Source: Xylophilus sp. GOD-11R (GTDB lineage: Bacteria; Pseudomonadota; Gammaproteobacteria; Burkholderiales; Burkholderiaceae_C). Taken from it: DNA of 64,000 nucleotides. Below, one piece after another: positions 1-64,000 of the stretch. Within the stretch, counting starts at the first letter, position 1. Every line of letters starts with the position of its first letter. The stretch covers positions 2,790,001 through 2,854,000 of the forward strand of contig NZ_CP137854.1 of NCBI RefSeq assembly GCF_033546935.1, given 5' to 3'. The position numbers were made by a program, and so were the translations under genes. The notes beneath the pieces were generated by a model, which worked only from the letters and a program-made list of their open reading frames with translations, was not told where the DNA came from and searched no databases.

Positions 1-650
1 ACGACAAGGCCGTCCCGCTCTACGAAAAGCTGGAAGGCCGTGCCGCCGGTACGCCGCTGGCCCAGCAGGCCGAGCTCGAAAAGGCCTACGCCCAGTACAA
101 GGGCGGCCAGCAGGTGCAGGCCGTCGCCACGCTCGACCGCTTCATCAAGCTGCATCCGGCCAGCCCCGCGCTCGACTATGCCTTCTACCTGAAGGGTCTG
201 GCCAACTTCAACGACGACCTGGGGCTGTTCTCGTCGATCTCGCGTCAGGATCTTTCCGAGCGCGACCAGAAGGCGGCCAAGGATTCGTTCGACACCTTCA
301 GCCAGCTCGTCAACCGCTTTCCGGAATCCAAGTACGCGCCGGACAGCCGCCAGCGCATGACCTACATCGTCAATTCGCTGGCGCAGTACGAGGTCCATGT
401 CGCGCGCTACTACTACAGCCGTGGCGCCTACGTGGCGGCGATCAACCGGGCGCAGAACGCCATCTCCGGTTACACCGGCGTGCCAGCCACCGAAGAAGCG
501 CTGTTCATCCTCATGCAGTCCTACACCGCGCTGGGCCTGAAGGATCTGAGCGACGACACGCGTCGTGTCATGGCGGCCAACTTCCCCGACAGCGGCTACG
601 TCAAGGGCACGGTCCGCGGCCCGACCGACCCGTGGTGGAAGCTCTGGTAA
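1..650 (+). CDS. bamD: Outer membrane protein assembly factor BamD (3' part)
   Basis: BamD is the TPR lipoprotein of the BAM complex that folds beta-barrel proteins into the outer membrane. The gene enters from the left edge; codons are in phase from position 3, so the signal peptide and lipobox lie outside the window. The visible part holds the later TPR repeats, including the segment FYLKGLANFND, and the motif VARYYYSRGAY typical of BamD, where an aromatic cluster precedes paired helices. It ends in a Trp-rich tail (DPWWKLW). The gene is convergent with the helicase gene, 21 bp away. The family assignment is secure; only the N-terminus is missing. Confidence 0.93.
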   Translation, partial: DKAVPLYEKLEGRAAGTPLAQQAELEKAYAQYKGGQQVQAVATLDRFIKLHPASPALDYAFYLKGLANFNDDLGLFSSISRQDLSERDQKAAKDSFDTFSQLVNRFPESKYAPDSRQRMTYIVNSLAQYEVHVARYYYSRGAYVAAINRAQNAISGYTGVPATEEALFILMQSYTALGLKDLSDDTRRVMAANFPDSGYVKGTVRGPTDPWWKLW

Positions 651-671
651 GTCTGGCCTGACGGCGGCGGG

Positions 672-2879
672 TCACCAGTCGTCGAATCCCGAGGTGTCGG
701 GTAGACCGGCGGCAGACGCCGCTGCGCCCACCGCCGCCAGCACGTCGATGGCCTGGTCGAATTCCTCCTGGGTGCCCAGCCTGCGCATCGGCGGCAGGCC
801 GGCCAGCAGGCGACGTCCGTAGGGCATGGACGTGAGGCGGGTATCGCCCACGACCAGGATGCCGTGGTCGTCCTCCCGCCGAATCAGCCGACCGGCGCCC
901 TGCTTGAGCGCCACCGCCGCTTCGGGCACGAAATACGCGTTGAAGGCACTGCGCCCCTCGCTCTCCAGCCGCTGCGCGCGCGCTTCCACCAGCGGGTCGT
1001 TGGGCGGCGGAAAAGGCAGTTTGTCGATCACCACCATCTGCAGCGCATCGCCCGGCACGTCGACCCCCTCCCAGAACGAGGCGGACGCCACCAGCACGCA
1101 ACCCGCCCGCCCCTGGCTTGCGCCTTCACGAAACCGGTCCAGCAACTGGCGTTTGGTGCCCTGGCCCTGCACCAGCACCTCCACGCCGTGGGTGGCGGCG
1201 AAGTACGACTGCAGCACCTCGCCCATGGTTCGCAAGGCGCGCAGGGTCGTCGTCAGTACCAGGGTCCGCCCGCCGATTCTTTCGATGGCCGGCACGATGA
1301 GTCGGGCCAGCGCCGCCGGATGGCCCGGATCGGCCGGCTTGGGCAGGTTCGGGGGCACATGGATCGCCGCCTGGGTGGCGTAGTCGAACGGGCTTTCCAC
1401 ACGCATGATGCGCGCGTCCTGCAGGCCGCAAGGCTCAGTGAACCAGTTCAGGCGCGCATCGTTGCCCAGGGTGGCGGAGGTGAAGATCCAGGCGCGTGGC
1501 CGGCCGCCGTCCGGTGATGGCCCGCCGGCTGCGCGATCACCCGCATCACCGGGCCAGCCGGCCTGCAGGGCCGCCAGATCGTCTTCGCCGTCGTCATCCA
1601 GGTAAGGCGGATCCTCGGCGGGCGCGCGAGCCGCAGCGCCCGCATCTTCGGACGGCAGGCCCAGCATGCGTTCGCGAACCGCCTGCGCGATGTCCAGCGG
1701 CGACTCCATCAGCCGCAGCTGGTTCGGTGTGATGTCGGCCCAGCGGACCGATCCGGCCGCACAAGCGGACTTGAATCGCGCGGTGCGCCGACCCAGTTCG
1801 GTGGCCCGCTCGAACAGCCGCACGAAATCCGGCGCGATCTCGCTGACCGTGTCCAGGCTGTTTCTGGCCGACTCCAGCGCCGCATCGATCGCGGCGAGTG
1901 CGCAAGCCCAGTGCGCCGGGTCGACGCCATCCGGCTCCACGCCGGTCCAGCGCAGCTTGCCGACGGCAGACGACCCGGCGACCAGACGCAGATCCCGTGC
2001 CACGCGATCGACCTCGGCTGCATGCCGAGGCCAGTCGACCAGGCCGCGTGCCAGCTGCAGCCCGGTGGCGAGCAGATCGCGGGCGAAGTCGAGCAGCTGC
2101 CCGGTACCGAGCTGCAGGCCGAGAAACTGCACGCCGGTTTCGTTGAGCTGATGCGCCTCGTCGAACACGGCTACCCGCACCGTCGGCAGCAGCTCCGCCA
2201 TGCCGGACTCCCGCACGGCCAGGTCGGCGAAGAAGAGATGGTGGTTGATCACCACTACATCGGCGGCCAGCGCATCGCGCCTGGCGACGTTGACGTGGCA
2301 GGAACGAAACTTCGGACACTGCGAACCCAGACAGTTCTCGCGCGTCGAGGTGATGAGCGGCAACACCGGCGAACGTTCGTCCAGCCCGGGCATCTCGCCG
2401 AGGTCGCCGGTGCGTGTGGCCTGGGCCCAGGTTTCGACCCGGGCGAGGATGCGCGCGACGCTGCGATCGCCGCCGGCGTCGGATTGGCGGGCGACTTCCA
2501 GTCGCTGCTGGCACAGATAGCTTGCCCGGCCCTTGAGCAAGGCACTGCGCACCGGCAGTCCGATGGCCTTGATCAGCAGTGGCAGGTCGCGCGAGAAGAG
2601 CTGGTCCTGCAAGGTCTTGGTGGCGGTTGAAAACAGCACGCGCTCGCCACTGAGCAAGGCCGGCACCAGGTACGAATAGGTCTTGCCGACGCCGGTACCG
2701 GCCTCGACGACCAGCACGCCGCCCGTGTCGATGGTCTCGGCCACCGCCAGCGCCATGGTGCGTTGGCCTTCGCGTGGACGGAAATGCTCGGTCGCGACGG
2801 AGAGCCAGCCGCCGGGCGTGAAAGCCTCGGTCACGGCCGCGACGAGCGGGCTGCACGGCGGCGACGTCGGGTCGCTCAC
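672..2879 (-). CDS. ATP-dependent DNA helicase, DinG/YoaA (XPD-like) family
   Basis: This is a superfamily 2 helicase of the XPD/DinG type, a 5'-3' DNA translocase used in repair. In the 735-residue product I see Walker A (AGTGVGKT, residues 60-67) and a DEAH box (residues 240-243). Between them are four cysteines (C123, C183, C188, C194) spaced like the [4Fe-4S] ligands of the family. The C-terminal half carries helicase motifs V/VI (QGAGRLIRREDD). The product is closer in size and order to YoaA than to the longer E. coli DinG, so the symbol is left open. The start codon is GTG with no strong Shine-Dalgarno sequence. The gene is divergent from the PP2C gene across 140 bp. Confidence 0.9.
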   Translation of the reverse strand: MSDPTSPPCSPLVAAVTEAFTPGGWLSVATEHFRPREGQRTMALAVAETIDTGGVLVVEAGTGVGKTYSYLVPALLSGERVLFSTATKTLQDQLFSRDLPLLIKAIGLPVRSALLKGRASYLCQQRLEVARQSDAGGDRSVARILARVETWAQATRTGDLGEMPGLDERSPVLPLITSTRENCLGSQCPKFRSCHVNVARRDALAADVVVINHHLFFADLAVRESGMAELLPTVRVAVFDEAHQLNETGVQFLGLQLGTGQLLDFARDLLATGLQLARGLVDWPRHAAEVDRVARDLRLVAGSSAVGKLRWTGVEPDGVDPAHWACALAAIDAALESARNSLDTVSEIAPDFVRLFERATELGRRTARFKSACAAGSVRWADITPNQLRLMESPLDIAQAVRERMLGLPSEDAGAAARAPAEDPPYLDDDGEDDLAALQAGWPGDAGDRAAGGPSPDGGRPRAWIFTSATLGNDARLNWFTEPCGLQDARIMRVESPFDYATQAAIHVPPNLPKPADPGHPAALARLIVPAIERIGGRTLVLTTTLRALRTMGEVLQSYFAATHGVEVLVQGQGTKRQLLDRFREGASQGRAGCVLVASASFWEGVDVPGDALQMVVIDKLPFPPPNDPLVEARAQRLESEGRSAFNAYFVPEAAVALKQGAGRLIRREDDHGILVVGDTRLTSMPYGRRLLAGLPPMRRLGTQEEFDQAIDVLAAVGAAASAAGLPDTSGFDDW

Positions 2880-3019
2880 GGCCGTTGCGGCCGGCCGGCC
2901 AGGAAAGCGCCAGCGGCGACGCGGACTCGGAGGGAATAAAAATGCATGGAACGCCAGGACATGCCAGGATGAGGCACGCCCGATGATAAAGTCGGCGCCG
3001 CCTGAGCTGCGACCTTCCC

Positions 3020-3841
3020 ATGTCCTCCCATTTCCGTCTCGCCGGTGCTACTGGCATCCACCAGGGCGACCGTGCCTATCAGCAGGACCGCGTGGCGCTG
3101 CTGCCCCATTCCCGTGCCAACGGCTGCCTGCTGGGCATTGTGGCCGACGGCATGGGCGGACGCAGCGGCGGACGCAAGGCCTCCGATCAAGTGATCCTCA
3201 CCGCGCAGCAGCTGTTCGACCTGTACGTGCCCTACCAGGACGACGCGCAAGCCCTGCTGCGCCGCATCGCCGAAGAGGCGCACCTGGTCATCGGGCTGAT
3301 CGCGCTGTCGGCCGAGCAGGAGCCGCACAGCACGCTGGCCGCCTTTCTCATCAACCCCAAGGGCGACTGCCACTGGGTGCATGTCGGCGATTCGCGCATC
3401 TACCACTTCCGCGGCCGCGATCTTCTGCATCGCACCAGTGATCATTCTTACGTGCAAGGCTTGGTCGACCGGGGCGAGATCTCCGAAGCCGAGGCCAACG
3501 TGCACCCCAAGTCCAACATTCTCATGGGCTGCCTGGGCACGCCGGAGCCGCCGCCGATCGCGCTGAAGAGCATTCCGCGCCTGGAACCCGGCGACACCCT
3601 GATGGCCTGCAGCGACGGCCTCTGGCATTACTTCGCCAGCCACGAGATCGGCTCGGCGTTGGTCGATCTGCCACCGCGCGATGCGGCCCAGGCGCTGGTG
3701 GCCGGTGCACGCCGACGTGCGCGGGGCGGCGGCGACAACCTGTCGCTCGCCCTGGTGCGCATGGAGCCGCCTGAAGTGCCCGACAACGCCCGGCCGGTTG
3801 CGCCAGCGACGCCGGCCGGCAGCGCCCGTCGGGCCGCGTAG
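3020..3841 (+). CDS. PP2C-family serine/threonine protein phosphatase
   Basis: The 273-residue protein has the PP2C metal-binding signatures in order: an early acidic motif (HQGDRAYQQDR), DGMGG at residues 43-47, VGDSRIY, CSDGLW, and a final GGGDNLSL. These Asp residues bind the two Mn/Mg ions of the family, so it should be an active Ser/Thr phosphatase. There is no signal peptide or membrane segment, so it is cytosolic. Its substrate and partner kinase are not evident; no Hanks-type kinase gene is adjacent. A conserved phosphatase core fills the product, followed by an Ala/Pro-rich tail of about 20 residues. Confidence 0.88.
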   Translation: MSSHFRLAGATGIHQGDRAYQQDRVALLPHSRANGCLLGIVADGMGGRSGGRKASDQVILTAQQLFDLYVPYQDDAQALLRRIAEEAHLVIGLIALSAEQEPHSTLAAFLINPKGDCHWVHVGDSRIYHFRGRDLLHRTSDHSYVQGLVDRGEISEAEANVHPKSNILMGCLGTPEPPPIALKSIPRLEPGDTLMACSDGLWHYFASHEIGSALVDLPPRDAAQALVAGARRRARGGGDNLSLALVRMEPPEVPDNARPVAPATPAGSARRAA

Positions 3842-3966
3842 CAAAACGTTTTTCCGAAACTTTCTCGGTTGGAAGCGCTCCAGCGCGCTCGACCGTGCTT
3901 GCGCGCGCCCATCTGCCCATCCGCCCGGTCTCCTCTTCGCCGACATACGCGGCGAACAGACCGATT

Positions 3967-4698
3967 TCAGGGACGCGTGGGCGTTTGCACCGGCGGAGAA
4001 GCCGGCCCCGGCGTGGCAGGCAGCGGCTCGACCGGAGGCTTGGTCGCGCGGTCGGCCTGACGTCGAGCCAGGGCCGCCTTGCGCTCCGCCGCTTCTTTCT
4101 GTCGTGCCTCGTAGCGCGCACGCTCGGCGGGCGCATTCGCCGCGCGCTGGGCCTGTTCGGCCACCGCTTTGTCGTGGGCTTCCAGGGTGCTGTTTCGATT
4201 GGCCTGCGCGCGTGCTGCATCGGCAGGCCGCGACGCGGCGCGGTCGGCATTGCGGCGGTCGAGGTCGGCCTGCCGCTGCTCCAACGGCACCGCGGACGCC
4301 GCACGCTCGGCAGCACGTGCATGGTCGGCTTCGGACTGGCGGCGTTGGTCCTCGACACGCGCCAGCCGGACCCGCTCCTCGCGCTCGCGCTCCCCGGCAC
4401 GCACATCCACGTCACGGCGGTTGAGCGCATTCAGCATGGGGCGATAGCGCCCCCGCACTTCCAGCAGGCAGGAATTGACGATGAAGTTCTGGTAGCAGGC
4501 AGCCTCCTGCACCGTCTGTTCGGCCAGCAGGCGCGCGCGCTCAGCTTCGATTTCGGCCGTCAGCCGGGCGGCCTCCTCAGGCTGTATCGGTTCGGCACGG
4601 GGCCGCAATCCCGTGGGAATCTCGGGAAAATTGGTGTGGCCGCAGCCTGCCAGCACTGCGGCAAGGCCGAGCCCGGCTAGAAAACGCGTGAATTTCAT
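3967..4698 (-). CDS. Hypothetical coiled-coil lipoprotein
   Basis: The 243-residue product begins with a short hydrophobic signal ending in the lipobox LAGC, with the lipidated Cys at residue 19. A small domain around residues 45-80 contains two Cys (ACYQNFIVNSC) that could form a disulfide. From about residue 95 on it is a charged, Arg/Glu/Ala-rich coiled coil, then a Pro-rich tail. I do not recognise a characterised family. The start codon overlaps the zapE stop (ATGA), so it is translationally coupled to zapE at the end of the suc operon. It is probably anchored in the outer membrane facing the periplasm, because residue +2 is Gly and not Asp; this is an inference. Confidence 0.75.
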   Translation of the reverse strand: MKFTRFLAGLGLAAVLAGCGHTNFPEIPTGLRPRAEPIQPEEAARLTAEIEAERARLLAEQTVQEAACYQNFIVNSCLLEVRGRYRPMLNALNRRDVDVRAGEREREERVRLARVEDQRRQSEADHARAAERAASAVPLEQRQADLDRRNADRAASRPADAARAQANRNSTLEAHDKAVAEQAQRAANAPAERARYEARQKEAAERKAALARRQADRATKPPVEPLPATPGPASPPVQTPTRP

Positions 4699-5795
4699 GT
4701 AATGGCAGTATCGACCACGCGACGCTCGAGGGCCAGGAACTCAGCCGACTGCATCTCGGTCAGCCGCGACACCGTGCGCGGGAACTCATGGGCCAGCGGC
4801 CCTTCGGTGTAGAGCTCCTCGGGCGGCACCGCGGCCGAGATGATGAGCTTGACCCGGCGGTCGTACAAGACGTCGATCAGCCAGGTGAAGCGTCGCGCCT
4901 CGGAGGCCATGCGCACCGGCATGTGCGGCACGTTCGACAGCAGCAGCGTATGGAACTGCGTGGCGATTTCCAGGTAGTCGTTCTGCGAGCGTGGCCCGCC
5001 GCACAGCGTGCGGAAATCGAACCACACCACGCCGCCGGCACGCCGCCGGGCTTCGATCTGCCGCGCCTCGATGGTCAGCACCGGGCTTTCGTCCTGCTTT
5101 TCGGCAAGGTGATTGAAGGCGTCGTCCATCTCGGCGTCGGCCTCCTGGCCGAGCGGCGTGTGATAGAGCTTGAGTTTCTCGAGCGTGCGGCGACGGTAGT
5201 CGGTGCCGTTGTCGACATTGACGACTTCCATGCGCTGATTGAGCAGCGCGATGGCCGGCAGGATGCGGTCGCGGTGCAGACCGTCGGGGTACAGCCCGTC
5301 GGGTTTGAAGTTGGACGTGGTGACGAAGCCCACGTTGTTGTCGAACAGCGCCACCAGCAGGCGGTGCAGGATCATGGCGTCGGTGATGTCGGCGACGTGG
5401 AACTCGTCGAAGCAGATGAGCTGGTAGCGCTCGGCCATGCGTTTGCCGAGTTCGTCCAGCGGGTTCTGCAGCCCTTGCAGGCCGGTGAGTTCGCGGTGCA
5501 CTTCCCGCATGAATTCGTGGAAGTGCAGCCGGACCTTGCGTTCGATCGGCACGGCGTTGAAGAAGCAGTCCATCAGGAAGCTCTTGCCCCGCCCTACCCC
5601 GCCGTACATGTAAACGCCGCGCGGAATTTCCGGCTTGCCGCCGAAGAGGCGGCGCAGCGCGCTGCCGCGCTTCTCGTCGAACGCGGTCCATTCGTCGGCA
5701 CAGCGTTGCAGCGCCTCGACGGCGCGCAACTGGGCCGGATCGGCCACGAATCCCCGCTGCTTGAGTTCTGCCTCGTAGGCTTCGCGGACGTCCAC
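4695..5795 (-). CDS. zapE: Cell division protein ZapE (AFG1-like ATPase)
   Basis: ZapE is an AAA-type ATPase of the AFG1/LACE1 family that associates with the Z-ring, mainly under stress or low oxygen. The 366-residue product has Walker A (GGVGRGKS, residues 65-72) and a Walker B-type segment LICFDEFHV. The family-typical RFTWLIDVLYDRRVKL stretch follows near the C-terminus. Length matches the family. It starts 4 bp after the lpd stop and overlaps the lipoprotein gene by 4 bp, so it is probably transcribed with the 2-oxoglutarate dehydrogenase genes. Confidence 0.93.
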   Translation of the reverse strand: MDVREAYEAELKQRGFVADPAQLRAVEALQRCADEWTAFDEKRGSALRRLFGGKPEIPRGVYMYGGVGRGKSFLMDCFFNAVPIERKVRLHFHEFMREVHRELTGLQGLQNPLDELGKRMAERYQLICFDEFHVADITDAMILHRLLVALFDNNVGFVTTSNFKPDGLYPDGLHRDRILPAIALLNQRMEVVNVDNGTDYRRRTLEKLKLYHTPLGQEADAEMDDAFNHLAEKQDESPVLTIEARQIEARRRAGGVVWFDFRTLCGGPRSQNDYLEIATQFHTLLLSNVPHMPVRMASEARRFTWLIDVLYDRRVKLIISAAVPPEELYTEGPLAHEFPRTVSRLTEMQSAEFLALERRVVDTAIT

Positions 5796-5799
5796 GCGC

Positions 5800-7227
<1,428 letters not shown>

Positions 7228-7310
7228 GGAGATTCCTTCAAAAAAGCCCGCCGATCCGGTGTCCGGACCCACGGGCGAGCGAAGCTAGGCCTGATGTGGG
7301 GCACAGCAGG

Positions 7311-7387
7311 CCGGCTTTGCCGGGCTGCCAGTGCCGCCCCCTCGCAGGGGGTAGGCGAAGCGACACGAAGTGCGCGAAGCCTGGGGG
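7311..7387. repeat. Comamonadaceae-type interspersed repeat, copy 1
   Basis: A 77-bp GC-rich sequence between sucB and lpdA. Read on the minus strand it begins CCCCCAGGCTTCGCGCACTT and ends GCCCGGCAAAGCCGG. It closely matches a second copy at 34815-34890 (the first 29 bases are identical). It contains two small palindromes, one of C/G runs and one around CCGGCAAAGCCGG. It lies inside an operon, downstream of the sucB stop. Confidence 0.85.
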
Positions 7388-7390
7388 TGG

Positions 7391-8653
7391 TCAAATATCA
7401 AACAGCAGGCGAGCCGGGTCTTCCAGCGCATCCTTCATGGCGACCAGGCCCAGGACGGCTTCGCGGCCGTCGATGATGCGGTGGTCGTAGGACATCGCCA
7501 GGTAGTTCATCGGACGCACCACGACCTGGCCGTTCTCGACCACGGCACGATCCTTGGTGGCGTGCACCCCGAGGATGGCCGACTGCGGCGGGTTGATGAT
7601 GGGGGTGGACATCATCGAGCCGAAGGTCCCGCCATTGGAGATGGAGAAGGTACCGCCGGTCATGTCGTCGATGCCGAGCTTGCCTTCCTGGGCCTTCTTG
7701 CCGAATTCAGCGATCTTCTTCTCGATGTCGGCGAAGCTCATCTGGTCGGCGTTGCGCAGGATGGGCACGACCAGGCCGCGCGGCGAACCGACGGCGATGC
7801 CAATGTCGAAGTAGCCGTGGTAGAGGATGTCGTTGCCGTCGACCGAAGCGTTGAGCACCGGGAACTTCTTCAGGGCGTGGACCGCAGCCTTCACGAAGAA
7901 GCTCATGAAGCCGAGCTTTACGCCGTGTTCTTTGGTGAAGTTGTCCTGGAAGCGCTTGCGCAGGTCCATCACCGGCGCCATGTTGACTTCGTTGAAGGTG
8001 GTCAGGATGGCGTTGGTGGACTGCGATTGCAGCAGGCGTTCGGCGATGCGGGCGCGCAGGCGACTCATCGGCACGCGTTGTTCCGGACGCTCGCCGAGGT
8101 CGGCCGAAGTGGGGGCCGAAACCTGGGCCAGTGCGGGCTTGGGCGCTGCGGCAGGCGCGGGAGCGGCGGCCGGCTTGGTACCCGAGGCGACAGCAGAGAG
8201 CACGTCGCCCTTGGTGACGCGACCGTCCCGGCCGGAGCCGGAGACATCGCCGGTCGACAGGTTGTTGTCGGCCAGCAGCTTGGCAGCGGCGGGCATGGCG
8301 ACATCGGACTTGGCGCCACCGGTGGCGGCGGGTGCGGCAGCGGCCGGGGCCGGTGCGGCGGCGGTGGGTGCAGGCGCGGCGGCAGCCGGAGCGGGTGCAG
8401 CGCCGGCGCTCGCGGCGCTGTCGATCTTGGCGATGACCTGACCGGAAACCACGGTGCCACCGTCGCCCACGACCAGTTCGGTGAGCACGCCGGACGAAGG
8501 CGCCGGCACTTCCAGCACGACCTTGTCGGTTTCGATCTCGATCAGGATTTCGTCGGCGGTAACGGCTTCGCCGGCCTTCTTCTTCCAGTTCAGCATGGTG
8601 GCTTCGGCCACGGATTCGGAGAGCTCGGGGACTTTGACTTCAAAAATGGCCAT
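7391..8653 (-). CDS. sucB: 2-oxoglutarate dehydrogenase E2, dihydrolipoyl succinyltransferase
   Basis: This is the core subunit of the 2-oxoglutarate dehydrogenase complex; it transfers succinyl groups to CoA. The 420-residue product has an N-terminal lipoyl domain with the lipoylated Lys44 in ETDKVV. An Ala/Pro-rich linker (about 80-120) and a peripheral-subunit-binding domain ([14 protein letters not shown]) follow. The C-terminal acyltransferase domain ends in the catalytic [12 protein letters not shown]. It has one lipoyl domain, as is usual for SucB. It is 74 bp downstream of sucA. Confidence 0.95.
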
Positions 8654-8727
8654 GGGATTCTTTCGATTTATCTAGCGAGAAGCAGGATGTCGCCTCTGGG
8701 CGCATCCCGCTGTTTTTCCAGGTTGCC

Positions 8728-11595
8728 TTACTTGGTCAGCACGAAGCCCTTGAGCTTGCCGAAAGCGCCTTCGACCAGCGCCTTCTGCTGCTCCTGATGC
8801 AGGTGCGAATACCCGACCGCGGGCGATGCCGAAGCCGCGCGGCCGGAGTAACCCAGCTTCTGGCCGTCGAGCATGTTCTCGTGGATGTAGTGCTGCACGA
8901 AGAACCAGGCACCCTGGTTCTGCGGCTCGTCCTGGCACCACACGATGTCGGTCGCGTTCGGGTACTTCTTGAGCTCGGTGGCAAAGGCTTTGTGCGGGAA
9001 CGGATACAGCTGCTCGACACGCAGGATCACGGTGTCGTCGGCGCCCTTCTGTTCGCGGTGCTTTGCCAGGTCGTAGTAGACCTTGCCCGAGCAGGCGATC
9101 ACTCGCTTGACCTTCTCGGCCTTGACTTCCCGGTTCTCGGCGATGACCGTGCGGAAACCACCGTTGGTGAACTCGGACACCGGCGAGGTGGCGTCCTTGT
9201 TACGCAGCAGCGACTTCGGCGTCATGATGATCAGCGGCTTGCGCAGGTTGCGCACCATCTGACGACGCAGCAGGTGAAAGATCTGGCTGGCGGTGGTGGG
9301 TTGCACCACCTGCATGTTGGTGTCGGCCGACAGCTGCATGAAGCGCTCCAGGCGTGCGGAGCTGTGCTCCGGGCCCTGGCCTTCGTAGCCGTGCGGCAGC
9401 ATCAGCGTCAGGCCGTTGACGCGGCCCCACTTCACTTCGCCGGACGCGATGAACTGGTCGATCACCACCTGGGCGCCGTTGGCGAAGTCGCCGAACTGGG
9501 CTTCCCAGATCACCAGGGTGTTGGGGTCGTTCGACGCATAGCCGTATTCGAAGCCGAGCACGGCCTCTTCGGACAGGATGGAGTCGATGACGACGAACGG
9601 CGCCTGGTTCTCGGCCACGTGTTCCAGCGGCACGTAGGTGCCTTCGTCGAACTTCTCGCGGCTCTGGTCATGGATGACCGCATGGCGGTGGGTGAAGGTG
9701 CCACGGCCGCAATCCTCGCCGGACAGGCGGACCGGGTAGCCGCTGGCCACCAGCGACGCGTAGGCCATGGTTTCACCCATGCCCCAGTCGACGTTGACGT
9801 CGCCCCGGCCCATGGCGGCGCGGTCGTCGTACACCTTCTTCACCAGCTGATGCGGCGTGACGTTGGCGGGGATGGTCGTGACCTTCTCCGACAGGCGCTT
9901 CCATTCGCTGTGCGGAATGGAGGTGTCACCGGCGTCGGTCCACTTCTTGCCGAGGTAGGGGCTCCAGTCGACCGCGTACTTGCCCTTGAAGTTGGTCAGC
10001 ACCGGATCGACCGTGTGCTTGCCGGCTTCCATGGCGGCACGGTAGGCCTTGGACATGTCGTCGCCCAGCGTGTCGCCCAGGCCCTGCGCGGCCAGCTTGT
10101 CGGCGTACATGCGACGGGTGCCGGGGTGAGCGGCGATCTTCTTGTACATCAGCGGCTGGGTGAGCGAGGGGGTGTCCTGCTCGTTGTGGCCCAGCTTGCG
10201 GAAACAGATGATGTCGATGACAACGTCCTTGGCGAATTCCATGCGGAATTCGAGCGCCAGCTGGGTGGCCATGACCACGGCTTCGGGGTCGTCGCCGTTC
10301 ACGTGCAGCACCGGCGCCTCGATCATCTTGACGATGTCGGTGCAATACAGCGTGGAGCGGCTGTCGCGCGGGTCGCTGGTGGTGAAGCCGATCTGGTTGT
10401 TGATGACGATGTGGACCGTGCCGCCGGTGTGGTAGCCGCGGGTTTCGGCCAGCGCCAGCGTTTCCATGATGACGCCCTGGCCGGCGAAGGCGGCGTCGCC
10501 GTGCACCAGCACCGGCAGCACCTGCTTGCCTTCGGGGTCGCCGCGGCGATCCATGCGGGCACGCACCGAGCCTTCGACGACCGGGTTGACGATTTCGAGG
10601 TGCGACGGGTTGAAGGCCAGCGACAGGTGGACCGGGCCGCCAGCGGTGGAGACGTCGGAGCTGAAGCCCTGGTGGTACTTCACGTCGCCCGAGGGCAGGT
10701 CTTCCGGCGCAGTGTGGTCGAACTCGGCGAACAGGTCGGCAGGCAGCTTGCCCAGCGAGTTCACCAGCACGTTCAGGCGGCCGCGGTGGGCCATGCCGAT
10801 GACGATTTCCTGCACGCCCTTGGCGCCGGCGTCCTGGATGAGCGCGTCCATCGAGGCGATGAAGCTTTCGCCGCCTTCGAGCGAGAAACGCTTCTGGCCG
10901 ACGTACTTGGTGTGCAGGAAGCGCTCCAGGCCTTCAGCGGCAGTCAGGCGGCCGAGGATGTGCTTCTTCTGGTCGTTGTTGAAGCTCGGCGTGGCGCGAT
11001 TGGCCTCGAGCTTCTGCTGCCACCAGCGCTTCTGGTTCTGGTCGGTGGTGTGCATGTACTCGGCGCCGACGGTGCCGCAGTACGTTTCACGCAAGGCGTT
11101 GAGCAGATCGCGCAAGGCCATGGTGTCCTTGCCGAAGAAGGTGTTGCTCGTGTTGAACACCGTCTCCTGGTCCGCATCGGTGAAGCCGTAGAACGACGGC
11201 TCCAGCTCCGGGATGGCCGGACGCTCGGTGCGCTTGAGCGGATCGAGGTCGGCCCAGCGAACGCCGACGTTGCGGTAGGCCGCGATCAGCTGCTGGACCG
11301 CGGTGCGCTTGCGACCGAGTTCGGAGTCGGCGCCGCTGGCCACGACGACACGGGTGCCGCCCTGCTTGGCGCGCTCGGCGAAGGCGTTGACCACCGGCAA
11401 GTGGGGCACGTCGCGGCTGTTGCTGCCGTCGCCGGCGGGTACGTTCTGCAATGCGTCGAAATACGCTCGCCAGTTGTCCGGCACGCTGCCGGGATTGGCC
11501 AGGTAGTTTTCGTACATCTCCTCCACATAGGGCGCGTTACCGCCGAAGAGGTAGGTGTTGCCTTGATAGGCTGCGAAGACGGATGTCTCACTCAT
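8728..11595 (-). CDS. sucA: 2-oxoglutarate dehydrogenase E1 component
   Basis: This thiamine-diphosphate enzyme decarboxylates 2-oxoglutarate and succinylates the lipoyl arm of SucB in the TCA cycle. The 955-residue product has the usual length. It carries the E2-binding N-terminus (YLFGGNAPYVEEMYENYL) and the ThDP-site motifs GMAHRGRLNVLVN, GDAAFAGQG and NNQIGFTTS. It is the first gene of sucA-sucB-lpdA-zapE-lipoprotein; the 211 bp upstream must hold the operon promoter. No strong Shine-Dalgarno is close to the ATG, although GAGGAAAAC lies about 15-20 bases upstream. Confidence 0.96.
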   Translation of the reverse strand: MSETSVFAAYQGNTYLFGGNAPYVEEMYENYLANPGSVPDNWRAYFDALQNVPAGDGSNSRDVPHLPVVNAFAERAKQGGTRVVVASGADSELGRKRTAVQQLIAAYRNVGVRWADLDPLKRTERPAIPELEPSFYGFTDADQETVFNTSNTFFGKDTMALRDLLNALRETYCGTVGAEYMHTTDQNQKRWWQQKLEANRATPSFNNDQKKHILGRLTAAEGLERFLHTKYVGQKRFSLEGGESFIASMDALIQDAGAKGVQEIVIGMAHRGRLNVLVNSLGKLPADLFAEFDHTAPEDLPSGDVKYHQGFSSDVSTAGGPVHLSLAFNPSHLEIVNPVVEGSVRARMDRRGDPEGKQVLPVLVHGDAAFAGQGVIMETLALAETRGYHTGGTVHIVINNQIGFTTSDPRDSRSTLYCTDIVKMIEAPVLHVNGDDPEAVVMATQLALEFRMEFAKDVVIDIICFRKLGHNEQDTPSLTQPLMYKKIAAHPGTRRMYADKLAAQGLGDTLGDDMSKAYRAAMEAGKHTVDPVLTNFKGKYAVDWSPYLGKKWTDAGDTSIPHSEWKRLSEKVTTIPANVTPHQLVKKVYDDRAAMGRGDVNVDWGMGETMAYASLVASGYPVRLSGEDCGRGTFTHRHAVIHDQSREKFDEGTYVPLEHVAENQAPFVVIDSILSEEAVLGFEYGYASNDPNTLVIWEAQFGDFANGAQVVIDQFIASGEVKWGRVNGLTLMLPHGYEGQGPEHSSARLERFMQLSADTNMQVVQPTTASQIFHLLRRQMVRNLRKPLIIMTPKSLLRNKDATSPVSEFTNGGFRTVIAENREVKAEKVKRVIACSGKVYYDLAKHREQKGADDTVILRVEQLYPFPHKAFATELKKYPNATDIVWCQDEPQNQGAWFFVQHYIHENMLDGQKLGYSGRAASASPAVGYSHLHQEQQKALVEGAFGKLKGFVLTK

Positions 11596-11806
11596 GGGGC
11601 GCTACTTTCGTTTTCCTCTGGAAAACCGGAGCTGGTTTAAAACCTTCCGCGACACGGCTGAACCGATTGGCGGATGCGACTGTGGCTGGGGAAGGGCCTT
11701 GGTACGGGCGGCATTGTGCCACCGTTCAAATGGCGGCGAAACGCCACAGCCGCGAGGAAACGACTGAGCGCATAGGCATCGCCATCGGATTCATTCTGTC
11801 GTTTTG

Positions 11807-14017
11807 TCATAAAAGCTCGGACGCGTCAGGATTCGCCCGGACGGGAACGCGGACACTCTTCTGCAACACCGCGCGCAATTGAAAAACCTGCTCCCGGTTA
11901 TTGAACATGTGGCGGATCTTGCCGGCGAGCTCCTCCTGACGGTAGGGCTTGCTGAGCAGCGCAACGCCGACATCGAGCCGGCCGCCATGGACGATGGCGC
12001 TTTCGGTATGACCGGAGGTGAACAGCACCTCGATATCGGGCTGCAGCTGGCGCGCCCTCATCGCCAGGTCCGGACTGCGCAGCGGTCCCGGCATGACCAC
12101 GTCGGTGAAGAGGAGATCGACCCGCACCCCGCTTTCGATCACCGACAGCGCGCTCAGGGCGTCGCCAGCCTTGAGCACCAGATAACCGAGCGCGGACAGG
12201 GTGTCCACCACCGCTTCGCGCACCTCGGGGTCGTCTTCCACCACGAGAATGGTCTCGGAGCCGCCGACCGCGGTGGCCGCCGTCTCGATCCGCACCACCG
12301 GTTCGGCCCGCAAGGAGCGAGGCAGATACATGCGCACCGTCGTGCCCTCGCCCGGCTTGCTGTAGATGGCGATGTGGCCTTCGCTTTGCTTGACGAAGCC
12401 GTACACCATCGAAAGGCCCAGGCCGGTCCCCATGCCGTCAGGCTTGGTGGTGAAGAAGGGTTCGAACGCGCGTTCGATCGTGGCGGGCGCCATGCCGGCG
12501 CCGGTGTCCGACACGGCGATCATCACGTACTGCCCCGGCTTGACATCGGGTTGCCGCGCTGCATAGAACTCGTCCAGCGTGACGTTGCGGGCCTCGATGG
12601 TCAGCCGGCCCTGCCCTTGCATCGCGTCCCGGGCATTGATCGCCAGGTTGAGCAGCGCGTTCTCCAGAAAATTCAGGTCGACCAGCGTGTTCCACAAATC
12701 GTCGCCGAGCACCGTCTCCAGTTCGACCGACTCGCCGAGCGCGCGGCGCAGCATGTCGTCCATGTCACGCAGCAACCGCCCGGGATGCAGGGCCACCGGC
12801 GCCAGCGGCTGTTTGCGGGCGAAGGCCAGCAAGTGCGAGGCGAGCCGCGCGCCACGGTCCACGCCGGCCAGGGCCGACTGGATGCGGCGGGCACTGCGCG
12901 CGTCGTCGGCGGCCAGTTGCTTGAGCAGTTGCAGGTTGCTCGCGATCACCTGCAGCACGTTGTTGAAGTCGTGCGCCACGCCGCCGGTGAGCTTGCCCAG
13001 CGCTTCCATCTTCTGCGACTGCAGCAGCGCATGTTCGGCGAGCCGGCGCTCGTCTTCGGCGCGACGCAAGGCGTCGGTGCGTTCGGCGACCAGCGATTCG
13101 AGATGATCCTTGTGGCATTGCAGCTCCCGCTGCGCGCGGCACTGCTGCGTGACATCGTGCCCCTGCACGAAGATGCCCGAAACCGAGCCGTCACGTGCGA
13201 AGACCGGCTGGTAGAGCAGATCGACGAAACGCTCTTCCAGCGGCGCGCCACTCTGCCGCCGCAGGGATACCGGCTCCGCATGGCCGACAAAACGCTCGCC
13301 GGTCGCGAAGATGTGGTCGAGCACGCCTTCGAGCGACTGCCCCTCGAGTTCGGGCAGCACTTCACGTACCGAGCGCCCCAGGATGTCGCGTCGTCCGATC
13401 AGCAAGAGGTAGGCCTCGTTGGCCATTTCGAAGACATGGCGAGGACCCCGCAGCACACAGATGAATCCGGGCGCCTGCTCGAAGAGTTGCCGAAGCGCCG
13501 CCGCTTCCTCGCTCAAGGCGCGGTTGCGACGCTCCACCGCCTCCACCCGCTGGATCACCCGGTGTTCCAGCACCACGGCGTCGGCCTCTTCGCGGTGCTG
13601 GCGCGAACGAAGGCGATGGAGTTCGGTCACGTCCTCGGTGTGCTGGAGGATGCAGCCCACCTCCCCCGCTTCGTCGAAGATGGGCGTATGCGTCGCACTC
13701 CAGAAACGCTCTTCGAAGATCCGGCCTTGCGGCGTGTCGCGCCCCACGCCGTAGCGGATCAGCGGCAAGGCGTCTCGCCGCCGGTAGCGCAGCACCCGCT
13801 GCAAGGATTCGCGCAACATGAGCGAGCTCTCGTCTTCGCTGCCGTCCTCCCGCGCCGGGAAAGCCTCGAAAATATCGCGGCCGCGCAATTGCTCGATCGT
13901 GCGGTGAGTGACGTCGAGATAGGCCTGATTGGCATCGAGAATCCGGAAGTCCGGAGTCATCACCAGGTACGGATTGGGCGAGAGATCGAAGAGAGCGTGA
14001 AAATTCGAAGGCTGCAC
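11807..14017 (-). CDS. PAS-domain hybrid sensor histidine kinase with C-terminal receiver
   Basis: A cytosolic sensor kinase of 736 residues from the GTG at 14015-14017, which has GGAGC 6 bases upstream; an ATG 63 bp further upstream would intrude into the SET gene's leader. Two or three PAS domains come first (about 5-300). Then come a coiled coil and HisKA with the phospho-His in GGVAHDFNNVLQ, and HATPase motifs (NLAINARDAMQ, DTGAGM, GTGLGLSMVYGFVK). A receiver domain (VVEDD ... FTDVVMPG) ends the protein. No membrane segment is visible, so the signal is probably intracellular or diffusible. The partner and output are unknown; the receiver suggests a phosphorelay. Confidence 0.88.
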   Translation of the reverse strand: MQPSNFHALFDLSPNPYLVMTPDFRILDANQAYLDVTHRTIEQLRGRDIFEAFPAREDGSEDESSLMLRESLQRVLRYRRRDALPLIRYGVGRDTPQGRIFEERFWSATHTPIFDEAGEVGCILQHTEDVTELHRLRSRQHREEADAVVLEHRVIQRVEAVERRNRALSEEAAALRQLFEQAPGFICVLRGPRHVFEMANEAYLLLIGRRDILGRSVREVLPELEGQSLEGVLDHIFATGERFVGHAEPVSLRRQSGAPLEERFVDLLYQPVFARDGSVSGIFVQGHDVTQQCRAQRELQCHKDHLESLVAERTDALRRAEDERRLAEHALLQSQKMEALGKLTGGVAHDFNNVLQVIASNLQLLKQLAADDARSARRIQSALAGVDRGARLASHLLAFARKQPLAPVALHPGRLLRDMDDMLRRALGESVELETVLGDDLWNTLVDLNFLENALLNLAINARDAMQGQGRLTIEARNVTLDEFYAARQPDVKPGQYVMIAVSDTGAGMAPATIERAFEPFFTTKPDGMGTGLGLSMVYGFVKQSEGHIAIYSKPGEGTTVRMYLPRSLRAEPVVRIETAATAVGGSETILVVEDDPEVREAVVDTLSALGYLVLKAGDALSALSVIESGVRVDLLFTDVVMPGPLRSPDLAMRARQLQPDIEVLFTSGHTESAIVHGGRLDVGVALLSKPYRQEELAGKIRHMFNNREQVFQLRAVLQKSVRVPVRANPDASELL

Positions 14018-14022
14018 GCATT

Positions 14023-14041
14023 TGCTCCAGAAGCTGGAGCA
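14023..14041. promoter_or_regulatory. Palindrome between divergent kinase and SET genes
   Basis: TGCTCCAG-AAG-CTGGAGCA is a perfect 8-bp inverted repeat with a 3-base centre. It sits in the 79-bp gap between the GTG of the hybrid kinase and the ATG of the SET gene. One arm also supplies the GGAGC Shine-Dalgarno of the kinase mRNA, so the hairpin could mask that site. It could equally be an operator. Confidence 0.4.
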
Positions 14042-14096
14042 TTGTAGGAAGCGCCACGGCCCAAATGGAAGCGTGTCCAATCAGGAAATTCACTAC

Positions 14097-14570
14097 ATGC
14101 CCAAACCGCGTATCAGCGTCTGCAATCCCCTGCCCTCCGTCGAGGTTCGCAATAGCGACGTCCACGGCCTTGGCGTATTCGCCCAGCAAGCCCTGCCCAA
14201 AGGCGCCACCGTCGGTCTGTACGATGGAAGGCGCTACACGGCCCGCCAGATCGCCCGGGTGGACTGGGACGAGAAGCTCACCTATCTGTTCGGCCTGTCC
14301 GACGGCAGCACGATCGACGGCGGCGAAGGCGGCAACGCCACCCGGCACCTGAACCATGCCTGCGCACCGAACTGCGAGGCGGTGGAAGAAGAAGACGAAG
14401 CCGGTTTGCTGACGGTGCGCATCGTGACCTTGCGCCGCGTGAAGGCCGGTGACGAACTCTTCATCGACTACTGCCTCACCGCCGATGCGAGCGCCAAACC
14501 GGAGGACTACGCCTGTCGCTGCGGTGCCCGCAACTGCCGCGGCACCATGCTGGGTCTGGAAAGCGCCTGA
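14097..14570 (+). CDS. SET-domain protein (putative protein lysine methyltransferase)
   Basis: The 157-residue protein is a minimal SET domain with a post-SET zinc motif. It has the N-terminal G-L-G-V-F motif (residues 24-28), NHACAPNC at residues 86-93, the catalytic-type DELFIDY (119-125), and CRCGARNC at 140-147. The last motif has the CxCx4C spacing that, with the Cys of NHACAPNC, binds zinc in eukaryotic enzymes. SAM-dependent lysine methylation is therefore expected; the target in bacteria is unknown. I chose ATG 14097 because AGGAAA lies 10 bases upstream; an in-frame ATG at 14022 adds 25 residues of poor character. Divergent from the hybrid kinase. Confidence 0.85.
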   Translation: MPKPRISVCNPLPSVEVRNSDVHGLGVFAQQALPKGATVGLYDGRRYTARQIARVDWDEKLTYLFGLSDGSTIDGGEGGNATRHLNHACAPNCEAVEEEDEAGLLTVRIVTLRRVKAGDELFIDYCLTADASAKPEDYACRCGARNCRGTMLGLESA

Positions 14571-14579
14571 GGCTCGCGT

Positions 14580-15056
14580 TCAGAGGCCCCAGCGCGCCAG
14601 GGCTTCGTCGTCCGAAACGCGGGCGTCGACCCATTGCGCACCCTCGGATGTGCTTTCCTTCTTCCAAAAAGGCGCGCGCGTCTTGAGGTAGTCCATCAGA
14701 AATTCGCAGGCCTGGAACGATTCGCCTCGATGGGCCGACGTCACCGCCACCAGCACGATCTGGTCGCCCGGCGCGAGCAGGCCGATGCGGTGAATGACGC
14801 GCGCCGCGCGGATGTCGAAGCGCCGATGGGCGTCGTCGATCATCGCTTCGATCGACTTCTCGGTCATGCCGGGGTAGTGCTCCAACTCCATCGCAGACAC
14901 CTGCCCCGGCCCGCTTCGATCGCGCACGGTACCGACGAAGCTGCAGACCGCGCCCACGCCGCCATCGCCTGCGCGCAGGGCGGCGATCTCGTGGGAAAGA
15001 TCGAAATCTTCCGCCTGGATGCTGACGCGCGCCGTGGGAATCGCCGAGGTGAACAC
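14580..15056 (-). CDS. moaE: Molybdopterin synthase catalytic subunit
   Basis: MoaE is the large subunit of molybdopterin synthase; with MoaD it inserts the dithiolene sulfurs into precursor Z. The 158-residue product has the family motifs GAVCSFVGTVRD and YPGMTEKSI. The C-terminal active-site lysines are in FWKKES. It is the last gene of the hom-thrC-mobB-moeA-moaD-moaE run, 3 bp after moaD, and convergent with the SET gene. Confidence 0.95.
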   Translation of the reverse strand: MFTSAIPTARVSIQAEDFDLSHEIAALRAGDGGVGAVCSFVGTVRDRSGPGQVSAMELEHYPGMTEKSIEAMIDDAHRRFDIRAARVIHRIGLLAPGDQIVLVAVTSAHRGESFQACEFLMDYLKTRAPFWKKESTSEGAQWVDARVSDDEALARWGL

Positions 15057-15059
15057 CGC

Positions 15060-15335
15060 TCAGCCTCCGGTGACCGGCGGAAAGAAAGCCACCTCGGTGC
15101 CCGATGCGAGCATGACGTTTTCGTCCTGCTGGAGCACCTGGTTCACGGCGAGGCGCACGGCGCGATCGCGCGAAAGGCTGCTCGCCCAGGCGCCACCGCG
15201 CGCGATGAGTTCGTCGCGCAGCGCGGCGGCGGTCGGGGCGGCGGTCACCAGGGTTTCGCTGCCGACGCCGACCGCCTCGCGGACGGAGGCGAAATAACGA
15301 AGCTCGACGGTGATGGGCTGGCTGGACGGACTCAC
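15060..15335 (-). CDS. moaD: Molybdopterin synthase sulfur-carrier subunit
   Basis: This is a ubiquitin-like sulfur carrier whose C-terminal Gly-Gly is thiocarboxylated and donates sulfur to MoaE. The 91-residue product ends in PPVTGG, as required. The start is a GTG that overlaps the moeA stop codon (GTGA), which fits the family length of about 80-90. A longer in-frame reading upstream would lie inside moeA and has no similarity. It is directly followed by moaE. Confidence 0.92.
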   Translation of the reverse strand: MSPSSQPITVELRYFASVREAVGVGSETLVTAAPTAAALRDELIARGGAWASSLSRDRAVRLAVNQVLQQDENVMLASGTEVAFFPPVTGG

Positions 15336-16612
15336 GACAGCAACTCCGAGAACGGCAGGAAGCGCACCAGGTCGCCCGGTGCGATCGGAGTGGATGGCGG
15401 GTTGTCGACCAGGCCGTCGCCCCAGACCATCGAGGTCAGCACACCCGAGCCCTGGTGGGCGAACAACTCGAGTCCGCCCTGGGCGTTGCGTGCCACGCGC
15501 AGAAATTCGCGCCGTGGGTCGGCCTTGGGCCAACTGAAATGCGCAGGCGTGGGCAGCGGCTCCGGCGCGATACGGCTTGCGCCCTGCAGCTTCAGCAGAA
15601 AGGGCCGCACCATCATCAGGAAGGTAACGAAACTCGACACCGGATTGCCCGGCAAGCCGATGAAATGCGCGCCGGCCACGCGCCCATAGGCAAATGGCTT
15701 GCCGGGTTTCATCGCCATCTGCCAGAGCGTGAGTTCGCCGAGCGCCTGCACCGCGGGTTTCACATGGTCTTCTTCGCCGACCGAGACGCCGCCGCTGGTC
15801 AGCACCAGGTCGTGGCCGGACGCGGCGGTGCGTAGCGCGGCGACGGTGGCGTCGAAGCTGTCGGGCACGATGCCGAGGTCGGTCACGGTACAGCCACAGC
15901 GCTCGAGCAGGCTGCGCAGCAGGAAGCGGTTGGAGTTGTAGATGGCGCCGGGCGGCATGTCGGCCGGGGCCTTTTCCCCGGGCATGACGAGTTCGTCACC
16001 GGTGGAGAACAGCGCCACGCGTGGGCGACGCGCCACCCGCACGTTGGCACGGCCGATGCTCGCGGCGAGGCCGAGGGCGGCCGGGCCGAGCCGGGTACCG
16101 GCGGCCAGCACGATCGAACCTCGCGCAACGTCCTCGCCGGCGCGGCGGATCGCCTCGCCCGGTGCGGGCATGCGGTCCAACCGCACACGGCCATCATCCA
16201 GAACAGTGCAGTGTTCCTGCATCAGCACGGCGTCGGCACCCGCGGGCACCGACGCGCCGGTGAAGATGCGCGCGATGGTGCCGGCAGCCAGCGAAGAGGG
16301 GGCCTGGCCAGCGGCGATACGTTGAGACACCGGCAGCATCGCGCCGGGGCCCGAGACGTCAGCCAGCCGAACCGCATAGCCGTCCATGGCGCTGTTGTCG
16401 GCCGGCGGCACCTGCAGTTCGGAGACCAGGTCCTCGGCCAGCACGCGGCGATCGGCATCGAAGGTGGACACGGTTTCGACGGCGTCGTCACCCGACCAGG
16501 GCACCGCGTGCGAGAGCAGTTCGGCCAGGGCGTCGTCGAGCGCGGTCAGCGCCTTGCGGGGCGCACCGCCGGAAACCGGTTGGGCAGGAGCATTCATGGG
16601 AAAGGCTGGCAT
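15332..16612 (-). CDS. moeA: Molybdopterin molybdenumtransferase
   Basis: MoeA inserts molybdate into adenylylated molybdopterin. The 426-residue product contains the MoeA core motifs NSAMDGYAV, FTGASVPAGADAV, FSTGDEL, TSGGVSVGEEDHV and GLPGNPVS in order, and a C-terminal beta-barrel domain. It lies 13 bp downstream of mobB and overlaps moaD by 4 bp. I kept the upstream ATG (MPAFPM) because AGGA lies 10 bases before it. Confidence 0.95.
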   Translation of the reverse strand: MPAFPMNAPAQPVSGGAPRKALTALDDALAELLSHAVPWSGDDAVETVSTFDADRRVLAEDLVSELQVPPADNSAMDGYAVRLADVSGPGAMLPVSQRIAAGQAPSSLAAGTIARIFTGASVPAGADAVLMQEHCTVLDDGRVRLDRMPAPGEAIRRAGEDVARGSIVLAAGTRLGPAALGLAASIGRANVRVARRPRVALFSTGDELVMPGEKAPADMPPGAIYNSNRFLLRSLLERCGCTVTDLGIVPDSFDATVAALRTAASGHDLVLTSGGVSVGEEDHVKPAVQALGELTLWQMAMKPGKPFAYGRVAGAHFIGLPGNPVSSFVTFLMMVRPFLLKLQGASRIAPEPLPTPAHFSWPKADPRREFLRVARNAQGGLELFAHQGSGVLTSMVWGDGLVDNPPSTPIAPGDLVRFLPFSELLS

Positions 16613-16625
16613 CGGCCGATTGTCC

Positions 16626-17180
16626 TCAGCCCGAGCGGGCCGGCAACGGCGGGGTGTAACGGAAAAGTTCGACGTTCTGGCGCAACCAGGCCACGACCGT
16701 TGCCGGCTGCGACCAGTCGAGCACGGGCAGCGCGCTCGGCGCCGGCAGCGAATCTGCCTGATCGGTGCAGATGGCGATCACCTGGGCGTCGTCCGGGTAA
16801 CGCGCAGGATGGCCGCTGAAATCGGGCGACGGCGCCCGCCAGATTTCGATCTTCGGCAGATCGGCGCCACGAAAACCCTCCACCAGCACCCAGTCGAGCG
16901 TCGGGTCGAGTTCGGCGATCAGCGCATGCACCGACAACTCCTGCGGCGCGGCAAATTCACGCATCAGGGCCAGGCGACGATCAGAGGCGACCAGCACTTC
17001 GGTGGCACCCGCCTTGCGATGCCGCCAGCTGTCCTTGCCCTCGTGGTCGATGTCGAACCGATGGTGCGCATGCTTGACCACCCCGATGCGCGCCCCGCCC
17101 TGCGCGAACAGCGCGATCACCGCTTCGATCAGCGTCGTCTTGCCCGCACCGGAGTAGCCGGCAAAACCGACGACGTTCAC
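16626..17180 (-). CDS. mobB: Molybdopterin-guanine dinucleotide biosynthesis protein MobB
   Basis: MobB is a GTP-binding adapter for the step that makes MGD-type molybdenum cofactor. The 184-residue product has a P-loop at residues 8-15 (GYSGAGKT), KHAHHRFDIDHEGKDSWRHR, and the LVEGFR segment, all typical of MobB. It starts at a GTG that overlaps the thrC stop (GTGA). No mobA is seen in the window. Confidence 0.93.
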   Translation of the reverse strand: MNVVGFAGYSGAGKTTLIEAVIALFAQGGARIGVVKHAHHRFDIDHEGKDSWRHRKAGATEVLVASDRRLALMREFAAPQELSVHALIAELDPTLDWVLVEGFRGADLPKIEIWRAPSPDFSGHPARYPDDAQVIAICTDQADSLPAPSALPVLDWSQPATVVAWLRQNVELFRYTPPLPARSG

Positions 17181-18619
17181 GCGCAGTGCTGGGCGATGTA
17201 CTGCTGCACCGCCGCCATGTCGGACGGCAGGATCGTGACCCGCTTGGGCAGCGCCTCGATGCCGTCGAATCGCGATGGTCGGTCGGGCTCCTTGCCCAGC
17301 GCCTCGACGATCGTGGCTGCGAACTTGATCGGCAATGCCGTCTCCAGCACGATCATCGGAATGCCCGGCTGCACGAACGGACGCGCCACCTTCACGCCGT
17401 CCGCAGTGTGCGGATCGATCATCGTGGCGTGACGCTGCCAGGTCTCGCGGATCGTGTCGACCCGGTCGGCGTGGCTGCTGCGGCCGCTGGCGAATCCGTA
17501 TTTGCCGGAAGCGTCGCCGAAAGAGCCGTGTTCATTGAGGGCGAAGTAACCCTTGCGGCCCAACTCGTCAGAGAACAGGCGGCGGGTTTCGGCGCCGTCG
17601 CGGCCCAGCAGGTCGAAGACGAAACGTTCGAAGTTGCTCGCCTTGGAAATATCCATGGACGGGCTCGACGTTTCGTGGGTATCGGCGCTGCCGCGAACCC
17701 GGTAGATGCCGGTGCGAAAGAACTCGTCGAGCACGTCGTTCTCGTTGGTGGCGACCACGAGTTTTTCGATCGGCAGACCCATCATGCGGGCCACGTGACC
17801 GGCGCAGACGTTGCCGAAGTTGCCGCTGGGCACCGTGAAGCTCACCTTCGACGGGCTGCCGCCGACCGGCGTCGCGTGCGTCGCCTGGAAGTAGCCGGCG
17901 AAGTAATACACCACCTGCGCCAGCAGACGCGCCCAGTTGATCGAGTTGACCGTGCCGATCCGGTAGCGACGCTTGAAGTCGAGGTCGTTGGAGACGGCCT
18001 TGACGATGTCCTGGCAGTCGTCGAACACACCTTCGATGGCGAGGTTGTGGATGTTGGCGTCCTGCAGGCTGAACATCTGCGCCTGCTGGAACGGGCTCAT
18101 GCGGCCGCGTGGGCTGGTCATGAAGACCCGCACGCCGCGTTTGCCCCGCATGGCGTATTCGGCAGCGCTGCCGGTGTCGCCGGAGGTGGCGCCGAGGATG
18201 TTCAGCTCTTCACCACGGCGGGCCAGTTCGTATTCGAACAGGTTGCCCAGCAACTGCATCGCCATGTCCTTGAAGGCCAGCGTGGGGCCGTTGGACAGGG
18301 CTTCGAGGTAGAACAGGTCTTCGAGTTCGCGCAAGGGCACGATCTCGTCGGTGCCGAACACTTGCCGGGTGTAGGTGCGCTCGCAAATGCCCTGCAATTC
18401 TTCGGCGGGAATGTCGTCGATGTACAGCGAGAGCACTTCGAAGGCGAGCGCCGCGTAGCCCTTCTGGGCATACACCGCGCGCCATTGTTCGAGCGTGGCG
18501 CTGTCGACCTGCGGGTAGAACTCGGGCAGGTACAGCCCGCCATCCGGCGCCAGGCCTTCGAGCAGGATTTCGCAGAAGCGTTTGCGGTCCGGATGTCCGC
18601 GAGTGGAGAGATACAGCAT
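17177..18619 (-). CDS. thrC: Threonine synthase
   Basis: ThrC converts O-phosphohomoserine to threonine with PLP. The 480-residue product is of the long, fold-type II proteobacterial form. The PLP lysine is Lys117 in GPTLAFKDMAMQ, and SGDTGSAAEYAM binds phosphate. The ATG at 18617-18619 gives MLYLSTRG, the standard N-terminus. It is 23 bp after hom and overlaps mobB, so it forms the join between threonine synthesis and Moco synthesis. Confidence 0.96.
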   Translation of the reverse strand: MLYLSTRGHPDRKRFCEILLEGLAPDGGLYLPEFYPQVDSATLEQWRAVYAQKGYAALAFEVLSLYIDDIPAEELQGICERTYTRQVFGTDEIVPLRELEDLFYLEALSNGPTLAFKDMAMQLLGNLFEYELARRGEELNILGATSGDTGSAAEYAMRGKRGVRVFMTSPRGRMSPFQQAQMFSLQDANIHNLAIEGVFDDCQDIVKAVSNDLDFKRRYRIGTVNSINWARLLAQVVYYFAGYFQATHATPVGGSPSKVSFTVPSGNFGNVCAGHVARMMGLPIEKLVVATNENDVLDEFFRTGIYRVRGSADTHETSSPSMDISKASNFERFVFDLLGRDGAETRRLFSDELGRKGYFALNEHGSFGDASGKYGFASGRSSHADRVDTIRETWQRHATMIDPHTADGVKVARPFVQPGIPMIVLETALPIKFAATIVEALGKEPDRPSRFDGIEALPKRVTILPSDMAAVQQYIAQHCA

Positions 18620-18642
18620 GGTGTTGTTTGGCCCGAGGCCGA

Positions 18643-19962
18643 TCAGGCGAGCTCTTCCTTGCGGATACGCACGATGGGCGCCAGCACGGTCGGCAGCGCC
18701 TGCATCTGCGCCAGCGTCGCGTCCATCGTGCCTTCGCGGGTGTCGTGCGTGAGGATGATCAGGTCGGTCTGCGGGCTGCCCTCGCCCACGTCGTCGGACT
18801 CGCGTTGCAGCACCGCGTCGATGCCGATGCCGGCACCGGCGAGCAGGCCGGTCACCGTGGCGAGCACGCCGGTCTGGTCGGCGACCCGCAGGCGCAGGTA
18901 GTAGCTGGTGACGACCTCGCTCATCGGGAGCACGGTCAGGTCGCTCATCTCGTCGTGCTGGAACGCCAGGTGCGGCACCCGATGCTCGGGGTCGGCGGTA
19001 TGCAGGCGGGCGATATCGACCAGGTCGGCCACGACCGCGCTGGCCGTCGGCTCGCTGCCGGCGCCCTTGCCGTAGTAGAGCGTGGTGCCGACCGCGTCGC
19101 CCTGCACCATCACCGCATTCATCGCGCCTTCGACATTGGCAAGCAGGCGCTTGACCGGCACCAGGCTCGGATGCACCCGCAGCTCGACGCCGGAGTCCAC
19201 GCGCTTGGTGATGCCCAGCAGCTTGATGCGGTAGCCGAGCTGTTCGGCGTAGCGGATGTCGGCGGCGCCGAGGCGGGTGATGCCCTCCACGTAGGCGCGG
19301 TCGAACTGCACCGGAATACCGAAGGCGATGGCCGACATCAGCGTGACCTTGTGCGCGGCATCCACGCCTTCGATGTCGAAGGTCGGGTCGGCTTCGGCGT
19401 AGCCCAGGCGCTGCGCCTCCTGGAGCACCACGTCGAAGTCCAGGCCCTTGTCCCGCATCTCCGACAGGATGAAGTTGGTGGTGCCGTTGATGATGCCGGC
19501 GATCCACTGGATACGGTTGGCGGTCAACCCTTCACGCAGGGACTTGATGATGGGGATGCCGCCAGCCACCGCTGCCTCGAAGGCGACCATGACGCCCTTG
19601 CGCTGGGCCGCCGCGAAGATCTCGGTCCCATGCACCGCGAGCAGCGCCTTGTTGGCGGTCACCACGTGCTTGCCGGCCTCGATGGCCTCGAGCACCAGTT
19701 GCCTGGCGATGCCGTAGCCGCCAATGAGCTCGACCACGATGTCGATCTCCGGATTGGCGACCACCTTGCGGGCGTCGTCCACCACCGTCACGCCCTCGCC
19801 CACCGCGGCGCGAGCACGGGTGGTGTCGAGATCGGCCACCATGGTGATGGCGATGCCGCGACCCGCGCGGCGGCGAATCTCTTCCTGGTTGCGCTGCAGA
19901 ACGTTGAAGGTGCCGCTGCCGACGGTGCCGATGCCCAGCAGGCCTACTTGAATCGGTTTCAT
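18643..19962 (-). CDS. hom: Homoserine dehydrogenase
   Basis: Hom reduces aspartate semialdehyde to homoserine with NAD(P)H. The 439-residue, single-function enzyme has the Rossmann motif GIGTVGSGTF near residue 10, the catalytic region AGIINGTTNFIL, and a C-terminal ACT domain (from about residue 355). ACT domains mediate threonine feedback inhibition in this family. It follows the aminotransferase gene by 38 bp. Confidence 0.96.
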   Translation of the reverse strand: MKPIQVGLLGIGTVGSGTFNVLQRNQEEIRRRAGRGIAITMVADLDTTRARAAVGEGVTVVDDARKVVANPEIDIVVELIGGYGIARQLVLEAIEAGKHVVTANKALLAVHGTEIFAAAQRKGVMVAFEAAVAGGIPIIKSLREGLTANRIQWIAGIINGTTNFILSEMRDKGLDFDVVLQEAQRLGYAEADPTFDIEGVDAAHKVTLMSAIAFGIPVQFDRAYVEGITRLGAADIRYAEQLGYRIKLLGITKRVDSGVELRVHPSLVPVKRLLANVEGAMNAVMVQGDAVGTTLYYGKGAGSEPTASAVVADLVDIARLHTADPEHRVPHLAFQHDEMSDLTVLPMSEVVTSYYLRLRVADQTGVLATVTGLLAGAGIGIDAVLQRESDDVGEGSPQTDLIILTHDTREGTMDATLAQMQALPTVLAPIVRIRKEELA

Positions 19963-20000
19963 GAAAATCTTGTCGAGGAAAAAGGGAGAGCCGGGAAGAT

Positions 20001-21224
20001 TCAGGCGTGGCGCCTGCGATAGCTGTCGAGGAAGCGCGCGATGCGGGCGATGGCTTCGCGCAGATCGTCTTCATGGGGCAGGAAGACGATGCGGAAATGG
20101 TGGTTACCCGGGTAGTTGAAGCCCGAGCCCTGCACCAGCATCACCCGGGTTTCGTTGAGCAGTTCCAGGAAGAACTGGCGGTCGTCCTCGATGGGGTACA
20201 TCGCCGGATCGAGCCTGGGAAACATGTAGAGCGCTGCCTGCGGCCGGTTGCAGCTGACCCCGGGAATCGCGGTGATGAGCTCGTAGGCCAGGTCGCGCTG
20301 GCGGCGCAGGCGCCCGCCCGGGCCGACCAGTTCGTTGATGCTCTGGTAGCCGCCGAGCGCGGTCTGGATCGCCCACTGGCCCGGCACGTTGGCGCACAGG
20401 CGCATGTTCGAGAGCATGTTGAGGCCCTCGATGTAGTCGGCGGCTGCTCGCTTGTCGCCCGATATGGTCATCCAGCCGGCGCGGTAGCCGCAGGAGCGAT
20501 AGCTCTTGGACAGCGAGTTGAAGGTGATGGTGACCACGTCTTCGCTGAGCGAAGCGATGGCCGTGTGCTGCACGTCGTCGTAGAGCACCTTGTCGTAGAC
20601 CTCGTCGGCGAGGATCAGCAGGTTGTGTTCCCGCGCGATGTCGACAATGCTCTGCAACAAGGCATCGGAATACAGCGCGCCCGTCGGGTTGTTGGGGTTG
20701 ATGACGACGATGCCCTTGGTGCGGGGCGTAATTTTTGCGCGGATGTCCGCCAGATCGGGCATCCAGCCGTTGGCCTCGTCGCAACGGTAATGCACCGGCG
20801 TGCCGCCCGAGAGGCTGGTGCAGGCGGTCCAGAGCGGGTAGTCGGGCATGGGCACCAGCAATTCGTCGCCGTTGTCCAGCAAGGCGTTGGTCGCGAGCGC
20901 GATGAGCTCGGATGCGCCGTTGCCCAGGTAGACGTCGTCCAGCGTCACGCCCTTCACGCCTTGCTGCTGGGTGTAGTGCATCACCGCCTTGCGCGCCGCG
21001 AAGATGCCCTTGCTGTCGGAGTAGCCAGCCGATTTCGGCAGGTTGCGGATCATGTCCTGCTGCACTTCCTCGGGCGCGTCGAACCCGAAAGGCGCGAGGT
21101 TGCCGATGTTCAGCTTGATGATCTTCTGGCCTTCGTCCTCCATCTCGCGGGCTCGATCCATGATCGGGCCGCGGATGTCATACAGAACATTGGCGAGCTT
21201 GGCGGATTTCTGGATTGCCTTCAA
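20001..21224 (-). CDS. alaA: AlaA-like pyridoxal-phosphate aminotransferase
   Basis: A class I aminotransferase closest in motif to E. coli AlaA (glutamate-pyruvate transaminase). The 407-residue product starts AIQKSAKLANVLYDIRGPI after the initiator, has the PLP lysine in SLSKSYRSCGYRAGWM and the family end LPHEDDLREAI. I chose the TTG at 21222-21224 because GGAGGGA lies 4 bases upstream and because homology starts there; 31 further upstream codons look non-coding. It is the first gene of the run into hom and thrC. Substrate could differ from alanine. Confidence 0.88.
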   Translation of the reverse strand: MKAIQKSAKLANVLYDIRGPIMDRAREMEDEGQKIIKLNIGNLAPFGFDAPEEVQQDMIRNLPKSAGYSDSKGIFAARKAVMHYTQQQGVKGVTLDDVYLGNGASELIALATNALLDNGDELLVPMPDYPLWTACTSLSGGTPVHYRCDEANGWMPDLADIRAKITPRTKGIVVINPNNPTGALYSDALLQSIVDIAREHNLLILADEVYDKVLYDDVQHTAIASLSEDVVTITFNSLSKSYRSCGYRAGWMTISGDKRAAADYIEGLNMLSNMRLCANVPGQWAIQTALGGYQSINELVGPGGRLRRQRDLAYELITAIPGVSCNRPQAALYMFPRLDPAMYPIEDDRQFFLELLNETRVMLVQGSGFNYPGNHHFRIVFLPHEDDLREAIARIARFLDSYRRRHA

Positions 21225-21338
21225 AGTCCCTCCGACGACAGGCGAAACGCGGGGAAACCTAGAATTTGACCACAGTCGACGACCGCGATCCGTGGCCGCC
21301 CTTCCGCCTTCGGCCACCTACCTGCAAGTGTCTGCACC

Positions 21339-21713
21339 ATGAAACTCCAACCAGACAAGTTCGACGTCCAGTCCATCAACGGCTACGGTCCGGGGTGGGT
21401 GACGATCGAAGGTGAAAAGACGCATGCCAGCCTTGTCATCAGTGCGCAGGGTGAGCGTTTCGAATGGAACTGCACGCGCTTCGAGGAACTGAGCCCCGAG
21501 CACTTCGCGAAGCTCGCCGAACTGGATGCGGAAGTGGTGATTTTCGGCAGCGGAAAACGCAACCGTTTCCCACCTGTCGCTTGGCTCAAGCCACTGATCG
21601 CCAAACGCGTCGGACTCGAGACGATGGACACCGCCGCGGCTTGTCGCACCTACAACATCCTGGCCGGCGAAGGCCGTCGTGTGGTCGCGGCGCTGTTGCT
21701 GGAAGCCGATTGA
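21339..21713 (+). CDS. Mth938-like domain protein (DUF498 family)
   Basis: A 124-residue protein of the Mth938/NDUFAF3 fold, shown by the segments GYGPGWVTIEG, EVVIFGSG and the end TAAACRTYNILAGEGRRVVAALL. The bacterial role is not established; the mitochondrial relative NDUFAF3 helps assemble respiratory complex I. It has no signal peptide. It is divergent from alaA across 114 bp and is followed by bcp. Confidence 0.85.
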   Translation: MKLQPDKFDVQSINGYGPGWVTIEGEKTHASLVISAQGERFEWNCTRFEELSPEHFAKLAELDAEVVIFGSGKRNRFPPVAWLKPLIAKRVGLETMDTAAACRTYNILAGEGRRVVAALLLEAD

Positions 21714-21739
21714 CCTGACTCGCGTTTGAGGGGACTTTC

Positions 21740-21759
21740 GATGGCTCGCGTGAGCCATC
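21740..21759. promoter_or_regulatory. Hairpin ahead of bcp
   Basis: GATGGCTC-GCGT-GAGCCATC is a perfect 8-bp stem with a 4-base loop, 26 bp past the stop of the Mth938-domain gene. It ends 13 bp upstream of TAAAAT (21773-21778), a possible -10 box for bcp. It has no T-run, so it may be an operator or a weak terminator. Confidence 0.35.
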
Positions 21760-21898
21760 GCTCGCGCGATGATAAAATCAGGGATTGCTGCCGCGCAGGG
21801 CATCGTATCTACCGGGCTTGCACGTGGAAGTCTGGTCGGATCCGTGGTTCTGCGTCGGCTTTCCGCGGCAAGTCACCGTCACAGGAAATAGAACTCAC

Positions 21899-22378
21899 AT
21901 GGCGATCGTTGTCAACAAGCCCATTCCCGAATTTGAAGCAATCGCAACGAACGGCATCAAGGTTACCAACACCTCGCATGCCGGCCAGACCGTGGTGCTT
22001 TATTTTTACCCGAAGGACAACACTCCGGGCTGCACCACGGAGGCGATGCAGTTCCGTGATCGCTACAAGGATTTCGTGAAGGCCGGCGCCATCGTCTTTG
22101 GCGTATCCCGCGACAACATGAAGTCGCACGACGAATTCAAGGCCAAGGTGGAGCTCCCCTTCGAGCTGATCGCCGACACCGAAGAAAAAATGTGCCACAT
22201 GTTCGGTGTGGTCAAGAACAAGATCATGTACGGCAAGAAGGTCAAGGGCATCGAGCGCAGCACCTTCCTGATCGGCCCCGACGGCGTGCTGCGCGCCGAG
22301 TGGCGTGGACTCAAGGTGCTCGGCCACGTCGACGAGGTCCTGACTGCGGTCAAGGATCTGAACCGCCAGGCGGCCTGA
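21899..22378 (+). CDS. bcp: Thioredoxin-dependent peroxiredoxin, BCP type
   Basis: Reduces hydrogen peroxide and organic hydroperoxides. The 159-residue product has the peroxidatic Cys45 in TPGCTTEA. The position of the resolving Cys in E. coli BCP (residue 50) is Met50 here; the only other suitable Cys is C99 in EEKMCHMFGV, matching the helix-3 resolving Cys of the other BCP subtype. Start is the ATG with AGGAAAT upstream; earlier in-frame codons look non-coding. Confidence 0.93.
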   Translation: MAIVVNKPIPEFEAIATNGIKVTNTSHAGQTVVLYFYPKDNTPGCTTEAMQFRDRYKDFVKAGAIVFGVSRDNMKSHDEFKAKVELPFELIADTEEKMCHMFGVVKNKIMYGKKVKGIERSTFLIGPDGVLRAEWRGLKVLGHVDEVLTAVKDLNRQAA

Positions 22379-22471
22379 TACCGCCCGCGGTTTTTCGGGG
22401 GATCCGGGGCCGCTCCGTACGGCTCGTGATACCCCGGCGATCGCACCTCGGCGGTCGTGCATAATGAATTC

Positions 22472-22567
22472 ATGCTGCAGGTCATCACCTCCGCGCTCAA
22501 CCACCAAAGCCGTCCGGGTTTCCCCGACGGCTTTTTTGTTTTGGTCGATTCTTCCCCAGCGAGCTGA
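22472..22567 (+). CDS. Possible 31-residue leader ORF before phoH
   Basis: A short frame (MLQVITSALNHQSRPGF...) ends 6 bp before the phoH start codon. It overlaps an intrinsic terminator, so hairpin bases would be read as SRPGFPDGFF. No clear ribosome site is present. It could be a regulatory leader peptide or chance; only its position argues for it. Confidence 0.25.
   Translation: MLQVITSALNHQSRPGFPDGFFVLVDSSPAS
22506..22537 (+). terminator. Intrinsic terminator between bcp and phoH
   Basis: Stem AAAGCCGTC pairs with GACGGCTTT over an inner GGG/CCC pairing, directly followed by a T-run (22532-22537). It is 128 bp past the bcp stop and only 36 bp before the phoH ATG. It ends bcp transcription, and would act as an attenuator if the phoH promoter lies upstream of it. 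Confidence 0.85.
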
Positions 22568-22573
22568 AAGCAC

Positions 22574-24409
22574 ATGCCCCTGCCTCCCGCACCCAACAAG
22601 CGCGCTACCGTTCTGGCCCCTGAAGCCTATTCCGCCCATGTCGCGGACCTTCCGGCGACATCGTCGGGACGGGCATCGGCGCGGCGATCCGCACCGGTCG
22701 AGACTGCACCCACTGCGCCGGTCGCGCTGCACGCCGTACCGACCAAGCTGCGTCCCGCGACACAGCGGCGCCGCTCGGCTGCGTCGGCCGAGACCACCGA
22801 CGCCGAACTCCTTTCGGCAAGCGCGCAGGTCGCATCGTTGTTCAAGGCGCCGGCGCCCGAACCGTTGGCGCCCGCCCCTAAGGTCGCCGAGCCGGTACAG
22901 GCACGCGCTCCCGCCCCGCGTCGTGGCCGCAACGCCAAGTCGACCGTGCAGGAAGTTGCGGTCGTCGCTGCACCGGCCGCTACGACCGGCACCCGCAAGA
23001 ACCGCAAGTCCGGCGACACCGTCAGCAAGCTCTTCGTGCTCGACACCAATGTGTTGCTGCACGACCCGATGTGCCTGTTCCGCTTCGAGGAACATGACAT
23101 CTACCTGCCGATGATCGTGCTGGAAGAACTCGACGGCCATAAGAAGGGCATGACCGAGGTCGCCCGCAACGGCCGCCAGACCAGCCGCACGCTCGACGCG
23201 CTGGCAGGTGCGCAAGGTGCCGACATCGCCCTCGGCCTGAAGCTCGACACCACCGGCCATCGCGAAGCCGGCGGCAGCCTCTTCTTCCAGACCGAGGCGC
23301 TGGACCATCCGCTGCCCGCCGCCCTGCCCCAGGGCAAGGCCGACAACCAGATCCTGGGCGTCGTCGCCGCCCTGCGCGCCAAGCTGGCGCCCCGCCCGGT
23401 CGTGCTGGTGTCCAAGGACATCAACATGCGGGTCAAGGCGCGTGCGCTGGGCCTGGATGCCGAGGACTACCAGAATGACAAGGTGATCGAGGACGGCGAC
23501 TTGCTGTACTCGGGCGCGCTGGCACTGCCGGCCGATTTCTGGAGCCGCCACGGCAAGAGCGTCGAAAGCTGGCAGAGCGGCGGCCATACCTACTACCGCA
23601 TCAGCGGCCCGGTGGTGCCGAGCCTGCTGGTGAACCAGTTCGTCTACTTCGAGGCGCCGGGCGAAACCAGCCTGTACGCACGCGTCACCGAAATCCGCGA
23701 AAAGACGGCGGTGCTGCAGACACTCAAGGACTACGGCTCAGCCAAGAACAACATCTGGGGCGTCAACACCCGCAACCGCGAACAGAACTTCGCGATGAAC
23801 CTGCTGATGGATCCGGAAGTCGACTTCGTCACCCTCACCGGCACCGCCGGCACGGGCAAGACGCTGATGGCGCTCGCCGCCGGCCTCACCCAGGTGCTGG
23901 ACGATCGCCGCTACACCGAAATCATCATGACCCGCGCCACCGTGAGCGTGGGCGAGGACATCGGCTTCCTGCCTGGCACCGAAGAGGAAAAGATGGGTCC
24001 CTGGATGGGCGCCCTGGACGACAACCTGGAGTTTTTGGCCAAGGGCGACGGCGGCGGTGCCGGCGAATGGGGGCGCGCCGCCACCAACGAACTCATCCGC
24101 AGCCGCATCAAGGTCAAGAGCCTGAACTTCATGCGCGGCCGCACTTTCCTGAACAAGTACGTGATCATCGACGAGGCCCAGAACCTGACGCCCAAGCAGA
24201 TGAAGACCCTGATCACCCGTGCCGGCCCCGGCACCAAGATCATCTGCATGGGCAACATCGCGCAGATCGACACGCCCTACCTCACCGAGGGCTCGTCCGG
24301 CCTGACCTTCGCGGTCGACAAGTTCAAGGGCTGGCCGCATGGCGGCCACATCACCCTGGCGCGCGGCGAGCGTTCGCGCCTGGCCGACTTCGCCAGCGAG
24401 GTACTCTGA
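22574..24409 (+). CDS. phoH: PhoH family protein: PIN domain fused to PhoH ATPase
   Basis: The 611-residue product has three parts. Residues 1-145 are a low-complexity Ala/Pro/Arg region. A PIN nuclease domain follows (from about 150, KLFVLDTNVLLHDP, with the acidic metal ligands). The C-terminal PhoH ATPase has Walker A (GTAGTGKT) and Walker B (YVIIDEAQNLT). PIN-PhoH fusions are thought to couple helicase-like ATPase activity to RNA cleavage. A gene for a small membrane protein begins 2 bp after its stop. The N-terminal tail is long compared with most family members. Confidence 0.92.
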   Translation: MPLPPAPNKRATVLAPEAYSAHVADLPATSSGRASARRSAPVETAPTAPVALHAVPTKLRPATQRRRSAASAETTDAELLSASAQVASLFKAPAPEPLAPAPKVAEPVQARAPAPRRGRNAKSTVQEVAVVAAPAATTGTRKNRKSGDTVSKLFVLDTNVLLHDPMCLFRFEEHDIYLPMIVLEELDGHKKGMTEVARNGRQTSRTLDALAGAQGADIALGLKLDTTGHREAGGSLFFQTEALDHPLPAALPQGKADNQILGVVAALRAKLAPRPVVLVSKDINMRVKARALGLDAEDYQNDKVIEDGDLLYSGALALPADFWSRHGKSVESWQSGGHTYYRISGPVVPSLLVNQFVYFEAPGETSLYARVTEIREKTAVLQTLKDYGSAKNNIWGVNTRNREQNFAMNLLMDPEVDFVTLTGTAGTGKTLMALAAGLTQVLDDRRYTEIIMTRATVSVGEDIGFLPGTEEEKMGPWMGALDDNLEFLAKGDGGGAGEWGRAATNELIRSRIKVKSLNFMRGRTFLNKYVIIDEAQNLTPKQMKTLITRAGPGTKIICMGNIAQIDTPYLTEGSSGLTFAVDKFKGWPHGGHITLARGERSRLADFASEVL

Positions 24410-24411
24410 CC

Positions 24412-24804
24412 ATGTCGGTCTGGCTCACAGCGCTGAAGCTGGTGCCTTGGGACGATGTGCTCAAGTCGACACCCAAGCTGGTGCGCCAGGCGCGTCAGCT
24501 GTTTCGATCGAGCAAGCAGGAAGCCAAGCCGGCGGGCGAGCAGTACGAGCTCACGCCGGAAGCCCTGGATGGTCGCGATCCGAAGGCACTGGCCGCCTTG
24601 GTGAAGGCCTTGCACCGCAAGGTGCAGGTGCTCGAGAAGGAACAGCGCGAGTCCGCCGAATTGATGGCCTCGCTCGCCGAGCAGCAGGAGATGGTGGTGC
24701 AGACCCTGGCGGCGCTGCGGGCGCGCGCCAAGCTGCTCACCGCCGTGTGTGGCGTGCTGCTCGTCGCCGTGGTGTCGCTCGTGGTCTGGGCGATGCGGGT
24801 CTAG
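24412..24804 (+). CDS. Small tail-anchored coiled-coil protein downstream of phoH
   Basis: A 130-residue protein of no family I can name. Residues 60-100 form a heptad-rich helix (KALHRKVQVLEKEQRESAEL) and residues 107-128 are one strong C-terminal membrane segment ending AMRV. It therefore looks like a cytosolic coiled coil anchored in the inner membrane by its tail. Its ATG is 2 bp after the phoH stop, so the two are probably co-translated. It is convergent with dnaB, 9 bp away. Confidence 0.75.
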   Translation: MSVWLTALKLVPWDDVLKSTPKLVRQARQLFRSSKQEAKPAGEQYELTPEALDGRDPKALAALVKALHRKVQVLEKEQRESAELMASLAEQQEMVVQTLAALRARAKLLTAVCGVLLVAVVSLVVWAMRV

Positions 24805-24813
24805 AACGCGGGT

Positions 24814-26226
24814 CTAGTACTCGTCCATGCCGCCACCCGCCAGGCTTTCGAAGCGGGTGAGCGGTTTCAGGAAAGCCAGCTTGACGGTCCCGGTGGGACC
24901 GTTTCGCTGTTTGCCGATGATGACCTCGGCCACGCCCGGCTCCTTGCTGTCCTTGTTGTAGTAGTCGTCGCGGTAGATGAACATGATGATGTCCGCGTCC
25001 TGCTCGATGGCGCCGGATTCGCGCAGGTCGCTCATCATCGGCCGCTTGTCGGTGCGCTGCTCCACGCTTCGGTTGAGCTGCGACAGCGCGATCACCGGGC
25101 ACTGCAGCTCCTTGGCCAGCATCTTCAATCCCCGGGAGATCTCGCCCAGTTCGGTCGCCCGGTTGTCCGAGCCCGACGCATTGGAGCCGCTCATCAGCTG
25201 CAGGTAGTCGACCACGATCAGGCCGAGCTTGCCGCATTGACGGGCCAGCCGGCGAGCGTTGGCGCGCAGCTCGCTCGGCGTGAGGCCGGGGGTTTCATCG
25301 ATGTGCAGCGACACGGTACGCAGGCGCTCGATGGCCTCGGTGAGCCGCGGCCATTCGTCGTCGGACAGCTTGCCGGTGCGCAGATGGCCCTGGTCGATAC
25401 GACCGATGGAGCCGACGATACGCACCGCCAGCTGAGCGGCACCCATTTCCATCGAGAAGACGGCGACCGGCAAGCCTTCGTTCAACGCCACATGCTCGGC
25501 GATGTTCACTGCGAAAGCGGTCTTGCCCATCGACGGACGCGCCGCCAGCACCACCATGTCGCCCGCCTGCAGGCCGGAGGTCATGCGGTCGAGATCGATG
25601 AAGCCGGTGGGTACGCCGGTGACGTCGCTCGCGTTGTCGGCCATTTCCTGAACACGGTCGAGCAGGTCGACGACCAGCGTGTCCATGCTCTGGAAACCCT
25701 GCTTCATCCGCGAGCCTTCCTCGCCGATGTTGAAGATCTTCTGTTCGGCCTGGTCGAGAATCTTGGCGACCGGCATGCCCTGCGGATTGAAGGCGTGGGT
25801 CGCGATCTCGTCGCTGGCGGTAATCAGCTTGCGCAGGATGCCGCGCTCGCGGACGATTTCTGCATAGCGGCGAATGTTGGCAGCGCTGGGCACGTATTGC
25901 GCCAGCGCGTTCAGATACGAAAGCCCACCCACCTCCTCGGCCTTGCCGATGGTCTGCAGCTGCTCGAAGACCGTGATGACGTCGGCCGGCTTCGAGGCGT
26001 TCACCAGCGACGCGATGGCTGAAAAAATCAGGCGATGTTCATGGCGGTAGAAGTCCGCATCCTTGAGCAGGTCGCCGACGCGGTCCCAGGCGCCGTTGTC
26101 CAGCAGCAGCCCGCCCAGCACGCTGGACTCCGATTCGATCGAATGCGGTGGAATGCGGAGCTTGGCGACCTCGCTGTCGGCATCGCCAGCGGAGAGAAAG
26201 CTCAAATTATCGGAAATGGCGGACAT
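24814..26226 (-). CDS. dnaB: Replicative DNA helicase DnaB
   Basis: The hexameric 5'-3' helicase of the replication fork. The 470-residue product has the N-terminal DnaG-interaction domain (PPHSIESESSVLGGLLL) and RecA-type ATPase motifs: Walker A ARPSMGKTAF, LGLIVVDYLQLM as Walker B, and ALSQLNRSVEQR. There is no intein. Upstream lie three 23-bp tandem repeats and then the rplI terminator, so dnaB is probably not only read through from the ribosomal-protein operon. Confidence 0.97.
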   Translation of the reverse strand: MSAISDNLSFLSAGDADSEVAKLRIPPHSIESESSVLGGLLLDNGAWDRVGDLLKDADFYRHEHRLIFSAIASLVNASKPADVITVFEQLQTIGKAEEVGGLSYLNALAQYVPSAANIRRYAEIVRERGILRKLITASDEIATHAFNPQGMPVAKILDQAEQKIFNIGEEGSRMKQGFQSMDTLVVDLLDRVQEMADNASDVTGVPTGFIDLDRMTSGLQAGDMVVLAARPSMGKTAFAVNIAEHVALNEGLPVAVFSMEMGAAQLAVRIVGSIGRIDQGHLRTGKLSDDEWPRLTEAIERLRTVSLHIDETPGLTPSELRANARRLARQCGKLGLIVVDYLQLMSGSNASGSDNRATELGEISRGLKMLAKELQCPVIALSQLNRSVEQRTDKRPMMSDLRESGAIEQDADIIMFIYRDDYYNKDSKEPGVAEVIIGKQRNGPTGTVKLAFLKPLTRFESLAGGGMDEY

Positions 26227-26253
26227 GAATCTTTGGCGGAGCGACCGCGGATG

Positions 26254-26322
26254 CTACGGCGCGGCTAGGCGTACGTCTACGGCGCGGCCGGGTAAGCGGC
26301 GACGGCGCAGCCGGGTACGCGT
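26254..26322. repeat. Three 23-bp tandem repeats upstream of dnaB
   Basis: Units start at 26254, 26277 and 26300 with an exact 23-bp period. Their shared core is C-(T/G)-ACGGCGC-(G/A)-GC. Unit 1 and unit 2 agree over the first 12 bases, units 2 and 3 over most of the rest. The array begins 28 bp upstream of the dnaB start codon, so it lies in the promoter or 5' untranslated region. Confidence 0.6.
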
Positions 26323-26405
26323 CAGCGGATAAACCTGTGGAAAACCAGTGCATGAGCGGTGGAGCACCCTGTATGCATCCAGGATTTCACGGACGAAAAG
26401 ACATG

Positions 26406-26430
26406 AAAAAGGCCGCCCGGAGGCGGCCTT
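26406..26430 (-). terminator. Intrinsic terminator after rplI
   Basis: On the minus strand AAGGCCGCC-TCCG-GGCGGCCTT is followed by TTT, 21 bp past the rplI stop. It closes the rpsF-priB-rpsR-rplI operon before dnaB. Confidence 0.85.
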
Positions 26431-26450
26431 CGCGATCGGGCGTTTAAGCC

Positions 26451-26903
26451 TCAGACCGATTCGCCGTACACGGTGACCGTGATCTCCACGACCACGTCGG
26501 TGTGCAGTTGCACGGCGACGGTGTTGTCGCCAACGGTCTTGATCGGGCCGTTGGGCAGTCGGATCTGGGACTTGGCAACCTTGTAGCCGTCCTTTTCCAG
26601 GGCGTCAGCGATGTCCTGGTTGGTGACGGAGCCGAACAGGCGACCGTCGACGCCGGCCTTCTGGGTCAGCTTGACGGTGCTGCCGGAAAGCTTTTCGCCG
26701 ATGGCTTGCGATTCGGCCAGCTTGGCGGCTGCAGCCTTTTCGAGTTCGACGCGCTTGGCTTCGAATTCGGCCTTGGCCGAAGCGGTGGCACGACGTGCGC
26801 GGCCGGTCGGGATCAGGAAGTTGCGAGCGAAGCCGTCCTTGACCTTGACGATGTCGCCGAGGTTGCCGAGGTTCACGACCTTGTCGAGCAGGATGATTTG
26901 CAT
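26451..26903 (-). CDS. rplI: 50S ribosomal protein L9
   Basis: L9 binds 23S rRNA and projects from the large subunit. The 150-residue product has the L9 signature [20 protein letters not shown] near residue 12, a central connecting helix, and the C-terminal domain. An AAGGAG ribosome site precedes the ATG. Last gene of the S6 operon. Confidence 0.97.
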
Positions 26904-26916
26904 GACAGGTGACTCC

Positions 26917-27198
26917 TTAGATCTTGTGCTGGTCGCTGTACGGGACCAGGGCCAGGAAGCGGGCGCGCTTGATGGCGGTGTTGAGCTGGCGCTGGTAGAT
27001 CGCGCGGGTGCCGGTCAGGCGTGCGGGAACGATCTTGCCGTTTTCGCCGATGAAGTCGCGCAGGGTGTCGACGTCCTTGTAGTCGATTTCTTCGACGCCG
27101 GCGACGGTGAAGCGGCAGAAGCGCTTGCGGCGGAACAGCAGCGATTGGGTGTTGCGCTTGGGACGCTTGTCCTTGTTGAAACGTTTCGGTCCGGGCAT
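26917..27198 (-). CDS. rpsR: 30S ribosomal protein S18
   Basis: S18 pairs with S6 on the platform of the 30S subunit. The product has 93 residues and the core [13 protein letters not shown] and the basic end [18 protein letters not shown]. The ATG at 27196-27198 follows GGAG; a longer frame upstream overlaps priB. The N-terminal extension ([14 protein letters not shown]) is of the beta-proteobacterial kind. Confidence 0.96.
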
Positions 27199-27214
27199 GG
27201 TGGACTCCTGAAAA

Positions 27215-27505
27215 TTAAACCTGTTGAAAATCCTGGACGTGGAACACGACGGTCCGCGCACTGCGAGGTGAGGCCAGAAAACCGGTGAATCGCCACTGGC
27301 TGCCGATCTCCTGACCGGCCAGTCTTTCGGCGACGGAACCGATGGCGACCGCCTTGATATCCACTTTCACATCACGCTCCTGACCGGATTCGGTCATGCG
27401 GGAGACGTGTTCGATGCGCATGTCCAGTGCGGGCAGCCCGGCGGGCGTGTAACGCATGGGTTTCGCTTCGGAAATGAAGGCGGAGATCACAAGGTGGTTT
27501 TCCAC
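27215..27505 (-). CDS. priB: Primosomal replication protein N (PriB)
   Basis: A single-stranded-DNA-binding OB-fold protein of the PriA-dependent restart primosome. The 96-residue product starts at GTG ([10 protein letters not shown] after the initiator), lining up with the known PriB N-terminus. SD spacing is poor (GAGGGA abuts the GTG), so translation may depend on coupling with rpsF. Its place between rpsF and rpsR is conserved in beta- and gamma-proteobacteria. Confidence 0.9.
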
Positions 27506-27547
27506 TCCCTCGTAGCAAATGCTCGGGATCGCGCTCAGCGCGCCTGC

Positions 27548-27973
27548 TTAGCGGTCACCGCCACGATCGCCACGGTCGCCGCGATCACCGCGGTCCGGAC
27601 GCTCGCCGGAAGCAGCGAACTCGGCCTGCTGGGCCTTGCGTGCTTCTTCGCGCTCGACGGTCTTCATCATGGAAGACGGACCGGTATCGGCCTTCTTGCG
27701 CAGGACGGTCAGGTGACGCAGAACGGCATCGTTGAACTTGAAGGCGTGCTCCAGTTCGGCCATCACAGCCTGGTCGGCTTCGATGTTGATGCACAGGTAG
27801 TGCGCCTTGGCCAGCTTGTTGATCAGGTAGGCCAGTTGGCGGCGACCCCAGTCTTCCACGCGATGGACCTTGCCACCGCCGGCGGTGATCATGCCCTTGT
27901 AGCGCTCCAGCATGGCCGGGACTTGTTCGCTCTGGTCCGGGTGGATCAAGAGAACGATTTCATAATGACGCAT
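27548..27973 (-). CDS. rpsF: 30S ribosomal protein S6
   Basis: S6 forms a heterodimer with S18 on the 30S platform. The 141-residue product has the S6 core ([30 protein letters not shown]). The end differs from the Glu-rich tail of E. coli: it is a run of Asp-Arg-Gly repeats (from about residue 125). The start is the ATG with a GGAG site. First gene of the operon, under the promoter at 28075-28103. Confidence 0.96.
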
Positions 27974-27991
27974 AGACTCTCCTTGTGGATG

Positions 27992-28021
27992 GGGCTCGAC
28001 GCCTGCACTTGCAGGCAGCCC
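27992..28021 (-). promoter_or_regulatory. Hairpin in the rpsF leader
   Basis: In the mRNA, GGGCT-GCCTGC-AAGT-GCAGGC-GTCG-AGCCC forms two stacked stems with a one-sided GTCG bulge, 18 bases before the rpsF start codon. S6:S18-binding leaders with a bulged hairpin are known ahead of rpsF in many bacteria. I cannot confirm the conserved nucleotides here. Confidence 0.4.
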
Positions 28022-28074
28022 GGGTGGCAGTCGCCCGCTGCGTCTAAAAGCGGTACGACAAGGCAAAGCCCACG

Positions 28075-28103
28075 AGTATAGCCGCCATTGGCGGGTCGTT
28101 CAA
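28075..28103 (-). promoter_or_regulatory. rpsF: Sigma-70 promoter of the rpsF operon
   Basis: On the minus strand TTGAAC (28098-28103) and TATACT (28075-28080) are separated by exactly 17 bp. This leaves a leader of about 95 bases before the rpsF ATG, long enough for the hairpin noted there. Confidence 0.65.
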
Positions 28104-28172
28104 CAAAAGGCGACAGATTCATCTCATTCGCTCGCGGGCACCCCATTTTCCAAAGAAATAGCGTGTGCTCCT

Positions 28173-28200
28173 CTTGAAACCCCTCCCGACGTCCCAAGTT
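28173..28200 (+). promoter_or_regulatory. grpE: Candidate heat-shock (sigma-32) promoter of grpE
   Basis: CTTGAAA (28173-28179) is a perfect -35 element of the sigma-32 class. It is followed after 13 bp by CCCAAGTT, which resembles CCCCATNT. Spacing falls in the usual 11-16 range. It is about 40 bp before the grpE ATG. Confidence 0.65.
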
Positions 28201-28241
28201 CAACGCGCGTGACATTCAACTTCCGCCCTTTTCAGAAAAAG

Positions 28242-28793
28242 ATGAGCGAACAGAACCAAGCCCCCAACACGTCCACGGCCCAGACCCCGGAAGAGCTCGA
28301 AGCCGCGCTGCACGCGAACTCGGCCGACGCCCTGGCGCAAGCCCAGGCAGAACTGGCCGCGCTGCAAGCCAAGAGCGCGGAGCTGGCCGACCAATATCTG
28401 CGCGCCAAGGCCGAGGCCGAAAACGCACGGCGCCGCGCAGAAGAAGAAATCTCCAAGGCCCGCAAGTTCGGTATCGAGAGCTTCGCCGACAGCATGCTGC
28501 CGGTGGCCGACAGCCTGGACGCCGCGCTGCTGGTGAAGGAAGCCACACCCGAGCAGCTGCGCGAGGGTGTCGAGGCGACCCTTCGCCAACTGGTCGCGGC
28601 GCTCGAGCGCAACAAGGTCATGACGATCGCGCCGGCCGCCGGCACGAAGTTCGACCCGCACCAGCACCAGGCGATCAGCATGGTGCCGGCCGAGCAGGAA
28701 CCCAACACCGTCGTCACCGTCCTGCAGAAAGGCTATTCCATCGCCGATCGCGTGCTGCGCCCGGCGTTGGTCACCGTGGCGGCTCCCAAGTAA
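28242..28793 (+). CDS. grpE: Nucleotide exchange factor GrpE
   Basis: GrpE releases ADP from DnaK. The 183-residue product has the long N-terminal coiled coil and the C-terminal beta domain with the signature [14 protein letters not shown] and [18 protein letters not shown] chose ATG 28242; a GTG 33 bp upstream is possible but lies close to the predicted heat-shock transcript start. First of grpE-dnaK-dnaJ. Confidence 0.95.
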
Positions 28794-28807
28794 GGCCTGC
28801 GCGACGC

Positions 28808-28842
28808 GCGGCCCCGGATGCCGTCGGGGGACGGCCGCTTTT
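28808..28842 (+). terminator. Possible weak terminator after grpE
   Basis: GCGGCC (28808-28813) pairs with GGCCGC (28833-28838), followed by TTTT. The loop is long (19 bases) but holds a further C/G pairing. It would separate grpE transcription from dnaK, which has its own promoter candidate. Confidence 0.45.
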
Positions 28843-28857
28843 CCGAAGGGTGCACCC

Positions 28858-28885
28858 CTTGAATCGCGCAAAGTTATCCACAACT
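28858..28885 (+). promoter_or_regulatory. dnaK: Candidate heat-shock promoter of dnaK, with DnaA box
   Basis: CTTGAAT (28858-28864) and CCACAACT (28878-28885) are spaced by 13 bp, as in sigma-32 promoters. The spacer and -10 also contain TTATCCACA (28874-28882), a perfect match to the strongest DnaA box. The start codon is 37 bp downstream. Confidence 0.55.
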
Positions 28886-28922
28886 CGACGACAACAGATT
28901 TTTTAGATCAGGAGAAATTCAC

Positions 28923-30863
<1,941 letters not shown>

Positions 30864-30881
30864 TCGCCACGAACGAGCGAC

Positions 30882-30919
30882 AAGCCGGCCGGTAGGGAAC
30901 ATTCCCGGCCGGCCGGCTT
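30882..30919 (+). terminator. dnaK: Long hairpin after dnaK
   Basis: AAGCCGGCCGG pairs perfectly with CCGGCCGGCTT, with an inner GGGAA-CA-TTCCC stem, so nearly the whole 38 bases pair. No T-run follows. It lies 18 bp past the dnaK stop and 191 bp before dnaJ, so it may act as an mRNA 3'-end or processing hairpin that lowers dnaJ relative to dnaK. Confidence 0.5.
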
Positions 30920-31110
30920 CTCGCGTTCAGGACGAGGCTTGCCTTTTCGACCCCATGAGCGCCGGTTTGCTGACCATCAGCGGGCCGGCATGAGGCTTGC
31001 GAGATCGACCGGTGGCTCGCAGGCGCCCGGGACCTTGCGGCATCCGTGCCAGCCCGAGTGGCTGACCGCCGCATCGAGCGGACCTTCAAAACCGAATTAA
31101 TGGAACGCTG

Positions 31111-32259
31111 ATGGCGACCAAACGCGATTATTACGAAGCCTTGGGAGTGGCGAAGAACGCTACCGAGGAAGACATCAAGAAGGCCTATCGCAAGCTTGCG
31201 ATGAAGTTCCACCCTGACCGCAACCAGGGTGATGCAGCCAAGGGCGCGGAAGAGAAGTTCAAGGAGGTCAAGGAAGCGTACGAGATGCTTTCGGACTCCC
31301 AGAAACGCGCCGCTTACGACCAGTACGGCCACGCCGGCGTCGACCCCAACATGCGCGGCGGCGGCGCCGGTGCCGAAGGCTTCGGCGGATTCGCCGAGGC
31401 CTTCGGCGACATCTTCGGCGACATGTTCGGCCAAGGCGGTGGCGGCCGGGGTCGCGCTGGCGCCGGGCGTCAGGTCTATCGCGGCGGCGATCTCAGCTAT
31501 GCCATGGAGATCACGCTCGAAGAGGCGGCGCGCGGGAAGGAAGCGCAGATCCGCATTCCGAGCTGGGAAGCCTGCGAGGTCTGCCACGGCTCCGGCGCCA
31601 AGCCGGGCACCAGCGCCAAGACCTGCCACACCTGCAACGGCCAGGGCAGCGTGCAGATGCGCCAGGGCTTCTTCAGCGTGCAGCAGACCTGCCCTACCTG
31701 CCACGGCAGCGGCCGGGTGATTCCGGAGCCCTGCACCAACTGCCATGGCAAGGGGCAGGTCAAGAAGCAGAAGACGCTCGAGGTGAAGATTCCCGCCGGC
31801 ATCGACGACGGCATGCGCATCCGCAGCGTGGGCAACGGCGAGCCGGGCACCAACGGCGGCCCGGCCGGCGACCTGTACATCGAGATCCGCGTGCGCAAGC
31901 ACGACATCTTCGAGCGCGATGGCGACGACCTGCATTGCCAGGTACCGGTGAGCTTCATCACCGCCGCACTCGGCGGCGAAATCGAAGTGCCGACGCTCGC
32001 CGGCAAGGCGGCCATCGACATTCCCGAAGGCACCCAGGCCGGCAAGCAGTTCCGCCTCCGCGGCAAGGGCGTGAAGGGCGTGCGCGCCAGCTATCCGGGC
32101 GATCTCTACTGCCACATCGCGGTCGAAACGCCGGTGAAGCTCACCGAATACCAGCGCAAGCTGTTGCGTGAACTGGAGGAGTCGCTGAAGAAGGGTGGCG
32201 CCAAACATTCGCCCAGTGGCGAGAGCTGGACGGACAAGCTGAAGAATCTCTTCAGCTGA
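31111..32259 (+). CDS. dnaJ: Chaperone protein DnaJ (Hsp40)
   Basis: Type I J-protein that stimulates DnaK. The 382-residue product has the J-domain with HPD at 34-36, a Gly/Phe region, four CxxCxGxG zinc motifs (from CEVCHGSG to CTNCHGKG), and the C-terminal substrate domains. The 247-bp gap from dnaK holds a strong hairpin but no clear promoter. Confidence 0.97.
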
Positions 32260-32385
32260 TGGCCGGCGGGCCGGTCGACTTGATCGGTCCGCGCCGCCTG
32301 CTGGGTTGGGATAAGCGTAAATCCCGACGCCAGCCATCGCCATAGAAGATGGCAAAGATTAATTTCTGAGGGAAAATTGTAGGCT

Positions 32386-32411
32386 CATCGCAAAAGGCGA
32401 TGCCACGATGA
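32386..32411 (+). promoter_or_regulatory. Hairpin and minimal upstream ORF at the LysR gene start
   Basis: CATCGC-AAAAG-GCGATG forms a 6-bp stem that ends 5 bp before the start codon and encloses the only Shine-Dalgarno-like bases (AAAAGG). Within it, ATG-CCA-CGA-TGA (32400-32411) is a complete three-residue ORF whose stop overlaps the ATG of the regulator gene. Confidence 0.3.
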
Positions 32412-33346
32412 AGAACTCCGAACGCAATTTCGCCCGCCGTATCGACCTGACCTCGCTCCAGCTGTTCGTTGCAGTTTGCGAGCTGGGCAGCATCGGCCGG
32501 GCGGCGGAGCGCGAATTCATCGCCGCCTCCGCCGTCAGCAAGCGCCTGGCCGAACTCGAGGCTGCCGTCGACACACCCCTGCTCTCCCGCCACAGTCGGG
32601 GCGTCACGCTCACGCCGGCCGGCGAAAACCTGCTGCATCATGCCCGCTCGGTGCTGTTCGGCCTGGAGAAGATGCAGGGCGAGCTCAGCGAATACGCCGA
32701 AGGCGTGCGCGGCCACATCCGGATCCACGCCAACATCTCGGCCATCGTGCAGTTCCTGCCTGAAGACCTGGGCGCCTTCGTCGCGGCCCACGGCCGGGTC
32801 AAGATCGACCTCGAAGAGCATTTGAGCGCGGCCGTCGCGCAGGCGGTGCGAGAAGGTGCTGCCGACATCGGCGTCTGCCACCTCGCCGAATCCGCCGACG
32901 ACTCCCTACAAAACCTGCCCTACCGCGAAGACCGGCTGGTGCTGGTGGTGCCGCAGGGCCACCGGCTCGCGTCGCAACAGCAATGCCTGTTCGCCGACGC
33001 CCTCGACTACGACATCGTCGGCCTGCATGCCGGCAGCAGCATCGGCCTGGCCATGCAACGCTCGGCCGCGCGCGCCGGCCGCAGCCTGCGCCAGCGCATC
33101 CAGGTCACCGGCCTCGACGCCATGTGCCGCATGATCGACAACGGCCTGGGCATCGGCGTGCTGCCGGACCGGGCCTTCGCCTTGATGAGCGGCGTCGGCG
33201 CCCTGCGCGCCGTCGCCTTGCAGGACGACTGGGCGCGCCGCGAACTGCGCCTGGTCGCCCGCGATTTCTCCGCCCTGCCCGCCACGACCCGCCTGCTGGT
33301 CGAACACCTCACCGCCGCCAGGCCGACGCTGCAAGCGGTCGCCTGA
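32408..33346 (+). CDS. LysR-family transcriptional regulator
   Basis: The 312-residue protein has the N-terminal winged helix-turn-helix (residues 15-75, with SIGRAAEREFIAASAVSKRLAELE) and a C-terminal effector-binding domain. The gene is 45 bp upstream of leuC on the same strand, so it may be in the leu transcript. LysR proteins often bind pathway intermediates; 2-isopropylmalate is a reasonable guess from position but is not shown by the sequence. Confidence 0.9.
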   Translation: MKNSERNFARRIDLTSLQLFVAVCELGSIGRAAEREFIAASAVSKRLAELEAAVDTPLLSRHSRGVTLTPAGENLLHHARSVLFGLEKMQGELSEYAEGVRGHIRIHANISAIVQFLPEDLGAFVAAHGRVKIDLEEHLSAAVAQAVREGAADIGVCHLAESADDSLQNLPYREDRLVLVVPQGHRLASQQQCLFADALDYDIVGLHAGSSIGLAMQRSAARAGRSLRQRIQVTGLDAMCRMIDNGLGIGVLPDRAFALMSGVGALRAVALQDDWARRELRLVARDFSALPATTRLLVEHLTAARPTLQAVA

Positions 33347-33391
33347 GGCCCCTTTCCCCTCCCCACGAACGCCACGAAAAGAAAGATCGCC

Positions 33392-34810
33392 ATGGGACGC
33401 ACGCTCTACGACAAGATCTGGGACGAACACGTCGTCCACACCGAAGAAGACGGCACTGCCGTGCTCTACATCGACCGCCACCTGGTGCACGAAGTCACCA
33501 GCCCGCAGGCCTTCGAGGGCCTGCGCCAGACCGGCCGCAAGGTCTGGCGGGTGAGCTCCATCGTCGCCACCGCCGACCACAACACGCCCACCACCGGCTG
33601 GGAGCGCGGCTACGACGGCATCACCGACCCGATCAGCAAGGAGCAGATCACCACGCTCGACGACAACATGCGGGACCTGGGCGCGGCCGCGTTCTTTCCC
33701 TTCATGCACAAGCGCCAGGGCATCGTTCACGTGATCGGACCGGAAACCGGCGCCACCCTGCCGGGCATGACCGTCGTCTGCGGCGACAGCCACACCTCCA
33801 CGCACGGCGCCTTCGGCGCGCTGGCGCACGGCATCGGCACCAGCGAGGTCGAGCACGTCATGGCCACCCAGACGCTGCTGGCCAAGAAGGCCAGGAACCT
33901 GCTGATCAAGGTCGAAGGCGAACTGCCGCGCGGCTGCACCGCCAAGGACATCGTGCTGGCCGTCATCGGCCGCATCGGCACGGCAGGCGGCACCGGCTAC
34001 ACGATCGAGTTCGCGGGCTCGGCCATTCGCGCGCTCAGCATGGAAGGCCGCATGACGGTCTGCAACATGGCGATCGAGGCCGGCGCACGGGCCGGCCTGG
34101 TGGCGGTCGACCAGAAGACCATCGACTACGTCAAGGGCCGTGCGCTGTCGCCCACCGGCGTGGAATGGGACCAGGCCGCCGCCTACTGGAAAACGCTGCA
34201 TTCCGACGCCGATGCGGTGTTCGACGCGGTCGTCGAGCTCGACGCCGGCCAGATCGTGCCGCAGGTCACCTGGGGCACCTCGCCCGAGATGGTGCTGGGC
34301 ATCGACGCCCGCGTGCCCGACCCCGACAAGGAAAAGGACGCCAACAAGCGCGGCGCCATCGAGCGCGCGCTGACCTACATGGGCCTGGAACCGGGCAAGC
34401 CGATCGACGACATCGTGATCGACAAGGTGTTCATCGGCTCCTGCACCAACAGCCGCATCGAGGACATGCGCGAGGCCGCGGCCGTCGTCAAGAAGATCGG
34501 CCAGAAGGTGGCCAAGAACGTCAAGCTGGCGATGGTGGTGCCGGGTTCCGGCGTGGTGAAGGAGCAGGCCGAACGCGAGGGGCTGGACAAGATCTTCGTG
34601 GCCGCCGGCTTCGAATGGCGCGAGCCGGGTTGTTCCATGTGCCTGGCCATGAACGCCGACCGGCTGGAGCCGGGCGAGCGCTGCGCCTCCACCAGCAACC
34701 GCAATTTCGAGGGCCGGCAAGGCGCCGGTGGCCGCACGCACCTGGTGAGCCCGGCCATGGCCGCGGCCGCTGCCGTGCACGGCCATTTCGTCGACGTCAG
34801 GAGGATTTAG
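33392..34810 (+). CDS. leuC: 3-isopropylmalate dehydratase large subunit
   Basis: With LeuD it isomerises 2-isopropylmalate to 3-isopropylmalate in leucine synthesis. The 472-residue aconitase-type product has the substrate motif [14 protein letters not shown] and three [4Fe-4S] cysteines, one in [11 protein letters not shown] and two in GCSMCLAMN. It is separated from leuD by 144 bp with an interspersed repeat. Confidence 0.96.
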
Positions 34811-34814
34811 CTCC

Positions 34815-34890
34815 CCCCCAGGCTTCGCGCACTTCGTGTCGCTACGCCTACCTCCTGCCGGGGGCGACACTGGCGGCCCGGCAAAGCCGG
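34815..34890. repeat. Comamonadaceae-type interspersed repeat, copy 2
   Basis: A 76-bp sequence between leuC and leuD, in the opposite orientation to the copy at 7311-7387 and nearly identical to it, with a few substitutions near the centre. Both copies lie within operons, directly after a stop codon. Confidence 0.85.
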
Positions 34891-34954
34891 TCCGCGGTAT
34901 CCCTCGGAATAACCGGGCGGTGGCGTTGCAACCAACCTCGATCAAGGAATCACC

Positions 34955-35608
34955 ATGCAAAAATTCACCGTACACCAGGGCCTGGTCGCCCCGATGGATC
35001 GCGAGAACGTCGACACCGACGCGATCATTCCCAAGCAGTTCCTCAAGTCGATCCGCAAGACCGGCTTCGGCGTGAACCTGTTCGACGAGTGGCGCTATCT
35101 CGACCACGGCGAGCCGGGCCAGGATCCGGCTTCGCGCAAGCCCAACCCCGATTTCGTGCTCAACCAGCCGCGCTATGCCGGCGCATCCGTGCTGCTGGCA
35201 CGCAAGAACTTCGGCTGCGGCTCTAGCCGCGAGCACGCGCCGTGGGCGCTCGACCAGTTCGGCTTTCGCGCCATCCTGGCGCCGAGCTTCGCCGACATCT
35301 TCTTCAACAACAGCTTCAAGAACGGCCTGCTGCCGATCGTGCTGCCCGAGGCGACCATCTCGCAGCTTTTCGACGAAGTCGCCGCCTTCCCCGGCTACCA
35401 GCTGACGGTCGACCTCGAGCGCCAGGTCATCGTCAAGCCAGGCGGTGAAGAGATCGCCTTCGACGTCGCCGCTTTCCGCCGCTACTGCCTGCTCAATGGC
35501 TTCGACGACATCGGCCTGACGCTGCGCCACAAGGACAAGATCCAGGCCTTCGAGGCCCAGCGCCTGGCCACCAAGCCCTGGCTCGCCCACACCATGGCGG
35601 GCGCCTGA
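34955..35608 (+). CDS. leuD: 3-isopropylmalate dehydratase small subunit
   Basis: The 217-residue swivel-domain subunit of isopropylmalate isomerase, shown by [16 protein letters not shown] and [14 protein letters not shown]. Full length. A repeat upstream is transcribed in the leu message or marks an insertion between leuC and leuD. Confidence 0.96.
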
Positions 35609-35655
35609 AAAGTCTGCACCGCTTCCATCCGATTCGATCCGAGAAAACCCAGAAC

Positions 35656-36735
35656 ATGACCCAGAAAATCGCCATCCTGCCGGGCGACGGCATCGGCCCC
35701 GAAATCGTCGCCGAGGCCGTCAAGGTGCTCGACGCGCTGAAGCTCGACCTGTCCCTGGAAACCGCGCCCGTCGGCGGCGCCGCCTACGAGGCCCACGGCC
35801 ATCCGCTGCCGGACTCCACCCTGAACCTCGCCAAGGCTTCCGACGCGATCCTGTTCGGCGCCGTCGGCGACTGGAAGTACGACACGCTCGACCGCCCGCT
35901 GCGCCCCGAGCAGGCCATCCTCGGCCTGCGCAAGCACCTGGGCCTGTTCGCCAACTTCCGCCCGGCCATCTGCTACGAGCAGCTGGTCGCCGCCTCGAGC
36001 CTCAAGCCCGAGCTGGTGGCAGGACTGGACATCCTCATCATCCGCGAGCTCACCGGCGACATCTACTTCGGCCAGCCACGCGGCCGCCGCAGTGCGCCCG
36101 ACGGCCACTTCCCCGGATCGGAGGAAGCCTTCGACACGATGCGCTACAGCCGCCCCGAGATCGAACGCATCGCCCACGTGGCCTTCAAGGCCGCGCAGAA
36201 GCGTGGCCGTCGCGTCACCAGCGTCGACAAGGCCAACGTGCTGGAAACCTTTCAGCTCTGGAAGGATGTGGTCACCGAAGTCGGCAAGCAGTACCCGGAC
36301 GTCGCACTCGACCACATGTACGTCGACAACGCCGCGATGCAGCTGGTGAAGGAGCCCAAGAAGTTCGACGTGGTCGTCACCGGCAACATGTTCGGCGACA
36401 TCCTCTCCGACGCCGCGGCCATGCTCACCGGCTCCATCGGCATGCTGCCTTCGGCGTCGCTCAACGAGCGCGGCCAGGGCCTGTACGAGCCGAGCCACGG
36501 CAGTGCGCCGGACATTGCCGGCAAGGGCGTGGCCAACCCGCTGGCCACCATCCTGAGCGCCGCGATGATGCTGCGCTTCTCGCTGCAGAAGCCCGAAGCC
36601 GCCGACCGCATCGAAGCGGCCGTGCAGAAGGTGCTGGCCCAGGGCCTGCGCACGGCAGACATCTATTCCGAAGGCACCACGCGGGTGAAGACGGTGGAAA
36701 TGGGTGACGCCGTGGTTGCGGCGCTCGCCGGCTGA
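35656..36735 (+). CDS. leuB: 3-isopropylmalate dehydrogenase
   Basis: Oxidises and decarboxylates 3-isopropylmalate to 2-oxoisocaproate. The 359-residue product has the N-terminal GDGIGPEIV, the substrate-binding [10 protein letters not shown] and the NAD motif [14 protein letters not shown]. It is 47 bp after leuD and convergent with the GGDEF gene. Confidence 0.97.
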
Positions 36736-36766
36736 TTCGCCACGGCGGGCATCGTGCGGCCGGGTT

Positions 36767-38113
36767 TCAGGCCGCTCGATCCAGCCCGGCCGCCACCCGG
36801 TTGCGGCCGGCGCGCTTGGCCGCATAAAGTGCCTGGTCGGCCGAGCGCAGCAGCGACGCGACGTCCGGCAGATCGGTCGCCGGCCGGCAAGCGACCGCAC
36901 CCGCACTCACCGTGACCATGCCCAGTGGCGCCTCCGGATGCGGCAGGCCGAGCGCCTCCACCGCGGCGCGGATGCGGTTGGCCACCAGCCGGGCGCCGTT
37001 CTCGTCGGTCGCCGCCAGCACCACCACGAACTCTTCGCCGCCGTAGCGGCTCACCAGGTCGCCCGGACGCGTGACCTGCTCGGCCAGCGCCTGCGCCACC
37101 GCCCGCAGACAGTCGTCGCCCGCCAGATGGCCCAGGCGGTCGTTATAGGCCTTGAAGTAGTCGACATCGACCATGCAAACCGCCAGCGTCTCGCCTTCGC
37201 GCCGAGCCCGGGCGATCTCGCGCGCCAGGCGCTCGTCGAGATAGCGACGGTTGTAGAGGCCGGTCAAGTAATCCTGACGGGCGTACAGCTCCAACCGCTG
37301 GTTGGCGTCGGTCAGCTGCTGCTCGGCATGCTTGCGCGCGGTGATGTCGATCCAGGCCATCGACATGCCGACGACCGCGCCGAGCGCGTCGCGCAACACG
37401 TGCGGCGTGGCGTAGAACCAGCGGTCCTTCCATTCGAACTCGTGGCTCGGCAGCCGCATGTCCGCGTCCTCGTCGGCGCGGGCGAAATCGCCCTGCAGCT
37501 GACCGATGGCAGGCGGCATCACCTCGGCCACGAGCAGTCCGGCGACCTCGGCCAGCGGACGTTGCAGCAACGCCGCCATCGCCTGGTTGGCCATCACGAT
37601 CGCGCCGGTGCGATCGACCGAGCACAGCACCACCGGCACCGTGTCGTACACCGCTTCGAGCTGCAGCACGCGCTCGCCCAGGGCCGAGATGTCGCGGTCG
37701 ATGCCGCGATAGCCGCGCAGCTGGCCTGTTGCATCGAAAAGCGGGATGCCGCTGGTCTCCAGCACCACGATGCTGCCGTCGGGCCGCTGGTTGCGATTGA
37801 CCAGTCCGGAGAACGGACGCGCGGCCTGCACGATCGCGCCGAAAGCCTCGCCAACGCGGGCGGCTTCTGCCGGCGGCATGAAGTCGAACGGCGTCTTGCC
37901 CAGCACTTCCTCGGGCGGCCGGCCCAGCAGGGCCATGACCATGGCCGAGCAATAGGTATAGCGCCCCTTCGCATCCACCTCCCAGACCCAGTCGCTGTTG
38001 TGATTGAGCAGGTCGTGGAGATGGGCCAGGTCGTCCTGGAGGGCGGGGAAGGTGGGATGGGCGTGAAAGGGGGGGGTCGGGCCGGCGGAATCGGGCATGG
38101 GAGGCCAGGGCAT
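36767..38113 (-). CDS. Diguanylate cyclase with PAS domains
   Basis: The 448-residue cytosolic protein has two or three PAS sensor modules (about 20-270) and a C-terminal GGDEF domain with an intact active site (RYGGEEFVVVL). It should therefore make c-di-GMP. There is no membrane segment, so it senses an internal or diffusible signal. It lies between leuB and asd in the opposite direction, interrupting a gene order otherwise collinear in related bacteria. An RXXD inhibitory site is not obvious before GGEEF. Confidence 0.9.
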   Translation of the reverse strand: MPWPPMPDSAGPTPPFHAHPTFPALQDDLAHLHDLLNHNSDWVWEVDAKGRYTYCSAMVMALLGRPPEEVLGKTPFDFMPPAEAARVGEAFGAIVQAARPFSGLVNRNQRPDGSIVVLETSGIPLFDATGQLRGYRGIDRDISALGERVLQLEAVYDTVPVVLCSVDRTGAIVMANQAMAALLQRPLAEVAGLLVAEVMPPAIGQLQGDFARADEDADMRLPSHEFEWKDRWFYATPHVLRDALGAVVGMSMAWIDITARKHAEQQLTDANQRLELYARQDYLTGLYNRRYLDERLAREIARARREGETLAVCMVDVDYFKAYNDRLGHLAGDDCLRAVAQALAEQVTRPGDLVSRYGGEEFVVVLAATDENGARLVANRIRAAVEALGLPHPEAPLGMVTVSAGAVACRPATDLPDVASLLRSADQALYAAKRAGRNRVAAGLDRAA

Positions 38114-38187
38114 TGAATATCCGGAGCCTCGGAACTATAAGTCCCCATCGGCCGCTTCACGCATGTCCGGGCCATGACAGGATCCGC

Positions 38188-38193
38188 TACAAT
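38188..38193 (+). promoter_or_regulatory. asd: Candidate -10 box of the asd leader transcript
   Basis: TACAAT is a good -10 element; a -35 at the right distance is weak (TGTCCG). Transcription would start near 38200, at or 1-2 bases before the leader ATG, giving a leaderless message. Confidence 0.4.
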
Positions 38194-38201
38194 CCCCAGC
38201 C

Positions 38202-38303
38202 ATGTTTGCCGCCCGCCCGTTCCCCCTGAACACCGCATCTGCCGCCCTGGCAGGCGGGGCCGCGCGCGCAATCACCACCAAAACCACGACCATTAAAGGC
38301 TGA
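38202..38303 (+). CDS. Candidate Thr/Ile leader peptide upstream of asd
   Basis: A 33-codon frame with the C-terminal sequence AITTKTTTIKG: five Thr and two Ile among its last eleven residues. This matches in kind the threonine/isoleucine leader of the E. coli thr operon. It ends 107 bp before asd, whose product leads to threonine, methionine, lysine and isoleucine. Downstream, GCCTGG (38307-38312) and CCTGGC (38329-38334) both can pair with GCCAGGC (38343-38349). The sequence directly shows the biased peptide; ribosome-mediated attenuation is inferred. Confidence 0.6.
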   Translation: MFAARPFPLNTASAALAGGAARAITTKTTTIKG

Positions 38304-38410
38304 ACAGCCTGGTTCGTCGTGCGCCCTCCCTGGCCCAGACGAGCCAGGCGAAATCAGTCCGGTCGAGTTTTTTCGATTCACGATTTCTTCACTGAACGGG
38401 GCGTTTGAAA
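38304..38410 (+). promoter_or_regulatory. asd: Candidate attenuator region of asd
   Basis: Two exclusive pairings share one 3' strand: 38307-38312 with 38344-38349, or 38329-38334 with 38343-38348. A T-run at 38368-38373 follows, but 19 bases after the second hairpin, so it is not a textbook intrinsic terminator. Ribosome release at the leader stop (38301-38303) would cover the first strand and favour the second hairpin. Confidence 0.45.
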
Positions 38411-39520
38411 ATGAGCAAGTTGGTAGGTCTGGTCGGCTGGCGTGGCATGGTCGGCTCGGTGCTGATCGATCGCATGCAGGCAGAAGGTGACTTCGACGTC
38501 ATCGAGCCGGTGTTCTTCTCCACTTCCAACGCGGGCGGCAAGGCCCCGGCGCAGGCGCGGACCCACACCACCCTGCAGGACGCCCACGACGTCGAAGCGC
38601 TGAAGAAGTGCGACATCATCATCACCGCCCAGGGCGGTGACTACACCACCGAGATCTTCCCCAAGCTGCGCGCCGCCGGCTGGACCGGCTACTGGATCGA
38701 CGCCGCCTCCACGCTGCGCATGAAGGACGACGCGGTCATCGTGCTCGACCCGGTCAACGACGACGTGATCCAGCGCGCGCTGGCCAAGGGCGTCAAGAAC
38801 TACATCGGCGGCAACTGCACCAACTCCATCCTGCTGATGGGCCTGGGCGGCCTGTTCAAGCAGGGCCTGGTCGAGTGGGTCAGCTCCATGACCTACCAGG
38901 CGGCCTCCGGCGGCGGCGCCAACCACATGCGTGAACTGCTCAAGGGCATGGGCGTGGTGCACGGCGCGGTGGCCGAAGAGCTGCTCACGCCCTCCTCCGC
39001 CATCCTCGACATCGATCGCAAGGTCGCCGCCACCATCCGCGAAGACGTGCCGACCGAATTCTTCGGCGCGCCGCTGGCCGGCGGCCTCATCCCCTGGATC
39101 GACGCGCAGCTGGACAACGGCCAGTCCAAGGAAGAATGGAAAGGCCAGGCCGAGGTCAACAAGATCCTCGACACGCCCGCCGTCATTCCGGTCGACGGCC
39201 TCTGCGTGCGCATCGGCGCCATGCGCTGCCACAGCCTGGCCCTGACGCTCAAGCTCACGAAGGACCTGCCGCTGGCCGAGATCGAATCCATCATCAAGGC
39301 GGGCAACCCTTGGGTGAAGTGGGTGCCGAACGATCGCGCGGTGACGGTCAAGGAACTCACGCCGGCCGCCATCACCGGCGGGCTCGAAGTCGGCGTCGGA
39401 CGGGTGCGCAAGCTCAATATGGGTCCGGAATACGTGTCGGCCTTCGTCATCGGCGACCAGCTTCTCTGGGGCGCCGCCGAGCCGCTTCGCCGCATGCTGC
39501 GCATCCTGCTGGCGAATTGA
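38411..39520 (+). CDS. asd: Aspartate-semialdehyde dehydrogenase
   Basis: Reduces aspartyl phosphate to aspartate semialdehyde, the branch point to lysine, threonine and methionine. The 369-residue product has the NADP motif [13 protein letters not shown], the catalytic Cys136 in GGNCTNS, and the active-site [14 protein letters not shown] start at ATG 38411; an in-frame TTG two codons upstream is unlikely. It supplies the substrate of Hom (18643-19962). Confidence 0.97.
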
Positions 39521-39539
39521 GTCGCCGAAGCGGGCTGAC

Positions 39540-39575
39540 CGGCCTGCGCGTTGCGAGCAGACAACGCGCAGGCCG
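39540..39575 (+). terminator. asd: Hairpin terminator after asd
   Basis: CGGCCTGCGCGTTG pairs perfectly with CAACGCGCAGGCCG around an 8-base loop, 19 bp past the asd stop. Only TCT follows, so it is a strong stem with a weak T-tract. Confidence 0.6.
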
Positions 39576-39692
39576 TCTCGACCACGGCCGCAGCGAGCGG
39601 CCACCACCAGCGGGACGCTTACCTTGTCACCAGTTGTGCATTGATGCTATGGTGCCTGCGCCCTATCAAGGTCGTCTGACTACGCCCGCTTC

Positions 39693-42377
39693 ATGAGAAT
39701 AAAGATCTGCACGGCCGCCAGTGCCGTCGACGGAAATCGCCCAGGCGCCTCGGTAGTGCCGGACCGCCCCTTGTCCCCTGCCCTCCGCAACCATCAGCGC
39801 AGTGCCGTCGGCGTCGCGGCGCTCCTGGCCATCGGCGCCTTTCTGCCCGCCTCGGTCCACGCCCTGACCCTCGGCGGCATGACCGTCCAGTCCAGCCTCG
39901 GCGAAGCGTTACGCGCAGAAGTCCAGGTCTTCGACCTGACCCCGGCGGAATCCTCGTCGCTCACCGTGCAGCCCGGCACGCCGACGACTTTCCGCAACGC
40001 CGGCGTGGAATACAACGCGGCACTCGCCGGCATGCAGATCAGCATCGAGCGCCAGCCCAACGGCCGTGCCGTGCTGCGCATGCTGGGCGCCCGCCCGGTC
40101 AACGAGCCCTTCCTCGACGTGCTGCTCGAAGCGAGCTGGGCCGGCGGACGGCTGTCGCGCAACTACACCGTGCTGCTCGACCCACCCACCGCCGGCCAGC
40201 GCGCCAGTGCGCCCGCGCCGCTGGCGCCGCAAATACCGCCGGCCGCCGCACCTGCCGCCGCGATCGCGCCTGCGCCGGTGCCACGCACGGTCGCCACGCC
40301 GGCCCTGCCCGCCAATCCTCGCTCGCCCGCGCCGGTGGCGCCGCCCGCCCAGACGGCCAGCGAAGTCACCGTACGCCCGGGCGACACCGCCGGCCGCATC
40401 GCCGCCCGCAACAAGGCGCCCGCCGTCTCGCTCGACCAGATGCTGGTCGCCATGCTGCAGGCCAACCCCGATGCCTTCATCGGCGGTAACGTCAACCGCG
40501 TGCGTGCCGGCGCGGTGCTCGACATGCCGAGCGATGCCGATGCCGCCGCGATTCCGGCCGACCAGGCACGGCAGACCGTCATCGCCCAGAGCCGCGACTT
40601 CAACGAATTCCGCCGCCGTCTGGCTGCCAGTGCGCCCACCACGGCCACGGTCGCGCCACAACGCCAGTCCGGTGGCAGCGTGCAGACCCAGGTGCAGGAA
40701 CGACGCCCCGCCGCGACCGCGCCCGACCGGCTGACGCTCTCGAAAGGCACCACCGCCGCCGCTCCGTCGACGGCGGAAGCCGACCGCATCGCCCGCGCCA
40801 ACCAGGAGCGCGACAGCGCCCAGCGGCTCGCCGAGCTCTCGCGCAACGTCGATGAACTCAACCGACTGAACGCCCGCCCCGGCAACAACGCCACGGCGGC
40901 TCCGCCGGCGTCGCCGGCGCCCACACCCGCCCCTGCTCCGGTGCCCACGCCGGCCCCCTCGCCCGAACCGGCTCCCGCACCGCCACCCGCGGCAACGCCC
41001 GCTCCAGCCACCGAGCCCGCAGAAGCACCGCCCCCCCCACCGGCGCCAGCCGAAGCACCGGCAGCACCGGCGCCTGCCACACCACCCGCGACCAGCCCCG
41101 CTGTCGCGCCGCAACCCACGCCCCCCGCCACCTTGCCGGTTCCTGCCGAGGACCTGCGCCCAAGCGACTCACTGCTCGACGGCACGCCTTTCGAAGACCC
41201 CAAGGTCATCGGCGTGGTCGGTTTGCTCGTCGCGCTGGTTGTGTCGCTGGTGTCCTATCGCACCATCCGCCGTCGACGCGGTCTGGCCGACGACCAGGGC
41301 TTCGTCGAAAAAGGCCCGGACTCCTTCTTCGGCGCCAGCGGCGGCCAGCACATCAACACCCGTGACGGCGGCCCGTCCACGCTCGCCACTTCCTATTCGC
41401 CCAGTCAGCTCGATGCCGGCGGCGAAGTCGACCCGATCGCCGAAGCCGACGTGTACCTGGCCTACGGCCGCGACGCCCAGGCCGAGGAGATCCTGAAGGA
41501 AGCGATCCGCAATCACCCCGATCGAACGGCGCTGCACGCCAAGCTCGCGGAGATTCACGCCAAGCACAAGAACCTGCCCGCCTTCCAGGCCCTGGCGGCC
41601 GAGGCCCACAAGCTGACCGGCGGCACCGGCTCCGACTGGGACCGCATCCAGGCGCTCGGCCAGGAGCTGGAGCCGGGCAATCCCCTGTTCAGCACCGCGG
41701 CTGCCGCCGGCGCGGGCCTGGCCGCCGGCGCTGTCGCCGCGGCGACCGCTGCCGCGCCGAGGCCATCGCCCGCCCCCGTCGAACCCGAACCGGAACCCGA
41801 CGACGAGCCGGAAGAAGACATCACCCTCGATTTCGACCCGATCCCCGAGCCCGCACCAGCGCCTGCGGAACCGGAGCCCGAGCCAGAGCCCGAACTGCCG
41901 CCGTCGCTCGACCTCGACTTCGGCGCCTTCACGCCCGACACCGCCAGCCAGCGGCCCGCCCCGGTGTCGGCCCCTGCCGAAGAAGACACCGAGTTCGACC
42001 TCGACTTCAACCTCGACGATATCGGCCCGGCCGCCGAGCCCGCGCCGTCGCCCGCGTCGAATCCCGAGCCGATGCCTTCGCTCGACCTGAGCGGCTTCTC
42101 GCTCGACCTGGACGACGCGCCCGCCCCGGCTCCCGCACCGGTTCCGACACCCCCACCGGCGCCGACGCCTGCCCCGGCGCCGGTCGCCCCCGAACCGGCC
42201 ACCGACCTACCCGAAATCGCCGCCGACGATGCCCTCGCCACCAAGCTCGCGCTGGCAGACGAGTTCAACGCCATCGGCGACGTCGACGGCGCGCGGCACC
42301 TGATCGAGGAAGTCATCTCCGAAGCCTCGGGCTCGGTGCGCGAGCGCGCCGAACGCATGCTGGCTTCGCTGCAGTGA
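39693..42377 (+). CDS. fimV: FimV/HubP-family polar hub protein
   Basis: An 894-residue inner-membrane protein. Residues 37-57 are a signal sequence; the FimV N-terminal domain follows (LTLGGMTVQSSLGEALRAEV). A LysM-like peptidoglycan-binding domain lies at about 222-280, a Pro/Ala-rich linker at about 395-490, and a transmembrane helix at about 503-523. The cytoplasmic part is acidic and Pro-rich with a TPR-like segment at about 580-650 and the conserved FimV C-terminal helix pair (about 845-893). Relatives recruit type IV pilus and chemotaxis proteins to the pole. The n-region before the signal is long, so a later GTG or TTG start is possible. Confidence 0.9.
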   Translation: MRIKICTAASAVDGNRPGASVVPDRPLSPALRNHQRSAVGVAALLAIGAFLPASVHALTLGGMTVQSSLGEALRAEVQVFDLTPAESSSLTVQPGTPTTFRNAGVEYNAALAGMQISIERQPNGRAVLRMLGARPVNEPFLDVLLEASWAGGRLSRNYTVLLDPPTAGQRASAPAPLAPQIPPAAAPAAAIAPAPVPRTVATPALPANPRSPAPVAPPAQTASEVTVRPGDTAGRIAARNKAPAVSLDQMLVAMLQANPDAFIGGNVNRVRAGAVLDMPSDADAAAIPADQARQTVIAQSRDFNEFRRRLAASAPTTATVAPQRQSGGSVQTQVQERRPAATAPDRLTLSKGTTAAAPSTAEADRIARANQERDSAQRLAELSRNVDELNRLNARPGNNATAAPPASPAPTPAPAPVPTPAPSPEPAPAPPPAATPAPATEPAEAPPPPPAPAEAPAAPAPATPPATSPAVAPQPTPPATLPVPAEDLRPSDSLLDGTPFEDPKVIGVVGLLVALVVSLVSYRTIRRRRGLADDQGFVEKGPDSFFGASGGQHINTRDGGPSTLATSYSPSQLDAGGEVDPIAEADVYLAYGRDAQAEEILKEAIRNHPDRTALHAKLAEIHAKHKNLPAFQALAAEAHKLTGGTGSDWDRIQALGQELEPGNPLFSTAAAAGAGLAAGAVAAATAAAPRPSPAPVEPEPEPDDEPEEDITLDFDPIPEPAPAPAEPEPEPEPELPPSLDLDFGAFTPDTASQRPAPVSAPAEEDTEFDLDFNLDDIGPAAEPAPSPASNPEPMPSLDLSGFSLDLDDAPAPAPAPVPTPPPAPTPAPAPVAPEPATDLPEIAADDALATKLALADEFNAIGDVDGARHLIEEVISEASGSVRERAERMLASLQ

Positions 42378-42396
42378 CGGCGCTGGAGTTGCGGTC

Positions 42397-43197
42397 TTGC
42401 GCATAGCGCTGGGCGTCGCCTACGACGGACGCGGCTACCAGGGCTGGCAGAGCCAGCGTTCCGGTCTCACGGTGCAGGACAAGCTCGAAGCCGCGCTCAG
42501 CGCATTCGCCGCCGTGCCGGTGCAAACCGTCTGCGCCGGCCGCACCGATGCCGGCGTGCACGGGCTGATGCAGGTCGTGCACGTCGACACCGACGTCGAC
42601 CGCCCGCCCGCCTCCTGGGTACGCGGCACCAACCGCTACCTGCCGCCCGACATCGCGGTGCAGTGGGCGCAGCCGGTGGCCGACGATTTCCACGCGCGCT
42701 TCGTCGCCACCGCGCGCCGCTACGCCTATGTGCTGCTCGAATCGCCGGTGCGCCCGTCGCTCGAATCGGGCCGCGTGGGCTGGGCGTTTCGCCCGCTCGA
42801 CGGCGATGCGATGCGCACCGCCGCCGCCCACCTGATCGGCGAACACGACTTCACCTCGTTTCGCGCCTCGTCGTGCCAGGCCTTGTCGCCGGTCAAGACG
42901 CTGCACCGCGCCGACATCGCCCGCAAGGGCACGGCCGGTTCCGCCACCGCCTACTGGCGCTTCGATTTCGAGGGCAATGCCTTCCTGCACCACATGGTGC
43001 GCAACATCATGGGTTGCCTGGTCGCGGTGGGCCAGGGCGGCCAGTCGCCGGACTGGATGCGCGATGTCATCGCCGCGCGTTCCCGCGACGCCGCCGCGCC
43101 CACCTTCGCGCCCGACGGCCTGTACTTTCTCGGCCCGGTCTACGACCCGCGCTGGGGCCTGCCTACGCGCACCCCCGCCTATGATTGGATTCCATGA
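42397..43197 (+). CDS. truA: tRNA pseudouridine(38-40) synthase
   Basis: Makes pseudouridine in the anticodon arm of tRNA. The 266-residue product has the catalytic Asp in CAGRTDAGVHG, and HHMVRNIMG near the end. Start is TTG (RIALGVAYDG after the initiator) with GGAG 8 bases upstream. It overlaps trpF by 4 bp. Confidence 0.95.
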   Translation: MRIALGVAYDGRGYQGWQSQRSGLTVQDKLEAALSAFAAVPVQTVCAGRTDAGVHGLMQVVHVDTDVDRPPASWVRGTNRYLPPDIAVQWAQPVADDFHARFVATARRYAYVLLESPVRPSLESGRVGWAFRPLDGDAMRTAAAHLIGEHDFTSFRASSCQALSPVKTLHRADIARKGTAGSATAYWRFDFEGNAFLHHMVRNIMGCLVAVGQGGQSPDWMRDVIAARSRDAAAPTFAPDGLYFLGPVYDPRWGLPTRTPAYDWIP

Positions 43198-43907
43198 GTC
43201 CGAGCTATCCCTCCCTGCAACGCACCCGCGTCAAGATCTGCGGCCTGACCCGTGAACAGGACGTCGACGCCGCCGTCGCCGCCGGCGCCGACGCGGTGGG
43301 CTTCGTCATGTATCCGCCGAGCCCGCGCCACATCACGGCCGAACGTGCCGCCGGGCTCGCCGCACGCCTGCCGCCCTTCGTCAACCCGGTGCTGCTGTTC
43401 GTCAATGCGACGGTCGATCAGGTCGACGCGGCCCTGGCCCGCGTTCCCGGCGCCATCCTGCAGTTCCATGGCGACGAAACGCCGGCGCAATGCCTGGCTG
43501 CCTCACGCGATGGCCGCATACCCTTTCTCCGCGCCGCCCGCGTACCCCTCGGTGCTGGAGCCGTTTTGCCGGACCTCGTAAAATACGCAGCCGATTTCGC
43601 CCAGGCCCGTGGCCTGCTGCTCGACGCCCATGTCGAGGGTTATGGCGGCGGCGGAAAGACATTCGATTGGTCACTTCTTCCTCCAAGCGTCGACGCTCAC
43701 CTCGTCTTGAGTGGTGGACTCACGCCTGCAAACGTGGGCGACGGCATCGTCGCGCTGCGATCGCGGGGTAAGTCCCTCGCGGTCGACGTGAGCTCCGGCG
43801 TCGAGGTGTCCAAGGGCATCAAGGACGCCGACAAGATCTCCCGGTTCATTTCCGCCGTGCGCGCCGCCGATGCGCGCATCGCCTCCCTTCCGTCATCTTC
43901 TTCCTGA
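43194..43907 (+). CDS. trpF: Phosphoribosylanthranilate isomerase
   Basis: Catalyses the third step of tryptophan synthesis. The 237-residue TIM-barrel product has the N-terminal KICGLTREQD, FHGDETPAQC, LLDAH and VLSGGLTPANV. The ATG overlaps the truA stop (ATGA). Length includes a short Ser-rich tail. Confidence 0.95.
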   Translation: MSPSYPSLQRTRVKICGLTREQDVDAAVAAGADAVGFVMYPPSPRHITAERAAGLAARLPPFVNPVLLFVNATVDQVDAALARVPGAILQFHGDETPAQCLAASRDGRIPFLRAARVPLGAGAVLPDLVKYAADFAQARGLLLDAHVEGYGGGGKTFDWSLLPPSVDAHLVLSGGLTPANVGDGIVALRSRGKSLAVDVSSGVEVSKGIKDADKISRFISAVRAADARIASLPSSSS

Positions 43908-43954
43908 CCGACCACCGGCCTCGCCGCGATGGTCGGCGCAGACCGAGGTAATCC

Positions 43955-45246
<1,292 letters not shown>

Positions 45247-45250
<4 letters not shown>

Positions 45251-46056
45251 GCCGCATCGCCGCCACCTTCGAGCGCCTGCGCGCACAAGGCCGCAAGGCC
45301 CTCATTCCCTACGTCACCGCCGGATTTCCGTTCGCCGACATCACGCCCGAGTTGCTGCACGGCATGGTCGAAGCGGGCAGCGACGTCATCGAGCTCGGCG
45401 TGCCGTTCTCCGACCCCATGGCCGACGGGCCGGTGATCCAGCAGGCCGGCGAGCGCGCCCTGGCCATGGGCACCGGCACGCAGCAGGTGCTCGATATCGT
45501 GCGGACCTTCCGCGCCCGCGACGCCGACACCCCCATCGTGCTGATGGGCTATGCCAACCCGGTCGAGCGCTACGAAGGCCGCCACGGCGCCGGCAGCTTC
45601 GCCCGCGACGCCGCGACCGCCGGCGTCGATGGCGTGCTGGTGGTCGACTACCCGCCCGAGGAAGCCGCCGATTTCGCCGCACAGTTGCGCACGCACGGCC
45701 TCGACCTGATCTTCCTGCTGGCACCCACCAGCACCGACGAGCGCATGGCCGAGGTCGCGCGCCTGGCCAGCGGCTACGTCTACTACGTCTCGCTCAAGGG
45801 TGTGACCGGCGCCGGCCACCTCGACACCGGCGCGGTCGAGGCCATGCTGCCGCGCATACGCCAGCATGTGTCGATTCCGGTCGGCGTGGGTTTCGGCATC
45901 CGCGACGCAGCCACCGCCAAGGCCGTCGGCCGGGTCGCGGACGCGGTCGTCATCGGCAGCCGACTCATTCAGCTGATCGACAACCAGCCCCGCGAAAATG
46001 TCGTGCCGGCAGCCCGGGAATTCCTTTCCGGTATCCGGCAAGCGCTCGACCAGTAA
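45247..46056 (+). CDS. trpA: Tryptophan synthase alpha subunit
   Basis: Cleaves indole-3-glycerol phosphate to indole. The 269-residue TIM barrel has the catalytic residues Glu49 and Asp60 ([15 protein letters not shown]) and the family motif [12 protein letters not shown]. Full length. Confidence 0.97.
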
Positions 46057-46143
46057 AATCTTGTGTTCCGACGGTGCCGCCCCCGGCGCCGTCGGCCGTT
46101 CTTTCCCCGGCCGAAAGCCTTCGGCTCCATCGGAGACCCGCCC

Positions 46144-47016
46144 ATGAGTTGGCTCGAAAAACTGCTCCCCCCCAAGATCGCCAAGACCGACCCGAACGAG
46201 CGCCGCCAGGTGCCCGAAGGGCTGTGGATCAAGTGCCCGAGCTGCGAGACGGTGCTCTACAAGACCGACCTGGAACACAACCAGAATGTCTGCCCCACCT
46301 GCGGCCACCACCACCGCATCGGCGCCCGCGCCCGGCTCGACGCCTTTCTCGACGCGGAAGGCCGCTACGAAATCGGCCAGGAAGTCCTGCCGGTCGACGC
46401 GCTCAAGTTCAAGGACAGCCGCCGCTACCCCGAGCGGCTCAAGGAAGCGCTGGAGAACACCGGCGAAACCGACGCCCTCATCGTCATGGGTGGTGCGGTG
46501 CACAGCATCAACCTCGTGGTCGCCTGCTTCGAATTCGACTTCATGGGCGGCTCCATGGGCAGCGTCGTCGGCGAACGCTTCGTGCGCGGAGTCGAAACCG
46601 CCATCGAGCAGAAGGTGCCGTTCGTCTGCTTCACTGCTACCGGCGGCGCCCGCATGCAGGAAGGCCTGCTCTCGCTGATGCAGATGGCCAAGACCAACGC
46701 CGCGCTGACCCGCCTGGCCAAGAAGGGCCTGCCCTACATCAGTGTGCTGACCGACCCGACCATGGGCGGCGTTTCTGCCGGTTTCGCTTTCGTGGGCGAC
46801 ATCGTCATCGCCGAACCACGCGCCCTCATCGGCTTCGCCGGACCGCGCGTCATCGAATCGACCGTGCGCGTCACTTTGCCCGAAGGATTCCAGCGCGCGG
46901 AGTTCCTGCAGACCAAGGGCGCGGTCGACCTGATCTCCGACCGCCGCCAGCTGCGCAAGACCATCGCCAGCTCGCTGGCCATGCTGCAGCGCCAGCCGGC
47001 CGACGCGGTCGAATAA
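46144..47016 (+). CDS. accD: Acetyl-CoA carboxylase carboxyltransferase beta subunit
   Basis: Transfers carboxyl groups from biotin to acetyl-CoA for fatty acid synthesis. The 290-residue product has the N-terminal zinc ribbon (C31, C34, C50, C53) and the carboxyltransferase core ([26 protein letters not shown]). The trpB-trpA-accD order is common in beta-proteobacteria. A strong terminator follows it. Confidence 0.97.
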
Positions 47017-47048
47017 TCGCCGGCGCCGATCCGGCGCACCGACCTATA

Positions 47049-47087
47049 AAAAAAGCGGGGCCTCGTTCGACGAGGCCCCGCTTTTTT
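47049..47087. terminator. Bidirectional terminator between accD and yggT
   Basis: AAAAAAGCGGGGCCTCG and CGAGGCCCCGCTTTTTT flank a 5-base loop. The A-tract and T-tract make it work for both convergent genes. Confidence 0.95.
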
Positions 47088-47111
47088 GTACGGGCCGGAA
47101 TGCAGGCGCGA

Positions 47112-47669
47112 TCAGAACATGCCGATCACCTCGGCCTGCAGCGCCCCGAGCAGCATGCCGATCACCTGCAGGATCAGCAGCAGCACCAGCGGCGAGAAAT
47201 CGAAGCCACCTACCTGAGGCAGCGCGCGCCGCAGCGGCGTGAGCAACGGGGCACATACCCGGTCGAGCACCGGCAGGATCGGCGAAAACGGCTGCACCCA
47301 GCTCAGGATCGCCAGGATCACCAGCAAGGCGGTGAACATCGAGATCGCCAATTGCGCCAGGCCGAACAGCGCCACTACCGGCAGTACGTAGATACCCGAA
47401 CGCGCTCCCAGCAAGGCCCACAGCAACAGCAGCTTGGCCAGCACCAGCAGGTAGGCGGCCAGCAGGCTGGAGGTGTCCCAGCCGGAAATCGAAGGCACCA
47501 GCTTGCGAAGACGCAGCACGATCCAGTCCGACAGCGCCATCACCAAGCGCCCGACCGGGTTGCTGAAGGGAATCCGCTGGCGCTGCATCACGAACCGCAC
47601 GAGACAAGCACCGCCCACGACGGAAACAAGGGCATCCAGCAAGAACGAAACGATCTGGTACAGCAACAT
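47112..47669 (-). CDS. YggT family membrane protein
   Basis: A 185-residue protein with about four membrane segments in two repeated YggT units (for example FLLDALVSVVGGACLVRF and LLVILAILSWVQPFSPI with the conserved PF motif). It is an integral inner-membrane protein. The family role is not settled; some relatives are linked to osmotic tolerance or cell division. Confidence 0.88.
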   Translation of the reverse strand: MLLYQIVSFLLDALVSVVGGACLVRFVMQRQRIPFSNPVGRLVMALSDWIVLRLRKLVPSISGWDTSSLLAAYLLVLAKLLLLWALLGARSGIYVLPVVALFGLAQLAISMFTALLVILAILSWVQPFSPILPVLDRVCAPLLTPLRRALPQVGGFDFSPLVLLLILQVIGMLLGALQAEVIGMF

Positions 47670-47757
47670 GAAATCATCCGGATTACAGGGTTTGCCGCTA
47701 CCGGCCGGCGGCGGCCGTGGGATGATAGTCGGCCGCCGCGCGCCTTCCGCGATTCAC

Positions 47758-48396
47758 ATGTCGACCGATCTCAGTCTCCGCTCCCTGCCTCTGTTCCCCC
47801 TGTCCACGGTGCTGTTCCCCGGCGGGCTGCTGCCGCTGCGCGTTTTCGAGGTTCGATACCTGGACATGGTGCGGCGCTGTCACGAAACCGGCGCGCCCTT
47901 CGGCGTGGTCGCGCTCATCGCCGGCAACGAGGTGCGGCAGGCCGGTGGCGCCAGCGAGGTTTTCCACGATGTCGGCACCCTGGCGCGCATCGACGCTTTC
48001 GAGAGCCCGCAGACTGGCCTGATCATGGTTCATTGCGTCGGCGAACAGCGCTTTCGCATCTCGCGGCGCGAGCAACTGCGTCACGGCCTGTGGGTGGCCG
48101 ATGCCGATCCGATCGCCGACGACATGGAAGTCGAGGTGCCGGAAGACCTGAAACCCGACGCCGACGCGCTGGCGCAGCTCATCGAAACCCTGCAGCAGCG
48201 CCGCGACGTGCCCGACGCGCCGCCCCTGCCGCTGTCGCCGCCCTGGAAGCTGGACGATTGCGGCTGGGTGTCCAACCGCTGGTGCGAGCTGCTGCCGCTG
48301 TCGACCGAACTCAAGCAGCGCTTGATGGCGCTGGAAAATCCGGTGGTGCGCCTGGAACTCATCGGCGACATCCTGGCCCGCAACGGCATTGCCTGA
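47758..48396 (+). CDS. Lon N-terminal (PUA-like) domain protein
   Basis: A 212-residue protein that consists only of the substrate-recognition domain of Lon protease (PLFPLSTVLFPGGLLPLRVFE, the standard motif at its start). No AAA or protease domain follows. The family is widespread; function unknown. It is divergent from yggT by 88 bp. Confidence 0.88.
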   Translation: MSTDLSLRSLPLFPLSTVLFPGGLLPLRVFEVRYLDMVRRCHETGAPFGVVALIAGNEVRQAGGASEVFHDVGTLARIDAFESPQTGLIMVHCVGEQRFRISRREQLRHGLWVADADPIADDMEVEVPEDLKPDADALAQLIETLQQRRDVPDAPPLPLSPPWKLDDCGWVSNRWCELLPLSTELKQRLMALENPVVRLELIGDILARNGIA

Positions 48397-48436
48397 CGGG
48401 AAGGCATGCATGAATCTTCTGCGCGTCCCGATCTCG

Positions 48437-48582
48437 CGTCTGCGGTCCTCGACGTACACGAGTACGTCTGCGGTCCTTGACGCAAGCTCGGGCCTGCTCG
48501 ACAACGATTCCTTCACGCCTTCCCGCTCCCCGGGCTGACGTCGGGGTGAAGGAAACCCTGGATCGCGCTTCGCTTGCGATCC
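48437..48582. repeat. Structured intergenic repeat region before lysS
   Basis: Two 17-bp direct repeats (48437-48453 and 48465-48481, one mismatch) flank the hairpin GACGTAC-ACGA-GTACGTC (48451-48468). Then come a wide inverted repeat (TTCCTTCAC/GTGAAGGAA) and the hairpin GGATCGC/GCGATCC (48560-48582). No gene is seen in the 267-bp gap. Confidence 0.6.
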
Positions 48583-48663
48583 GGCAATCCCGCCCTCACG
48601 ACAATTTAGAATCACGGACTGGCCCGCTCGGGCCGTTTCCATTTCTGCCGTCTGCGCCCATTC

Positions 48664-50205
48664 ATGTCCGACCAAAACGCCACCCCCGCCGCCGCTCCTG
48701 CACAGGACGAAAACCAGCTCATCGCCGAACGTCGCGAGAAGCTGCGCACCCTGCGCAGCGCTGCGGCCGCGAGTGGCGGTGTCGCGTTTCCGAATGACTT
48801 CAAGCCGTCCGACCGGGCCGAGGCGCTGCAGGCAGCCCACGCCGAAACCGACGCCGAGGTTCTCGAAGCCACGCCCGTCGCGGCCAGCGTCGCCGGCCGC
48901 ATGATGCTCAAGCGTGTGATGGGCAAGGCGAGCTTCGCCACGCTGCAGGACGCCACCGGCCGCATCCAGCTCTACGTCACCCGCGATGCGCTCGGTGAAG
49001 AAGCCTACGCCGAGTTCAAGCGCAGCGACCTCGGCGACATCCTGGGCGCCGAAGGCACCCTGTTTCGCACCAAGACCGGCGAGCTGTCGGTCAAGGTTTC
49101 CGCCCTGCGCATGCTCACCAAGAGCCTGCGGCCGCTGCCCGACAAGTTCCACGGCATGGCCGACCAGGAGCAGAAATACCGTCAGCGCTATGTCGACCTG
49201 ATCATGGACGACGCCGCCCGCACCCGCTTCAAGGCGCGCAGCCAGGCGGTGAGCGCGCTGCGCGAATTCATGGTGTCGCACGGCTTCCTGGAAGTCGAGA
49301 CGCCGATGCTGCACCCGATCCCCGGCGGCGCCAACGCCAAGCCCTTCGAGACGCACCACAACGCGCTCGACCAGCAGATGTTCCTGCGCATCGCGCCGGA
49401 GCTCTATCTCAAGCGCCTGATCGTCGGCGGCTTCGAACGCGTGTTCGAGATCAACCGCAACTTCCGCAACGAAGGCATCTCGGTCCGGCACAACCCCGAG
49501 TTCACCATGATGGAGTTCTACGCGGCCTACTGGAACTACCGCGACCTGATGGACTTCACCGAAGCCCTGGTGCGCGACGCCGCCCAGAAGGCCTGCGGCT
49601 CGCTGCAGATCAGCTACGGCGGCAAGCCGGTCGACCTGTCGGTGCCCTTCCAGCGCCTGACCATCCGCGAAGCCATCCTGGCCCACACCGACACCACCGA
49701 AGCCCAGGTCGAGGACGCCGCCTGGCTGACGGCCGCCCTGCGCAAGCTCGGGCTCTCAGAAGAAAAGAACCGCCTGTCCGGCCGCAGCCTGGCCAGCCTG
49801 CAGGTGCTGTTCTTCGAGGAGACGGTGGAAGAGAAGCTCTGGCAGCCGACCTTCATCATGGAACACCCGACCGAGATCAGCCCGCTGGCCCGCGCCAACG
49901 ACGAGCGGCCCGAGGTCACCGAGCGCTTCGAGCTCTACATCACCGGCCGCGAATTCGGCAACGGTTTCTCGGAGCTCAACGACGCCGAAGACCAGGCCGC
50001 GCGTTTCCAGTCGCAGGTCACCGCCAAGGACAGCGGCGACGACGAAGCCATGTACTTTGACCACGACTTCGTGCGTGCCCTCGAATACGGCATGCCGCCC
50101 ACCGGCGGCTGCGGCATCGGCATCGACCGCCTGATGATGCTGCTGACCGACGCGGCCAGCATCCGCGACGTGATCCTGTTCCCGGCCCTGCGCCGCGAAG
50201 GCTGA
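48664..50205 (+). CDS. lysS: Lysyl-tRNA synthetase (class II)
   Basis: Charges tRNA-Lys. The 513-residue product has the OB-fold anticodon domain and the class II motifs: [40 protein letters not shown] and [13 protein letters not shown]. An Ala-rich N-terminal extension of about 15 residues is not conserved. Stands alone between a repeat region and the photolyase gene. Confidence 0.97.
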
Positions 50206-50239
50206 CCGGCCGATCGTCCGCCACCAGCCGCAGCGCGAC

Positions 50240-51805
50240 ATGAACACCCCGCTGCGCAACCTGGTGCTGGTGCTTGGCGACCAGCTCGATCCGGCATCGT
50301 CGGCCTTCGACGGTTTCGAAGACCGGCAGGACGCGGTGTGGATGGCCGAGGTGGCCGAGGAAAGCACCCATGTCTGGTCGAACAAGGTGCGCTCGGTCAT
50401 GTTCCTGGCGGCGATGCGGCATTTCGCCGAAAGCCTGCGCGCCGTGGGCCGACCGCTGCACTACCAACGCCTGGACGCCGCCGACAACGCCGGCACCCTG
50501 GCCGCGCAGCTGAAGACCGACATCGCCCGCCTGCGCCCTTCCCGTCTGGTGATGACTGCTCCCGGCGACTGGCGCGTGCTGCGGCAGTTGCGTGGCGTGG
50601 CCCGCGCCGCCGGGCTGGCGCTGGAGATCCGCGACGACCGGCATTTCTATTGCAGCGTGCGCGACTTCGCCGCCCATGCCCGGGCGCAGCCGGAGCTGCG
50701 CATGGAGTTCTTCTACCGTGAGCAGCGCCTGCGCCACCGCGTGCTGATGGATCCCGAAAACCCGGACCAGCCGGCCGGCGGCCGCTGGAATTTCGACCCG
50801 CTCAACCGAAAGACTTTCGACGCCGCCGGCCCCGGCATGCTGCCCGAGCGGCCCCGCTTCGAGCCCGACGCCATCACGTGCGAGGTGATCGAACTCGTCG
50901 ACCGACACTTCGCCGATCACCCCGGCAAGCTGCAGCACTTCGACTGGCCGGTGACACGCGCGCAAGCCTTGCAGGCGCTGCAAAACTTCATCGAAGACCG
51001 CCTGCCCTGGTTCGGCCATTTCCAGGACGCGATGTGGCCGAAAGAACCCTGGCTCTACCACTCCCAGCTCTCGGCAGCGCTCAACCTGAAGCTGATCGAT
51101 CCGCGCGAAGCCGTGGATGCCGCCGTCGCCGCCTGGCAAGCCGGCCGCGCGCCGCTGCACTGCGTCGAAGGCTTCGTCCGGCAGATCCTGGGCTGGCGCG
51201 AATACGTGCGCGGCATCTACTGGACCCAAATGCCCGGCTACCTGGAGCGCAACGCGCTCGACGCCCAGCACGACCTGCCGCCCTGGTACTGGACCGGCGA
51301 GGTCGACATGGCCTGCCTGCGCGACGCCATCACCCAGACCCTGGACCTCGGCTACGCCCACCACATCCAGCGCCTGATGGTGACCGGGCTCTACGCGCTG
51401 CTGCTGGGCGTGGAGCCGCAGCAGGTGCACGCCTGGTACCTGGCGGTGTACGTGGATGCCGTCGAATGGGTGGAACTGCCCAACACCCTCGGCATGAGCC
51501 AGTACGCCGACGGCGGGCTGATGGGCAGCAAGCCGTATGTGGCCAGCGGCCGCTACATCGAAAAGATGAGCCCGTACTGCCGGCAATGCCGATTTCGGCC
51601 GGCCGAACGCACTGGCCAAACTGCCTGCCCGTTCACCACGCTGTATTGGGACTTTCTGATACGCCACCGAACCTGGCTGGCCGAGCAGCCGCGCATGGCG
51701 CAGCAGGTGCGCAACTTGGAGCGGATCGATGCCGACGAACGCGCCGCCATCGCCGTGCGGGCCGACGCCATCCGCCAAGGCGGGCTCGACACGCCCGCCG
51801 CCTGA
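50240..51805 (+). CDS. Fe-S bacterial cryptochrome/photolyase-related protein
   Basis: A 521-residue flavoprotein of the photolyase-related family to which the (6-4) photolyase PhrB of Agrobacterium belongs. The four [4Fe-4S] ligands are present at C359, C447, C450 and C463, with the same spacing (88, 3, 13) as in PhrB. The FAD region LGWREYVRGIYW is clear. It probably repairs (6-4) photoproducts in light, or acts as a photoreceptor. It begins 34 bp after lysS and is convergent with murB. Confidence 0.9.
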   Translation: MNTPLRNLVLVLGDQLDPASSAFDGFEDRQDAVWMAEVAEESTHVWSNKVRSVMFLAAMRHFAESLRAVGRPLHYQRLDAADNAGTLAAQLKTDIARLRPSRLVMTAPGDWRVLRQLRGVARAAGLALEIRDDRHFYCSVRDFAAHARAQPELRMEFFYREQRLRHRVLMDPENPDQPAGGRWNFDPLNRKTFDAAGPGMLPERPRFEPDAITCEVIELVDRHFADHPGKLQHFDWPVTRAQALQALQNFIEDRLPWFGHFQDAMWPKEPWLYHSQLSAALNLKLIDPREAVDAAVAAWQAGRAPLHCVEGFVRQILGWREYVRGIYWTQMPGYLERNALDAQHDLPPWYWTGEVDMACLRDAITQTLDLGYAHHIQRLMVTGLYALLLGVEPQQVHAWYLAVYVDAVEWVELPNTLGMSQYADGGLMGSKPYVASGRYIEKMSPYCRQCRFRPAERTGQTACPFTTLYWDFLIRHRTWLAEQPRMAQQVRNLERIDADERAAIAVRADAIRQGGLDTPAA

Positions 51806-51806
51806 A

Positions 51807-52865
51807 TCAGACGACCACCGGCTCCGGCTCCAGCCGGATGCCGAAGCGCTCGTAGACGCTGGTCTGGATCGCCTTGGCCAGCGTCATCACCTCGCCGCCG
51901 GTGGCCGCGCTCGCGGGGTCGGCACCGCCCCGGTTCACCAGCACCAGCGCCTGCTTTTCATAGACGCCGGCGTTGCCGACCGACTTGCCCTTCCAGCCGC
52001 AGGCATCGATCAGCCAGCCCGCCGCCAGCTTGATGCTGCCGTCGGGCATGGGGTAGTGCACGATGCGCGGCTCGCGGGCGATGATGTCGGCGCACTGTTC
52101 GGGCGACACGGTCGGGTTCTTGAAGAAGCTGCCCGCGTTGCCCACCACCCGCCAGTCCGGCAGCTTGGCACGCCGGATGTCGCAGACCCAGTCGAACACC
52201 TGCCGCGGTGTGGGGTGCTCCACCCCTTCTTCGGCGCGCCGTCTTTCCAGGTCCAGGTAGCCGAGTTCCGGCTTCCAGGGCTTGGGCAGCAGAAACCGCA
52301 CCCGCAGGATCAGAGCGCGGCCCGCCAGGCCGAAATCGCCCGGCGCTGCGGCGACATGCTTGAACACCGAGTCGCGGTAACCGAAGGCGCACTGCGCCGC
52401 GTTCAGGGTGAAGGGCTGGCCGGTTTGCAGGTCGATCGCGTCGAGCGAATGAAAACGGTCCTGCAGCTCGACGCCGTAGGCGCCGATGTTCTGCACCGGC
52501 GATGCGCCCACGGTGCCGGGAATGAGCGCCAGGTTCTCCAGGCCCGGAAAGCCGTGCTGCACGGTCCACTCGACTGTCGAATGCCAGCCCTCGCCGGCAC
52601 CGGCCTCCACCACCCACAGCTTGTCGGTCTCCTCGACCAGCCGCACGCCCGGCACCTCGACCTTGAGCACCAGGGGGCGAACGTCGCCGGTCAGCACGAT
52701 GTTGCTGCCGCCACCCAGCACGAACTTGGGCACGGCGGCCAGTTCGGCGTCGGCCAGCACCGCCTGCAGATCGGCTTCGGCGCCGATGCGCACGAGCCGA
52801 TGGGCCCGGGCCACGATGCCGAAGGTGTTGTAGCTCTGCAGGGGGACGTTGCGCTCGGTTTGCAT
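51807..52865 (-). CDS. murB: UDP-N-acetylenolpyruvoylglucosamine reductase
   Basis: Reduces UDP-GlcNAc-enolpyruvate to UDP-MurNAc in peptidoglycan synthesis. The 352-residue flavoprotein shows [11 protein letters not shown], the FAD loop [22 protein letters not shown] and the active-site segment AGSFFKNP. It is of type I (long insertion, as in E. coli). Only one base separates its stop from the photolyase stop. Confidence 0.96.
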
Positions 52866-53013
52866 CGACCGATTTTCTCACCCGCGCCGGCGTGAGCACC
52901 GCCTTCGCCAAGGCGTGAGCGCTGTTATTTCTCGCATAACATCCGAGCCATCGGACTTTGCGGTAAACCCGCGCCTGTCATTTGTTTTTTATCAGTTTCG
53001 TGTTGGAGATCCC

Positions 53014-53499
53014 ATGCCTTCTTTCGATGCCGTTTGCGAAGCCGACCTGGTGGAAGTCCGCAACGCGGTAGACAACGCCGCCAAGGAGATCGGCACCCGT
53101 TTCGATTTCAAGGGCACCTCCGCCGGGATCGAGCTCAAGGACAAGGAAATCACCCTCTTCGGCGACGCCGAGTTCCAGCTCGACCAGGTGGAAGACCTGC
53201 TGCGCAACAAGCTCACCAAGCGCAATGTCGACGTGCGCTTTCTCGACAAGGGCAAGGTCGAGAAGATCGGCGGTGACAAGGTCAAGCTGGTCATCAAGGT
53301 GCGCAACGGCATCGAGTCGGAGCTGGCCAAGAAGATTCAGCGCCTGATCAAGGACAGCAAGATCAAGGTGCAGGCCTCCATCCAGGGCGACACGGTGCGG
53401 GTCACCGGCACCAAGCGCGACGACCTGCAAGGCGCCATCGCCCTGCTCAAGAAGGACGTGACCGACGTGCCGCTGTCCTTCAACAACTTCCGCGACTGA
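53014..53499 (+). CDS. yajQ: YajQ-family nucleotide (c-di-GMP) binding protein
   Basis: The 161-residue product opens [21 protein letters not shown] and carries GTRFDFKGT, the family signatures. It has two ferredoxin-like domains. Family members bind c-di-GMP and act on gene expression or virulence in some bacteria. ATG 53014 has GGAG upstream. Divergent from murB over 148 bp. Confidence 0.94.
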
Positions 53500-53543
53500 T
53501 CCGCCCCGGACCGACGACCCTCGCGAGCACCGCTTCTGCGCAG

Positions 53544-54536
53544 ATGGCGATTCCGCCGCTCCCGACCGCCGTTCCCCTGCCGCACGAGCAGGGCAGCGAA
53601 GACCTGCTCGGTCTGTGGTCCGACCTGGAGAGCGGGCTCTCCATGGTGCTCGCCCATCCGCAGGCGGTGCAGGAGTTTCCGCGCAAGATCCTGCAGTACG
53701 ACCAGTGGATGCAGGCGCTGGTGCGGGCCGACAACGACACCGCCTTGTTCCTGCTGTTCCAGCTGGCGTCCACCTCGTCGGTCGGCTACAGCGCCTCGCA
53801 CGCGCTGGTCTGCGCCACGCTCTGCCATCTGCTGGCCCAGGAGATGCGCCTGCATCCGGCGGGCCGCGACGCGCTGGTGCGCGCGGCCATGACGATGAAC
53901 GTCTCCATGACACAGCTGCAGGACGAGCTCGCCCTGCAGACCGACCGGCTCTCCAGCGCCCAGCGCGTGGTCGTCGACCGGCATATGGAAGACAGCGCCC
54001 TGCTGCTGCGCCGCCTGGGCGTGGACGACGGCCTGTGGCTCGAGCTGGTGCGCGACCACCACGTCGAAAGCGGCAATGCCCGTCTGCCGGCCTGGAATTC
54101 GCTCGCGCAGCCGATGCAGCTGCCGCACATCCTCTCGGCCATCGATCGCTACGCGGCCATGATCAGCCCGCGCGCCAGCCGGGGCGGCCGCACCGCCGCC
54201 GATTCCTTCGGCGCGCTGGTGGAAGGCCGGGGCAACAACTACATCACGCTCATCGGCCAGGCTCTCTTGCGCGCGGTGGGGCGATTTCCTCCCGGCAGCT
54301 TCGTGCAGCTCGAATCGGGCGAGACCGCCGTGGTGGTGCAGAACGGCGAACGGGCCGAGGCCCCATCGGTCGCGGTACTGCGTGACGAAGAAGGCGTGGT
54401 GCTCAAGCAGCCGCGCCTGCACCCTGAGGCCGACCATATCCGCCGCTCGCTCAGCCACGAGCAGGCCGCCCTGCCCCACGGCTACCTGCGTCTGCTGCAG
54501 ATCGGCGTGCGGGCGCGCAAGGTGTTCAAGGGCTGA
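53544..54536 (+). CDS. HD-domain-like protein with degenerate active site
   Basis: A 330-residue cytosolic protein with the helical layout of HD-GYP phosphodiesterases. The expected HD pair is replaced (ALVRAAMTMNVSMTQL where HDIGK is usual), the HHE motif is reduced to DHHVESG, and no GYP is present. Catalysis on c-di-GMP is therefore unlikely; a binding or signalling role is more probable. It is 44 bp after yajQ and convergent with the receiver-kinase gene. Confidence 0.65.
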   Translation: MAIPPLPTAVPLPHEQGSEDLLGLWSDLESGLSMVLAHPQAVQEFPRKILQYDQWMQALVRADNDTALFLLFQLASTSSVGYSASHALVCATLCHLLAQEMRLHPAGRDALVRAAMTMNVSMTQLQDELALQTDRLSSAQRVVVDRHMEDSALLLRRLGVDDGLWLELVRDHHVESGNARLPAWNSLAQPMQLPHILSAIDRYAAMISPRASRGGRTAADSFGALVEGRGNNYITLIGQALLRAVGRFPPGSFVQLESGETAVVVQNGERAEAPSVAVLRDEEGVVLKQPRLHPEADHIRRSLSHEQAALPHGYLRLLQIGVRARKVFKG

Positions 54537-54581
54537 TCGCCGGGCCGGGCCGCATCGGGCCCGACTGCCGGGGCGAGATCG

Positions 54582-55784
54582 TCAGGTTTCGCCCGCGACC
54601 TCGGCCGCGATCCGCGGCAACCACACGAAGAAGGCCGAGCCCCGGCCCGGCTCGCTCTCCACCCAGATCCGGCCGCCGTGGGCCTCCACGATCTGCCGGC
54701 AGATGAACAGGCCCAGGCCGAGTCCGGCCGACACCCGGTTGTCGACCGCGCGCTCGAACTGCTCGAAGATGCGCTGCGTGTCTTCGGCCGCGATGCCGCG
54801 CCCGCTGTCGCGCACGGTGATCTCCACGCCCGCCTCGTGCTCGCGCAGCTCTACCTGCACCGGCTTGCCCGGGCCGTAGCGAAAGGCGTTGGTCAGCAGG
54901 TTGGCCACCACCTGCTCCACCCGGAACTCGTCGAGCTCCACGGCCAGCGCCTCGGGCGCCTCGAGCGCCAGCGGACATTCGGCAGCCGCCGCCTGCTGGC
55001 AGAAACCTTCGACGATGCTGCGCAGGGTGACCGCGATGTCGAAGCGGCGCGGCGTGATCGACAGCGTGCCGCGCTGCAGCCGCGTCACGTCGAGCATGTC
55101 GTCGATCAGCCGGATCATGGCCTGGATCTGCCGCTCGTCGCGCTCGACCATGGCCTTCAGCGGCGCCGGCTCGAAAGCCTTGAGGTTGCCGCGAGCCAGG
55201 TGCATCTTGCGCACCTGCGCCTCCAGGAACAGCGTGTTGAGCGGCGTGCGCATTTCGTGCGAAACCATCGACATGAACTCGTCGCGCATGCGCACCGCGC
55301 GCTGCAGTTCCTGCTGCGTGGTCTGCAGCTCGTCGAGCAGCACCTGCTGGCGCCGGCGGGCATCTTCCAGCGCTTCGAGCTGGGTGCGCACCGCGCGGCG
55401 CTGCCGCCAGAGGTCGACGAACACCGTCACCTTGCTCTTGACCGCGTGCGGATCGATCGGCTTGTGCAGGAAATCGACCGCGCCCGATTCGTAGCCGCGG
55501 AAGGCATAGCCGAGCTCGCTGCCGGCAGCGCTCACGAAGACGATCGGGATATGGCGGGTGCGCTCGGTGCCGCGCATGAGTTCGGCCAGTTCGAAACCGT
55601 TCATGCCGGGCATCTGCACGTCGAGGATGGCCAGGGCGAATTCCTGCTCCAGCAGCAGCGCCAGTGCCAGGTCGGCCGATTGCGCCTGGTGCACCGCGAT
55701 GCCCGGCTGGCGGATCAGGGCGTCGAGTGCGAGCAGGTTCTCGGGCAGGTCGTCGACGATGAGTATCTGGGCTTCGGTGAGCAT
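54582..55784 (-). CDS. Receiver domain-histidine kinase fusion
   Basis: The 400-residue protein has an N-terminal receiver (residues 5-120, ILIVDD ... LDVQMPGMNG ... HKPI), a coiled coil, HisKA with the phospho-His near residue 176 (SMVSHEMRTPL), and HATPase motifs (NLLTNAFRYG, DSGRGI, GLGLGLFICRQIV). No membrane segment. It probably receives phosphate from the upstream triple-receiver kinase, and so regulates its own kinase. Start is ATG 55782-55784; a TTG 12 bp upstream is less likely. Last of the four-gene set. Confidence 0.85.
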   Translation of the reverse strand: MLTEAQILIVDDLPENLLALDALIRQPGIAVHQAQSADLALALLLEQEFALAILDVQMPGMNGFELAELMRGTERTRHIPIVFVSAAGSELGYAFRGYESGAVDFLHKPIDPHAVKSKVTVFVDLWRQRRAVRTQLEALEDARRRQQVLLDELQTTQQELQRAVRMRDEFMSMVSHEMRTPLNTLFLEAQVRKMHLARGNLKAFEPAPLKAMVERDERQIQAMIRLIDDMLDVTRLQRGTLSITPRRFDIAVTLRSIVEGFCQQAAAAECPLALEAPEALAVELDEFRVEQVVANLLTNAFRYGPGKPVQVELREHEAGVEITVRDSGRGIAAEDTQRIFEQFERAVDNRVSAGLGLGLFICRQIVEAHGGRIWVESEPGRGSAFFVWLPRIAAEVAGET

Positions 55785-55805
55785 GGAACGGAACAATTTT
55801 CGAAA

Positions 55806-56444
55806 TCAGGGCCTGGCCTTCGGCGCGGCCGGCCGCGTATCCGGCCGACCGTTGGCGTCGAGGTCGAGCAGCAGGGTCTGCAATGCGGTCAGCGGTAGCA
55901 CAAGGTCGGGGCGGCGCCGGTCGATGGCCGCCTGGGGCATGGTGGCGATCTGCGCGTCGGCAGGGTCTTGCACCGCCGTGAAGCCGCCCAGGCGACCCAC
56001 GGTGGCCAGGCCCGCGGCGCCGTCCTCGCTGGCGCCGGTCAGCAACAAAGCGGCCAGCCGGTTGCCATAAGCATACGCGGCACTGTCAAACAAGATGTCG
56101 ATCGAGGGCCGCGAAAAGAAAACCGGTGAATCGCAGCTGAGAGAAAACACGTGGTCGGCCTCCACCTGCAGGTGGTAGCCCGGCGGCGCGAAGTACAGCG
56201 TGGCCGGCTCGATCGGCATCTTGTCGGCGGCCTCGCGCACTGCGATCGGCAGCCGCATGGCGAACAGGTCGGCCAGGCCGCTGTCGTGGTCGTCTGGCAT
56301 GTGCAGCACGGTGAAGATGGGCAGCCGAAAACCCGCGTGCAGCGCGGAGAACAGCCGCAGCAGGGCCGCGACGCCGCCGGCGCTGGCACCCACGGCGACG
56401 GCCTCTATAGCACGGGCGGCGGGCGGCGAATCGGGGGGCGACAT
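55806..56444 (-). CDS. CheB-type methylesterase without receiver domain
   Basis: A 212-residue CheB catalytic domain with Ser21 in GASAGGV, His48 in TVLHMPDD and the Asp of LTGASEDGAAGL (near 144). It lacks the N-terminal receiver of chemotaxis CheB, so it is not itself switched by phosphorylation. It lies 8 bp after cheR-like and 21 bp before the receiver-kinase gene. No chemoreceptor or cheA/cheW gene is in the window. Confidence 0.85.
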   Translation of the reverse strand: MSPPDSPPAARAIEAVAVGASAGGVAALLRLFSALHAGFRLPIFTVLHMPDDHDSGLADLFAMRLPIAVREAADKMPIEPATLYFAPPGYHLQVEADHVFSLSCDSPVFFSRPSIDILFDSAAYAYGNRLAALLLTGASEDGAAGLATVGRLGGFTAVQDPADAQIATMPQAAIDRRRPDLVLPLTALQTLLLDLDANGRPDTRPAAPKARP

Positions 56445-56452
56445 CGGCTGCT

Positions 56453-57340
56453 TCAACGCTTGCGGTAGATGCGTTCGGCCTTCACCAGCGGCTCGAACGC
56501 GGGCGCATGCAGGGAGAAGTCGAGCGTCTCCTTGCTGCCCAGGCCCAGAAAGCCGCGCCGGCAGAGCGATTCGGCGAACAGCCCGAAAGCCCGGTCCTGC
56601 AGCCGCTTGTTGAAGTAGATCAGCACGTTGCGGCAGGAGATGAGGTGCGTCTCCGAGAACACGCTGTCGGTGGCCAGGCTGTGGTCGGCGAAGGTGATGT
56701 GCTCGCGCAGCGAGCGGTCGAACAGGGCACCGTCGTAGGCGGCGGTGTAGTAGTCGGACAGCCCGCGCAAGCCACCCGCCTGGTGGTAGTTGGCGGTATA
56801 GGCCTTGATGCGCTGGATCGGAAAGATGCCTTGGCGCGCGCTGTCGAGCGAATGCGGATTGATGTCGGTCGCATACAGGATGGTGCGCTCCAGCAGCCCT
56901 TCCTCGCGCAGCAGGATGGCCATGGAATACACCTCCTCGCCCGTGCTGCAGCCGGCGATCCACACCTTGATCGACGGGTAGGTGCGCAGCACCGGAATCA
57001 CCTGCTGGCGCAGCGCCAGAAAGTAGCTCGGGTCGCGGAACATCTCGCTGACCGGCACCGTCAGGTATTGCAGCAGCTGATGAAAGGCGTGCGGGTCGTA
57101 CAGCACTTTTTCCTGCAGGGCCGACACCGTCGCGCAGTCGAACTGCGACATGGCGTGCAGCACTCGGCGGCGCAGCGATGCCACGGAGTAATCACGAAAG
57201 TCGTGGTTGTATTTGAGGTAGATGGCCTCGACCAGCAGCCGCAGCTCGATGTCGACGTTGTTCGCCTGGGCGACGGCGGAGTCGTCCACGCGGGACGACG
57301 CAGCGCGCGGCGAGGCCGAAGAGTCCGGATCCAGCACCAT
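56453..57340 (-). CDS. CheR-type protein-glutamate methyltransferase
   Basis: A 295-residue product with a CheR N-terminal helical domain (about 30-90), SAM motif WIAGCSTGEEVYSMAI, and the C-terminal CRNVLIYFNKRLQ motif. It should methylate Glu side chains with SAM. Here it sits between a hybrid kinase (3 bp upstream) and a CheB-type enzyme, so the target may be a kinase's coiled coil and not a chemoreceptor. Confidence 0.88.
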   Translation of the reverse strand: MVLDPDSSASPRAASSRVDDSAVAQANNVDIELRLLVEAIYLKYNHDFRDYSVASLRRRVLHAMSQFDCATVSALQEKVLYDPHAFHQLLQYLTVPVSEMFRDPSYFLALRQQVIPVLRTYPSIKVWIAGCSTGEEVYSMAILLREEGLLERTILYATDINPHSLDSARQGIFPIQRIKAYTANYHQAGGLRGLSDYYTAAYDGALFDRSLREHITFADHSLATDSVFSETHLISCRNVLIYFNKRLQDRAFGLFAESLCRRGFLGLGSKETLDFSLHAPAFEPLVKAERIYRKR

Positions 57341-57343
57341 CGG

Positions 57344-60892
<3,549 letters not shown>

Positions 60893-60986
60893 GTCTCTCG
60901 CATTAGAGGCGGGGGCGCGGCCGAAAAGGCCCGGAAGTGTGGCAGGGCCTACCCGGCGGGACCGTAGGCGGATATCGCTATTGTGT

Positions 60987-61982
60987 TCAATTCTCACGCG
61001 AAGCCGGCGGCGCGGTCCCGGAAGCGAAGAAGTGCTCGATCAGGCGGGCGACCGCCTCGGGCTGATCGTGCTGGAGCATATGCCCGGCGCCAGCCACGCA
61101 GGCGGTGCGATGGTCGGGCACCGATTGCAGGCGGCGATGGAATTCGGCCAGGTCGTAGGCGCCCTTCCATCGCGCGGCGAAGGAGTCGTCGGAGCCGTGC
61201 ACCGCAAGCACCGGGCAGGTGATGGCGCGGTAGTGGGAAATCGACTCGTCCGCACGAAAGATGCGCGGCAGCACCACGCGATGCGCCGCATCGCCCAGCA
61301 CGCGCCAGCGCTCGGTGCCGTCCGGCCCTTCCGACGGCCGGGCCCATTCGCTGGCCAGCCAGAGCGCGCGCGACGCGGTGATCCGCGGGTTGTTGCGCAT
61401 CAGCCGCCGCGCCACCGCTTCCTGGCTGTCGTAGCCGGCCAGTGCCAGCTCCCCGCGCTCCAGCGCCTTCACCTCGTCCAGCCATCGGGTGTGTCGCGCC
61501 ACGGCCTCGTCGGCGGGCGTGTCGGGCAGGCCGAAGCCTTCGAGGTTGACCAGGCGGCGCACCCGGTGCGGCCGTGCGCCGGCATACAGCATGGCGATGT
61601 TGCCGCCCATGCTGTGGCCGACCAGGTCGACCGGCGCGGCGGGCGACAGATGGTCGAGCAGAGCGTCCAGATCGGCGAGATAGTCGTCGAAGGCGTGGTG
61701 ATCGGTCGCGGGTGTCTGCGTCAGGCCGAAACCGCGCCAATCGGGCGCGACCACCTCACGCGGTTCAACCATGGCGTCCACCACGAACTGCCACGACGCG
61801 CTCACGTCCATCCAGCCGTGAAGCAGCACCAGCGGCGGGCGATCCGCCTGTGCGTTGCCCCAACGGCGGAGATGCAGCCGCAAGCGTCGCACCGGCAGGA
61901 ACTCGCTGCGTGAGGGCCGGCGGGGGGCGTAAGCAGACACCGCTGCAAGCTGCTGTAATTGCTGACCGACCTCTCCATCCAT
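60987..61982 (-). CDS. Alpha/beta hydrolase
   Basis: A 331-residue serine hydrolase with the oxyanion motif HGWMD (residues 55-59), nucleophile Ser124 in GHSMGG, the Asp in HGSDDS and the His in [11 protein letters not shown]. Cytosolic. The substrate is not evident; esterase or lactonase activity is possible. I chose ATG 61980-61982; codons before it would overlap the neighbouring reductase start region. Divergent from the reductase across about 22 bp. Confidence 0.85.
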
Positions 61983-62004
61983 CTTTATCTCGTCCTTTTT
62001 TCGA

Positions 62005-63072
62005 ATGCCCATGAATCCCGTCACCCTTGGTCAAAGCGACCTGCGCGTATCGCCCATCTGCCTGGGCACCATGACCTTCGGCGAACAGGTCGCCCAACCG
62101 CTGGCGCACACCATTCTCGACCGAGCCGTGGAACGCGGCATCGACTTCATCGATACCGCCGAGATGTATTCGGTGCCGACGCGTGCCGAGACTTTCGGTT
62201 CGACCGAAACCATCATCGGCCACTGGTTCGCCGCGCAGCCGGCGCGCCGTCAGCAGGTCGTGCTGGCCACCAAGGTGGCCGGGCCGTCGCGCGGCATGGA
62301 CTGGGTGCGGCCGGGGCTGGGCATGACGCCCGCCGACATCGAGGCTTCCTGTAACGCCAGCCTGCGCCGCTTGCAGACCGACGTAATCGATCTCTACCAG
62401 ATCCACTGGCCGGAGCGGCATGTGCCGATGTTCGGGAACATCTACTACGACCCGGCGAAGGAGACCACGCAGACGCCGATCCACGACCAGCTCGAGGCTT
62501 TGGGCAAGCTGGTGAAGGCCGGGAAGGTGCGGGCGATCGGTTTGTCGAACGAGACGCCCTATGGCGTGCATGAGTTCGTGCGCTTGGCGGAGCAGCACGG
62601 GCTGCCTCGGGTGGCTACGGTTCAGAACGTTTATTGCCTGTTGGCTCGGGGGGTGGAGAACGCCCTGGATGAAACCCTGCATCGGCTCGGGGTTTCGTTG
62701 TTGGCTTATTCGCCCTTGGGTTTCGGGCTTTTGACTGGGAAATACGATTTGTCGGGGACTACCGGGCCGGATGCGCCTGCCGAGGGGCGGATTGCGCGGT
62801 ATGAGTCGGTGCGCAAGCAGCGGTGGGGACGGGTGGAGGCGCTTGCCTCTGCGCGCAAGTACAACGCGCTTGCCCGGGCGCATGGGTTGACTGCTACTCA
62901 ACTGGCTTTGGCTTTTTGTTATTCCAAATGGCAGGTGGCCAGTACGATTATTGGGGTCACTTCGGTTGCTCAGCTGGATGAGGATATTGATGCTTTCTCG
63001 GTTTCGCTTTCTTCTGAGGTTTTGGAGGAGATTGATCGGATTCGGTGGGTTGATCGGGATTTTGCTAATTGA
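62005..63072 (+). CDS. Aldo/keto reductase, Tas-like
   Basis: The 355-residue product matches the Tas branch: GTMTFGEQ near residue 27, IDTAEMYSVP, KVAGPSRGMDW, DLYQIHWPERH and VSNETPYGVHEF-like segments. The catalytic Asp/Tyr/Lys/His set is present, so it is an NADPH-dependent carbonyl reductase. Codon use changes along the gene: C-ending codons dominate to about 62560, then G- and T-ending codons do. The start may be either of two ATGs 6 bp apart. Confidence 0.9.
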   Translation: MPMNPVTLGQSDLRVSPICLGTMTFGEQVAQPLAHTILDRAVERGIDFIDTAEMYSVPTRAETFGSTETIIGHWFAAQPARRQQVVLATKVAGPSRGMDWVRPGLGMTPADIEASCNASLRRLQTDVIDLYQIHWPERHVPMFGNIYYDPAKETTQTPIHDQLEALGKLVKAGKVRAIGLSNETPYGVHEFVRLAEQHGLPRVATVQNVYCLLARGVENALDETLHRLGVSLLAYSPLGFGLLTGKYDLSGTTGPDAPAEGRIARYESVRKQRWGRVEALASARKYNALARAHGLTATQLALAFCYSKWQVASTIIGVTSVAQLDEDIDAFSVSLSSEVLEEIDRIRWVDRDFAN

Positions 63073-63156
63073 GTTTCTGGAGTTGAGGGGTTGGTTTTTT
63101 TCTTCTCTTTTCAGAGGGTGGAGCTGGGGGCTTGCGCGCCCCCAGACCCGCGGTAA
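63073..63156. other. Gap with hairpin downstream of the reductase
   Basis: Pyrimidine/T-rich sequence followed by CTGGGGGC (63124-63131) and GCCCCCAG (63138-63145), a perfect 8-bp stem. No gene is visible. It borders the large inverted repeat. Confidence 0.5.
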
Positions 63157-63793
63157 CTTTCTTTTGTTGGGACAAAAGAAAGTCACCAAAGAAAAACCCT
63201 TGAAGACGAGCTCGAAGCTCGGTCGGGCCATAGCTTCGCTCGGCCTGGGGAATGTGCCTTCGAACGCTGTAGCGGCAACAGTTTGGACAAGGGTTGATCC
63301 AGAGCCATGGCCCCTGCTTCGCAGGGTCAAGGCTGAGAGGATAAGAACAAGTGACCGCACTGAGCACAGCGACGGGGCCGCATTGGTTTGATCGCCATGC
63401 TCGCTGCGCGCCGTGGTGTGGCCGGAGCGATTAGCCGAGTTGCATCGCCCCGCTTGTCAATGTGGTTGGTGCGCCTGGTTTTTAGCAGGCCAGCGGTCAA
63501 GTCATATGCGCGTTCGACTCGCCAGGGCGGTTCCAGCCATGCAGGCAGAGCGCGTGGCGATCGGACCAGCGCGGCCCGGTCGCTGTGCTCAGTGCGGTCA
63601 ACTGTTCTTACCCTCTCAGCCTCGACCCGCGAAGCGGGGCCATGGCTCTGGATCAACCCTTGTCCAAACTGTTGCCGTTAGAGCGTTCGAAGGCACATTC
63701 CCCAGGCCGAGCGAAGCAATGGCCCGACCGAGCCTCGAGCTCGTCTTCAAGGCAACTTTCTTTGGTGACTTTCTTTTTTGCCAGAAAAGAAAG
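63157..63793. repeat. 637-bp inverted-repeat element
   Basis: Left arm 63157-63397 and right arm 63555-63793 are reverse complements at a high level of identity (about nine in ten bases by eye), around a 157-bp spacer. Each arm starts with its own small palindrome (CTTTCTTTTG/CAAAAGAAAG on the left). Open frames in it look spurious. No terminal target duplication is seen. It ends 15 bp before the transposase stop codon. Confidence 0.85.
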
Positions 63794-63808
63794 ACACCGT
63801 GTTGATCG

Positions 63809-64000
63809 TCAAGCCCTGGCCGAGCAAGCCAGGCTCGGATCGAACGGTTTTCCCGATCGAAGTACGCCAAAAGCGATCGCCAGCAACTTATGCATGCACG
63901 CCACCAAAACGACCTTGTTGGGTTTGTTCTGCGCCTTCAGACGTTGGCTGAAGGCCTTGATCACCGGGTTGAAGCGGCTGGCCGTCATGGCCGGGAAGTA
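63809..64000 (-). mobile_element. IS110-family transposase, 3' end (runs off window)
   Basis: Read on the minus strand from the right edge, 63 codons are open and end in TGA at 63809-63811. The segment FPAMTASRFNPVIKAFSQRL, then KVVLVACMHKLL, matches the conserved C-terminal domain of IS110-family (DEDD) recombinases. The N-terminal DEDD domain lies outside the window. Codon use is less GC-biased than in the neighbours. Confidence 0.85.

Follow-up and report, generated by a model that had tools for sequence, protein, structure and literature searches.

The window, by which is meant the whole 64-kb stretch of DNA analysed, contains an asd gene preceded by a short leader ORF on the same strand (Table 1). 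The tail of this ORF, AITTKTTTIKG, holds five Thr, two Ile and two Lys in its last 11 residues. Its stop codon occupies positions 38301-38303 and the asd ATG lies at 38411, which leaves a gap of 107 nt. Re-reading of the sequence bore out the position, the length of 33 codons, the Thr/Ile-biased end and the distance to asd that the initial annotation had reported. Thr, Lys and Ile are all synthesised from the product of Asd.

The composition of the tail is exceptional within the window. The six frames of the whole 64 kb contain 1135 stop-terminated segments of at least 20 codons, two of which carry at least five Thr in the last 11 residues, the leader ORF being one of them; the leader ORF alone combines at least five Thr with at least two Ile. 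At gathering score the sole Rfam match in the window is a SucA RNA motif (RF01070) at 11600-11679 on the minus strand, with 73.7 bits. A search of positions 38150-38450 with an E-value of up to 10 matched no Rfam family.

Table 1 Features of the asd leader region (window positions).
Feature	Position	Strand	Remarks
leuB	35656..36735	+	Without tail in the window; fused to the leader tail in relatives
PAS-GGDEF gene	36767..38113	-	Between leuB and leader in the window
-10-like box TACAAT	38188-38193	+	8 nt upstream of the leader ATG
Leader ORF	38202..38303	+	ATG start, 33 codons, peptide MFAARPFPLNTASAALAGGAARAITTKTTTIKG
Putative sensing codons ITTKTTTIKG (Thr, Ile, Lys)	38271..38300	+	Assigned from tail composition over 111 copies
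S0, Thr codons CCACGACC	38284..38291	+	Complementary to S3
S1, leader end and stop	38287..38303	+	Pairs with S6, antiterminator-like
P1, short GGCU..AGCC hairpin spanning the stop codon	38298..38309	+	94.9% of cells paired, 98 rows
S3, 5' arm of hairpin P2, GCCTGGTTCGTC	38307..38318	+	Alternative partners S0 and asd start region
S4, GCGCCCT and CCTGGC	38321..38334	+	GCGCCCT opposite asd GGGGCGT; CCTGGC is the P2' arm with S5
S5, GACGAGCCAGGC	38338..38349	+	3' arm of both P2 and P2'
S6, TCAGTCCGGTCG	38354..38365	+	Partner of S1
Six-T run	38368..38373	+	Within the loop of a local hairpin predicted when a ribosome sits at the stop
asd ribosome site GGGGCGT and start codon	38398..38413	+	Complementary to S3/S4
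asd, aspartate-semialdehyde dehydrogenase	38411..39520	+	TIGR01745 asd_gamma, E 5.1e-205

Conservation of the tail codons and their frame

Similar tails were found in 28 of the best 80 of 591 asd-relative loci, and more distant ones in L053 and L066. Within the window's family, a covariance model built on 28 copies, the window copy among them, recovered the element from 301 of 399 genomes (277 of the 350 of good quality; 120 of 141 genera); the model contains the tail codons, so its matches lean towards copies that keep them. A total of 118 copies were parsed, comprising the window, 28 loci from the asd-relative set and 89 further family loci, the last drawn from the better-scoring among the matches listed, so that the weaker part of the 301 is left out. 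In all 118 copies, for 28 of them by selection, asd lies 69-159 nt downstream. The plasmid collection, searched for the element, gave no match.

Of the parsed copies 111 are distinct, and their last ten codons comprise 42.3% Thr, 17.4% Lys and 17.3% Ile, with averages of 4.23 Thr and 1.73 Ile per tail. No stop codon occurs across these ten codons in the tail frame, compared with 3 and 75 in the other frames. The check named beforehand, conservation of the Thr/Ile codons and of the frame in relatives, was thus passed by the distinct copies. What is seen in the sequences is a conserved, in-frame short ORF with runs of codons for the products of the pathway, as expected for the attenuator class. 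Lys is present in 110 of the 111 tails, and Met in five. At codons -10 to -4 Lys accounts for 13.1%, compared with 1.3% in the N-terminal part of standalone leaders, an enrichment which shows that the stem at the stop is not the sole explanation of Lys; judged by tail composition, the Lys codons are part of the signal and as regular as those for Ile. The earlier proposal that asd is attenuated by Thr and Ile is therefore supported by sequence, but it omitted Lys from the signal and took the leader to be a separate ORF, while in 26 of the 111 copies the codons form the tail of LeuB.

Twenty chosen family genomes were inspected, 12 without a match to the model and eight with a weak match. Thr/Ile/Lys-rich LeuB tails on a diverged RNA were present in eight of the 20 (L271, L273, L275, L276, L284, L286, L287 and L288), and 301 is therefore a lower bound; the other 12 had no such LeuB tail. 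Two of these 12, L270 and L285, lack the run of Thr codons but retain parts of the S3/S5 RNA, and are possibly decaying copies. True absences of the element within the family also exist. An order-wide sample of 399 genomes gave a match in 30, of which 12 lie inside the family, all with E ≤5.5e-8. No asd was found in the loci of the 18 matches outside the family (L182-L199; E ≥1.6e-4), which were taken as background.

The 330-nt regions upstream of asd were also inspected in 66 loci from 160 genomes, together with L053 (Ralstonia) and L066 (Paraburkholderia). Thr/Ile/Lys-rich tails on a different RNA occur in 3/3 loci of family f14, 2/4 of family f32, L053 and L066, the samples being small; both f32 genomes without such a tail are smaller than 2 Mb. 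One of the 66 loci, L225, belongs to the window's own family. In the remaining 58 the final 14 codons of the best ORF contain at most three Thr. As far as these sequences tell, the kind of tail codons is the only thing that the leaders of the different families have in common.

Two architectures of the leader

A standalone leader ORF is present in 85 of the 111 distinct copies, and in the 26 fused copies the tail is the in-frame C-terminus of LeuB (for example GDAVVAAITKTTIKG), from which the N-terminal part of the standalone leader is absent. Both architectures occur in the window's genus: the window and L083 are standalone and L125, L126, L127 and L134 are fused, LeuB running directly into the leader tail in these four congeners, unlike in the window. 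The element is identical in the Xylophilus ampelinus locus L002 and in L125 of the window's genus. The fused and standalone states need eight changes (bootstrap 7-9) on a LeuB tree built by maximum likelihood from 87 rows, at least four of these changes being forced by well-supported branches. The Asd tree, which is weaker than that of LeuB, needs 13, with at least three forced.

The asd genes of the 111 loci fall into two types, with 66-75% and 80-100% identity to that of the window, and the same leader is found on both. The asd type changes eight times on the LeuB tree, which suggests that asd has been replaced in place. By this comparison of loci, the leader is tied to its genomic position and neither to a single asd type nor to a single leader ORF. 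Movement of the tail in frame onto LeuB indicates that translation of the codons at this site is what is kept, and not a particular peptide. We lean slightly towards the view that leuB acts as the leader ORF for asd in several lineages, that pausing at its last codons sets asd expression, and that the two forms have been repeatedly interchanged. If this is true, one structural gene senses the products of another pathway on behalf of its operon neighbour. LeuB tails would then be unusual in that the C-terminus of an enzyme is kept for its codons rather than for the protein. We know of no precedent for the tail of an enzyme gene acting as a leader.

The standalone leaders share a promoter-like box immediately before the ORF. 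When the leader start was taken as whichever in-frame ATG gives a length closest to 33 codons, TAVAAT or TATAAT lay 6-10 nt 5' of it in 81 of 85 standalone copies, compared with a background of 4 in 1176 windows further upstream. Without any choice of ATG, 84 of the 85 have a TANAAT box at a distance of 70-160 nt upstream of the stop. The first ATG 4-14 nt past this box, sought in any frame, is in the tail frame in 84/84 copies, which are related and hence not 84 independent trials; leaders defined by the box range from 31 to 42 codons. None of the 26 LeuB-fused copies has such a box within 120 nt upstream of the tail. Four Ralstonia/Burkholderia-type leaders show, by eye, a TAGACT or TATATT box at the equivalent position. 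No clear -35 box was seen upstream of the leader, and a simple scan of 38000-38500, which calls promoters only with a -35 hexamer and terminators only where Ts come immediately after a hairpin, returned nothing. The position of the box and the in-frame first ATG support translation of the leader and predict a transcript start that coincides with the ATG or adjoins it; the leader mRNA is thus probably leaderless. In L154 and L170 the leuB stop codon TAG appears inside the leader -10 box (GGCTAGAAT), an overlap in which the end of one gene would serve as the promoter of the next.

RNA pairings and the predicted effect of ribosome position

The RNA of positions 38270-38400 folds to -47.9 kcal/mol, with a z of -4.85 relative to dinucleotide shuffles. 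Hairpin P2 (S3:S5) has 98.8% of cells paired over 98 distinct rows, a figure that, like that for P1, comes from an alignment fitted to the covariance model. Two of its ten pairs have changed on both sides, and this covariation is modest because P2 is nearly invariant. At one S5 position A is found in 13 of 100 rows, all 13 with T in both S3 and S4. The three-way covariation indicates that S5 is matched to two mutually exclusive partners, S3 and S4.

Nine pairings were subjected to a swap test, in which the duplex energy of a copy's own strands is compared with that of strands swapped between species (100 swaps, kinship uncorrected); the values for S0:tail and S4:tail were unusable in the standalone class and are left out. 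Among the standalone copies (n = 85), own energies were -13.09 versus -12.10 (sd 0.17) for S1:S6, -8.94 versus -8.58 (sd 0.10) for S0:S3 and -12.16 versus -11.44 (sd 0.13) for S4:S5, with 0/100 swaps as low in each case. For the fused copies (n = 26) these three pairings were not significant, as low values being reached in 16/100, 53/100 and 80/100 swaps, respectively. S4:SD was the only pairing to pass in the fused class (0/100 as low; 15/100 in the standalone class); neither S1:SD nor S0:SD reached significance. Relative to shuffled tails, S1 had a mean z of -1.45 in 84 standalone copies and 0.02 in 25 fused ones. In the standalone class, swaps and covariation thus reveal mutually exclusive structures, S3:S5 versus S4:S5 and S0:S3.

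Complementarity of S3/S4 to the asd start exceeds that of dinucleotide shuffles, with a mean z of -2.2 in the standalone (n = 85) and -2.86 in the fused class (n = 26). With their own asd start S3/S4 reach -17.0 (standalone) and -19.6 kcal/mol (fused), and with the asd starts of 37 loci without a leader -12.5 and -11.8 kcal/mol, a comparison confounded by kinship since the 37 regions come from other lineages. The S6 region of many standalone relatives is able to pair with ACUG into a hairpin that precedes a U-run. The LeuB-fused copies L143 and L147 have pairable A6 and T6 runs between S5 and asd, just 5' of the ribosome site.

Equilibrium folds were calculated copy by copy, masking the leader as far as an assumed ribosome edge. 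For standalone copies at edge 19, which represents a stall at the early Thr codons, P2 was predicted at 0.75 and the pairing of S3 with the asd start at 0.10. At edge 46, with the ribosome at the stop, the corresponding values were 0.07 and 0.63. P2 was higher in the stalled state in 71 of 85 standalone copies and lower in none. The change takes place between edges 40 and 46 (P2 of 0.73 at 40 and 0.44 at 42) and is footprint-dependent. In fused copies P2 was 0.18 at edge 19 and 0.00 at edge 46, being higher when stalled in 10 of 26, and S3 paired with the asd start was dominant at equilibrium in every ribosome state. When fused transcripts were ended at S5, P2 was 0.81 in the stalled state, 0.23 at edge 46 and 0.86 at edge 42; the difference between the last two means that the outcome hangs on the exact footprint. 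In the window the minimum-energy fold switches, P2 and S1:S6 giving way to P2' and a GCGCCCU:GGGGCGU duplex that covers the asd ribosome site. A switch of structure with ribosome position is likely on the basis of these models.

In the standalone class a U-run was recognised in 74 of 85 copies. Their terminator probability was 0.15 with no ribosome, 0.22 when the ribosome stalled at the first Thr, 0.46 when it had reached the stop and 0.73 when it stalled at the last Thr. Early and late stalls are therefore predicted to differ (0.22 versus 0.73), and an untranslated leader, with P2 at 0.69 and the terminator at 0.15, is predicted to behave like a stalled one. For the fused class the terminator probability was low, with means of 0.08 to 0.32 (23 of 26 copies). 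The local terminator of the window had a probability of 0 to 0.22, and no hairpin there is directly followed by Ts. Accessibility of the asd start at edges 19 and 46 was 0.46 and 0.48 in standalone and 0.44 and 0.46 in fused copies, so that no change is predicted, because other pairings cover the start in the stalled state. Likewise, the accessibility of the asd ribosome site, taken as a read-out, did not differ between ribosome states. The unchanged start accessibility counts against closure of the asd start as the output, which the models leave as possible; in the standalone relatives transcription termination is the output that they best support.

Proposed mechanism and comparison with known systems

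Codon and frame conservation, the position of the box, the competing pairings and the LeuB fusions, all of which are evident in the sequences, make it quite probable in our judgement that the element is a ribosome-mediated attenuator of asd whose signal is the charging state of tRNA-Thr, and probably also of tRNA-Lys and tRNA-Ile. From them we infer a transcript start, a stall, a direction of switching, a kind of output and an effect on Asd, as follows. Transcription would begin at or beside the leader ATG. When Thr, Lys or Ile is short, the ribosome would wait on the early Thr/Lys/Ile codons, leaving S1 and S3 free, and S3:S5 (P2) and S1:S6 would form, with asd on. When the amino acids are plentiful, the ribosome would reach the stop and cover S1 and the first bases of S3, and P2 would be replaced by P2' (S4:S5). 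S6, no longer held by S1, would then make a terminator in those standalone relatives that have a U-run, turning asd off; additionally or alternatively, S3/S4 may pair with the asd ribosome site to the same effect. In LeuB-fused copies the ribosome finishing leuB would do the sensing. Several predictions weigh against this scheme: the asd start is no more accessible in one ribosome state than in the other, a stall at the last Thr would terminate, a leader free of ribosomes folds as if stalled, the switch depends on the assumed footprint, P2 switches in 10 of 26 fused copies, and the window's local terminator probability is at most 0.22; the modest covariation of P2 does so too.

The same attenuator might have termination as its sole output, in which case the match between S3/S4 and the asd start would have no function. 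This alternative deserves serious weight, although we consider it less likely than not: the S6 hairpin with ACUG before the U-run, with terminator probabilities that vary with ribosome position over the 74 standalone copies in which a U-run was recognised, and the unchanged accessibility of the asd start both speak for it, but a hairpin with Ts immediately after it is missing from the window and from many fused copies, terminator means are low in the fused class, where S1:S6 is absent, and it is in this class that complementarity to the asd start is strongest.

Two further readings were considered. The strong and nearly invariant RNA core (S3, S5) would suit an element bound by a metabolite or a protein, with the Thr/Lys/Ile ORF merely overlapping it; this is improbable, as the amino acids and the frame are kept though the RNA, the leader length and the host ORF change, and no Rfam family matches the site. 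The occurrence of similar codons in Ralstonia, Paraburkholderia, f32 and f14, where the RNA differs, was counted in favour of an attenuator. That the ORF encodes a functional small protein, or is spurious, is more improbable still. An MFAARPF-like N-terminal stretch does recur among standalone copies, but selection on the N-terminal part, sought by pN/pS, gave values near 1 (0.86-1.03 for codons 2-23 of 45 leaders of 33 codons; in the tail pN/pS is confounded by the overlapping RNA), so that the peptide itself is probably not the thing kept. This part is also absent from LeuB-fused copies, and between families the kind of tail codons is all that is common. The leader peptide had no match in Pfam or NCBIfam up to an E-value of 1.

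If the site is a ribosome-mediated attenuator, it would explain the control, across a large bacterial family, of an enzyme common to lysine, threonine, isoleucine and methionine synthesis, with three of these four products sensed by a single leader. The exchange between a leaderless mini-gene and an enzyme tail would make the evolution of leader peptides directly observable, and a conserved sequence with two natural architectures offers a model for control by ribosome position at the level of transcription versus translation. No description of an attenuator in an asd leader of this group was found in the literature searched, which consisted of titles and the starts of abstracts, with most subscription journals and the survey of proteobacterial attenuators by Vitreschak et al. 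(2004) outside its scope. A term search of the main texts of PMC2965389, PMC3766115 and PMC1262725 found no occurrence of 'asd' in these parts of the papers.

Judged by its codons and pairings, the asd leader would work like the amino-acid attenuators yet stands outside the Rfam Thr_leader family. The likeness to the enteric thr attenuator (RF00506) seen in the initial annotation holds for the Thr/Ile-rich leader before a gene of the aspartate branch, and extends to alternative RNA pairings over the leader end, but not to the RNA itself: the RF00506 covariance model matched neither the window at gathering score nor positions 38150-38450 at an E-value of up to 10. The enteric leader precedes thrABC, whereas the target here is asd in all 118 parsed copies, Lys codons belong to the signal, the start is predicted to be leaderless, and pairing with the asd ribosome site is possible.

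Other systems share single aspects of the proposed mechanism. Multivalent attenuators of the ilvGMEDA type likewise use one leader for several end products of a branched pathway, which here would be Thr, Lys and Ile, upstream of asd. The trpL attenuator of Sinorhizobium is leaderless, and resembles the predicted asd leader in that its ORF lies at or near the 5' end of the transcript; the amino acids sensed, the target, the RNA and the lineage are different. In long upstream ORFs of the SecM/MifM type, as is predicted for the LeuB-fused copies, the last codons control the downstream gene, but LeuB is a metabolic enzyme and the stall proposed here would occur at hungry codons rather than at an arrest peptide.
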